DNA from: a virus
Length of the DNA stretch: 39,221 bases
Strand: one strand, 5' to 3'
IMG/VR virus record: IMGVR_UViG_3300020122_000125
Location: 1-39,221 of that record
In this document: positions 1 through 39,221 of the stretch, piece after piece
Position numbering within the stretch: position 1 is the first letter of the stretch
How the letters are laid out: the number at the start of each line of letters is the position of its first letter
Notes under the pieces: model-generated
The model's database searches: none
What the model saw: the letters and a program-made list of their open reading frames with translations, nothing else
Told to the model about the DNA's origin: nothing
Made by a program: the position numbers and the translations under genes

Positions 1-127
1 AGTCTGGGTAATGCAACTACAGAGAAGCCACAACAAAGCAACTCTTAACCAAATCTTCGTTGGACTTTCTGTTGGAGGCAGCCACTCTGCTGTTCCAGCT
101 AACAGACCATCTCTTTCTTTGATTAGA
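1..127. repeat. Left copy of 127-bp terminal direct repeat
   Basis: Bases 1-127 are identical to 39095-39221. The reading frame that crosses the right end continues without interruption at base 1. The repeat therefore closes the sequence into a circle of 39,094 bp. A 127-base overlap is what some assemblers leave when the k-mer size is 127, so it most likely marks circular closure of the assembly and not a packaged terminal repeat. Confidence 0.97.
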
Positions 128-400
128 TATCGTTGGGATGGTATGTTCAACCCACAGGCCCTTTCCACAGTTGATCCACAAGTCTTCCCTAACCCAGGTT
201 CGGGAGCCGCTTACTATAATAGCGGAAACCAACAGTTCATGAACTATGTATGTAATCAAAATAATGTAATTGATAATGAGAATTACATCTATGTATTGAG
301 TATCACGGACGAATCCGGTGCTAACTCAGTTGCTAATAACGCATTTGGTTTGGTCACAATGGAATATCAAGTAATTCCCGACCTCTCTTGGAACATCTAA
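1..400 (+). CDS. Tail fibre protein, C-terminal part (gene starts at 38304 across the junction)
   Basis: This is the last 132 codons of a 396-residue protein whose start lies at 38304 near the right end. The ATG at 11 is internal and in frame with the 38304 start, as the terminal overlap shows. This part holds a compact, non-repetitive C-terminal domain, beginning near MQLQRSHNKA and ending ITDESGANSV..LSWNI, after a beta-solenoid-like shaft encoded at 38304-39094. Such a shaft-plus-head layout is usual for phage tail fibres and spikes, where the C-terminal domain often contacts the host. The stop TAA at 398-400 lies 7 bases before the ATG of the next fibre gene. The exact role is inferred from composition and position. 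Confidence 0.8.
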   Translation, partial: VWVMQLQRSHNKATLNQIFVGLSVGGSHSAVPANRPSLSLIRYRWDGMFNPQALSTVDPQVFPNPGSGAAYYNSGNQQFMNYVCNQNNVIDNENYIYVLSITDESGANSVANNAFGLVTMEYQVIPDLSWNI

Positions 401-407
401 GGTATAA

Positions 408-3400
408 ATGCCCCCACCAATCCCATCTCCATCAGCTATCTGCACAGTCAATGGTTTTGTCATCTCTGATGTCAATACCTCAGGCATTGATGTGGCCCCT
501 GGAAGCACTATCACTATTGCTTTGGCTTCCAGCGCTGGCGTCAATAGATGGTTTATTGAAGCATCACAGTCAGATGATATCACTCAAATCAATGGTAATT
601 TAGTTGCCGTTAATAACAGCAAAATCCAAACTGGATTTGTGGCAACCTTCGTAGTCCCACCAATGGTGGATGCTGTTCCACTCAATCCACATGGGCCACA
701 TCTATCTCGTGGAAACTCTCTACAATTCACCTCTACCGTTAATGGTGGCGAACCCAATGAACACCTTATCACATTTGGTGTTTTCGTTCGCAACACCTTT
801 AACAACAGACTATTCTTCGGTAGTGAGTCTTTTGAAAGCAATGCCACGGTAGGCAATGCGGCTGATCTAAATGCTATGCTGACTTCTTTGCCATACATTA
901 TGGGTGGAGACCTATGTGGTTTGACACCAGATGGCTACATCAAAAGCATTAGTGGATGTCCGCTTGGCACTCCGGTAAATGTTTATACTTCCGAATTTTT
1001 TAGCTTAGACCCACTTAAGATTACGGCGGGTGGTAGTGCTGGTGCAGCCCTTGATTTACATACTGGCAGCCATTTCTTATTGAGCCCAAATGAACTCGAT
1101 TGGACTCCGATAAATTCAAATACTCTGACTATAAATGCAGCAAGTCAGGCCCTTCAATTACCAACTGGCACTAATCTAATTATCAATTCAGGTTCTGGTA
1201 GCACTGCCAATGCTCCCGGTGGTGGTGTCAGCATTAATACTGGTGGTGGATTTGGGGCTGGTAACGGCGGAGACTTTAATGTAACTACTGGTAGTGGTGG
1301 ATTTTCTGGTGCTTTCGGCAGCATGAATTTCAGTCTGCACAACAACAGCTTCTTAAACGCTTCTGTAGCTGGCGGCATCGTTCTATCTTCATATCCACTC
1401 ACATTTAATGGCACCACATTTACCATTAATGGAACTGGTTTAGGCGTTAATGCTACGGCAGAATTCTTCTCCACAACAAAATTCTATAATCCGGTTACTT
1501 TTGAGCCGAGTGCAAGTATTGGGTGGGCTGGAGGTATGCAGCCGACATTTAACCAGGCCACTGTCTCAATGCCGGCGGATGCTAATTACACCCTTTCATC
1601 AACACAATATAATTTTCTTGAGTTAGTTATTACGAGCGCTGTGCCCTTGACAAATACTCGTGATTTGATTTTCCCATTGGGCGGTTTATACACCATTCAC
1701 AATGCCACATCTGGTAGCCAAGCTATCAGAATTAGGGGAACTACGGGAGCCGCATTTACCATCAACACAGGATTTACTGCTGTTGTTTGGAGCGACGGTG
1801 TCAATTTCTATGGAACAGGTGGCAACTCTGGTGTCAATTGGGCTAATGACTTAGCCGGATCGACCGATTTTAGTCAGACCGTTGTTGCTTTGAGTGGTGT
1901 TGGAGTAAGCGGCGGCATAGATGTTTTCAGCGATCTAACCTGGCAGAATGTTGCAGCCAGCCCAGTCATTAAACAAGGTGGCACTGGCTCCAGCTCTGGT
2001 CATACTTTTACTATTCATGCTCAAGATGTAAATAGCAGCTCATCTTTCGTAGGCGGTTATCTCAATCTATCTTCTGGTCACTCACAACTCGGACCAGATG
2101 GTTATGTCAATCTTCAAACGGGCGGAATTGATAGGCTTGTTGTATCTCCAAGCTACATTACTATTCCAGCATTTTCTACTGCCGGTGTTGTTCATAATGA
2201 TTCTTCTGGCAATCTATATAGTGGATTGATTATAGTTGGTTCTGACATTACGCCAGGATCAAATGGTGATGTTCTCAAAACCGTTGGTGGTGTGGCTACT
2301 TGGTCAAGCGGCGGCAGCGTCACTTGGGCTGCTGATTTGACTGGCTCTACAGATACTAATCAATGGGTCGCTGCTATTAGCGGTTCTGCTGGTGCTGGTG
2401 GCACTGTTCCACTTAACATCACTACTCTACAGTTTGCTTCTGGTCAGACAAGCCCGGCTCTCAATCAAGCTTCTACTTCATCGGCTTCTGGTCAAACTCT
2501 AACCGTTCAGGCTCAGGGTGCAACCGGTGCCACACATAATGGTGGAGATTTATATCTTGCATCTGGTTCATCTGGTTCGGCTACGGCAGGAACTGTCAGA
2601 CTAAGAACTGATAGCACAGATAGACTACTTGTTTCTCCAACCAATATCACTATCACGGCCTTTGGAACTGCCGGAGTAGTTCATAATGATTCTTCTGGTA
2701 ATCTATCCAGTAGTTTGATTGTCAATGCTGATGTTGATGCTGCCGCAGCTATTGCTTACAGCAAACTTAACCTAACTGGCGACATTGTCAATGCTGATAT
2801 CTCTTCTTCCGCCGCAATTGCAGTCAGCAAATTAGCTGCCGGCACTGCTGGTCAAATATTGCAAAGCAATGCCACCCCAACGCCAACTTGGACAACGGTT
2901 ACTCAAGATATTTCATTAAGTAATACTGGTGTCGCGACTGTAGTTGGTATAAGAACCAAAGCTGTCAATTCTACTGTTGCCTCTGCAGGATCGGCACAAG
3001 ATGGATATGCTCTAACCTATGTATTTGCCAATAATGATTTTGAGCTTCTACCTGGCAGTGGTGGAGGTGGAGGTGGTTCTGGTGTAACAACTGTTGGAAC
3101 TATAGACTCTCAAACTAAATCAGCCAATGGTTTAGTGATTGTTGGAACTTCTATTTATGCACAAACGGCCGATGCATCTAATCCAGGTTTGGTATCTACT
3201 GGAACTCAGACATTTGCTGGAAATAAAACGCTATCTGGTTCTACTACCCTATCAGCCCTATCTACCGGACTTGTTCATTCAGGTTCGGGCGGTGCCCTAA
3301 CTTCCAGTCTATTGGTTAATGTTGATGTTGATGCGGCTGCAGCTATTGCCTATAGCAAGCTTAACCTATCAAACTCAATTGTCAATGCCGATATTAACAG

Positions 3401-3872
3401 TTCAGCAGCCATCGTTTATTCTAAACTAAATCTAACTGGTTCCATCGTTGATGCGGATGTAAATGCTTCAGCAGCTATTGCTGGAAGCAAAATTACTCCA
3501 AACTTTGGCTCTCAGGCCCTAACGGCAGGACAATCTGTTCTTGGGACTACTACAGCAGCTAATACCTTGGCCGGCTCTTGGGCAGTAACAACTCGTTCTG
3601 TTTCTGGTGCTCTGACTATCGATACCACAACTACTGACTACATTCTTCTTGTAGATACATCAGCTACCAGAAATATCACTTTCCCAGCTCCAACTAATGG
3701 TAGAATCATTATCATCAAAGACAAAACTGGAACTTGTGAAACCAACAATATTAGTTTGTTGCAGCATGGTTCTGAAAAAATTGATGGCACGGCCGCTACC
3801 AGAGTATTGAATACTAACTGGGGTTATTGGACATTTACTTCAGATGGCACCGATTGGTTCCAGGTGGGCTAA
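408..3872 (+). CDS. Large repetitive tail fibre / receptor-binding structural protein
   Basis: Encodes 1154 residues rich in Gly, Ser, Thr, Asn and Ala, as in trimeric fibre shafts. The N-terminal part to about residue 200 is not repetitive. Residues 478-640 and 640-775 form two tandem units that each open with WA-DL-GSTD and contain TAGVVHNDSSGNL near their end. Five further short units of the type ADVDAAAAIAYSKLNL follow between about residues 770 and 1030. The last 90 residues form a distinct domain (DYILLVDTSATRNITFPAP ... GYWTFTSDGTDWFQVG) that I know as a recurring C-terminal module in environmental phage fibres. The stop overlaps the next ATG (TAATG). Role in host contact is inferred. 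Confidence 0.85.
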   Translation: MPPPIPSPSAICTVNGFVISDVNTSGIDVAPGSTITIALASSAGVNRWFIEASQSDDITQINGNLVAVNNSKIQTGFVATFVVPPMVDAVPLNPHGPHLSRGNSLQFTSTVNGGEPNEHLITFGVFVRNTFNNRLFFGSESFESNATVGNAADLNAMLTSLPYIMGGDLCGLTPDGYIKSISGCPLGTPVNVYTSEFFSLDPLKITAGGSAGAALDLHTGSHFLLSPNELDWTPINSNTLTINAASQALQLPTGTNLIINSGSGSTANAPGGGVSINTGGGFGAGNGGDFNVTTGSGGFSGAFGSMNFSLHNNSFLNASVAGGIVLSSYPLTFNGTTFTINGTGLGVNATAEFFSTTKFYNPVTFEPSASIGWAGGMQPTFNQATVSMPADANYTLSSTQYNFLELVITSAVPLTNTRDLIFPLGGLYTIHNATSGSQAIRIRGTTGAAFTINTGFTAVVWSDGVNFYGTGGNSGVNWANDLAGSTDFSQTVVALSGVGVSGGIDVFSDLTWQNVAASPVIKQGGTGSSSGHTFTIHAQDVNSSSSFVGGYLNLSSGHSQLGPDGYVNLQTGGIDRLVVSPSYITIPAFSTAGVVHNDSSGNLYSGLIIVGSDITPGSNGDVLKTVGGVATWSSGGSVTWAADLTGSTDTNQWVAAISGSAGAGGTVPLNITTLQFASGQTSPALNQASTSSASGQTLTVQAQGATGATHNGGDLYLASGSSGSATAGTVRLRTDSTDRLLVSPTNITITAFGTAGVVHNDSSGNLSSSLIVNADVDAAAAIAYSKLNLTGDIVNADISSSAAIAVSKLAAGTAGQILQSNATPTPTWTTVTQDISLSNTGVATVVGIRTKAVNSTVASAGSAQDGYALTYVFANNDFELLPGSGGGGGGSGVTTVGTIDSQTKSANGLVIVGTSIYAQTADASNPGLVSTGTQTFAGNKTLSGSTTLSALSTGLVHSGSGGALTSSLLVNVDVDAAAAIAYSKLNLSNSIVNADINSSAAIVYSKLNLTGSIVDADVNASAAIAGSKITPNFGSQALTAGQSVLGTTTAANTLAGSWAVTTRSVSGALTIDTTTTDYILLVDTSATRNITFPAPTNGRIIIIKDKTGTCETNNISLLQHGSEKIDGTAATRVLNTNWGYWTFTSDGTDWFQVG
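1839..3510 (+). repeat. Internal coding repeats of the large fibre gene
   Basis: Two long in-frame units start at 1839 and 2325 (period 486 bp, 162 codons). They share WA-DL-GSTD, LDR-like TDRLLVSP / IDRLVVSP and TAGVVHNDSSGNL. They are followed by five short units of about 21 codons (near 2719, 2790, 3316, 3379 and 3448) with the pattern V-ADV-ASAAIAYSKLNL-GSI. The nucleotide copies have diverged, so the repeats are old or are kept at protein level only. Confidence 0.8.
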
Positions 3873-4618
3873 TGGCTAAACTCAATAAGAAATACATCAC
3901 TGGCACAACTACTTGGACAGCACCAGCAGGTGTAACCGAAGTGTTACTTATTGGATGTGGCGGTGGTGGCGGTGGGGGCGGGGGCGGCGGAAATGTCGGA
4001 ACTGCCTTGGCATCAGGAGCTGGGGGCGCTGGAGCACTTCAAACCACCACATACATAACTATAGTTCCAAATACTACTTATACAATTACTATTGGGGCTG
4101 GCGGTAGTAGCGGAGCAACAAATGTAACTGGAGGTGCCGGTGGGGATACTACCTTTGGAACATTAGCCACATTCAAAGGGGGCTCGGGTGGCCAACAAGT
4201 GCAGGCAGCCACCTCTAATGGTGGGGCCTCATTTCAGGCAGCTTCTGGGACAAATATTCAACTTAGTAATGCTGCCGGAACTGCAAGATCAATAGCTAAT
4301 GGGGGTAATGGAACCTCTGCTGGTGGAACTGGTAATGCTGGAGACATGAATATCATTGGTGGCTTTATTGGTGGTGTCGGCGGGCTTGCTACTGGAACTC
4401 GTTCCAGCGGTGGAGGTGGTGGTGCAGGGCCGCAAGGTGCTGGTGGAACAGGTGGTGCTGGAGCACTATCAACATCTGTCGATGGTGGAGCTGGCGTAAG
4501 CCCATCAGCCAATACTGGTGCTGGGGCTGGCGGTGGGGGTGCTGCAACTTCTTCCCATGTTGGCGGAGCTGGCGGAACAGGTGGCTCTGGTTATCTTTAC
4601 ATAATTTGGAAAGACTAA
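3872..4618 (+). CDS. Glycine-rich adhesin-like protein (first of two tandem paralogues)
   Basis: Encodes 248 residues. The start ATG at 3872 overlaps the upstream stop (TAATG) and follows CAGGTGGG; upstream in-frame codons belong to the end of the preceding gene. The N-terminus MAKLNKKYIT..TTWTAPAGVTEVLLIG is followed by a run of 11 glycines and then many Gly-Gly-Ala and Gly-Gly-Gly segments. This WTAPAGV-E-LVIG-GGGGGG layout is a known phage glycine-rich domain. In T-even-like phages (gp38 of S16) glycine-rich adhesins form polyglycine type II bundles at the fibre tip; a similar role is inferred here, supported by position after the long fibre gene. Confidence 0.75.
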   Translation: MAKLNKKYITGTTTWTAPAGVTEVLLIGCGGGGGGGGGGGNVGTALASGAGGAGALQTTTYITIVPNTTYTITIGAGGSSGATNVTGGAGGDTTFGTLATFKGGSGGQQVQAATSNGGASFQAASGTNIQLSNAAGTARSIANGGNGTSAGGTGNAGDMNIIGGFIGGVGGLATGTRSSGGGGGAGPQGAGGTGGAGALSTSVDGGAGVSPSANTGAGAGGGGAATSSHVGGAGGTGGSGYLYIIWKD

Positions 4619-4619
4619 T

Positions 4620-5351
4620 ATGTCAAAACTAAACAAAGTATATTTCACAGCTTCATCTACTAACTGGACAGCACCCGCTGGTGTCACTGAGATACTTGTC
4701 ATTGGTTCTGGTGGGGGCGGGGGTGGAGCAGGCGGAGCTACAACTAACGGTGGCGGAGGCGGAGGCGGTGCTTTACAAGGCGCCGTTTATATCACTGTAG
4801 TCCCAGGAACAACTTATACTGTAACTGTTGGAGCTGGTGGAACTCATGGAGCCGCATCTTCTGGTGGTGGTTTAGGTGGCGATACAACATTTGGTTCATT
4901 GGCAACCTTCAAAGGTGCTTCTGGTGGTGCAACAACTGCTGGAAATGGTGGGGCTTCATTTCAAACGTCTTCTGGCACTACTGTGCAATTGAGTAATGCT
5001 ACTGCAACAACCGCCAGAGCAGTCGCTAATGGAGGCAAGGGTAGCGCATCTACCGTTGCAGGTATTGCTGGTGATATGAACTATTATGGTAATGGTTCAT
5101 ATGTAGGCGGGGCTGGCGGTTCTTCTGGCGCTTCAACTGGTGGAGGCGGAGGTGGCGGTGGAGCCGGCTCTCAAGCTTCTGGTGGAGCAGGCGGTCAAGG
5201 TAAAACCGGCTCTACTACAGGTGGCACCGGAACTACTCCATCGGCTAATACTGGGGCTGGTGGTGGAGGCGGAGGTGGTTCCGCTACTGGAACTGCTGGA
5301 GCCGGTGGTGATGGTGGCTCCGGTTATTGCATTATCATTTGGAGTGATTGA
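4620..5351 (+). CDS. Glycine-rich adhesin-like protein (second paralogue)
   Basis: Encodes 243 residues and aligns along its length with the preceding gene. It has the same opening (MSKLNKVYFTA...NWTAPAGVTEILVIG), glycine run, TTFGSLATFKG segment, GGASFQ-SSGT segment, SANTGAGGGGGGG segment and closing GGDGGSGYCIIIW. The start lies one base after the upstream stop, so translation is probably coupled. Two tandem copies suggest duplication followed by divergence of tip adhesins, or two subunits of one tip complex. Function is inferred from composition and context. Confidence 0.75.
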   Translation: MSKLNKVYFTASSTNWTAPAGVTEILVIGSGGGGGGAGGATTNGGGGGGGALQGAVYITVVPGTTYTVTVGAGGTHGAASSGGGLGGDTTFGSLATFKGASGGATTAGNGGASFQTSSGTTVQLSNATATTARAVANGGKGSASTVAGIAGDMNYYGNGSYVGGAGGSSGASTGGGGGGGGAGSQASGGAGGQGKTGSTTGGTGTTPSANTGAGGGGGGGSATGTAGAGGDGGSGYCIIIWSD

Positions 5352-5352
5352 T

Positions 5353-5691
5353 ATGATGTTCTGTGAGCGTTGCAATAAACGAATTCCAGCAATGGAATGG
5401 CAGCTTTATGATAAATACTGTCAAAATTGCCATCAGTTGTTTAGGGCAAATCTCAAAGTCAAAGAAGTGCGACAACAGTTATCTCCCGAACTCATCATCA
5501 TTTGGACCTGGCCGGATACTAAAAGTATAATCCCAAACTGTGAAGTCTATATGTATGATGTTTTGGTGTCCAATCTATATATGAGCCCCGAGGGAACCAC
5601 TTTAGAGAGTGTTGAATATATTTTGAACTATACTCCAGTTCATCAGAGAATAATCGATTACTGGACACGCGAATCTATTATGAGAAAATAA
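5353..5691 (+). CDS. Small zinc-ribbon protein of unknown function
   Basis: Encodes 112 residues. The start ATG at 5353 follows GGAG at 5341-5344 with 8-base spacing; upstream in-frame codons overlap the glycine-rich gene and look like a shadow. The N-terminus has two Cys pairs, CERC (residues 4-7) and CQNC (23-26), spaced as in a zinc ribbon. The rest (residues 40-112) is rich in aromatic residues and unrecognised. It ends with TAATG shared with the next gene. It sits between the adhesins and small membrane proteins, but no specific role can be stated. Confidence 0.75.
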   Translation: MMFCERCNKRIPAMEWQLYDKYCQNCHQLFRANLKVKEVRQQLSPELIIIWTWPDTKSIIPNCEVYMYDVLVSNLYMSPEGTTLESVEYILNYTPVHQRIIDYWTRESIMRK

Positions 5692-5930
5692 TGTCTGATA
5701 CCATTACCCTTATCCATTATTGTATTACCGGATTGACAACTGTTGTTGTCGGATTGGGCGTGGCATTTCTTAAACTCAAAGAGAAGAAAGTAGATGCAGA
5801 CTCTATTTGCAAACAAGACTTTCAAGAGCTACAAACTAAAGTAGCCGTCCTGGAAGAGCGCATCAATAACGAAATTACTATGCTATCGAAACTTGACGAT
5901 AAGCTTGACCAAATTAGGGATCGACTATGA
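5691..5930 (+). CDS. Small membrane protein with coiled coil, possible lysis-cassette member
   Basis: Encodes 79 residues. Residues 7-27 (ITGLTTVVVGLGVAFL) form one hydrophobic span. Residues 30-79 are charged and heptad-like (QELQTKVAVLEERINNEITM), consistent with a coiled coil. One N-terminal membrane anchor plus a coiled-coil tail resembles inner-membrane spanins and small holin-associated proteins, but no family is recognised. It overlaps the next gene by 4 bases (ATGA). Position between fibres and a holin-like gene supports a lysis role. Confidence 0.6.
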   Translation: MSDTITLIHYCITGLTTVVVGLGVAFLKLKEKKVDADSICKQDFQELQTKVAVLEERINNEITMLSKLDDKLDQIRDRL

Positions 5931-6163
5931 CAGTTGGATTATTTGAGCTATTCAAAAGCAAAAAAGCCACCATGAGCTTAATCATTCTGGCTTGTGCTAC
6001 CACCGCTTTGTTCAAAGGCAAATTAGATGGAACCAGTTATGCTGCCGTTATTGCAACTGTCGCCACCATCTATAACTTCTGCCAACATGCCATTGACAAA
6101 ATCACAGCCAACCAGAACAATATGCAGGTAATCAATAACTTACCTGATAGAGGGACGCTATAA
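5927..6163 (+). CDS. Holin-like small membrane protein
   Basis: Encodes 78 residues with two likely membrane spans: about residues 16-32 (MSLIILACATTALFKG) and 37-54 (TSYAAVIATVATIYNF). They are separated by a short polar turn, with basic residues at the N-terminus (LFKSKKA). The size and two-span topology fit class II holins, which permeabilise the inner membrane at the end of infection. Sequence homology is not visible to me, so the call rests on topology and on the neighbouring small membrane and coiled-coil genes. It ends in TAATG shared with the next gene. Confidence 0.5.
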   Translation: MTVGLFELFKSKKATMSLIILACATTALFKGKLDGTSYAAVIATVATIYNFCQHAIDKITANQNNMQVINNLPDRGTL

Positions 6164-6324
6164 TGAAATCAGACGATGAACTACTGGATACAGATTTACA
6201 ATTGACAGAAGTGAAGCAAGAGAAAACTAATGAAGATAAACTAAGAGAGCTTCTCGACAAGATGAATGCTACACTCGACAAAATAGAACAGCGCAAGAAG
6301 GCTATTACAAGTAAAGTCGGCTGA
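6163..6324 (+). CDS. Short charged coiled-coil protein
   Basis: A 53-residue reading frame starting at the ATG that overlaps the upstream stop. The product is strongly charged, acidic at the N-terminus (KSDDELLDTDLQ) and heptad-like through residues 24-50 (KLRELLDKMNATLDKIEQRK). It has no membrane span. The tight coupling (TAATG upstream, TGATATG downstream) supports translation. It may partner the coiled-coil membrane protein two genes upstream, but this is only a guess from context. Confidence 0.55.
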   Translation: MKSDDELLDTDLQLTEVKQEKTNEDKLRELLDKMNATLDKIEQRKKAITSKVG

Positions 6325-6325
6325 T

Positions 6326-6892
6326 ATGGCCATGAAATATTCACCAGAACAATTGCCCGGTGAGTTATTCTATCGTGGCTATCTTAATGAATCCGAAGCA
6401 TATTTTCAAATTCAATATAATCATTACCAAAATTGGCGCATGAACTTAGGCTTGCCAATGACTGATATAGACGCAGTCATTAGTGATGGTCATTTAGAGA
6501 GTTTTAATGCTATGAGAAACATTGAGTATATGAAAATTGCCGGAAAGTGTATTCCCTACGCCATCTTAGAAATGAAGCATTTCAGGACGCCTGATATGGT
6601 TATTACTACCATTTTAGATACCTCCACTCCCAATGGCGAAGTGGCCAACTTGGCAGGACTACCCTTCTTCGTGGTCAAATACTTCCCAGCTCAAGAGAAT
6701 AACAATCGTTGGGAGTTCAGTGTGTATCCGGTCAATGACCATGCCAAACAAATTCTTAAATTCTCCCAGCACATGAGCGAGCGAAGATTCACCCAGTTCA
6801 TGTATCAAGATTTGCGCAAACAGACTGTGCCCGAGAATTTGTTGGAGAATACCTGCCAACAGAAGAACAGTAGTTTATTCTCTCCATTGTGA
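6326..6892 (+). CDS. Possible PD-(D/E)XK-type nuclease, last gene of the late strand
   Basis: Encodes 188 residues. Residues 43-53 (LPMTDIDAVIS) and 78-85 (YAILEMKH) give an Asp-x-Asp on a predicted strand, then about 30 residues, then a strand with Glu82-x-Lys84. This is the layout of the PD-(D/E)XK nuclease core. A later strand pair (PFFVVKYF, WEFSVYPVN) is compatible with that fold. I do not recognise a specific family, so the assignment is a motif-level inference. The start ATG at 6326 lies one base after the upstream stop; ATG at 6332 is an alternative. A junction-resolving or host-DNA-degrading role would be possible. Confidence 0.45.
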   Translation: MAMKYSPEQLPGELFYRGYLNESEAYFQIQYNHYQNWRMNLGLPMTDIDAVISDGHLESFNAMRNIEYMKIAGKCIPYAILEMKHFRTPDMVITTILDTSTPNGEVANLAGLPFFVVKYFPAQENNNRWEFSVYPVNDHAKQILKFSQHMSERRFTQFMYQDLRKQTVPENLLENTCQQKNSSLFSPL

Positions 6893-6952
6893 GGTATATA
6901 GTTAGGTGGTATTTAATCGACTACTTAGAAGCTATTTCATAGCTTCGCCCAT

Positions 6953-7037
6953 GGGGCATTCTGATACAGAAGTCACGCCTCCCAATTGAGAAATCAGTTG
7001 AGAGGCAGCCCGCTCTCAAACAGCGGATGCTCCACCA
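6953..7037 (+). ncRNA. tRNA-like cloverleaf with 3' CCA but no normal anticodon arm
   Basis: GGGGCAT (6953-6959) pairs with ATGCTCC (7027-7033) as a 7-bp acceptor stem with one G-U pair. It is followed directly by A and CCA (7034-7037). CCGCT (7010-7014) and AGCGG (7022-7026) form a 5-bp stem with the 7-base loop CTCAAAC, close to the T-loop consensus TTCRANY. Where D and anticodon arms would be there are a short hairpin (TTCTG/CAGAA or TGA/TCA) and one long stem, 6977-6988 with 6995-7006, with a single mismatch and the 6-base loop AGAAAT. No 5-bp stem with a 7-base anticodon loop can be drawn. It could be a decayed tRNA or a tRNA mimic. Confidence 0.4.
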
Positions 7038-7099
7038 GAGAGTGATCAACTTTAGACCTTCGAAAACTTGCTGTTGGGTTTGATCAAACAACAGATTAT

Positions 7100-7185
7100 C
7101 GTGAATGATGGGCTCGCTGGATGAGCCAGTTGTCTGTAAAACAACCGCCTTTGTGCTACCTGTTCGACTCAGGCTTTCACGACCA
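7100..7185 (+). tRNA. Probable tRNA-Tyr (anticodon GTA) with encoded CCA
   Basis: CGTGAA at the 5' end pairs with TTCACG before the discriminator A and CCA (7182-7185). The D arm is GGCTC/GAGCC with loop GCTGGAT, which carries the GG pair. The anticodon arm is GTTGT/ACAAC around CTGTAAA (7134-7140), identical to the usual bacterial tRNA-Tyr loop, with anticodon GTA at 7136-7138. A 12-base variable region follows, as expected for a class II tRNA. The T arm is CCTG/CAGG around TTCGACT, a perfect T-loop. Oddities: four bases instead of two between acceptor and D stem, and mismatches at the last acceptor pair and first T-stem pair. Confidence 0.65.
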
Positions 7186-7270
7186 GATACCGAGTGCGGT
7201 GTCATTGTATTTCTTGAACAGAACTACAAAGCTTGGCGAGTCTAAGCAACGCCTGAATCTTAGAACGAAA

Positions 7271-7304
7271 AAACCCCGGATAGCCTAAAAACTATCCGGG
7301 GTTT
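7271..7304. terminator. Strong rho-independent terminator between converging operons
   Basis: AAACCCCGGATAG (7271-7283) and CTATCCGGGGTTT (7292-7304) form a perfect 13-bp GC-rich stem with the 8-base loop CCTAAAAA. On the minus strand the stem is followed by TTT, giving six consecutive U including the stem end. On the plus strand it is followed by GATCTTTTA. It can stop the minus-strand early operon and probably also the late transcript. Confidence 0.9.
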
Positions 7305-7430
7305 GATCTTTTATGTGTCCCAGCGAGCCCCCGCAGGCTAACTGAGACTCTGAATGATAACGATGAACAAATGTCTCAAGAAGGTAAAGGCGTCATCACC
7401 CAGAGCGAATCCGTTGGGAGAAACCAACAC

Positions 7431-7616
7431 CTAATCTATATCCGGTTCTGACAATTTTTCGACCACTTCTTCTGTCGGTTTTACGAATGTTGTCTTGCCA
7501 ATTTGTATTGTATCTCCATTGGGCACCCAGGTAATACCAAGAGTTCGTTCCACAGCCGCTCGGAGGGCTTGTCGCAGTCTAATGAACTGCTCACCGGTTA
7601 GAATGATTGTGGTCAT
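7431..7616 (-). CDS. Small protein of unknown function, last gene of early operon
   Basis: Encodes 61 residues (MTTIILTGEQFIRLRQALRA...). The start overlaps the upstream stop by 4 bases (ATGA), which supports coupled translation. The N-terminal half looks helical and basic (FIRLRQALRAAVERTLG). The C-terminal half is a likely beta hairpin plus an acidic tail. No family is recognised. The stop TAG lies about 130 bases before the terminator that ends the operon. Confidence 0.6.
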   Translation of the reverse strand: MTTIILTGEQFIRLRQALRAAVERTLGITWVPNGDTIQIGKTTFVKPTEEVVEKLSEPDID

Positions 7617-8068
7617 GAGAACACCAATAATAGTTTAAGTCGTTCTTCCGTGATATCGAAAGGTAGCCAAGGTAGAATCATATTCATATCATCATAATCA
7701 TTTTTAACTATCTCTTCTATACAATTACCTTTGAAGTATTGGCACTCTTTTACTTTGATTTCTTTATTGGCAGCATAAATGCTATGATCATTTAGATTCC
7801 ACAGTAGCATGCAAGTTGTGAAATGAATTCTAAAAACGAAATCGCCCCGTTTTTTGAGCAGTCGCGAACCACATGAAGAACATTGTAGCCCATAATCAGA
7901 AATCTCTTTATACTCAACTTTCCATTCACCATTGCATCTTGGACATTTATCATACGGATATTCAGATGTGTCTATTGTAACCGTAGGTTTATCTTGTAGC
8001 CTAACAGCAAGAAATGTTTGGCTATCAGTTTTCATTTTTCGAGTTATCTTTTTGTGCTTTTTACTCAC
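7613..8068 (-). CDS. Zinc-ribbon protein of unknown function
   Basis: Encodes 151 residues from a GTG start that overlaps the upstream HNH stop (GTGA). No strong Shine-Dalgarno is seen, so translation is likely coupled; ATG at 8035 is an alternative. The N-terminus is very basic (SKKHKKITRKMK). Residues 42-45 (CPRC) and 63-66 (CSSC) form a four-cysteine zinc ribbon. The middle (residues 80-110) includes FRIHFTTCMLLWNLNDHSIY. The rest is not recognised. A nucleic-acid-binding role is plausible from the basic tail and zinc ribbon only. Confidence 0.65.
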   Translation of the reverse strand: MSKKHKKITRKMKTDSQTFLAVRLQDKPTVTIDTSEYPYDKCPRCNGEWKVEYKEISDYGLQCSSCGSRLLKKRGDFVFRIHFTTCMLLWNLNDHSIYAANKEIKVKECQYFKGNCIEEIVKNDYDDMNMILPWLPFDITEERLKLLLVFS

Positions 8069-8343
8069 TGGTTTGTCTTTTTCTTATGACAACGCTTGCA
8101 CAATACTTGGAGATTATCCAACGGGCAGAAGAGGCGCTCCATGTAAGTATTCCAATCAACAAAGCTCCCAATTTCCACTATATGATCTACTTGCACCTGT
8201 TTGAGTTTGAATGATTTCTTGCAACTATTGCACTGGTATAAACCGCGAGCAATGCGAGAAGCTTTGATGGCAGCATATCGGGTGGGGCCGCGGAGCCAAG
8301 TTAGCCTAAGTGCAGAGATTATCTTCGTTCTCATCCAATTCAA
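8065..8343 (-). CDS. Small HNH endonuclease
   Basis: Encodes 92 residues. A compact HNH module is visible: CNSC (38-41), QVDHI with Asp53-His54 (first catalytic pair), Asn77 in DNLQVLC, and CKRCH (82-86) followed by KKKT. This matches the small HNH proteins common in phages, which nick or cut DNA with a metal ion held by the His-Asn-His core; four cysteines bind a structural zinc. The N-terminal 36 residues are basic. The start overlaps the upstream gene by about 38 bases; the ATG at 8334 would shorten the overlap. Relatives near terminase genes often assist packaging, but this one is far from the terminase. Confidence 0.8.
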   Translation of the reverse strand: MNWMRTKIISALRLTWLRGPTRYAAIKASRIARGLYQCNSCKKSFKLKQVQVDHIVEIGSFVDWNTYMERLFCPLDNLQVLCKRCHKKKTNQ

Positions 8344-8488
8344 TCTCCACTTCTAATTGTCGATACAGAAAGGCCATTCTCTCAGCTTCGTTATGTCTTT
8401 CCATGCGAGTTTGCATTGCTTGGAACTGGCGCATGGTCAATCTACCAATCATTTGTCTATACGGATTAGTCAATAGTGGATCAATCAT
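8306..8488 (-). CDS. Small helical protein of unknown function
   Basis: Encodes 60 residues from ATG at 8488, preceded by GGAAG and overlapping the upstream stop by 8 bases. An earlier start at 8524 would overlap the upstream gene by 44 bases and is less likely. The product is mostly helical (MRQFQAMQTRMERHNEAERM) with an acidic C-terminus. No family is recognised. It sits in the middle of a chain of overlapping small genes, which supports expression. Confidence 0.55.
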   Translation of the reverse strand: MIDPLLTNPYRQMIGRLTMRQFQAMQTRMERHNEAERMAFLYRQLEVEIELDENEDNLCT

Positions 8489-8645
8489 CTTCCATCTCTT
8501 CCAATATACACATCTTAGCGTCAATCTCTCTTAGATCGGCTGCGCTATCCATGACAGCATGCCAATCTTCCGCCGATACTTTGGAGAGCAGATATTGAAT
8601 CAATGAGGCCCTTTGTTTCTCTAACTTATCAAGTGTGGGGATCAT
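8481..8645 (-). CDS. Small helical protein of unknown function
   Basis: A 54-residue frame from ATG at 8645, immediately after the upstream gene (stop TAA at 8647-8649, one-base gap). The product (MIPTLDKLEKQRASLIQYLL...) is predicted to be helical and ends in an acidic tail. It fills exactly the space between two neighbouring genes and overlaps the next by 8 bases, so it is very likely translated. No family is recognised. Confidence 0.55.
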   Translation of the reverse strand: MIPTLDKLEKQRASLIQYLLSKVSAEDWHAVMDSAADLREIDAKMCILEEMEDD

Positions 8646-8646
8646 A

Positions 8647-8928
8647 TTAGTTTTTCTTATTCGACTCTACGCAGGACGGACAGACATCTTTGTGATCATC
8701 AAAATAGTAATGAGTCTCTTCATCGCCCCAATTGAAATCTAAATAGCAGACATCGCACATGCGCCATTCTTCTACGAAACAATTGTTAGGGCTCTTCTCA
8801 ACCACCAAAGGCATCACATTGGGATTGGAGAGTTGCTCTACCAGGCTATCCCTGAACTTCTGTAGTTGGGCGAGTTGCTTGTCCAGTCTGTCGATTTGAA
8901 CTTGAATATTATCCCTTTTGGTCATCAT
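8647..8928 (-). CDS. Coiled-coil plus zinc-binding small protein
   Basis: Encodes 93 residues. Residues 5-35 are heptad-like (IQVQIDRLDKQLAQLQKFRD), suggesting a coiled coil. Residues 58-61 (CDVC) and 83-86 (CPSC) form a possible zinc ribbon separated by an acidic aromatic loop. Two ATG codons at 8928 and 8925 follow GGGGTGG, so either may be used. It overlaps the upstream gene by 20 bases. The arrangement resembles small phage DNA-associated factors, but nothing specific is recognised. Confidence 0.6.
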   Translation of the reverse strand: MMTKRDNIQVQIDRLDKQLAQLQKFRDSLVEQLSNPNVMPLVVEKSPNNCFVEEWRMCDVCYLDFNWGDEETHYYFDDHKDVCPSCVESNKKN

Positions 8929-9103
8929 TCCACCCCATTATTTTCTTGGACATCTCAATGCTTTCTTGAATGCTCTCCATCTCTTTCAGAATCATCTTCA
9001 TATGATTATTAACGAAACGGAACCATGCAACCATCGCCTCTTCTTTATGGTAGGTGCAGTCAAATACATAGATGCCACAAGGGCAGCACTCTATCTCTTT
9101 CAT
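8909..9103 (-). CDS. Small cysteine-containing helical protein
   Basis: Encodes 64 residues. The start overlaps the upstream stop (ATGA). The N-terminus has CCPCG and a further Cys at residue 16, which could bind a metal. The C-terminal half is a methionine- and lysine-rich amphipathic helix (MKMILKEMESIQESIEMSKK). No family is recognised. Coupled overlap on both sides supports that it is real. Confidence 0.5.
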   Translation of the reverse strand: MKEIECCPCGIYVFDCTYHKEEAMVAWFRFVNNHMKMILKEMESIQESIEMSKKIMGWNDDQKG

Positions 9104-9264
9104 CTCTTCTCCATAACTTCTTTTCGTTTTACATTGGCGAGAAATGCCTTCTCAGTATTTGGATTAGGCACCTTCTCTTGGTATCCATAAGCCATTATTA
9201 GATCGGGTGTTCGCCAATAGGTTTTGTATTGATATTTGCAGGTGCGGTATTCTTCAATCTTCAT
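9100..9264 (-). CDS. Small basic protein of unknown function
   Basis: A 54-residue frame (MKIEEYRTCKYQYKTYWRTP...). Its start shares ATGA with the upstream lipoprotein stop and its stop shares ATGA with the next start, so it exactly fills the gap between them. The product is rich in Tyr and Lys and ends in a basic helix (ANVKRKEVMEKR). No family is recognised. Confidence 0.55.
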   Translation of the reverse strand: MKIEEYRTCKYQYKTYWRTPDLIMAYGYQEKVPNPNTEKAFLANVKRKEVMEKR

Positions 9265-9479
9265 TTATCCCCATTGAATTTCAACTGGATATCTGGTAGG
9301 CAAGATATTCCGTATGATGGGCCAGTTGCGGTGATAAAACAAGTCACACCTCTTTTATCATCATGCCAAGTTACAACATCATATTTGACATGCTCTTGTG
9401 TAGTATCGTGATTACTTTTCATGCAGCTTTCCAAATCACAACCACATAATAGTAAGCATAATGGTAGTAGGTATTTCAT
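9261..9479 (-). CDS. Small lipoprotein
   Basis: Encodes 72 residues. The N-terminus MKYLLPLCLLLCGCDLES is a lipoprotein signal peptide with a lipobox LLCGC; Cys14 would be lipidated after cleavage. Asp at +2 is the inner-membrane retention signal in enteric bacteria, so the mature protein may face the periplasm from the inner membrane. The mature part contains three further cysteines. Early phage lipoproteins are often superinfection-exclusion factors (for example Llp of T5); such a role is plausible but unproven. An outer-membrane spanin is less likely because of position and Asp at +2. It overlaps both neighbours by 4 bases. Confidence 0.65.
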   Translation of the reverse strand: MKYLLPLCLLLCGCDLESCMKSNHDTTQEHVKYDVVTWHDDKRGVTCFITATGPSYGISCLPDIQLKFNGDK

Positions 9480-9961
9480 TTCTTCTCACAGATGATGGTG
9501 AATTTACCCGATGGCCCCATTACTTCTATGTTCCCATCTACCAGTTTGGCATGAGGGGCCTCTTTCAATAAGCGCCCGAAAACCAATTCATGAACTGTCA
9601 TTTCTTTTATGGAGTATCCGTTTCTGGCGGCTCCATTCAGAAAATCTAATATCTTATCTGACTCTGTTGTTTTTGATAGCTTAGCGAATAATGGAGATTC
9701 TCTGTTCCACATTCTGGCAGTCTCGGCAGGATATGTCTCGGTTAATGGATCACCGTGATGTTCCATATTCTCTCGCATAATATCCATGATGGGGCGACCT
9801 TTGGTTTTGACATCTTCAATAGCTTTGGTCAAAACTTGTTCTAACATCGCGTCTTTTAATTGCTGCAAGCGCTCTTCTACGCTTCTCATCCAATCTTCAA
9901 TGGTGCCACAGTTACTAACGCCATCTTTGCCTGGCCAAGTAAATCTCTTATCTTCTCTCAT
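9476..9961 (-). CDS. Protein of unknown function (161 aa)
   Basis: Encodes 161 residues. It overlaps both the upstream gene (ATGA at 9958-9961) and the lipoprotein gene. The product starts with a helical segment (IEDWMRSVEERLQQLKDAML) and ends with a likely small beta sheet (NIEVMGPSGKFTIICEKK). No catalytic motif, membrane span or known family is visible. Its position inside a coupled operon supports expression. Confidence 0.55.
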   Translation of the reverse strand: MREDKRFTWPGKDGVSNCGTIEDWMRSVEERLQQLKDAMLEQVLTKAIEDVKTKGRPIMDIMRENMEHHGDPLTETYPAETARMWNRESPLFAKLSKTTESDKILDFLNGAARNGYSIKEMTVHELVFGRLLKEAPHAKLVDGNIEVMGPSGKFTIICEKK

Positions 9962-10188
9962 TTACTATCTCCATGAACTGGCTGACCATCCACCAACACG
10001 ACTGTCTTAATCTCCACCTTAGAAGTGGCCAATTTATCCAGCGCCACTCCAATTAGAAATCTGGCTAAATCCGAGTTGTTCATCAATCCGCCAAATAGCT
10101 TGACATTGATATCTTGAACTCTGTTGTATTCTGCCTCACTGAACTTAGCGTTCAACTGATGAGTGTGATTTGTTTGCTTGCGTCCCAT
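9958..10188 (-). CDS. Ribbon-helix-helix-like small DNA-binding protein
   Basis: Encodes 76 residues from ATG at 10188, chosen because GAGG precedes it by 6 bases; an upstream in-frame start at 10254 would overlap the HNH gene by 110 bases. The basic N-terminus (MGRKQTNHTHQLNAKFSE) gives a strand followed by helices, EAEYNRVQDINVKL and NNSDLARFLIGVALDKL. This layout fits the MetJ/Arc ribbon-helix-helix fold, whose dimers bind operators through a beta ribbon. The family match is by pattern only. Confidence 0.5.
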   Translation of the reverse strand: MGRKQTNHTHQLNAKFSEAEYNRVQDINVKLFGGLMNNSDLARFLIGVALDKLATSKVEIKTVVLVDGQPVHGDSK

Positions 10189-10753
10189 AAATAGCCTCAA
10201 TTTCGTTTTTGATTTGTTGTAACATGATTGTCTCAATAAGTTCGAGAAAATCATCTTGATGTTTAGATTTTTTCATTTCATTGCAGCGCCAACAAGCGGG
10301 CACACAATTTTCATAATCATGCCCCTTAGAGTTATCAATTCTATCCAACCCATTGTAGGTGAAGCTGTGTTTGACTCGGGCACGATTTGGAGATGACATG
10401 GTATTGGAGGGCGCATCTCCACAATAGACACACGGCTTCTGGCACAAATCAAGAAATTGTTCGAAGGTCAGATTGCTGCCGTCTTCTATGTAGTGTAGAT
10501 AGACCCTATAAGCGATAGCCTGTGGCCCGAAGTTCTTCTTTGTTTTATGCCAGCAACCGCAGGACTGCTTGGCATTGCGATGATCTTTGTATTTGACATG
10601 ACGAGCTTGGGCGGTGATTTTATTACCGCAATCACATTGCCATTCCCAGATGGCCTCACTGCGACCATCACCAGTCTTCTTGGTGCCAATACACCTGATA
10701 GCAGTTAGCTTATTGAATTTCTGACCTGTAATGTCTTTCACTTTACCAGTCAT
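10145..10753 (-). CDS. HNH homing-type endonuclease
   Basis: Encodes 202 residues. The N-terminal part (DITGQKFNKLTAI, then CDCG at 40-43 and SCGC at 64-67) is a DNA-recognition module often found in phage HNH homing endonucleases. The HNH core is at 108-160: CVYC (108-111), GLDRIDN (135-141) and CWRCNEMKK (154-162). Such enzymes cut at a homing site and spread their own gene. The start has AGAAGG upstream. Its 3' end overlaps the next gene by 44 bases, unusual for a homing gene and suggesting long residence in the operon. Confidence 0.85.
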   Translation of the reverse strand: MTGKVKDITGQKFNKLTAIRCIGTKKTGDGRSEAIWEWQCDCGNKITAQARHVKYKDHRNAKQSCGCWHKTKKNFGPQAIAYRVYLHYIEDGSNLTFEQFLDLCQKPCVYCGDAPSNTMSSPNRARVKHSFTYNGLDRIDNSKGHDYENCVPACWRCNEMKKSKHQDDFLELIETIMLQQIKNEIEAIYGTQANKSHSSVER

Positions 10754-11065
10754 TTAGTTGGCCTTCTTGATTAAATCCATTAGGCAACCATCAGTTTCCA
10801 ACTCTGCCTTCAACTCAGAGTTTCCCTTAATCTCCCAAGCATCTTCTGCTTCTACTGCCTGATTATATTCGGCCTGCATTTCTACAGTGATTAGAGATTG
10901 AACTTTCTGGGATCGTTTCAATAACTGATTAGACTCAATCTTAGCGTCGTGATATTCTTGCTTAGCCACCTTTAGCTTCTCTTCGGCCGGCTTGAGAACC
11001 TCTTCTGCTTTTTGTTTGAGCAAATCTCGTAGAACGATAAGTGATGATGTGATGTCTTTATTCAT
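10754..11065 (-). CDS. Coiled-coil protein of unknown function
   Basis: Encodes 103 residues from ATG at 11065, which overlaps the upstream stop by 8 bases; the longer frame from 11101 would overlap the upstream gene by 44 bases. Almost the whole product is heptad-like and charged (KQKAEEVLKPAEEKLKVAKQ, LKRSQKVQSLITVEMQAEY). No family is recognised. It lies between a regulator-like gene and the HNH gene. Confidence 0.55.
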   Translation of the reverse strand: MNKDITSSLIVLRDLLKQKAEEVLKPAEEKLKVAKQEYHDAKIESNQLLKRSQKVQSLITVEMQAEYNQAVEAEDAWEIKGNSELKAELETDGCLMDLIKKAN

Positions 11066-11288
11066 TGCCCCTCCCACAGGTATGAACTTCAATGCAAGCA
11101 CACTCGGACTCTTCTTTTGGCATCAATTTCTTCAAACGAGCCTTGACTGCCTTATCTAAGATGTCTCGAAGCAAATCTCCCATAGTTGGGAACTCGTTTC
11201 GGGGGCTTAAAGTTAGCAGATTGTCAATGGCCGCCTTCAAAGAAGGATCAACTTTAATGTTGATTTGTGCTGTATAACTTGGTTTCAT
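11058..11288 (-). CDS. Ribbon-helix-helix-like regulator
   Basis: Encodes 76 residues. The N-terminal 50 residues have the ribbon-helix-helix pattern: strand TAQINIKVDP, helix SLKAAIDNLLTL, and helix TMGDLLRDILDKAVKARLKK. A Cys-rich tail follows (ECACIEVHTCG). Such proteins dimerise and bind short inverted repeats near promoters. It is one of three RHH-like genes in this operon. The assignment is by pattern. Confidence 0.55.
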   Translation of the reverse strand: MKPSYTAQINIKVDPSLKAAIDNLLTLSPRNEFPTMGDLLRDILDKAVKARLKKLMPKEESECACIEVHTCGRGNE

Positions 11289-11314
11289 GTTATCTTATAT
11301 AACAGGTTATCCAC

Positions 11315-11647
11315 TTATGATTTGTCTTTTTTCGTGGAAAGTGTTTCCAAGAACTCTCGTGGTTCTCCCACAGTTTTATTGGTAACCACCCCATTTTCCA
11401 CTTCATGAACGACATGAATGAACTTTTTCAGTCCCATGATACGAGCAAAATACTCTTCGGGCGTTTTAGAATCTACAGCAGTAGTCCAAACATACTCCCC
11501 AATCAAATCATCAATGACATAACTACCGTCATCTTGCTGAACGGCTTTTAGTTCTTTGGTGAAGATTTCAAGATATCTCTCCCAAGTCTGCTCTCGGGGG
11601 CGGCGGTCATAAACTTCCCTAACCTGGGCGACAGTTATTCTAATCAT
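11315..11647 (-). CDS. Protein of unknown function (110 aa)
   Basis: Encodes 110 residues. The start shares ATGA with the upstream stop at 11644-11647. The product is mixed helix and strand (VYDRRPREQTWERYLEIFTK, then YVIDDLIGEYVWTTAVDS), with no membrane span or known motif. Coupling to the upstream gene suggests the two act together; neither is recognised. Confidence 0.55.
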   Translation of the reverse strand: MIRITVAQVREVYDRRPREQTWERYLEIFTKELKAVQQDDGSYVIDDLIGEYVWTTAVDSKTPEEYFARIMGLKKFIHVVHEVENGVVTNKTVGEPREFLETLSTKKDKS

Positions 11648-11973
11648 TTGGCGTCCCTAATGGCTCGTAGAAATGGCAACAATTGCAAACCAATCTTGGG
11701 CTCATATGGCTGAGTTGGGTGATTGCATAGCTGGTTAATCTTAGCCCAAACATCATCATCTAACTGTAAGTCATCTCCCGGCTTGGCCGTCTTCAGGACA
11801 TCAATTAGTTGCTGACATTTCTCCAGCTCATCCAAACTACCTCCGAAGGCATTGGAGGCCAGTGGGTTATTGATGAGATAGGTGGGGAAATCGAAATCTA
11901 CATCTTTCACTTGATCGCCCACTTGGACATTCTTTAATGTAACGCTTGGTGGGATAGTAATTGTTTTGCTCAT
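11644..11973 (-). CDS. Protein of unknown function (109 aa), tail-adaptor-like sequence feel only
   Basis: Encodes 109 residues with an AAGAG ribosome site before ATG at 11973. The N-terminus is strand-rich (TITIPPSVTLKNVQVGDQV) and the C-terminal half is helical (LDELEKCQQLIDVLKT). No known family or catalytic motif is visible. It begins 38 bases after the stop of the 12012-12599 gene, so it belongs to the same operon. Confidence 0.5.
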   Translation of the reverse strand: MSKTITIPPSVTLKNVQVGDQVKDVDFDFPTYLINNPLASNAFGGSLDELEKCQQLIDVLKTAKPGDDLQLDDDVWAKINQLCNHPTQPYEPKIGLQLLPFLRAIRDAK

Positions 11974-12011
11974 TTAACTCTTCTTTCGTAGGTTATTGTT
12001 TAGAGATGCGA

Positions 12012-12599
12012 TTATAGTATCGTCTCCAGTATTCTCACATTCAAACCAAGTTGAATATATGGTTCGAAATCAAAATCTTCCATGTGGCGGCAATGTGCCA
12101 AATCTCCATAGGTCATTACATATGGTGTGATGTTCTGCATTGGTTCTGGCAGTTCTGTGCTTCGGTCAATAACCAGATTCTTGTTGAGGTATCTGTGGAA
12201 TGCTGCCAACATATGTTCGTTGTTCCAATATTTGATTGAGAAGATTTGATTAGTCTGGTTTTTGATACAGTAGTCGATGAATTGTTTCACTCTTTGACGA
12301 TCCCATTCGGTAGGTTTCGGCATTCCGGGCATTTTGTGTAGGGCACCAATCAATCTTCTGAGATTCTGTAGGTGTGGGTGGCGAGATGGTGAAGTTGCTT
12401 TGCTAAACTGATAGCCGGAGTCTTCATTAGATTCCACCGGCACGACCTCTAATCCAGTCTTAGAAATTATGTAGCCTAAGAACTGATACTCTGTCCAGCT
12501 TTCAACATCCAATGTATCAAATTGATTGCACTTGTCCATAAATTTCAACCATGTCTTCCAGTAAGGCCCTCGTGATGCCTTGTTTTCTTGTATTGTCAC
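12012..12599 (-). CDS. Protein of unknown function (195 aa) under a likely RNA-structure control
   Basis: Encodes 195 residues. I chose GTG at 12599 because GGAG at 12609-12606 lies 6 bases upstream; the longer frame starting with TTG at 12611 would begin inside the ribosome site itself. The product contains many aromatic residues (GPYWKTWLKFMDKCNQF, IFSIKYWNNEHMLAAFHRYL) and Arg/His segments (PSRHPHLQNLRRLIGALHK) but no motif that I can assign. It is the first gene after an internal terminator, so it opens a separately controlled block. A replication or takeover role would fit the position but is speculative. Confidence 0.55.
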   Translation of the reverse strand: MTIQENKASRGPYWKTWLKFMDKCNQFDTLDVESWTEYQFLGYIISKTGLEVVPVESNEDSGYQFSKATSPSRHPHLQNLRRLIGALHKMPGMPKPTEWDRQRVKQFIDYCIKNQTNQIFSIKYWNNEHMLAAFHRYLNKNLVIDRSTELPEPMQNITPYVMTYGDLAHCRHMEDFDFEPYIQLGLNVRILETIL

Positions 12600-12676
12600 A
12601 GTATTCTCCAAATTAGCTAATTTGGAGGCATGGTATATAGTTGTTGGGAAACAACGGAGTTACAGTGCCTCCAAAA
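12600..12676 (-). promoter_or_regulatory. Leader with mutually exclusive stems covering the ribosome site
   Basis: On the minus strand the order is TTTGGAGGCA (12675-12666), then TGCCTCCAAATT (12630-12619), then AATTTGGAG (12614-12606), followed by the GTG at 12599. The middle segment can pair perfectly with the first (10 bp) or with the third (11 bp, a perfect 22-base palindrome at 12606-12627). The third carries the Shine-Dalgarno. GTTGTT/AACAAC (12640-12655) forms a hairpin between the first two. TATATA at 12639-12634 could be a -10 box, which would place the start within the palindrome; no good -35 is seen. Confidence 0.6.
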
Positions 12677-12678
12677 CG

Positions 12679-12711
12679 AAAAGCAGTCGGTGTCCAGCCG
12701 GCTGCTTTTTT
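12679..12711. terminator. Bidirectional terminator inside the early operon
   Basis: AAAAGCAG (12679-12686) pairs with CTGCTTTT (12702-12709), extended by CGG/CCG across a single mismatch, with a 7-base loop. The plus side ends in six T (12706-12711). The minus side runs into TTTTCGTTTT. It directly follows the RHH-like gene on the minus strand and separates it from the downstream block. Confidence 0.75.
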
Positions 12712-12995
12712 CATTCTGTGGGTGGTAGTTTTGGTGATAGATTAGCGAAGTCTTGCATTTCGATTTGCCCAGTCTCTTTCAGCATAATCACAGACTCTGT
12801 ATTGATCTTATATTCTTCTGTCAGTGATTTGATGCCGCGTTTAAGAATCAATGAAACAATGTCTTGCTTGGTGGCAGAGACATCATGCACATCTTCAAAT
12901 GCCATCATTATTAGGCGTATGCCTTCCGCCTGTTCTTTGGTAATTCGAACATGCAATTGTTTGACTTCCGCCACCTCTTCATGGAAATTCTTCAT
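12711..12995 (-). CDS. Ribbon-helix-helix-like regulator, first gene of the early operon
   Basis: Encodes 94 residues. Residues 12-60 fit a ribbon-helix-helix domain: strand KQLHVRITKEQ, a helix through GIRLIMMAF, then SATKQDIVSLILKRGIKSL. A less ordered acidic tail follows. The gene is flanked by a terminator downstream and by the iteron-bearing control region upstream, which is the typical place for an early repressor. It could bind the GAAAGTGC iterons or the palindromes at 12606-12655. This is inferred from position. AGG lies about 5 bases before the ATG. Confidence 0.55.
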   Translation of the reverse strand: MKNFHEEVAEVKQLHVRITKEQAEGIRLIMMAFEDVHDVSATKQDIVSLILKRGIKSLTEEYKINTESVIMLKETGQIEMQDFANLSPKLPPTE

Positions 12996-13078
12996 AATAC
13001 CTAAGCCTCGTGTTTATGTTGTATAGGCTTCTATATCATGAATTTAGAAATTGTAATTGCGAAGAATTTGGCCGCATC

Positions 13079-13193
13079 GAAAGTGCATCTGAAAGTGCTA
13101 CTGATCTTATAATACAACTCTCGTTGAGTTGATCAGATAAACTATACGTTAGTATTTCTGCAGTTAATAAGTAGCACTTTCGAGAGCACTTTC
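13079..13193. repeat. Four GAAAGTGC iterons in a large inverted repeat
   Basis: GAAAGTGC occurs at 13079-13086 and 13091-13098, 12 bases apart. Its reverse complement GCACTTTC occurs at 13174-13181 and 13186-13193, also 12 bases apart. The inner arms extend to a perfect 12-bp inverted repeat (13091-13102 with 13170-13181). The 12-base spacing puts each pair on about the same face of the helix. This is a typical arrangement for cooperative binding by a regulator or replication initiator. Confidence 0.85.
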
Positions 13194-13264
13194 AGAAAGA
13201 CCACTCAAATGTAGAAAATATAAACAGAGGTCAAGGCGACTAACTTGCCCAATATACAAAAGAA

Positions 13265-13302
13265 CTCTCTAATTAGGAGAGCGCGAGAACCTAAGGTTCT
13301 CG
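13265..13302 (-). terminator. Tandem hairpins, likely terminator of the sigma-like gene
   Basis: CGAGAACC (13284-13291) and GGTTCTCG (13295-13302) form a perfect 8-bp stem with loop TAA. CTCTC (13265-13269) and GAGAG (13277-13281) form a second stem. Read on the minus strand they follow the gene ending at 13343 and are followed by TTCTTTTG. The T tract is imperfect, so this may be a processing site or a partial terminator. Confidence 0.5.
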
Positions 13303-13342
13303 TCTATACACATTTGTAAGAGTAGTACGACAGTAGCCAGTA

Positions 13343-13822
13343 TTATTGGCGCTCTTCCCTCAACCCAGATATTTTCTGTAATATCTCTTGTATTCGCTTG
13401 TTGCCGGCCACTAACTTCTGAATTTTGTGAATGGTTCCACCATATCTTTTCTTCTGAACATACCCAAATTCTTTTTTGACATCCAAATTACCCATAATGG
13501 ATTTATGAACAGAACTCTGGTGAATACCCAATAACTTTGCTATCTCTGTTTGAGTATAGCCATCCAGTCTCATTAGCATTATATTCTTCTGGTTCTCTGT
13601 TAGGTTATTATTAACAATTTTCATCACTTCCATTAGTAATTCATCTTCTAACAACTCAATCTCTTCACTATACTGGAAGGGATTAAGAGCGTGGAATAGT
13701 CCATTCTGATTGGAGAATGAGTTCAGGTGGTCGTCACTAACAGCCACCTCCAATAAAACCCATTGGTATTTGTCTGAGCGCACATTTTTACGCTCAACAT
13801 CTCGATTCTTTTTGTAATTCAT
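13343..13822 (-). CDS. Sigma-region-4-like HTH transcription factor
   Basis: Encodes 159 residues from ATG at 13822, chosen because GGAGGG lies just upstream; an ATG at 13852 lacks a ribosome site. Residues 74-112 (LTENQKNIMLMRLDGYTQ, then TEIAKLLGIHQSSVHKSIMG) have the sigma-70 region 4 helix-turn-helix pattern, which in sigma factors contacts the -35 element. Regions 1 and 2 are not evident, so it may be a partial sigma factor or a late-gene activator that works with host polymerase. It stands alone between the iteron region and the divergent late operon, a natural place for the lytic switch factor. Confidence 0.7.
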   Translation of the reverse strand: MNYKKNRDVERKNVRSDKYQWVLLEVAVSDDHLNSFSNQNGLFHALNPFQYSEEIELLEDELLMEVMKIVNNNLTENQKNIMLMRLDGYTQTEIAKLLGIHQSSVHKSIMGNLDVKKEFGYVQKKRYGGTIHKIQKLVAGNKRIQEILQKISGLREERQ

Positions 13823-13920
13823 ATTCCCTCCATATGGCTTACTCGGTATCATTATGAGATTTCGATGAGAGATGGAGCAGATATAGATACATCTGAAATC
13901 GAACCCCCATAGGAGCCAAT

Positions 13921-14049
13921 ATGACCGATAACAAATACGCTACTGATATCCGTGAAGTAAAAAGACAAGAGGCTGAACAATCCGCCAAAGATAAGGCGGC
14001 TCAAGATGAAGCTGCCAAGGTAGCCGAACAAGAAAAAGCAGGCAAATAA
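13921..14049 (+). CDS. Very small charged protein, first late-strand gene
   Basis: A 42-residue frame (MTDNKYATDIREVKRQEAEQ...) preceded by AGGAG with 6-base spacing, and ending in TAATG shared with the next gene. The product is almost entirely an Ala-, Lys- and Glu-rich helix. Good ribosome site and coupling support expression. No function can be given. The 98 bases upstream separate it from the divergent sigma-like gene and should contain both promoters; TATAGA near 13884 is a weak -10 candidate. Confidence 0.55.
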   Translation: MTDNKYATDIREVKRQEAEQSAKDKAAQDEAAKVAEQEKAGK

Positions 14050-14321
14050 TGAAGACTGATTACGCGAAAGTCAAGAAGCTAACCGCCCAAGTCAATACAC
14101 TGGGTGAGGTCATTGCCCAAATGACCAAAGAAATGGAAATACTACGAAACAACATTGCCCTATTGGCCAAGGTAGCTCATTTCCATGGAGAACCAGAAGT
14201 GGCGGAAAAGGTGAAAGAAGCCTTTGCCCAAGCTAATGAAGAACCAAACTGGGTAAAGAAGGAGTTCAATGATGGCGAGACCCAAGAAGAATCCGTTACC
14301 ACCGCAGCCACCGAGCAGTGA
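14049..14321 (+). CDS. Coiled-coil protein of unknown function
   Basis: Encodes 90 residues with a heptad-like N-terminal half (KLTAQVNTLGEVIAQMTKEM) and an acidic C-terminal tail. Start is coupled to the previous gene (TAATG). Its last 50 bases overlap the next gene. No family is recognised. The position just ahead of the packaging genes suggests a regulatory or DNA-associated role at most. Confidence 0.55.
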   Translation: MKTDYAKVKKLTAQVNTLGEVIAQMTKEMEILRNNIALLAKVAHFHGEPEVAEKVKEAFAQANEEPNWVKKEFNDGETQEESVTTAATEQ

Positions 14322-14523
14322 GATGCCAGCCACTCACCCCTCCCAGGTAGAACTGCCCGTTGCCACGCAGAGGTCAATCTTAGAAGAACTTCTGGCCCAC
14401 ACCCGCACCAGGCGCCTCAAGCTGCAAGGCAAGGCGTTTAAAGACAACGACGACAAGCTAAAGCTATTGGCCTTAGATGTCACCATTGGTCAATTGCTTC
14501 TTGAGATAGAAGACCTCCCTTAA
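14272..14523 (+). CDS. Small Pro-rich/basic protein of unknown function
   Basis: Encodes 83 residues from ATG at 14272, which has AAGGAG (14259-14264) at 7-base spacing; ATG at 14269 is one codon earlier. The N-terminus is Pro-rich and basic (ARPKKNPLPPQPPSSEMP). The C-terminal half is helical and contains RTRRLKLQGKAF. It overlaps the end of the previous gene by 50 bases in another frame and is followed by TAATG. No family is recognised. Confidence 0.55.
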   Translation: MARPKKNPLPPQPPSSEMPATHPSQVELPVATQRSILEELLAHTRTRRLKLQGKAFKDNDDKLKLLALDVTIGQLLLEIEDLP

Positions 14524-15038
14524 TGGCAATTAGCGAACGCAAGGCATACAAAGAACTCATTTGGTATTACTGCAGCTCTTCCGCCGATTTAGGCATTAGT
14601 TCCAGTTTTGGGTCTATCATTGCGTCCGCATTTGGCTTTTCACCATCCAATTCAGTCAATCATGTAGAGAATAAGATGGTCGGACTCATCTCCCAACCGA
14701 AAGGCTCTCCTGTCAAAAAGCTGAGAAAGATTGAAAAAGCCCTGGCTTCTATCCCAAGACAACAACGCCGCATTCTTGATGCCATCTATGGCAATTACAT
14801 CTTCCCACCCCAATTGACCTCAGTATTTGGCCAAAAGACAGGCGCGGCCCTATTCAATAACCTCATCACAGAATTACCAAAATTAATTCAACTTTGCACG
14901 AAAAAATTGTCCAAAAATAAGCTAACCTCAGAAGACGTCAATTTACTACAACAAATAGAAGAGCAGAAAGAGCTACTATTTGTCCAAGCCCACCAAGTAT
15001 ATTTAAGGGAAAGAGCCAAACATGACCTCCAACCTTAA
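14523..15038 (+). CDS. Possible late transcription regulator (ArpU/RinA-like position)
   Basis: Encodes 171 residues. Residues 65-110 (KKLRKIEKALASIPRQQRRI, LDAIYGNYIFPPQLTSVFGQ) resemble the HTH core of small phage regulators of late or packaging genes (ArpU/RinA type), where a conserved R-RIL--Y element precedes an HTH. The match is only by pattern. The gene is coupled to the previous one (TAATG) and overlaps the next by 17 bases. It lies two genes before the terminase small subunit, where such regulators commonly sit. Confidence 0.4.
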   Translation: MAISERKAYKELIWYYCSSSADLGISSSFGSIIASAFGFSPSNSVNHVENKMVGLISQPKGSPVKKLRKIEKALASIPRQQRRILDAIYGNYIFPPQLTSVFGQKTGAALFNNLITELPKLIQLCTKKLSKNKLTSEDVNLLQQIEEQKELLFVQAHQVYLRERAKHDLQP

Positions 15039-15399
15039 AGATCAATATACTGTCAAAGAGTTAGCCGCCATATTTAAGATGTCACATAAGGCAACTATAC
15101 GCCATTTAAGACATTTCAATGTCCCCCTGCAAACTAAAGAGAGATTCAAATCTCACATACCCACGCTCATTATTAGGGACAATAACCCAGAACTGTTTCA
15201 TTCCATAGAGTTAGCGGTAGCAGGAAAGGTCAAGAAACCATTCTTCACCATCAAAGACCTGATGCCATTGTTCTATAAAACACAGTCAGGCATGTATAGA
15301 TGGATTAAGCGCCATCAAATCCCAACCAGAGTTTGTGGCAATAAAATTGTTCTGTTGGCATCAGTTTTACTACAGTTGGAGAAACAATCTGCGCCATAA
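15022..15399 (+). CDS. Tandem HTH DNA-binding protein
   Basis: Encodes 125 residues with two similar helix-turn-helix units. The first is YTVKELAAIFKMSHKATIRH (9-28). The second is FTIKDLMPLFYKTQSGMYRW (76-95), followed by a short wing and KIVLLASVLLQL. This pattern resembles excisionase/MerR-type winged HTH domains in duplicate. It could be a regulator of the terminase operon or a terminase partner. The stop TAA overlaps the conserved motif at 15397. Confidence 0.55.
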   Translation: MTSNLKDQYTVKELAAIFKMSHKATIRHLRHFNVPLQTKERFKSHIPTLIIRDNNPELFHSIELAVAGKVKKPFFTIKDLMPLFYKTQSGMYRWIKRHQIPTRVCGNKIVLLASVLLQLEKQSAP

Positions 15400-15428
15400 T
15401 AAAACATTTATGAGCTATCTATAGAGAG
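15397..15428 (+). promoter_or_regulatory. Shared late-gene motif upstream of terminase
   Basis: TAATAAAACA (15397-15406), ten bases, then ATCTATAGAGAG (15417-15428). The same two blocks, TAATAAAACA and ATCTATATAGGGAG, occur at 20031-20054 before the scaffold gene with no spacer. The ten-base difference is about one helical turn. It may be a late promoter recognised through a phage factor, or a leader element; the evidence is two copies only. Confidence 0.35.
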
Positions 15429-15435
15429 AACAACC

Positions 15436-15879
15436 ATGGCCAGAACCAATACTATCCCAGACACTTTAGTCCCAGCTATCATGAAGATGCTTCACGATGG
15501 TGCCAATGCCCAGAAGGTAGTAGATTGGCTTAAAGCAGAGCACGACATCAATGCCACTGTGCGTATGGTCAATTTCCGCACGCAAGAACTTCGTAAATTG
15601 GAGCAAGAATCCAAGAAGTTAGCTATCGCCGAGGCCGCCGCCCAATCCGCACTCGACTGCATTGGAATCATCGACAGTGGCATCATGCTTCTCAATCAGG
15701 AAGCTATCAAACTACTCAAAGCCACTGACACCGAATCTAAGTTAGCCGGTCGCCAAATAGCTGAAACTGCTCTGAAATACATCGACAAGAAGATGAATCT
15801 TACCGGTATGGACAAAGATGAAATCACCGAGTCAGATGAAGAGCTTCTCAATAGCTTACTGAAGAAGTTAGGCGAATGA
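15436..15879 (+). CDS. terS: Terminase small subunit (probable)
   Basis: Encodes 147 residues directly upstream of, and overlapping by 4 bases (ATGA), the terminase large subunit. The N-terminal part (DTLVPAIMKMLHDGANAQKV, VDWLKAEHDINATVRMVN) fits a small HTH for recognition of packaging DNA. The middle is a long helix (ELRKLEQESKKLAIAEAAAQ), and the C-terminus is acidic, as in oligomeric small terminases. Sequence homology is not obvious, so the call depends on position and architecture. Confidence 0.6.
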   Translation: MARTNTIPDTLVPAIMKMLHDGANAQKVVDWLKAEHDINATVRMVNFRTQELRKLEQESKKLAIAEAAAQSALDCIGIIDSGIMLLNQEAIKLLKATDTESKLAGRQIAETALKYIDKKMNLTGMDKDEITESDEELLNSLLKKLGE

Positions 15880-17285
15880 ACGAAACTACATCAATTCTAC
15901 CAGAAAACGATGGATTTAGCACCAATATTGACCAATTTCGTGCAAAATTCCAGCAAATCCCACTTTCTGATAGGCCAAAATATCTGAAAAAGATGTCTCC
16001 AGGGGAGCTTCGCTTTCTCTTTCAAAATCCCCAAATCTTTCTCTTCGATAAACAAATACCCCCTTCAACCAATTGGAGATATCATTGGTATCGTGGCGGA
16101 AGAGGGATTGGCAAAACTTTCGCCTCCACTTCTTGGCTCTATGAGAAGATTATCAATGGCGCCAGAGAAGTTGCCATCGTTGGCCCCGACTATTCTACTC
16201 TCATCAAAGAAATACTACCAATCTTTGAATCCCATTTCCCACCTGACCAAATACCTAAATTTAATGGCAAAGACAATATGTATAAATGTCATAATGGATG
16301 TATTGTAAAGGTGTATTCAAGTGAGACAGAGATTCGTGGATTGAATGCTGAGTATGGAATTGCAGAAGAAATCTGCAAATGGTGCGACGGTATTCCCGAT
16401 AAAATCAAAGACAGATTCCGCCTATTCAATTTGGGAGTTAGAAGCCGCCGAGCCAAACCCAATCCACAAATCTTCATTGCCTCTACCCCAAAACCATTCC
16501 CTATCTTCATCGAGTTCGAGAAAGAGTTCTTAGCCGGCAACCCAGACTACTCCATGGTCATCGCTGAGACCAAAGAGAACATCTATCTATCTGAGGCAAC
16601 CAAACGAGCCTACTATGCTGAATACGGCAATACCAGATTCGGTCGCCAAGAGCTATATGGTGATTTGTTGGTGGATAACCCAGATGCATTGTGGAAAGCT
16701 GACATATTGGAGAAATGTCATATCACTCAGCAGGTATTCGATAAGCTATTGAGAGATGGCGTATTGAAGGTTATCAAAGCGGTCGTTGCTGCTGATCCGG
16801 CTGTGACAACCAATAAATTCTCTGATGAGACCGGTTTGATAGCTGCCTGCCTGTGTAGCGACAACAAAGTCTATATATTGGAAGACGCTTCTGGTAAATT
16901 GACTCCCGAGCAGTGGGCCAGCAAGGCAGTCGAGCTATACAAGAAATACAATGCCGCCCACATCATCATGGAATCTAATCAAGGTGGAAACCTATTAGAG
17001 CAAGCCATTAAGACAGTGGATAGGTATGTCAGAACCCAACTCATTCATGCTTCAGTGGGTAAGCAGACCAGATTCGAGCCAGTCGTAATGGCTTATGAAC
17101 GAGGGGAAGTCTATCATGTGGGAAACCTACTTGGCCTTGAAAGCCAAATGTTGTCATATAATCCATATTTGGGCAATCAATCATCACCAGACAGAGCAGA
17201 TGCTGCGGCTTATTGCGTATATTATCTACTGCTGGGTCAAGCCGCTCCAGTTCAACGATCCACTAAGAATTTCGGTTCTTGGTAA
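15876..17285 (+). CDS. terL: Terminase large subunit, DNA-packaging ATPase/nuclease
   Basis: Encodes 469 residues, a usual length for the family. Walker A is GGRGIGKT (74-81). Walker B is YGIAEEI (160-166), with paired Glu as catalytic acids, and IASTPKP (201-207) is the coupling motif. The C-terminal nuclease has AADPAV (305-310, Asp307), MESN (365-368, Glu366) and SPDRADA (437-443), giving the acidic cluster that binds metal and cuts DNA. The enzyme pumps DNA into the prohead through the portal and cleaves at the end. It overlaps the small subunit by 4 bases and is followed by the portal after 16 bases. Confidence 0.95.
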   Translation: MNETTSILPENDGFSTNIDQFRAKFQQIPLSDRPKYLKKMSPGELRFLFQNPQIFLFDKQIPPSTNWRYHWYRGGRGIGKTFASTSWLYEKIINGAREVAIVGPDYSTLIKEILPIFESHFPPDQIPKFNGKDNMYKCHNGCIVKVYSSETEIRGLNAEYGIAEEICKWCDGIPDKIKDRFRLFNLGVRSRRAKPNPQIFIASTPKPFPIFIEFEKEFLAGNPDYSMVIAETKENIYLSEATKRAYYAEYGNTRFGRQELYGDLLVDNPDALWKADILEKCHITQQVFDKLLRDGVLKVIKAVVAADPAVTTNKFSDETGLIAACLCSDNKVYILEDASGKLTPEQWASKAVELYKKYNAAHIIMESNQGGNLLEQAIKTVDRYVRTQLIHASVGKQTRFEPVVMAYERGEVYHVGNLLGLESQMLSYNPYLGNQSSPDRADAAAYCVYYLLLGQAAPVQRSTKNFGSW

Positions 17286-17301
17286 TATAAGGTAAAACAC
17301 A

Positions 17302-19458
17302 ATGGTTACTTTTAAAACACTTGACTCCAAAAACTCAGCCTTCAACCCAGGACTATTACAGCGCCTCCATGTTCTGTATAAAGGTGGATATGATGTTTGG
17401 AACAATGCAGACCTATTTCTACACCAATTAGCATCTGAAACCACCGCTTCATTCGAAGATCGTAAGCAATGTGCGGCCTATCTACCATTGATGTCTGATA
17501 CCATCGATTACTATGCAGCTATGTTATTCTCTGGCGAAATGTCAGTGACCGAAGCTGCCGATGCTGATGATGAAGGCACTTTGGGCGATGAAGCAGATGA
17601 TGAATCTGTGTATAAACTATTCTTGGCTTGTGCTAATCTAAGAGGTAATTCATTAGAAGAAGTAATGCGCCATACCACTACTGACGCCCTAATGTATGGT
17701 TATGCTTTTGTGGGAGTTGATTTCCCCCGTTCTGATGAATTGCCAACCACTCTATTGGAAGAAGAAGTTCTTCAAGTAGCTCGCCCTTACTTATGTGATA
17801 TTGATCCAGATTGTGTTATTAATTGGTCATGTAATGAGGCCGATAAGTTCAATTGGGTAGTTATTAAGTCAGACAATGTAGTTCAGCCTGATCCATTGCA
17901 ACCTCCAATGCACCAAGTAGAGTTCAAGATTTGGAAGATGGAGAATGGATTTGCTAAATGGCAACTATACCAAACTGACCTATTGAAGATGGGTAAGCAG
18001 CCAAATCCAAATGACGATGTAGCATTGGTAGAAGAGGGAACCACTTCATTCAAAGAGATTCCAGTTCTTAAGCTATGTTTGCCAACTGGATTATCATTAG
18101 GGCCAAAGATTGCTCCAATGTGTGAAAATATCTTCCAAAGAACTTCTATTCTATTCAATGGTGAAAACAAATCACTCAATGCAATGAGAGTTGTATTTCT
18201 TGGAGACGAATCTAATGCTCCAGGTGGGCCAACTCCAGCTATGGTTCAAGAGAATCCATTTCGTCATTTGACATTGCAGACTGATTGGGAATCTAAGGGA
18301 TTTGGTGTGTTAGGCGCTAATGACAAAATGGATATCATTGAATCCCAAGGCCACGCCTTTAAGATTGTTGATGAACAGATTGATCGTCAGATTGAGAAGG
18401 TTAAAGAGACCGTTCATCAGATGTCTAATACTGCTGCCGCTTCTAAGGGTTCTAAGAGCCAAGGTCGTTCGGCTGCTGCTCAACAAGAATCAAGACATGC
18501 CACTGAGATTCTATTAACGGCTTATGGTAATATCGTTAGAGATTACATCAAATCTATTATGAATTGTATCTCTACAGCTCGTAATGAATCAATTGTATGG
18601 ACAGTTGATGGATTTGAGAACTTCACTATTATGGATCGCTCTCAATTGACTGAAGAGGCTAAGAATTTCCCTCAGGTTATTCAGGATAGCAAAAGTCAGA
18701 CATTCAGTAGGCTCTATACTGAGAAGTTCTATTTGGGATTGTTAGATGGCGCTTCTCATGAAGAAGCTAAGCAGATTCGTCGTGAGATCTTGGACGCTAT
18801 CGACAAAGCAGCGATGGCACCAGATATGCAGGGAGCAACAGCCGTGCCCCAGCTCAATCAGGCAGCTAAACCCGATTCTGGTCAATCTGATGAAACTATG
18901 GCCCTTGGCCCAGCAGGACAACCTCTATTGCCAGAAGGTTCTCATCTACAAACTGGCGAACACATTGATCCACAAGAAGTATTTGATCATTTAGCACAAG
19001 ACTATAATGAGAAAGACATTGATTGGGTATTGCATATTCCATGGATTGGCCCAGTAGAAGTTCCACTTAACTCAATTGATTTCTCCAATAAAGATAACTG
19101 GCAAGCTACTCAAGATGAAGATCATGTAGAGATGTTTGCTGATAAGATGTCTAATGACAACATGACTAAGCCAATTGTATTGGTTAATGCGCCAGCTCAG
19201 GACGGCAAGATGATGATTGTCGATGGACATCATAGGGCATTGGCCGCATTGCAAAATGGACAGCCAGTTCCAGCTTATGTTGGACAGGTAGGTCGTTTGC
19301 AAGGCCCATGGAGCAAACTGCATTCCAAGCAAGTTGGCAAGAAACAAGGTTCTGGTTTATTGGCCAGTTCTCAGCAAGTTAATGCCACTTCACTTCAGAA
19401 AGACATCTCCAATCAGGTCAATCAGTCTGAAAGGGCTAAGGGCGGAAAGACAAAGTAA
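17302..19458 (+). CDS. Portal protein with C-terminal ParB/sulfiredoxin-like domain
   Basis: Encodes 718 residues, long for a portal. Residues 1-520 carry the portal-type sequence (LLQRLHVLYKGGYDVWNN near the start, a long helix around 360-390, Ala-Ser-rich segment near 375-400) and follow the terminase as expected; the family may be the DUF4055 type. Residues 587-665 form a separate domain: VPLNSIDF (587-594), EHVEMFADKM-like helix, KPIVLVNA, and DGHHRALAALQNGQPVPAYV (641-660). The DG-HR-A---G-PVPA pattern is the ParB/Srx nuclease-like signature. A Gln/Ala-rich linker joins the two, and a basic, Gln-rich tail ends the protein. Confidence 0.85.
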   Translation: MVTFKTLDSKNSAFNPGLLQRLHVLYKGGYDVWNNADLFLHQLASETTASFEDRKQCAAYLPLMSDTIDYYAAMLFSGEMSVTEAADADDEGTLGDEADDESVYKLFLACANLRGNSLEEVMRHTTTDALMYGYAFVGVDFPRSDELPTTLLEEEVLQVARPYLCDIDPDCVINWSCNEADKFNWVVIKSDNVVQPDPLQPPMHQVEFKIWKMENGFAKWQLYQTDLLKMGKQPNPNDDVALVEEGTTSFKEIPVLKLCLPTGLSLGPKIAPMCENIFQRTSILFNGENKSLNAMRVVFLGDESNAPGGPTPAMVQENPFRHLTLQTDWESKGFGVLGANDKMDIIESQGHAFKIVDEQIDRQIEKVKETVHQMSNTAAASKGSKSQGRSAAAQQESRHATEILLTAYGNIVRDYIKSIMNCISTARNESIVWTVDGFENFTIMDRSQLTEEAKNFPQVIQDSKSQTFSRLYTEKFYLGLLDGASHEEAKQIRREILDAIDKAAMAPDMQGATAVPQLNQAAKPDSGQSDETMALGPAGQPLLPEGSHLQTGEHIDPQEVFDHLAQDYNEKDIDWVLHIPWIGPVEVPLNSIDFSNKDNWQATQDEDHVEMFADKMSNDNMTKPIVLVNAPAQDGKMMIVDGHHRALAALQNGQPVPAYVGQVGRLQGPWSKLHSKQVGKKQGSGLLASSQQVNATSLQKDISNQVNQSERAKGGKTK

Positions 19459-19622
19459 TGGCCCGCACTTATCGTAGCGGTCAATGTAGAAAAGTCGTTT
19501 ATCATACCAAAGAGTCTGCCTACAAAGGCATTATCAAGCGTAATACCACCACTATTCTCCGTATCTATTGGTGCAATTCATGTAATGGATTCCATCTAAC
19601 ACACAAGAAGAGAAAACCATGA
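19458..19622 (+). CDS. Small basic zinc-binding protein
   Basis: A 54-residue frame coupled to the portal stop (TAATG). It is strongly basic (MARTYRSGQCRKVVYHTKES, ending HLTHKKRKP) and has CNSC plus an upstream Cys and His residues that could bind zinc. It resembles small phage proteins found near head genes in size and charge only. The next gene starts inside its last codons (ATGA). Confidence 0.55.
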   Translation: MARTYRSGQCRKVVYHTKESAYKGIIKRNTTTILRIYWCNSCNGFHLTHKKRKP

Positions 19623-19789
19623 TTTTCACACCTTATGAACAAAAAGTTATTATAGAGCAATTGGGAGAAGATGGTTTGACCGACTATTACTTAGAAATCG
19701 GTGCGGAAGGTTTAATCATTACCACTCGAAAGGGTATAGTAGAGTTCAATGCAACTGGGTTTAAGGTGAAAATCAATGATAATCCATAA
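19619..19789 (+). CDS. Small protein of unknown function
   Basis: A 56-residue frame (MIFTPYEQKVIIEQLGEDGL...) coupled to the previous gene by an ATGA overlap. It looks like a small helix followed by a beta hairpin (LIITTRKGIVEFNATGFKVK). No family is recognised. Confidence 0.5.
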   Translation: MIFTPYEQKVIIEQLGEDGLTDYYLEIGAEGLIITTRKGIVEFNATGFKVKINDNP

Positions 19790-19898
19790 TTTTCTATCTT
19801 ACTATCTGATACCAGGCAGAAACCTATTCTATAGGCTGCCTACTTTCAAGAAGCGCAAGAGAACCCAGGGAGCAAGAAATGATCCGCAAAGTTGGTAA
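19776..19898 (+). CDS. Possible very small basic protein
   Basis: A 40-residue frame (MIIHNFLSYYLIPGRNLFYR...) that begins inside the previous gene after AAGGTG and ends inside the next one. The C-terminus is basic (FKKRKRTQGARN). Only the ribosome site and tight packing support it, so it could be chance. Confidence 0.3.
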   Translation: MIIHNFLSYYLIPGRNLFYRLPTFKKRKRTQGARNDPQSW

Positions 19899-20010
19899 TA
19901 AATATCGTATTTATTCTCGAAAGACGGGTAAGAACTTGGGCACTTTTAGCTCAAAAGCCGCTGCTTTGAATCATGAACGACAGATTCAATATTTCAAACA
20001 TCGAAAGTAA
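19879..20010 (+). CDS. Small basic protein of a common phage type
   Basis: A 43-residue frame with a clear GGGAG ribosome site. The sequence KYRIYSRKTGKNLGTFSSKA followed by AALNHERQIQYFKHRK has the form of a short, basic protein that recurs across many phages near head genes, where a strand-turn-strand segment precedes one helix. Its role is not known. It is the last of four tiny genes between portal and scaffold. Confidence 0.6.
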   Translation: MIRKVGNKYRIYSRKTGKNLGTFSSKAAALNHERQIQYFKHRK

Positions 20011-20030
20011 ATCTGCTCCAAATCTCACAA

Positions 20031-20062
20031 TAATAAAACAATCTATATAGGGAGCAATCCCT
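20031..20062 (+). promoter_or_regulatory. Shared late-gene motif and GNRA hairpin before scaffold
   Basis: TAATAAAACA is followed directly by ATCTATATAGGGAG, matching the element at 15397-15428. It then forms a small hairpin, AGGGA/TCCCT with the tetraloop GCAA (20049-20062). It lies 58 bases before the scaffold start and ahead of the highly expressed capsid gene, a good position for a late promoter or a transcript-processing site. Confidence 0.35.
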
Positions 20063-20119
20063 AACACCCACTATTGGCACATGTCTCGCCAAACCAAAAT
20101 GACATTAAAGGGAAACAAC

Positions 20120-20830
20120 ATGCCAGACAATAACGACAATCAGGACAACCAAAACGATTCTTCCAATACTGTTGATTCAGAAGATAAACCAATGTCTTCT
20201 AAACAATTTAACCAAGCACTCTCGGCTCGTGAAAAGGCTTTCGAGAAAAGATTGGCTAAGCAGCAAGAAGAATTTACTAAGCTTATTGAGCGATTGGCCC
20301 CTCCAGCAAAGGAAGAGCCACAACTATCAAGAACATCAGAGTTAGAAAGAACGGTTAAAGACCTTTCTAAACAACTCCAAGAGCGTGATAGTCGCGAAAA
20401 GGCCAGTAATCTCCGCAAATTAGCAGAGCAATCACTTCGTGCTCACGGTATTGATGCCGAATTCACGGAGCATGCACTTGCTTACTTAGTTGATGCAAAA
20501 CAAGCAATTAAGTATGACGAAGATGGTAATGTGGTCATGGTATTAAATGGTATGCCTTATGAAAACCTTGACGAGGGTATGGCAGTTTGGGCACAATCCC
20601 GTGATGCTAAACTGTATAAGAAGCCAACCGGTGCCGCAGGCAGCGGAGATGGTAATCGTCGTAGCGGCTCTTCCACATTAGATCAGATGCAAAAGTCTGG
20701 TAAATTGGATTTGAAGCATAGAGAAGATTCAGACAAGTCATTCAATGCGCAAGACCCCAAACTAACTCTTGAGCGTTCTTCCAAAGTGGCTCTAAGTCAG
20801 CTTCTCGCACAAAAACTCTCAAAACACTAA
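20120..20830 (+). CDS. Head scaffolding protein
   Basis: Encodes 236 residues from ATG at 20120 (GGGA upstream); an in-frame ATG at 20081 lacks a ribosome site. The N-terminus is Asn- and Asp-rich and disordered (MPDNNDNQDNQNDSSN). Residues 35-115 are strongly helical and charged (AREKAFEKRLAKQQEEFTKL). The C-terminus is basic and ends KVALSQLLAQKLSKH. A disordered acidic start, coiled coil and basic C-terminal helix directly before the capsid gene are the hallmarks of scaffolding proteins, which guide prohead assembly and then leave. Confidence 0.8.
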   Translation: MPDNNDNQDNQNDSSNTVDSEDKPMSSKQFNQALSAREKAFEKRLAKQQEEFTKLIERLAPPAKEEPQLSRTSELERTVKDLSKQLQERDSREKASNLRKLAEQSLRAHGIDAEFTEHALAYLVDAKQAIKYDEDGNVVMVLNGMPYENLDEGMAVWAQSRDAKLYKKPTGAAGSGDGNRRSGSSTLDQMQKSGKLDLKHREDSDKSFNAQDPKLTLERSSKVALSQLLAQKLSKH

Positions 20831-20840
20831 GTAATATTTT

Positions 20841-20856
20841 GGAATATCATTATTCC
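20841..20856 (+). other. Perfect hairpin between scaffold and capsid genes
   Basis: GGAATA (20841-20846) and TATTCC (20851-20856) form a 6-bp stem with loop TCAT. It is not followed by a U tract, so it is not a terminator. It may stabilise or mark the 5' end of the capsid message. Confidence 0.45.
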
Positions 20857-20884
20857 GAACTTCTTCTAATAAAAGGAATCTCAC

Positions 20885-21994
20885 ATGGCAATCAGCTTAA
20901 CATCAGACATCTCAGCGGTTCTAACTACTGCTTTTGGCCCGGACTTAGTTCGTTTGTGGAACCGTAGAGCTAATCTATTGGCTAACTGCGTGCAAATTGA
21001 AGAAGGCGACTTCAAGCAAGTCTTCTGGGCAGCTTCCACCGCAGGCGGCACAGCTAAGGCTGTTGCTGAAGGCTATCAGGTTCAGTCTTCGGATTTCAAC
21101 CTCGATACAATGGTAAATCTCTCTCTAACCAGAGCGCAATACCTTGATCCATTCTCTCTATCGGATACTGAAATTGCAGTAGCCATGAGATCACCACTCT
21201 CTCCAACCAAGTTGATTGACATGATTGCAGAGCGTGTGTTTGAATCCACTACTCGTATCACCGACAAGATCAACCAAGACATGTTCTCCGGCAACGGAAC
21301 TGACTCCGTCACTGGCGCTCAGAACATTGTTGGTTTGGATACAGCTCTTAACACTGCTGGAACCTACGCAGGTCAAACCTCCGTTTCTGGCCTTGCTTCC
21401 AATGTCTCTGGTTCCGATGCTTCTGCAACTGGAACTGCACTAACTCTTCTACAGATGCAGCAAGACTTGACTTCTATCAAGCTTCGTTCCGACGAAAAGC
21501 CTGAGTTCATTGTCATGCACCCATATGTTGGAACTGCTCTTCAGACTTTGTTTGAAACTGAGCGTAGAATCGTTAATTTGGACTCCCCAATTAGCCGTTA
21601 CAACTCCGGCCCAGCCTTGGCCTTCAATGGCGCAGACTCTGGTATGACCTTCATGGGCGTTCCAGTTCTCTACGACAAGGACGGTTATACTTCTGGTGTT
21701 CCAGGAGCTGGCAAAGGTAACATCTACTATGTTTCCAAGAGACACTTAGTTGCCGATGTTATGCCCCACCACAATCCATTTGATGGTTCTACTTGGCAGC
21801 AAGAGTCTTTCTTGTCTTCCGGCGGTGCGCAATCTGACTCTGGTTCCCCAGACGAAATGGTCGGCCCACCAATCGTTAGCATCGTCTCTTTGGCACGCCT
21901 CGGTTTGGCAGCTTCGTTTGCAGTAAACGTTGAACTACAACTCAAAGTTAAGCGCCCATTGGCTCTTGGACGTAGAGTTGGCGTCTCCATCTAA
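20885..21994 (+). CDS. Major capsid protein (HK97-like fold)
   Basis: Encodes 369 residues with a strong AAGGA ribosome site. It directly follows the scaffold. The sequence has the long-helix and A-domain style of HK97-fold coat proteins (SLSDTEIAVAMRSPLSPTKL, FIVMHPYVGTALQTLFETER, GGMTFMGVPVLYD-like segment GMTFMGVPVLYDKDG). It lacks an N-terminal delta domain, consistent with a separate scaffold. It forms the icosahedral shell. Codon use here favours C-ending codons such as TTC and TCC more than in its neighbours, as expected for a highly expressed gene. Confidence 0.88.
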   Translation: MAISLTSDISAVLTTAFGPDLVRLWNRRANLLANCVQIEEGDFKQVFWAASTAGGTAKAVAEGYQVQSSDFNLDTMVNLSLTRAQYLDPFSLSDTEIAVAMRSPLSPTKLIDMIAERVFESTTRITDKINQDMFSGNGTDSVTGAQNIVGLDTALNTAGTYAGQTSVSGLASNVSGSDASATGTALTLLQMQQDLTSIKLRSDEKPEFIVMHPYVGTALQTLFETERRIVNLDSPISRYNSGPALAFNGADSGMTFMGVPVLYDKDGYTSGVPGAGKGNIYYVSKRHLVADVMPHHNPFDGSTWQQESFLSSGGAQSDSGSPDEMVGPPIVSIVSLARLGLAASFAVNVELQLKVKRPLALGRRVGVSI

Positions 21995-22005
21995 GGGTTT
22001 CTGAT

Positions 22006-22035
22006 ATATGGTATTCGGAAAACCCGATGCCATAT
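22006..22035 (+). promoter_or_regulatory. Hairpin enclosing the HNH start codon
   Basis: ATATGGTATTCGG (22006-22018) pairs with CCCGATGCCATAT (22023-22035) in a 13-position stem with one mismatch and the loop AAAA. The ATG of the HNH gene (22027-22029) is inside the 3' arm and the only Shine-Dalgarno-like bases (GGA, 22017-22019) are in the 5' arm and loop. The structure should block translation. GGGTTT/AAACCC (21995-22025) offers a competing stem. Confidence 0.6.
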
Positions 22036-22446
22036 AAAGACCCACAGAAACGAGCTGAATTTCACAAAAGATACGGAGCTGATTGGCGCAAAGCCAATCA
22101 AGAGCGTATCAAAAAGAATAGTGAAGCTTATTATGAGCGCACTAAAACTGACCTACACATTAGATACCTTCATTGTATAACGACGGCACGAAAGAGAAAT
22201 CTTGAGTGGTCGATTAGCGAAGAAGATTATCAAAAGCTAGTGTCAATACCTTGTGATTATTGCAATGGACAATTTGGTCAAGTTACTACTGGAGTAGGTC
22301 TTGATCGAAAAGATAACACGAAAGGTTATACTTTAGAAAATAGCGTATCTTGTTGTGGTTGGTGCAATAAACTTAAGAGTGATCAGTTATCTTATACTGA
22401 GATGAAGTCGGTTGTGGGACTAATAATAGAAATGAGAACTGAATGA
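22027..22446 (+). CDS. HNH homing-type endonuclease inserted after the capsid gene
   Basis: Encodes 139 residues. The N-terminal half is basic and helical (MPYKDPQKRAEFHKRYGADW). The HNH core is CDYC (76-79), GLDRKDN (91-97) and CGWCNKLK (110-117). Together these match stand-alone phage HNH endonucleases. It interrupts the head module between the capsid and the first connector gene and is more AT-rich than both, as expected of a mobile gene. Its start codon lies in a stable hairpin. The last bases overlap the next gene (ATGA), so the insertion is well adapted. Confidence 0.88.
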   Translation: MPYKDPQKRAEFHKRYGADWRKANQERIKKNSEAYYERTKTDLHIRYLHCITTARKRNLEWSISEEDYQKLVSIPCDYCNGQFGQVTTGVGLDRKDNTKGYTLENSVSCCGWCNKLKSDQLSYTEMKSVVGLIIEMRTE

Positions 22447-22886
22447 CTTTTAGCGAACTTGAAAGGGATGAGATTAGAACCTACTTAGGTTTCCCTCGTC
22501 TTTACATAAGCGCCAACCCATTCTTAGAACAAGCCATCACTACTATTCAACCCATTAGTGAAGGCGGTTCGGCTCCCGATTCCAGCATTGAAGATGCTGT
22601 TCGTGCAGCTTTACAAGCCATTGCTGCTATTGATGGATACATAACACAACTCGGACAACAGACTATTAACTTAGCTGTTTATGAAGTTCCAGTATCATTG
22701 TCTAATGGTGCTACTCTCAAACAAGATTATAGATTAGCTCTATCTACATTGCGTAGAGAGGGAACTAATCAAATCATGAAGGTAGCTATTAGATTGGGTG
22801 TTCAACCACTTCGACCTTATTTCTACTCCGATGGACTTGGTTCTGGCAGTCAATATGCTAATCCCAAGTTTTTCGGGAGACCATGA
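22443..22886 (+). CDS. Head-tail adaptor (connector) protein
   Basis: Encodes 147 residues starting MTFSELERDEIRTYLGFPRL. The ER--IR-YLG-P opening is a recurring feature of phage head-tail adaptors that dock under the portal. The middle is helical and Ala-rich (IEDAVRAALQAIAAIDGYIT). Position after the capsid and before closure and tail-completion genes fits this role. It overlaps the HNH gene by 4 bases. Confidence 0.65.
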   Translation: MTFSELERDEIRTYLGFPRLYISANPFLEQAITTIQPISEGGSAPDSSIEDAVRAALQAIAAIDGYITQLGQQTINLAVYEVPVSLSNGATLKQDYRLALSTLRREGTNQIMKVAIRLGVQPLRPYFYSDGLGSGSQYANPKFFGRP

Positions 22887-22895
22887 GGTAAGTAA

Positions 22896-23414
22896 ATGGC
22901 AACCTTCATTGATACAATCAGGGCGGCTCAGGATAACGGATTCGGGATAGTTGCTTACAAAGAACTATCCAACTTCCAAGTTTATCTTGTCAATGTGGTC
23001 AATGATGCAGTCAATTTCGACGATTCTCCCGCAGGGAGGCAGAGAACCGATACTCGCATTACTGTTGGAGCAGCAATCGCTCCCAATCTTAATCCACATG
23101 TTCAGTATCTAACTAAAATGGATACCAATCAAGTTTCAGTCTTAGCTGGAGCGGCATTGACGGACATGGAATTGATGCTTGGCCCATTAGCCTATCCATA
23201 TGATACTGGTTATCAAACTGGTGGATATGATCCAGCCAGTTTCCAACCTGGCCCAACAGCAGCACAGAATACACAAATCTATGTCTTAGTTAAAGGCCAA
23301 GGTTTGAACCAAGCTAACGGTAATTACTTCAAGGTTAAAGAAGTGGTTCTTAATGGAATGGACAATATTTTCTATTATGTCAGGCTGACCGCCATTCAGG
23401 ATGTCATACCGTGA
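22896..23414 (+). CDS. Probable head-closure or neck protein
   Basis: Encodes 172 residues with GAGGT upstream. It is strand-rich (FQVYLVNVVNDAVNFDD, IYVLVKGQGL, FYYVRLTAIQDVI). No family is recognised. It lies between the adaptor and the HK97 gp10-like gene, where a stopper or head-closure protein is usually encoded, so the role is by position only. The stop overlaps the next GTG start. Confidence 0.5.
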   Translation: MATFIDTIRAAQDNGFGIVAYKELSNFQVYLVNVVNDAVNFDDSPAGRQRTDTRITVGAAIAPNLNPHVQYLTKMDTNQVSVLAGAALTDMELMLGPLAYPYDTGYQTGGYDPASFQPGPTAAQNTQIYVLVKGQGLNQANGNYFKVKEVVLNGMDNIFYYVRLTAIQDVIP

Positions 23415-23830
23415 AAGAATTAGAGAAATTGTTAGAACAACTACCAGCCCAGATAGAGGCGACTGCCCATCAGACGCTTCTCGATGCTGGTAAATTGGGT
23501 GAAGAGGCAGCCCGCAACACCAAGCTGTTCAAGAACCACGGCGCTCTCAGAGCTGCCACCAACTTCCATACCACTGGACAGTTATCTGGTTTTGTATTAG
23601 CTGATAAGCCATATGCTGGTTATTTGGAAGACGGAAACCCATATAAGGGCTTCAAGATTGTTCCAAAGCAGGCTAAGGTTTTGCACTTCAAAATTGACGG
23701 AAAAGATATCTTCGTCAAATCATCGACTGCTCATGGGCCATTGCCATTCATGCAACAAGCTCAAGACAAAGTAGAGGGAGAAATAGAGAATATCTTTAAT
23801 CACAATTTCGACAAGTATGTAGGGAGGTAA
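23411..23830 (+). CDS. HK97 gp10-like neck / tail-completion protein
   Basis: Encodes 139 residues from a GTG start that overlaps the upstream stop (GTGA). The sequence has the gp10-like layout: a helical N-terminus, then ADKPYAGYLEDGNPYKGFKI (81-90 region), FKIDGKDIFVKSSTAHGP and PFMQQAQDKV near the end. In HK97-like phages such proteins sit at the head-tail interface. It is followed by a very strong ribosome site (GGGAGGT) for the tail terminator. Confidence 0.7.
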   Translation: MKELEKLLEQLPAQIEATAHQTLLDAGKLGEEAARNTKLFKNHGALRAATNFHTTGQLSGFVLADKPYAGYLEDGNPYKGFKIVPKQAKVLHFKIDGKDIFVKSSTAHGPLPFMQQAQDKVEGEIENIFNHNFDKYVGR

Positions 23831-23833
23831 CAA

Positions 23834-24850
23834 ATGGTATTAGGCCAAGACCAAAATTTCTCATTTGACTCCAATGTATATCCGCCACAAACTGGCACTG
23901 GAAATACAACCCTCAAAGACACCGATATTGTCAGCCAAAAAATTCTCGAATTCTTCCGAGGTATTCTGCAAACTAATATGTCGTCTCGCTGGAATGAAGC
24001 GTGCTTGTCCTGCGGACTGGTCAATAGCAAACTGCAGAATATGAAAGATGGATACACTGTTGGTGATGCTCTGTGCTTCCCACTACCATCTACTCTACAA
24101 CAAACTGACTATCACTTCCCAATTCTCTCCGTTTATAGAGAAAAAGAGCAATATCGCCAGCTTAGCACCAATCACATCGTCATTGAGAGTGATTTTATCA
24201 TCAACTGGGTACTTCCACCGCTTGCCAATGTCAATCAGCGCAACACGCTGTATCCATTTTTGCAAGAAGTATCTAAGACTTTGCTCTTCTATACTTTCCA
24301 GGGCAGCGACCCTAAATACAACCATGGTGAATTGGTTTGGAAAGAGGCTGGATTTGCCTTTGCCTTAATGGAAGGCGCCGAATATGGCTCTTTCTTAGGT
24401 CAAGATGGTAAAACAGAGTTCCCAAGTGTGCAAATCAAGTTCAAGGTATTTGAACGAGATCAATTCGTTAGAGATAACTTCGAATCACTGACTGGTTTCG
24501 ATGGATACATTGACGAGTTGGATGGGTATAACATTAATGACCCAATTGTGGATTTCATTGAGTTTCACACCAATCCAGGGCTTAGAGTTAGTTCTTTCTC
24601 ACCAAATTCTGGGCCATTATCGGGCAATACTCTGGTAGTTATATACGGCACTGGTTTTGAGGCGGCTGGACTATCACAACAATCTCAAGTTACCCTTGCT
24701 GGAAATGCAGTATTGAGGTTTTTGGTGAAATCTGATACAGTAATGATTGTCATTACGGGATATGCGCCTTCCGGGACTTCAGGCCCAGTGGTAATTACCG
24801 ATCAATATGGTAATGTTGCAACATCTACTCAGAATTTCACATATAGTTAA
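23834..24850 (+). CDS. Tail terminator-like protein with C-terminal IPT/TIG domain
   Basis: Encodes 338 residues. Residues 1-245 are not clearly assigned but lie where the tail terminator should be, directly before the sheath. Residues 250-338 form an Ig-like IPT/TIG domain: VSSFSPNSGPLSGNTLVVIY, then GTGFEAAGLS, VTLAGNAV, and a closing GPVVITDQYGNVATSTQNF. Such Ig-like domains decorate phage virions and are thought to bind host surfaces or carbohydrates weakly. An Ig domain on a neck protein is less usual than on capsid or tube proteins. Confidence 0.65.
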   Translation: MVLGQDQNFSFDSNVYPPQTGTGNTTLKDTDIVSQKILEFFRGILQTNMSSRWNEACLSCGLVNSKLQNMKDGYTVGDALCFPLPSTLQQTDYHFPILSVYREKEQYRQLSTNHIVIESDFIINWVLPPLANVNQRNTLYPFLQEVSKTLLFYTFQGSDPKYNHGELVWKEAGFAFALMEGAEYGSFLGQDGKTEFPSVQIKFKVFERDQFVRDNFESLTGFDGYIDELDGYNINDPIVDFIEFHTNPGLRVSSFSPNSGPLSGNTLVVIYGTGFEAAGLSQQSQVTLAGNAVLRFLVKSDTVMIVITGYAPSGTSGPVVITDQYGNVATSTQNFTYS

Positions 24851-24883
24851 GAGGCTTTTTATAGCTGACGCATCAGGAGCGAT

Positions 24884-25171
24884 ATGACCAAGAAAAATAA
24901 AAACAAACTATTCGTAATAGCTGTCCCAGAAGCCAGTGTTCATGAACTATCGTCAGACGGTAATTTTGTGACTGGACACGGACAGGCTCGCAGGGTAGTT
25001 GGGAAAACCTACAATGTTGCAACGGATGAGTGGGAAATTGCTGTCAAAGGCGTTCAAGTTCCATATCACCCAGAATACATTAGGCACCTGAAAGAAAAAT
25101 CACTTTTACCAGCTAATCTCGAAACAGCACAAGCTGCTGGAGTAGTTTGGAAATCTTCGGACAAGGGATAA
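24884..25171 (+). CDS. Small protein of unknown function before the sheath
   Basis: Encodes 95 residues with AGGAG at good spacing. The product has a basic start (MTKKNKNKLFVIAVPEAS), a strand-rich middle (RRVVGKTYNVATDEWEIAV) and a helical end. Similar-sized genes precede the sheath gene in Mu-like phages, but sequence similarity is not evident. It lies 4 bases before the sheath start. Confidence 0.5.
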   Translation: MTKKNKNKLFVIAVPEASVHELSSDGNFVTGHGQARRVVGKTYNVATDEWEIAVKGVQVPYHPEYIRHLKEKSLLPANLETAQAAGVVWKSSDKG

Positions 25172-25175
25172 TTAA

Positions 25176-26717
25176 ATGAGCTTACAACCAATTAACATCA
25201 TCGGATTAGGGCCAAATGACCCGCCTGGCGTTTATCTACAGGTTCAATTTGCCCAAGGGCAACCGAGCCTTGGTAATACCAAATACGCGGCACTCATTTT
25301 GGCAAATCTTGGCCCTGGCGCGACCGCAGGTGTTGATGGCTATGTTTATGGCCCTGACACCCAAGTAGGTATGTCCAGTAGCCAAGACGCTATCAACCTG
25401 TTCGGAGCTGGTTCTCCAGCCGCTCGTATGGTAGCTGCCTTCATGAAGGTCAATCCAAACACTCCACTCTATGTAGCACCAGTTGCTGCTGCTTCTGGGG
25501 CTGCTGCCACTATGGTTATTACCTTCACTGGCACTGCAACTCTCTCAGGAACTATCCGTTGCCCAATCGTAGGTGATACTCCAGTTGATACTGGATTCTT
25601 AACTGGCGATAACGCAACCGCCGTTGCTGCTGCCGTTGCTGCTAACATCAATAGCCAAGTCAATTTGCCTGTCACTGCATTGGCATCTTCTGGCACACTT
25701 ACCCTAACCGCTAAGGTCGTGGGTGCTCGTGGAAACTGGATTAGAGGTTCAGCCCGAGTTCTAACGGGTTCAGGTATTACTTCCAGCGTCCCAAGCCAGA
25801 GATTCTTCTCCGGTGGAAGCGGTGGCGACTCTTATACCAATGTTCTTAACTTCTTAGCTACTAACGGTATTAGATACTACTACTACATCACTGAAGCAGG
25901 ATGTGATGCTGTCGATGCTTCTCAATTTGAAGCAGTTCAGGCACAGATTGATGTTCTATCTCAACCAACTATTGGTTTGCGTCAGCGTGCATTCGCTGGT
26001 TCTTCTGACACCTTGGCTCATACTGAAGCAACTACTGCTACAGTCAATGATGCAAGATGTGAGTGTATCTGGCTACAGAACTCTGACACCGTTCCATCTG
26101 AGTTGGCCGCTAACGCTGCTGCTGTTTATTCTCTCTTCGAAGTCCCACCTCTATCGGCTGGTGGCGTCAATTTCGACGGCTTCGGAAATGATCCAAACTC
26201 TGCACCATTTTGGAATGCAGTTGCTGCTCCGCTCGATGGCTCAGCGCCATCTACCGCTTCTATCAGAAGCGCAGTTCTTTCAGGCATCACTGCTTTGAAG
26301 GTTCAGCAAGGTGGTAGAACCAGCATCGTCAAGAGAATTACCACTCATTATCTCAACGGTTCAGTCAATGACTACCGTATCACGGATTCTGGTAAGGTAA
26401 CTATCTGCGACTTCTTTGGTGATGACTTGATTAGCCTTTTGGTTCTTCGTTATCCGCGTAAATTGATTGGCACCGATCCAGTTCAGGGTCAGCCACCTCC
26501 AGGAGCAAATGTAGTTACTCCAAGCCAGGTTAGAAACACCGTAATCGAATTGATTAATACCTATTCGGCTGCTGGTTTAGTTGATGGCCCGTCTGTCATT
26601 AACTCTTTGGTAGTTCAGAGAGAAACTTCTCCAACAAGCAGAATTGGAATTCGAGTACCTCTATTCACTGCTGATCCACTACACACTTTCGGCGTCTCTG
26701 TCGATCAGGTTTCTTAA
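25176..26717 (+). CDS. Tail sheath protein (Mu gpL-like)
   Basis: Encodes 513 residues, close to other Mu-type sheaths. The N-terminus has the PGVYLQVQF motif found in contractile sheaths, and the C-terminal domain has GVDGYVYG early and LLVLRYPRKLIGTDPV, RIGIRVPLFTADPLHTFGVS late, as in the Mu gpL family. The middle includes an inserted Ala/Thr-rich beta domain (about residues 110-215). The sheath surrounds the tube and contracts on infection, which makes this phage a myovirus. It is followed by the tube gene. Confidence 0.92.
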   Translation: MSLQPINIIGLGPNDPPGVYLQVQFAQGQPSLGNTKYAALILANLGPGATAGVDGYVYGPDTQVGMSSSQDAINLFGAGSPAARMVAAFMKVNPNTPLYVAPVAAASGAAATMVITFTGTATLSGTIRCPIVGDTPVDTGFLTGDNATAVAAAVAANINSQVNLPVTALASSGTLTLTAKVVGARGNWIRGSARVLTGSGITSSVPSQRFFSGGSGGDSYTNVLNFLATNGIRYYYYITEAGCDAVDASQFEAVQAQIDVLSQPTIGLRQRAFAGSSDTLAHTEATTATVNDARCECIWLQNSDTVPSELAANAAAVYSLFEVPPLSAGGVNFDGFGNDPNSAPFWNAVAAPLDGSAPSTASIRSAVLSGITALKVQQGGRTSIVKRITTHYLNGSVNDYRITDSGKVTICDFFGDDLISLLVLRYPRKLIGTDPVQGQPPPGANVVTPSQVRNTVIELINTYSAAGLVDGPSVINSLVVQRETSPTSRIGIRVPLFTADPLHTFGVSVDQVS

Positions 26718-26733
26718 TAAGGACAAATAACAA

Positions 26734-27204
26734 ATGCCAAGCTTACCAACTACATCTCCATTCACTCCACAAGAGTATAGCCCACTATTTGTATCAATTA
26801 ATGATACTCCACAAGATCAGGTTCAGTCTGTCACTCTTGACCAAATGAGCGGAGCGGCAGATGTCGAAACCATCATGAGAGAATGGGCAGGCGTCGTTAA
26901 AGGCGCTGCTCGCACAGAATGCACTATCAAAGCTGTTGTTCCATACATCGACACTGACACTGGCGGTGTAGGTTTCAACACTGGTGGTGATACGGCTGCC
27001 GGCACTCAACTTGCTGCAACTATGATCACTTCGCTTAACCAAAATCTTAACCAGCCTGTTAAGTTCATCATTGCCGTTGGCTCCCCAGCCGTTCAGCAAT
27101 ATGTCTTCAAGGGCTTCGTTAAAGATGTCACTGTTGATTATGCCATTGGCAAGCAGGTAGATGTTACCTACAAATGCACTGGCCAACTTTCTCTTTTCCA
27201 ATAA
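26734..27204 (+). CDS. Tail tube protein
   Basis: Encodes 156 residues directly after the sheath, with AAGGA upstream. The product is beta-rich and begins MPSLPTTSPFTPQEYSPLFV. The end (FKGFVKDVTVDYAIGKQVDV) forms the strand pair typical of tube subunits. It polymerises around the tape measure to form the inner tube. The assignment rests mainly on position and secondary structure. Confidence 0.75.
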   Translation: MPSLPTTSPFTPQEYSPLFVSINDTPQDQVQSVTLDQMSGAADVETIMREWAGVVKGAARTECTIKAVVPYIDTDTGGVGFNTGGDTAAGTQLAATMITSLNQNLNQPVKFIIAVGSPAVQQYVFKGFVKDVTVDYAIGKQVDVTYKCTGQLSLFQ

Positions 27205-27321
27205 TCCAATAAACAAAAGCGATAATATCAAATAGCCTCCCAACATTATGAATCAGGCGTAATGTTGAGCAAAATAACGAGGCGACCTTTCAGAATATAC
27301 TGATAGGGGCCAAAAGTGGCC
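27205..27321 (+). promoter_or_regulatory. Structured leader of the tail chaperone gene
   Basis: CAACATTA (27241-27248) and TAATGTTG (27260-27267) form a perfect 8-bp hairpin. GGCCA (27308-27312) and TGGCC (27317-27321) form a second hairpin that contains the GTG start (27316-27318) and part of the AGGGG ribosome site (27305-27309). This could lower chaperone translation relative to tube and tape measure. Confidence 0.4.
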
Positions 27322-28005
27322 GGGATTTTTACACACGAACTACCTGATGGTTCAAATGTAGATTTCCCGGCCATTTTACTTTTTCATCAGGACAAACACA
27401 TGACAGACAACAACGATAACCTTTACGCACAGCTAACTCAGAGATGGCATATGATGGTAGAAATGCCATTCAAAACCAAAGAGGGACAAGTCATTACTCT
27501 TCCAATGGCAGTTCTATCAGGTAGGGAACTATTCGAAGCCAAGCAAAAAGCAGAGGCTGATACCCGCGCTTCTTATGGCAAAGACATTCCCAAGAAAGAT
27601 GAAGCCTCCGAGTGGGATACTAAATACTCTGACCATCTTGCCTATTGGACTATCTTCTTCTCAGTTAGACAACCTCATGATATGAACAAGAGACTGTTTC
27701 CAACTAAAGAAGCGGTTATGGAGGCTTTGACCCCTGACCAAGCTGGTATTCTATCTAACCATTACATGACTGTTCAATTGAACCAGCCATGGCTGACCAA
27801 CCTATCTAACGATGATCCAGATAAGGTGGAGGCTTTGATCCAAAGGCTCATTCAGGATGGCAAAGACCCACATTTTTTTTTGAATTCTCTTACCTCGCAC
27901 GCACAGAACATATTGATCAATTCTATGGCTGCAAAATTAGCGAAATTACAGATGGACAATGGATCGCCTACAATGCTGCCAGACGATGGTATGACGAGCA
28001 AATAA
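27316..28005 (+). CDS. Tail assembly chaperone, unshifted form
   Basis: Encodes 229 residues from GTG at 27316 (AGGGG upstream); ATG at 27400 is an alternative start. It lies between the tube and the tape measure, where contractile and long-tailed phages encode a chaperone that coats the tape measure during assembly. The central part is helical and charged (GKDIPKKDEASEWDTKYSDH). A run of nine T at 27873-27881 near its end lets ribosomes shift frame into a second reading frame that extends to 28109. The unshifted C-terminus ends GMTSK. Confidence 0.75.
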   Translation: MAGIFTHELPDGSNVDFPAILLFHQDKHMTDNNDNLYAQLTQRWHMMVEMPFKTKEGQVITLPMAVLSGRELFEAKQKAEADTRASYGKDIPKKDEASEWDTKYSDHLAYWTIFFSVRQPHDMNKRLFPTKEAVMEALTPDQAGILSNHYMTVQLNQPWLTNLSNDDPDKVEALIQRLIQDGKDPHFFLNSLTSHAQNILINSMAAKLAKLQMDNGSPTMLPDDGMTSK

Positions 28006-28109
28006 ACCCAGACAAGTATAGACGCAGAGCAACCCTCAAAGAGCAGAAAACCAACAAGGTCAATTGGACTATTGATTCTGTTCTACACTTCCAAAACATA
28101 GTGATCTAA
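27316..28109 (+). CDS. Tail assembly chaperone, -1 frameshifted extended form
   Basis: The reading frame one base back at 27882-28109 has no start of its own but stays open for 75 codons and gives a protein-like sequence (EFSYLARTEHIDQFYGCKIS ... RRRATLKEQKTNKVNWTIDS). It ends one base before the tape-measure ATG. Slippage by one base on the T9 tract at 27873-27881 joins it to the upstream chaperone, giving about 264 residues. This matches the gpG/gpGT system of lambda and the corresponding Mu genes. The coding character of the extension, the exact slippery run and the position are the evidence. Confidence 0.82.
27873..27881 (+). other. Slippery T9 tract for programmed frameshift
   Basis: Nine consecutive T; codons TTT TTT in the zero frame (27874-27879) re-pair perfectly after a one-base backward slip. 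Downstream the -1 frame is open to 28109. Confidence 0.8.
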
Positions 28110-28110
28110 A

Positions 28111-30258
28111 ATGGTAGATAAAAAAGTTCAATTCAATGTAGTCGTAGGTGGAATTCCACAGCTCAAGAACTCCCTCAAAGGGGTGACTGAATCCGCTCGT
28201 GCTATGAATTTATCAGTTCAGCAAATGGGCGAACGCACTGCTCAGCGTCTCATTGAATTAGAACGCAATAAATTGTCTGCTATCAAGAGAATTAACGATA
28301 GCCAGGTGGCTGACGAAGAGGCCAAGGCCCGTCGTATTGTCCAAATCGAAGAGAATGCTTCTCGCCAAATCACCTCCATCAAAGAGCGTGAGGTATTGAG
28401 AATCAAACACATGAATGAGAAATACATTCTTGATTCTCAATCTCAAGCGGGACAGAAGCTTAATCTTGGTCAAATTGGACAGATAGCATCTGCCAGTGGA
28501 TTTAGTAAGACTGGTCATATACTACGAATCGCTAATCAACTTGGTATTGGTAGTAAGATCAGTGGTGGCGGAGGTTCGGGCGGTGGTGGATTAGCTGCTG
28601 GTGCCGAAGGTGCAGGAGCAGAAGGCGCTGCGGCTGGTGGTGCAGAGGCGGGTGGAGCGGCAGCAGGAGCAGCCGGATTAGGTGCAGTTGCAGCAGTTGC
28701 CATTCCATTGGTCATTGCTCTTGGCGCCCTTTATGTAGAAGCTAAATTAGTTGAACTTGGTTTTGAATCTGTCAGCGAACAAGCTAAGTTCTTGGCCACC
28801 TCTTTCATTGGGGCCATTGCGCAAATCGGTGGAGCTAAGAACCTACAAGAGACTCTTGTTCATGCCGCCGAATCTGAGAAGGCTACTAAGACACTTCGTA
28901 TGGCTGTTCTACCAGAAGAAAGGGCTTCTGAAAAAGAACTCAGTGATATGACTGCTAAATTGGCAGCTAATCCCAAGTTGGGTGCTTTCGATTCCAATGA
29001 ATGGAAGAAGGCTATCGACATCTTGGGAGTTGGAACTGGCGAACAGAAGTCTTTCTTGAAAGACCCATCTACATTAGAATTCATTGGAAATATGGCACAT
29101 TTGAGAAATATGCCTCTTGACCAGATGGCTAATCTATATGGTGAAATCAAACAACAGAACCCAACATTCAGCCATAGTGATGTCCAACAAACTCTATTGC
29201 GTGGAACCGCATTGGGCAGAAAGACCTCTTTCGATATTTCTGATATCCCACAAGCTAAAACTCTAATGACACAGTCTGTAAGATTATCAGGTGATCGTGG
29301 AGATAATATCCAAAAGCTATTGGGTATTGGAGCCATTCTAAAACCATATGCTGATGGTGGTATGTTAGGCGCTGGCATTGAAACTCAAGCTATTCTTGGC
29401 CAGGCTTACAAGTCCCATAGACAGGGCAATGATTTCGGGTTCAAATACGATAAGGCTGGTAGAGTAACTAATCTTCGTGAGGGCTTAGCTTTCAGCGTAG
29501 CCCATCACAATGATTTGGGTGCTCCAAAAACAGAAGATGAAATCAAGGCCAATAAGGCTCTGATGCATCTCTCAGCCGCCGCTGGTGTTACTGAAAAAGA
29601 TACCACTCAGCAACAGTATGATAAGGTTATGAAGTTGCTTGAGGCTAATGATGGACTAACTATGTCACTAAAACAGTTGAATGATGAATCAACTGAAACC
29701 ATTAGCACCCAGGACAAACTAAAAGCAGAGTTCAACAAACTAACTGACCAAATGGGCACTGCCTTGCTTCCAGTATTGAAAGACATGGTTCCATATGTTG
29801 AGACATTTGGTAAGACACTTGTTGATAATAAAGACCTAATCACCGAGACTGTTAAGTTGATGATCAATGCTATGATTGAGCTGGTTCCAACCTCCATTCT
29901 CGTAGGTGGAGCATTGGCCAGATTGGGCATCGTTTTTGGTATTGTCATGCAGGCTCTTGGATACTGGGCAGATTCCATCACGGGTGGATTGTTCCATGAT
30001 TCACTACAACCAATCATTGATGCTGGCAATGAAGTAGCCAAGTCTCAGGCCAATTTGGCATTGGTTCTTGATAACCTGGGAGACAACTTCAAAGAATTGA
30101 AGAAGAAACTGGCAGAAGTCAAAGTGCCAGAACCTGGAAGTGGAGTTATCACTATCCCAGAAGTTAAGATTGTCGGAGATGCTCATAACAAAGAAGTTGT
30201 TAGGGCTATTCAGGACATGCACCATGACCTTAAGACCATCAATAAGCAACCACTATGA
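28111..30258 (+). CDS. Tail tape measure protein
   Basis: Encodes 715 residues. Residues 20-110 are heptad-rich coiled coil (ERTAQRLIELERNKLSAIKR). Residues 150-188 are a Gly/Ala low-complexity linker. Residues 189-210 (LGAVAAVAIPLVIALGALYV) are strongly hydrophobic, and a second hydrophobic segment lies near residues 575-630 (ILVGGALARLGIVFGIVMQA). The rest is helical. This fits tape measures, which set tail length and later enter the host membrane. At about 1.5 angstrom per residue the predicted tail is near 105 nm, an estimate from the family rule. It starts one base after the chaperone stop. Confidence 0.88.
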   Translation: MVDKKVQFNVVVGGIPQLKNSLKGVTESARAMNLSVQQMGERTAQRLIELERNKLSAIKRINDSQVADEEAKARRIVQIEENASRQITSIKEREVLRIKHMNEKYILDSQSQAGQKLNLGQIGQIASASGFSKTGHILRIANQLGIGSKISGGGGSGGGGLAAGAEGAGAEGAAAGGAEAGGAAAGAAGLGAVAAVAIPLVIALGALYVEAKLVELGFESVSEQAKFLATSFIGAIAQIGGAKNLQETLVHAAESEKATKTLRMAVLPEERASEKELSDMTAKLAANPKLGAFDSNEWKKAIDILGVGTGEQKSFLKDPSTLEFIGNMAHLRNMPLDQMANLYGEIKQQNPTFSHSDVQQTLLRGTALGRKTSFDISDIPQAKTLMTQSVRLSGDRGDNIQKLLGIGAILKPYADGGMLGAGIETQAILGQAYKSHRQGNDFGFKYDKAGRVTNLREGLAFSVAHHNDLGAPKTEDEIKANKALMHLSAAAGVTEKDTTQQQYDKVMKLLEANDGLTMSLKQLNDESTETISTQDKLKAEFNKLTDQMGTALLPVLKDMVPYVETFGKTLVDNKDLITETVKLMINAMIELVPTSILVGGALARLGIVFGIVMQALGYWADSITGGLFHDSLQPIIDAGNEVAKSQANLALVLDNLGDNFKELKKKLAEVKVPEPGSGVITIPEVKIVGDAHNKEVVRAIQDMHHDLKTINKQPL

Positions 30259-31580
30259 CAATTACTCAACCAGTTTCTAACTTACCAGGCATTCAGAGCG
30301 CCACCGGAGGCAGCAGCCCTATTACTTTGCCTACTCAAGGTAATGCGCCAGCAAACTTCCCTGATAACCCACAAACTAATACGACTGACCCAGATCAGCT
30401 TAGCCATCTATTAGAGTTGAAGTTTGCTGGTATTCCATTCCCAGCTACCAATTTCACCGAGAATAGCAGCCAAGATGTGGCCATTCACAAGTATCCAAAT
30501 GTCGATAGCGCCAGAGTTGAATTAACTGGTCGTAATCCATCTATCTATACTTTTAGAGCTTGTCTTACCAACAACATTTATCCAAGCACCAAAGAAAGTT
30601 GGAAGCAGGGCGATTTGTTCCCAAGGGTATTTGAGTTACTCTTGAATGAACTCTATGACTCTACTGATTTCCATACTTTCCAACACCCATTTCTTGGGAT
30701 TAGAAATGTGGTTCCAGTTACTTGGAGCTATAGTTTCATTGGTGATGGGCCAAGAGATGGCGTCTATTTGGATGTTACCCTAACTGAGACTATTGGAGAT
30801 GGTGATATCAAGACTACCATTTCTGCACCTTCTACTTTGGCTGATATGCAAAGCACCGCTGGTTCTATCGATACTGAACTCTCCAGCACCAAACTCAAGG
30901 CAATGAATCCGCCTAACCTCACTCTTGGTGAGTTCTTTAGCAAAATCAATGGATTTGTTAGAAATGTTGTCTCGTTCCCACAACAAACTATTGGCGCCTT
31001 GAATGCTCAAATTGTTCAGGTTAGTTCTTCTGTTCAAGGTGCTGGCGCTGCATTAGCTACTTCACCATTCCAATTATTCCAATCTGGTAAGGCCATTGTC
31101 AATCAGAACAAGGGACTAATTCTACATGGCCCAGTTTCCAATGCTTACTACTATGACAAGGCGGCTGCCACCCAAATCTTCCATTTGGATCAGGATGCTT
31201 TGAATAATGTATATGCTCGTGCTGGAGCTTTGAACAGCAACGCTAATAACAATGCAGCTCAGGCTATTGAGAATGCAATTGCATTTACTGAAGCTATGAT
31301 TGTCTATTATCAATCATTGCACAGAGTAGAAACGGCAACTATCGTCTTCTTCTTGTTCCAGTTTCTTGGTCAATTACAGACTGCTCTAATCTCTCTTTTC
31401 AATAACAACAGAAGCTACAAAATCAATACATATGTAGTTAGAGTTCCATCTACTTTGTTCGCCCTATCTAAGATACTCAATAACTCTATCCAGCAGCTTT
31501 TGCAACTAAACTCTGGTTTGAACAAGCTATATATTATCCCAGAAGGCACCGTCATTAGGTATTATCAGGCTTCACAATGA
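30255..31580 (+). CDS. Mu gp43-like DNA-circularisation / baseplate protein
   Basis: Encodes 441 residues, overlapping the tape measure by 4 bases. The region around residues 75-175 (VAIHKYPNVDSARVELTGRN, FRACLTNNIYP, HPFLGIRNVVPVTWSYSF) has the layout of the DNA-circularisation N-terminal domain of Mu gp43/N, a baseplate hub-region protein despite its name. The C-terminal end (NKLYIIPEGTVIRYYQAS) is LysM-like, as in proteins that link hub and tape measure. Order after the tape measure agrees with Mu. Confidence 0.75.
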   Translation: MTITQPVSNLPGIQSATGGSSPITLPTQGNAPANFPDNPQTNTTDPDQLSHLLELKFAGIPFPATNFTENSSQDVAIHKYPNVDSARVELTGRNPSIYTFRACLTNNIYPSTKESWKQGDLFPRVFELLLNELYDSTDFHTFQHPFLGIRNVVPVTWSYSFIGDGPRDGVYLDVTLTETIGDGDIKTTISAPSTLADMQSTAGSIDTELSSTKLKAMNPPNLTLGEFFSKINGFVRNVVSFPQQTIGALNAQIVQVSSSVQGAGAALATSPFQLFQSGKAIVNQNKGLILHGPVSNAYYYDKAAATQIFHLDQDALNNVYARAGALNSNANNNAAQAIENAIAFTEAMIVYYQSLHRVETATIVFFLFQFLGQLQTALISLFNNNRSYKINTYVVRVPSTLFALSKILNNSIQQLLQLNSGLNKLYIIPEGTVIRYYQASQ

Positions 31581-32998
31581 CTAACAACACGCTCACTCTC
31601 CAAGATGCAGTCAATAATGGATCGCAAGATGTCATTATTGCCAAGTTTGACCCCAGCTTAGGAACAGGTCATGGGGCGTCATCTTATTGGGGTGATGATC
31701 TTGTTGCCACCTCTTATAGAATCACCAAAGACTTTTTCGGTGGCCCAGATACTTTCTCTATAGATTTTGAAGACGATAGAGCTGACCAACTACTTGACAC
31801 TATTGCAGTAGGTATGAAGGTTTCATTCGAAGCCCAGCAATCTGGCCAACAGATTCTATTGGGCTTCGTGGATACCATCAACATTACCCCAAAACGCTCT
31901 GGTGGCAAAAGAATGACTGTGACTGGCCGAGATATCCTGGGGCTGTTAGAAGATTCCAGCCTATATCCCAATTTGGGAGATAACTCAGTTACTCAAACCT
32001 ACCAGTTCAAACCAACTGATACTTTGGAGAAGGTAGTTAAGACCATCTTTCAGTCAGCTCCAGGTATTACTGATTTCATCATCAATGACGATAGAAAAGG
32101 TTTAACAGCCGCTACAGGATTTGGTGTTGGTATTAGACAGAAGGGCAAGACCGGTCGTGGTCAAGCCAGAAACTTCAAGAACAATCTTGATCATTTGCTG
32201 AAACCAGAAAAAGGTGAAACATATCTTGGTTATGCCAAGAGAATCTGCACCAGAGCCGGATGCCAAATCAAGATGTTGCCAGGTAGTTACACTACCATTT
32301 TCATCGGGCCACCAACTTATGACAGAGATAATAACCCTCCATTTTTCATCAAGAGATTTGCTATCAGCAGTTTAGATAGCAATGTTCTTGATTCAAGAAT
32401 GACCATTAACTACAAAGACCAACCTTCTATTATCATTGCAGAAGGCAGCCATGGCGGCCCTACTTTCAAGAAATCAACGCAGAAGGTTATGGTTATCAAC
32501 GAATTCACTGGATACAAAAGAACACCTGGCATTCAATTGTCTCTTGCTTCAGCTATCCCTAATGTCAAGAATGCTGTTGATAATCTAACCAGTGGAACTA
32601 CTGGCTATATTCTTTTACCACCAAACCAAGACCTATACAATGTGGTTCCGCAAACTATTGCAGATATGCAAACCAATGTGTCGAGACCAAAATATGTAGT
32701 TGATTACAACGCACAAACTACTGATGAGTTGAAGTTCTATACGGCTGAACTGATGGCTCATTACCAAGACCAATACTTCGTGTTGGAATATGAGGTGCAG
32801 GGACATAGTCAGCAGGGAGCTTATTGGGCGCCTAATCTAATGGTGCAAGTCCAAGACGAGTCTTTTCACCCAGAGAAAAGTATCAATGGTAAGTTTTGGA
32901 TTCGTAAAGTGGAGATGATGAGAGATAGACATGGTGGATGTAGAACTAAACTAACATTGAATCTGCCCTATATTCATGTTTACGATATTACAGGATAA
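31577..32998 (+). CDS. Baseplate hub protein (Mu gp44/gpP-like)
   Basis: Encodes 473 residues and overlaps the previous gene by 4 bases. Near the N-terminus, DTFSIDFEDDRADQLLDTIA and ILLGFVDTINITPKRSGGKR are followed by MTVTGRDILGLLEDSS, the split-barrel pattern of Mu gp44 and T4 gp27-type hubs. LGYAKRICTRAGCQIKMLPG lies near residues 218-237. The hub trimer joins the tube and central spike. The assignment uses motif style and gene order. Confidence 0.82.
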   Translation: MTNNTLTLQDAVNNGSQDVIIAKFDPSLGTGHGASSYWGDDLVATSYRITKDFFGGPDTFSIDFEDDRADQLLDTIAVGMKVSFEAQQSGQQILLGFVDTINITPKRSGGKRMTVTGRDILGLLEDSSLYPNLGDNSVTQTYQFKPTDTLEKVVKTIFQSAPGITDFIINDDRKGLTAATGFGVGIRQKGKTGRGQARNFKNNLDHLLKPEKGETYLGYAKRICTRAGCQIKMLPGSYTTIFIGPPTYDRDNNPPFFIKRFAISSLDSNVLDSRMTINYKDQPSIIIAEGSHGGPTFKKSTQKVMVINEFTGYKRTPGIQLSLASAIPNVKNAVDNLTSGTTGYILLPPNQDLYNVVPQTIADMQTNVSRPKYVVDYNAQTTDELKFYTAELMAHYQDQYFVLEYEVQGHSQQGAYWAPNLMVQVQDESFHPEKSINGKFWIRKVEMMRDRHGGCRTKLTLNLPYIHVYDITG

Positions 32999-33001
32999 CC
33001 A

Positions 33002-33784
33002 ATGCCCAATAATCAAATACTAAATGCTATCGGAGAAATTATTGGAGTTGCAGATGTTGTCTTTGCTGAAACAGCAGCCAACAGTAATTCACCAAGCCAA
33101 TTGAATGGTAGTATCACTGTCAATTTAGGTTTTGCCGAGAGTGGAGAAGTCCAAAGCTCTCAGGCCGAAGTATGGGGGACTCCAGGTATCATTTCAGTTC
33201 CGGCTCTACCAGATAAAACGGCTAACAATACTGACGCAGCACAATGCCTCTATTTCAGTCGTAATGACCAGAATATCGCCTTTGCTTTCAGAGATACTCG
33301 TTCTCAAGCCCAAGCCGGCAATATCAATCCGGGTGAAACGGCCATCTACGCTCAGACTGGACATGGCAGAGTTATTCTGAAGAACGACAATTCAGTGACT
33401 TTAGTTACCACTGACACTGATGGTAACAATATGGAAATGACCCTATCACCAACTGGCTGGTATTTCAAAGCACCATTTGGGAAGATTACTTTCGATGCTA
33501 CTGGATTCCATGTTTCCAATGCCACCGGAGGTAGAATTGACCTCAATGCTACAGCGGCTCCAGGCCCATTGGCAGCGGTAGTGGGTAGCTCAGTTACTAT
33601 CACAACTGGTTCATTCACAGTCAATAGCGGCTCCATTATGTTGGGGCCAACCACTGGAGTCAATTTGCCAGCAGTCTATGGAGTTCTTCCAGTAGCCGCC
33701 CCCGGTATCCCAATTCTTGGAGCTGGAGTTGGATTAGTCACAGTAGCGGCGGCAGCTTCTACTCATGTTTTCATAGCGGTGTAA
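33002..33784 (+). CDS. Baseplate central spike (Mu gp45-like)
   Basis: Encodes 260 residues. An N-terminal OB-like part (GSITVNLGFAESGEVQSSQA) is followed by repetitive beta strands (GHGRVILKNDNSVTLVTTD, FKAPFGKITFDATGFHVSNA) typical of the triangular beta-helix spike of Mu gp45. The trimeric spike pierces the outer membrane. It directly follows the hub and precedes a short Pro-rich gene and other baseplate genes. Confidence 0.78.
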   Translation: MPNNQILNAIGEIIGVADVVFAETAANSNSPSQLNGSITVNLGFAESGEVQSSQAEVWGTPGIISVPALPDKTANNTDAAQCLYFSRNDQNIAFAFRDTRSQAQAGNINPGETAIYAQTGHGRVILKNDNSVTLVTTDTDGNNMEMTLSPTGWYFKAPFGKITFDATGFHVSNATGGRIDLNATAAPGPLAAVVGSSVTITTGSFTVNSGSIMLGPTTGVNLPAVYGVLPVAAPGIPILGAGVGLVTVAAAASTHVFIAV

Positions 33785-33788
33785 CAAA

Positions 33789-34064
33789 ATGTCTTGTCTT
33801 AACCTTGCCTTACCAACACCACCACAAATACCACCTATCTTTCTACCAAGTTTGGCATTTACATTGCAGCTAAGCTTCGGGCAAGTTGGAATTACCTGTT
33901 GTGCTATTAAGCTTCCAGCTTTCCAAGTGCCAATCAGCATTCCAATTCCACCGGCCCTGCTAATCCCTGTAATTACCGCGCTGAACGCCCTCATACTTGC
34001 CGCTATGCCGGTATTAGATGAGATAGATATCCCTAACTGCCCAATGAATGGAACTCAACTCTAA
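33789..34064 (+). CDS. Small Pro-rich hydrophobic protein in the baseplate block
   Basis: Encodes 91 residues that are unusually hydrophobic and Pro-rich (PTPPQIPPIFLPSLAFTLQL, PISIPIPPALLIPVITALNA) with three cysteines. It might be a tip or chaperone of the spike, or a small membrane-active protein. No family is recognised. It is coupled to both neighbours (TAACAAAATG upstream, TAATG downstream). Confidence 0.5.
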   Translation: MSCLNLALPTPPQIPPIFLPSLAFTLQLSFGQVGITCCAIKLPAFQVPISIPIPPALLIPVITALNALILAAMPVLDEIDIPNCPMNGTQL

Positions 34065-34369
34065 TGTATCTTGACCTAACTCAATTAGAAAAACCACAAG
34101 TTTATGATGATGGAAATGGAGTCCAAATCCATACCTTCAAGGGAGTTCTACATCGTGAAGATGGGCCAGCCGTTATTTTCCCAACTCACCAAGAATGGTA
34201 TTGTCATGGCAAACTACATCGCACTGATGGGCCTGCCAGGATGTTCCATGTAGCACCCGATGGACAAGAGAAGGTAGCTGAATGGTGGATGGAAGGTAAA
34301 TATCATGGTGGGGCTTGTTTAGATCATGAAACTTTCCACAAACACTTACACAAATGTGAGGTTAAATAA
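34064..34369 (+). CDS. MORN-like repeat protein (HR-DGPA repeats)
   Basis: Encodes 101 residues with two copies of a repeat: GVLHREDGPA (27-36) and GKLHRTDGPA (49-58), each followed by a strand such as EWYCHG, and a partial third unit EWWMEGKYHG (73-82). The HR-DGPA repeat is known from phage and giant-virus proteins of unknown function and looks like a variant of MORN repeats. An embedded position between spike and wedge genes suggests a virion-associated or accessory role. Function is unknown. Confidence 0.6.
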   Translation: MYLDLTQLEKPQVYDDGNGVQIHTFKGVLHREDGPAVIFPTHQEWYCHGKLHRTDGPARMFHVAPDGQEKVAEWWMEGKYHGGACLDHETFHKHLHKCEVK

Positions 34370-34719
34370 TGCCATTAGACGCATCAGGGGTAACTCCGGG
34401 CACCCTAATCGCCCAAGCTTTAGCTTTACCACCATTACCAGACAACCCATCGCCAGCTCAGTTGGCACAATATCTACAATCAGTAGAAAAGAACAAAGAG
34501 ACTTGGATCACTATTATGAGTGTTCTAATCCCTTATCTAATAACAAATACTGTTGTCAATACGACCGATACCATCAATACGGTTAATACCAATGTTACAT
34601 TGCCTGTTTCTGGCGTTGCAACTATCATTGCTCCACCAGGCGGAGGCCCTTGCACTGGAACTGGAACCGGAACTGGCACAGGCACAGGTTCAGGCACCGG
34701 AGTTGGAACTATCAAATGA
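34369..34719 (+). CDS. Baseplate-block protein with Gly-Thr repeat tail
   Basis: Encodes 116 residues. The N-terminal half is helical (PSPAQLAQYLQSVEKNKETW) with a hydrophobic segment (ITIMSVLIPYLIT). The C-terminus is a low-complexity repeat, CTGTGTGTGTGTGSGTGVG, encoded by hexamer-like repeats of GGAACT/GGCACA at 34658-34706. Its stop overlaps the next start (ATGA). No family is recognised. The repeat could vary in length through slippage. Confidence 0.5.
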   Translation: MPLDASGVTPGTLIAQALALPPLPDNPSPAQLAQYLQSVEKNKETWITIMSVLIPYLITNTVVNTTDTINTVNTNVTLPVSGVATIIAPPGGGPCTGTGTGTGTGTGSGTGVGTIK

Positions 34720-35183
34720 CTTTACCACTACCTTATGGGCTATCTTTAGTGACGCCACCATTTCCACAACCACCTGACCGCAGAGAGTATGTCGATCAGA
34801 ACAACCAGATTCAATCATCTCGATTGATTGACGCTGTCACTCGTGATTTCGTGTTGGCTGATAATGGACACTTTGTGGGGCAAGATGTTGTCAAACAGCA
34901 GGTTTATCTCTCACTACTTACCTATTTTGATAGTAGCGCCCAGAAGGGATTGGGCAACCAATTCTTCACTATCAAATTGGTAACTCCCAATATCGTCAAT
35001 CAATGTAATGCGGCAGTCAAGCTGGCTCTTGCCAACCTCATTAACAATAAGAGCATTACGCTTAATGGAGTTGATGTTCATCTCAATGGCCCAGGACAGG
35101 TTATTATCCAAGTCTTTTGGACAGAGAATACTACACAAACTCAGCAAACCACTAACCTACCAGTTCAACCACAAGGCACTTAA
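34716..35183 (+). CDS. Baseplate wedge (gp25/Mu gp46-like, by position)
   Basis: Encodes 155 residues from ATG at 34716 (ATGA overlap); a longer in-frame start lies inside the previous gene and is not used. The sequence has DAVTRDFVLADNGHFVGQDV, which has the form of the gp25/Mu gp46 wedge start, and FTIKLVTPNIVNQCNAAVKL plus ALANLINNKSITLNGVDVHL, similar in style to gp25-family ends. It directly precedes the J-like gene, as in Mu. Confidence 0.65.
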   Translation: MTLPLPYGLSLVTPPFPQPPDRREYVDQNNQIQSSRLIDAVTRDFVLADNGHFVGQDVVKQQVYLSLLTYFDSSAQKGLGNQFFTIKLVTPNIVNQCNAAVKLALANLINNKSITLNGVDVHLNGPGQVIIQVFWTENTTQTQQTTNLPVQPQGT

Positions 35184-35185
35184 CA

Positions 35186-36820
35186 ATGGCAGTCTCATCA
35201 TTCGTCATACCAAGCGCAGAAACCATTCTTCAGGGCCTGCTAAGTCATTATAAGGCTTTGGCGGCAGCTAATGGCTATCCAAACATTTCTGCTGACCCTA
35301 ACTCTGAAGTCTATATTAGATTCTCGGCTGTTTCTCAGCAATTAGCTGTAATGTATAACATCATGCAGCAACAGATGGATGCTCGTATGGTAGATACAGC
35401 AACAGGGGATGACCTTGACCGTGTGCTCAACCAATACGGACTTGTTAGAAAACCCGCTACCTCAGCAGAGGGTTTCTTCCAGTTCATCACGGCAGCCCCA
35501 CAGACTTTGAATGCGGGTATGACTCTCACTGGACAAAACAGTCTAACCTATATGGTTTCTGTCTCTGGCGTTTATTTCAATGGACAGAATGTTCCAGTTA
35601 TCGCAGTAGATCAGGGACAGAATACAGATTTGGGAATCGGAGCTACCCTCACTTGGGTATCCCCTCCACCATTGTCCCAGAACACCGTTCCAATCAGCGT
35701 AGCTTGCACAGGCGGTTCCGATTTGGAAACAGATGCTCAAGCTCGCGCCAGACTCTATTCCACTATTCAGAATCCACCAGGTTCCGGTAACTTCCAGCAA
35801 CTCATCAATCTATCTTCCAGCGTTGATCCAATTGTGGAAGCTGGATTCGTATATTCTAACTTCAATGGAGCTGGAACTCAGCTAATTGCATTGGTCGGAT
35901 ATCAGAGTGATGGTTATTATATTGGAAGAGATATTCCACATCTTCTAACTGACAACACTTCATTGAATGGTGGATTCTCGCCCTACAATGCACTCAGCCA
36001 GAACTTCGGAAATAACCTATCCAATGATGCTTCTGTTATCTATGGACAGGTAGCGGCTGGTGTTTCTAATCCATTTGCTACATACATCACTACCGTCAAT
36101 AATGTGTCGGCTGATGTTTCTTTCTTACTTACCTTACCATTCCCAATCGGTTCTCCATCTAACGGAACTGGTGGTGGATGGGTCAATTTCCAAGGTTTCA
36201 CCTGGCCTAACCCAGATGGCACCTTCGTTACCAACAACTGTCAAGTGACAGCGGTAACTTCCAGCACATCATTCACAGTGCAGGCGGCATCTGCCTCTCA
36301 CTCAACCACTATCCCTACTCCAGGATTGACTTTCATTAGCTGGATTAATCGAAGTGGTATTGCTGGTAATGGATGGCAGGTAGTTCAAGCTAAGGTTCTA
36401 TCGGCCACTGATAATCATAATGACACCTGGACTATTACTATTGATACTCCATTCACAGAAGGTGGATTGGATTATTATGGAAATACTCAAGTAGCAGTTG
36501 GGGACTACATCTTCCCAGCTTCTGTCAATGCTCAGAACTATTTGGACACCGTGATGGGCTCATTCTCGGCTCTTGGCCCAGGACAAGTTACTGATGTTCT
36601 TGGACTTCTACAGATTGGTGCTAACAGACAGCCATCGGCTTCTTCTAACTACTCACCATATGTTGGCTCTCAGTTCTTGCAGAACCTAACAGCTATCAAT
36701 GCTGAAATCTTCAGTGCGCAGTTCTTATACAACAGCACTGGACAGGCTACGCCACCAACGGCTGCCCCACCTAAAATTTGGATACCACGCAATTTGGCTT
36801 TCTACAATAGCCAACCATAA
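35186..36820 (+). CDS. Baseplate J-like protein (Mu gp47-like)
   Basis: Encodes 544 residues. The N-terminal helix (LAVMYNIMQQQMDARMVDTA) and TGDDLDRVLNQYGLVRKPAT match the J-like pattern. The core motif CTGGSDLETDAQARARLYST (180-200 region), then GNFQQLINLSSSVDPIVEAG, is characteristic of baseplate J/gp47 proteins, which form the wedge ring that connects to fibres. A long insert rich in beta strands follows (about residues 280-440). Confidence 0.85.
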   Translation: MAVSSFVIPSAETILQGLLSHYKALAAANGYPNISADPNSEVYIRFSAVSQQLAVMYNIMQQQMDARMVDTATGDDLDRVLNQYGLVRKPATSAEGFFQFITAAPQTLNAGMTLTGQNSLTYMVSVSGVYFNGQNVPVIAVDQGQNTDLGIGATLTWVSPPPLSQNTVPISVACTGGSDLETDAQARARLYSTIQNPPGSGNFQQLINLSSSVDPIVEAGFVYSNFNGAGTQLIALVGYQSDGYYIGRDIPHLLTDNTSLNGGFSPYNALSQNFGNNLSNDASVIYGQVAAGVSNPFATYITTVNNVSADVSFLLTLPFPIGSPSNGTGGGWVNFQGFTWPNPDGTFVTNNCQVTAVTSSTSFTVQAASASHSTTIPTPGLTFISWINRSGIAGNGWQVVQAKVLSATDNHNDTWTITIDTPFTEGGLDYYGNTQVAVGDYIFPASVNAQNYLDTVMGSFSALGPGQVTDVLGLLQIGANRQPSASSNYSPYVGSQFLQNLTAINAEIFSAQFLYNSTGQATPPTAAPPKIWIPRNLAFYNSQP

Positions 36821-36831
36821 CGGAGAAATAA

Positions 36832-37344
36832 ATGACTTTACCTGACAAAGATTCGGGCTCTACTTATGGAGCTTTATCAAAAGTAGATTATCAGAATCTA
36901 CCACCTGCTGACCCAACTACAGATTGGTCGAACCCACTTATTGCTCCCGCTTTCTGCAACATTGCTGGAATCACTCAAACTATTCAAAGGGCGGTTCTAA
37001 CGGTGACCCTTAACCCTTCCGATGTTTCTATGGTTTTGGTTAGCTATGGTTCCGTTTGGGGCAATATCACAACCACAGCTCCAGTTTGCCATCATGTCAG
37101 CACGGGAATTTATACCTTTACTTGGCCCACAGTGGTTAGCGATGAGTATAATGCTTCGTTTGGCAATTTTAACACTCACTCAGTCAATTTTGCAAGAGGG
37201 TTTGCTAACCTTCATAACCCTGGCGGGTTAGCTTCGGGGCATGTCACGGCTTCTGCCAATGTTTTGACTTTGAAACTCTATGACAACACCAATGCCTTGA
37301 ATGATTTCTCTGGTGTAACAGTAGATGTTTGGGGAGCTTATTAA
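36832..37344 (+). CDS. Baseplate/tail protein of unknown type
   Basis: Encodes 170 residues with GGAG upstream. It is beta-rich (QRAVLTVTLNPSDVSMVLVS, GIYTFTWPTVVSDEYNASFG) and resembles phage decoration or fibre-attachment proteins in composition. No family is recognised. It lies between the J-like gene and the gp48-like gene and is coupled to the next (TAATG). Confidence 0.5.
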   Translation: MTLPDKDSGSTYGALSKVDYQNLPPADPTTDWSNPLIAPAFCNIAGITQTIQRAVLTVTLNPSDVSMVLVSYGSVWGNITTTAPVCHHVSTGIYTFTWPTVVSDEYNASFGNFNTHSVNFARGFANLHNPGGLASGHVTASANVLTLKLYDNTNALNDFSGVTVDVWGAY

Positions 37345-38291
37345 TGAGCACACTTTATCTAAGCGGCTCGGCCGAGCACAATAGCAATTTGGAATTATTT
37401 CTAACAGATCAACTGTTGGGAATGGGTTCCGCTATTTCGGCAGAACCAGGGAGTTTAGCTTGGATTGAGGCGTTTGCTATCGCAAAGGCATTCAACGCTG
37501 CTTTTAACTTTGTAGAACTAATGGGTAATCAATTAAGCCCAACCAGTCTAAGCATCTTTGCTGATAGGTTTGGTGCTATCTATGGAATTGCAACTCAGGG
37601 TAATGGAATTATTCCAACTAACCTACCTCAAATTCAAACCTATGTTGGATTGAAAGAAGCTGTATTCGGCACTCTACCAAACGAAGCGGCGGTAGGACGA
37701 TACATCTCTATTCTATTGGGACAAGTATTTATTGATTTAGAGTATGTTGATCCACAGATTCAGTCTTTGGCCACCCATGCTCCAGTGCCAGCCACCAGTT
37801 TCTGGTTCAGCCCACTATCTACATTGCTGGTTAGAGTGTGGCGTCCAAGAGATAATCAAGACAACTATTTGATGTCGGAATCTGATTTTTTCAACATTTC
37901 TAATAGCTACAAGAACTTCGTGTTGCCCTGGATGCCGGCTGACATTGCCACCAGAAACTTAGAACTACTCTATCCAGGCAATGACGGGTATGGTGGGTTT
38001 GCCTTAGCCAAGAATGTTATTAATTCTACTGCGGGCTCTACTACCATCACTGGTATCTTCACCGCCTTTACTACTGACCTGGCCAATGTAGCTTTAGGGT
38101 TTCATATGCCGATTGAGGTAGTGGATGATACCAACGCAGTTCATACTTATCATGTAATTGATGTCATTGATGATTTCACTGTAACAATTTTGGAACCAAT
38201 TGTTAATAACATCACCAACCGCACATATAGATTACTTGGCATTCAGATGGATGCACCGCTGGCGCTCGACAATATGTGTTTCAATGTATAA
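37344..38291 (+). CDS. Baseplate-to-fibre connector, Mu gp48-like by position
   Basis: Encodes 315 residues from ATG at 37344 (TAATG); an upstream in-frame TTG lies inside the preceding gene and is not used. The N-terminal half is helical (LFLTDQLLGMGSAISAEPGS, IEAFAIAKAFNAAFNFVELM) and a later DRFGAIYG segment follows. The C-terminal part is beta-rich (STTITGIFTAFTTDLANVAL). Gene order matches Mu gp48, which follows gp47 and joins the baseplate to fibres. Sequence identity is not evident. Confidence 0.5.
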   Translation: MSTLYLSGSAEHNSNLELFLTDQLLGMGSAISAEPGSLAWIEAFAIAKAFNAAFNFVELMGNQLSPTSLSIFADRFGAIYGIATQGNGIIPTNLPQIQTYVGLKEAVFGTLPNEAAVGRYISILLGQVFIDLEYVDPQIQSLATHAPVPATSFWFSPLSTLLVRVWRPRDNQDNYLMSESDFFNISNSYKNFVLPWMPADIATRNLELLYPGNDGYGGFALAKNVINSTAGSTTITGIFTAFTTDLANVALGFHMPIEVVDDTNAVHTYHVIDVIDDFTVTILEPIVNNITNRTYRLLGIQMDAPLALDNMCFNV

Positions 38292-38303
38292 AGGTAATAG
38301 ACA

Positions 38304-39221
38304 ATGACTTTTTCAAAACCATACCCAGGAACATTCGCTTATGAGGGAACTATCCCATCTCAAGCAATGAACTACATCAATGACAATTTTACCCATATTC
38401 TTGATAAAACTGGAGATAACGCCACCAATGGTGGAGGTATCTCTGGTCGAGTAGATGTATTGAGTGGAGCTAATCTACAAATCCAGTCAGGTGGAGTGAT
38501 TACTCTAAATGGTGGAACTATCAATTATAGTTCTGGCACTTTAGTCTTCAATGGTTCATCTGCCATTGCCTTTAATGATACTTCTGGTTTTACATTTAAC
38601 GGTTCTGGTAATGCTATCTTTGGTTCATCTGCCAGTTTATTGATGGCCGGAACTCTAAACATTACTTCTGGCGCTACACTGGGTATCAACTCCGGTGGCA
38701 CTATGCATGTCAAAAGTGGAGCTACTGCCACGGTAGATAACGGTGGTCATTTAGCTATTGCTGGAGGCGGTGAAATCGCGGTAGCCTCGGGTGGTCAAGT
38801 CAATCTCAATGCGGGTTCGTTCTTAAACCTAACCAGTCAAACTACGGTTATTACTGGAAGTTTGGTAGAAGTCACTGGAGCCAGCACGGTCATTTTCAAC
38901 AACAGCGGTGCCAGCTTCTTGACCATTGGAACTGGTAATACTTTCAATGTCCATGGAACTCACAAAACTGATGTATGGCCATCTTGGAACTCTCCAATTA
39001 CCAGACAGGTTATTGAATCAACTACTTCCGGTATTGCTGCTTCTGGCACTTGGGGCGGTGGTTTGCAGTTCGTTTATGATACTGGCGTTGGTGGAGTCTG
39101 GGTAATGCAACTACAGAGAAGCCACAACAAAGCAACTCTTAACCAAATCTTCGTTGGACTTTCTGTTGGAGGCAGCCACTCTGCTGTTCCAGCTAACAGA
39201 CCATCTCTTTCTTTGATTAGA
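38304..39221 (+). CDS. Tail fibre protein, N-terminal part (continues at base 1)
   Basis: Start of a 396-residue protein that wraps through the circle junction to 400; AAAGGT lies upstream of ATG 38304. The N-terminus (FSKPYPGTFAYEGTIPSQAM, then NYINDNFTHILDKTGDNATN) is typical of fibre attachment domains. It is followed by repeated beta-solenoid strands with Gly-Ser turns (TLNITSGATLGINSGGTM, ATVDNGGHLAIAGGGEIAVA). The shaft ends near 39000, then a distinct C-terminal domain begins. The last 127 bases here duplicate bases 1-127. Confidence 0.8.
   Translation, partial: MTFSKPYPGTFAYEGTIPSQAMNYINDNFTHILDKTGDNATNGGGISGRVDVLSGANLQIQSGGVITLNGGTINYSSGTLVFNGSSAIAFNDTSGFTFNGSGNAIFGSSASLLMAGTLNITSGATLGINSGGTMHVKSGATATVDNGGHLAIAGGGEIAVASGGQVNLNAGSFLNLTSQTTVITGSLVEVTGASTVIFNNSGASFLTIGTGNTFNVHGTHKTDVWPSWNSPITRQVIESTTSGIAASGTWGGGLQFVYDTGVGGVWVMQLQRSHNKATLNQIFVGLSVGGSHSAVPANRPSLSLIR
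39095..39221. repeat. Right copy of 127-bp terminal direct repeat
   Basis: Identical to 1-127; see the left copy. The overlap shows that the sequence is circular. Confidence 0.97.

Follow-up and report, generated by a model that had tools for sequence, protein, structure and literature searches.

The window, by which we mean the whole analysed stretch of 39,221 nucleotides (IMG/VR virus record IMGVR_UViG_3300020122_000125), belongs to a contractile-tailed phage, with terminase, portal, sheath and baseplate genes. Bases 1–127 and 39095–39221 are identical, and with these 127-bp ends the window probably represents the whole genome of the phage. One open reading frame of 718 residues (17302–19458, forward strand) matches a portal family at residues 20–255 and ParB-like nuclease families at residues 587–652, and is apparently a portal/ParB-like nuclease fusion. 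A scan of the open reading frames, which did not include every small one, found no integrase, synthetase or SmpB-like protein. The RNA described here follows the last gene of a block of rightward genes. This gene (6326–6892, forward strand) encodes a protein of 188 amino acids that has no family match and is found only in the phages of this study. The protein contains an invariant E82-x-K84 with D47/D49, which faintly suggests a PD-(D/E)xK nuclease; its AlphaFold model was poor (pLDDT 63) and gave no usable match in Foldseek. Searching with the same protein identified contigs of two further phages in other metagenomes, L003 (protein 96% identical) and L004 (56%), and in both the RNA again follows this gene. 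L003 is a relative whose contig is rotated.

Between the gene and the RNA, a small hairpin is located in the window (6928–6946, forward strand). It aligns in the window and L003 only and is paired with different sequences in the two, as read directly (GAAGCTAT/ATAGCTTC in the window, GAGGTTCC/GGGGCCTC in L003). This is followed by the RNA itself (6953–7037, forward strand), a tRNA-Tyr gene and a bidirectional intrinsic terminator (7271–7304), which lies downstream of both RNA genes. The leftward genes beyond the RNA run towards it. A second conserved structured element (7317–7405, reverse strand), with equivalents in L003 and L004, lies where the leftward transcript has its 3' end; it consists of a pair of neighbouring hairpins (CGCUCU...AGAGUCUC...GGGACACAU) that precede the terminator. 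Five of its pairs are changed on both sides over the three phages, and it has no significant match in Rfam.

The RNA is 85 nucleotides long, with the CCA end encoded, and scores 99.5 bits with the covariance model. Its folding energy is -35.7 kcal/mol, compared with a mean of -20.6 kcal/mol (s.d. 3.1) for shuffled sequences (z -4.9), and none of 200 shuffles equalled it. Four elements meet at a junction in the single-sequence fold: the acceptor stem, the T arm, the long hairpin at the centre and a short one in the D region. The 7-bp acceptor is formed by GGGGCAT (6953–6959, with G3 at 6955) and ATGCTCC (7027–7033, with U70 at 7031), the 3' strand continuing with A73 and CCA (7034–7037). The T arm (7010–7026) has a stem of 5 bp, CCGCT (7010–7014) with AGCGG (7022–7026), and a seven-nucleotide loop, CUCAAAC. 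The acceptor with its ACCA end and the T arm had both been proposed in an earlier, sequence-only reading of this DNA, and they are present as it described them. For the central hairpin (6977–7006) that reading gave 12 positions and a six-base loop; the long hairpin stands, but it has 13 positions (12 pairs and one C·A mismatch) and is closed by a GAAA tetraloop. Where a functional tRNA has an anticodon arm with a seven-nucleotide loop, the RNA has this hairpin of 12 to 14 pairs. Without an anticodon loop it cannot decode, and without an anticodon arm it is not a tRNA.

A D arm, not mentioned in the sequence-only reading, can be formed at the canonical tRNA position (6962–6975, UGAU-ACAGAA-GUCA, stem strands 6962–6965 and 6972–6975). 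Its UGA/UCA pairs are the same in all three phages, and U13·G20 forms a fourth pair in the constrained fold. In the window and L003 a UCUG/CAGA hairpin is slightly more favourable than the D arm (-35.7 versus -35.2 kcal/mol), while in L004 the minimum-energy fold includes the D arm. All three phages have U8, A14 and A21, one G is kept in the D loop, and U55, C56 and A59 are kept in the T loop, L004 included. These are positions that usually build the tRNA core and elbow. A strict descriptor, requiring a 7-bp acceptor, a 5-bp T stem, a seven-nucleotide T loop, CCA and a central stem no shorter than 10 bp, matches only 6953–7037 within the window; in about 1.09 Mb of other loci it finds the homologues and one unrelated match. 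ARAGORN, run on the window, calls the tRNA-Tyr gene and not the RNA. In Rfam (E≤10) the RNA has no match to the tRNA family, a weak test, since the adjoining tRNA-Tyr is also missed.

The RNAs of the window and L003 are identical except for the distal part of the central hairpin, which in L003 has a changed sequence with two additional nucleotides, is still paired and forms 14 unbroken pairs. In L004 the acceptor (GGGCTGG/CCAGTCC) and the T stem (CTCCA/TGGAG) are both unlike those of the window, the central stem is 11 bp long with an insert of about 50 nucleotides, and the RNA scores 75.4 bits with the covariance model. Covariation in homologues, which the sequence-only reading had named as a test of its proposal, is evident in the alignment of the three sequences: of 81 pair cells, 79 hold standard pairs, and both sides have changed in 12 of the 27 pairs. 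These include acceptor pairs 4–7, three of the five T-stem pairs (in L004) and five of the 12 modelled pairs of the central hairpin, which thus remains paired in both relatives despite different sequence. When partner columns are slid by one to three positions, pairing falls to 31–46% and double changes to 0–1; the three sequences are only two independent lineages, and shuffle counts of this kind are not readable as probabilities. MAFFT misaligned the L004 hairpin; in the model alignment used, the L004 loop was shortened and contains one filler base, the counted pairs being real L004 letters. Compensatory change supports every helix save the invariant D stem.

With compensatory changes across three phages, the RNA is neither a product of decay nor of chance. 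The sequence-only reading had offered a tRNA mimic or a decayed tRNA; the former is supported by a fold kept through compensatory changes in the distant relative L004, while the latter does not agree with a sequence that turns over and yet retains all its helices, G3:U70 and the A73-CCA end. A decayed tRNA-Ala gene, or an attachment site derived from one, would account for the match of the acceptor to E. coli tRNA-Ala at GGGGC/GCTCCACCA, and many phages do have the 3' end of a tRNA or tmRNA at attP, next to an integrase. Covariation throughout the molecule largely refutes this explanation, however, and with no integrase among the open reading frames scanned we regard it as extremely unlikely. 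Nor does any reading frame explain the conservation of the 6953–7037 region. An antisense open reading frame (6921–7205) was rejected as its cause: the frame shifts in L003 through the two-nucleotide indel in the hairpin, and the conservation is therefore not coding.

Searches of viral and genome collections gave no homologue beyond L003 and L004. The pattern TCTGATANNNNAGTCA..CCACCA occurs in 72 stretches of viral contigs, from which a pairing filter left the known homologues only. The pattern GGGNNNNTCTGATANNNNAGTCA gave 35 stretches, among which the covariance model R1 produced only weak additional scores (best 19.7 bits, E 0.03); these have several broken pairs and were taken as chance, as was an R1 match within the window (24725–24823, E 0.55). 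Searches with the tail sheath and terminase found the same phages, one of them as a copy 100% identical to that of the window but starting past the RNA, and some distant fragments that lack the RNA. The phage and plasmid collections, searched by DNA similarity, contained nothing relevant. The 188-residue protein and a neighbouring protein of 78 residues have no relatives in genome contigs and so point to no host or prophage.

G1:C72, G2:C71, G3:U70 and A73-CCA are the same in all three phages, while the remaining acceptor pairs differ. The three invariant pairs and A73 are the identity features for alanine, which the sequence-only reading had not noted, and charging with alanine has G3·U70 as its conserved determinant (PMC9976931). 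G3:U70 and A73 suggest that the host alanyl-tRNA synthetase charges the RNA, which is probably loaded with alanine and unable to read codons. Position -1 is a U in all three. Bacterial RNase P reads a 12-bp acceptor/T stack with RCCA, and the stack of 7 and 5 bp, the A73-CCA end and the U at -1 point to a 5' cut by the host enzyme. Compared with tRNA-Ala, the RNA shares the acceptor (GGGGC/GCTCC-ACCA), the position of the D arm and U8, A14, A21, U55 and C56, but it differs in having no anticodon arm, a variable region of three nucleotides and a T loop without T54. Taken together, the fold, its covariation and the alanine-type acceptor make it very probable that this is a real, non-decoding tRNA-like RNA of the alanine type.

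The position of the RNA would suit an element for processing or stability of the late mRNA: the tRNA shape would recruit RNase P and end-trimming enzymes and thereby give the tail/lysis transcript a defined 3' end, and the freed RNA would do nothing further. Each of the three phages has it after the last rightward gene and before a terminator, and in L004 it begins only 7 nucleotides past the stop codon, with its own terminator directly after it (L004 6745–6772). Cleavage alone should need neither the invariant G3:U70 nor a long hairpin, however, and the hairpin and the L004 insert would exceed the needs of a processing signal; we consider this explanation rather unlikely.

The tRNA-Tyr(GUA) gene is located at 7100–7185 (forward strand), the regular tRNA 62 bases on that the sequence-only reading had placed there, and at 6778–6863 in L003; it is absent from L004. 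Bacterial tRNA-Tyr normally has G1:C72; this one has C1:G72, a U·U mismatch at acceptor pair 7 and a T stem of 4 bp, and gives no match to the tRNA family of Rfam (E≤10). Its 5-bp D stem covaries with that of L003. As a counter-defence, phage tRNA-Tyr is known to act against retron-Eco7 (PMC11555353); the variable loop of tRNA-Tyr is cut by Septu (PMC13096335). The RNA adjoins this gene in two of the phages and might be a decoy or donor outside trans-translation, sequestering the alanyl-tRNA synthetase or EF-Tu, distracting a tRNA-targeting defence enzyme or giving alanine to a transferase. Such a role would account for the conserved charging features, but the phage showed no transferase, we found no known defence that acts on alanine acceptors, and L004 lacks the tRNA-Tyr; we consider it improbable.

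The closest functional parallel is the tRNA-like domain of tmRNA, likewise not raised by the sequence-only reading. tmRNA carries the same G3:U70 charging signal. Its tRNA-like domain has no anticodon stem-loop, SmpB filling that space (PMC4131195), and is alanylated (PMC4131195; PMC11915505). The phage RNA shares with the bacterial domain the 7-bp acceptor with G3:U70, A73-CCA, the T arm and a long helix replacing the anticodon arm. It differs in that the window and L003 have no messenger domain, only the closed hairpin, and in having a possible D stem, absent from tmRNA, and another D loop: UCUGAUAnnnnAGUCA here, as against the GGnTTCGA-like signature, without D stem, at the 5' ends of E. 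coli and phage tmRNAs. No tmRNA family of Rfam matches the RNA (E≤10), and model R1 matches neither real tmRNAs nor E. coli tRNA-Ala. With no tag domain in the window and L003, and no family match, D-loop signature or R1 match, the RNA cannot be filed as a tmRNA. In L004, the insert (L004 6600–6655) contains AAAACAUAGUGCACCAUGA, which resembles, perhaps by chance, a tmRNA resume context with Ala-Pro-stop after it. A miniature tmRNA with a two-codon tag could be read from it, AAAACAUAGU-GCA-CCA-UGA resembling the E. coli resume context AAAAAAUAGUC-GCA, and tmRNAs with tags of two amino acids have been reported (PMC11915505). However, the reported tags are Ala-Ala and not Ala-Pro, the doubtful frame occurs in one sequence only, the window and L003 having a tetraloop, and tmRNA models do not match, all of which makes a miniature tmRNA very unlikely.

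In plant RNA viruses, tRNA-like structures close the 3' ends of the genomes and are charged with Val, His or Tyr. The phage RNA is, like them, a viral tRNA mimic that should be aminoacylated, but its gene lies inside the genome of a DNA phage and it has alanine identity. The precedent is the tmRNA of mycobacteriophage DS6A, which is little more than a tRNA-like domain (PMC4131195; PMC11915505, citing Mao et al. 2009). Compared by its published description and not by sequence, it is likewise a phage RNA reduced to a tRNA-like domain, with no tag frame and an alanine-type acceptor expected; unlike it, the RNA described here has a D stem and a closed hairpin of 12–14 bp, while that of DS6A is described as a tmRNA domain. 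The RNA described here would work like a tmRNA consisting of the tRNA-like domain only, and may be of separate origin, for example from tRNA-Ala.

A DS6A-like molecule is reported to be a strong inhibitor of tmRNA whether or not it can be charged, perhaps because it titrates SmpB (PMC4131195), and this is why competition with trans-translation appears to be the most likely role. The late transcript would carry the RNA at its 3' end; host RNase P would cut the 5' end of the RNA, and the alanyl-tRNA synthetase of the host would load it with alanine, its extended hairpin blocking decoding. It would then act as a tmRNA tRNA-like domain without the messenger part and vie with the tmRNA of the host for stalled ribosomes, SmpB or EF-Tu, which would blunt or short-circuit trans-translation during late infection. 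We give this explanation as a whole, a processed, alanine-charged, non-decoding phage RNA that competes with tmRNA, a probability of roughly 0.5; the anti-trans-translation role by itself, drawn by analogy, is held tentatively. As inhibition of the DS6A kind needs no charging, titration alone leaves the conserved G3:U70 unexplained, which suggests that charging matters too. It is conceivable, if rather speculative, that the RNA is independent of tmRNA, perhaps derived from tRNA-Ala, and that in its alanine-charged form it enters or blocks stalled ribosomes instead of tmRNA, selection acting on the charge as well as on the shape; it would then be a natural RNA inhibitor or hijacker of trans-translation.

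The literature searched, which included few subscription papers, contains one other non-decoding tRNA-like RNA of a phage, the DS6A molecule. A second lineage, with no match to tmRNA, with covariation and with a conserved alanine pair, suggests that phages evolved alanine tRNA decoys more than once. Both ARAGORN and Rfam miss the RNA, and similar RNAs may therefore be common and unseen. It provides a concrete molecule of 85 nucleotides with which to ask whether phages attack ribosome rescue by means of RNA, and why the charging signal is kept.
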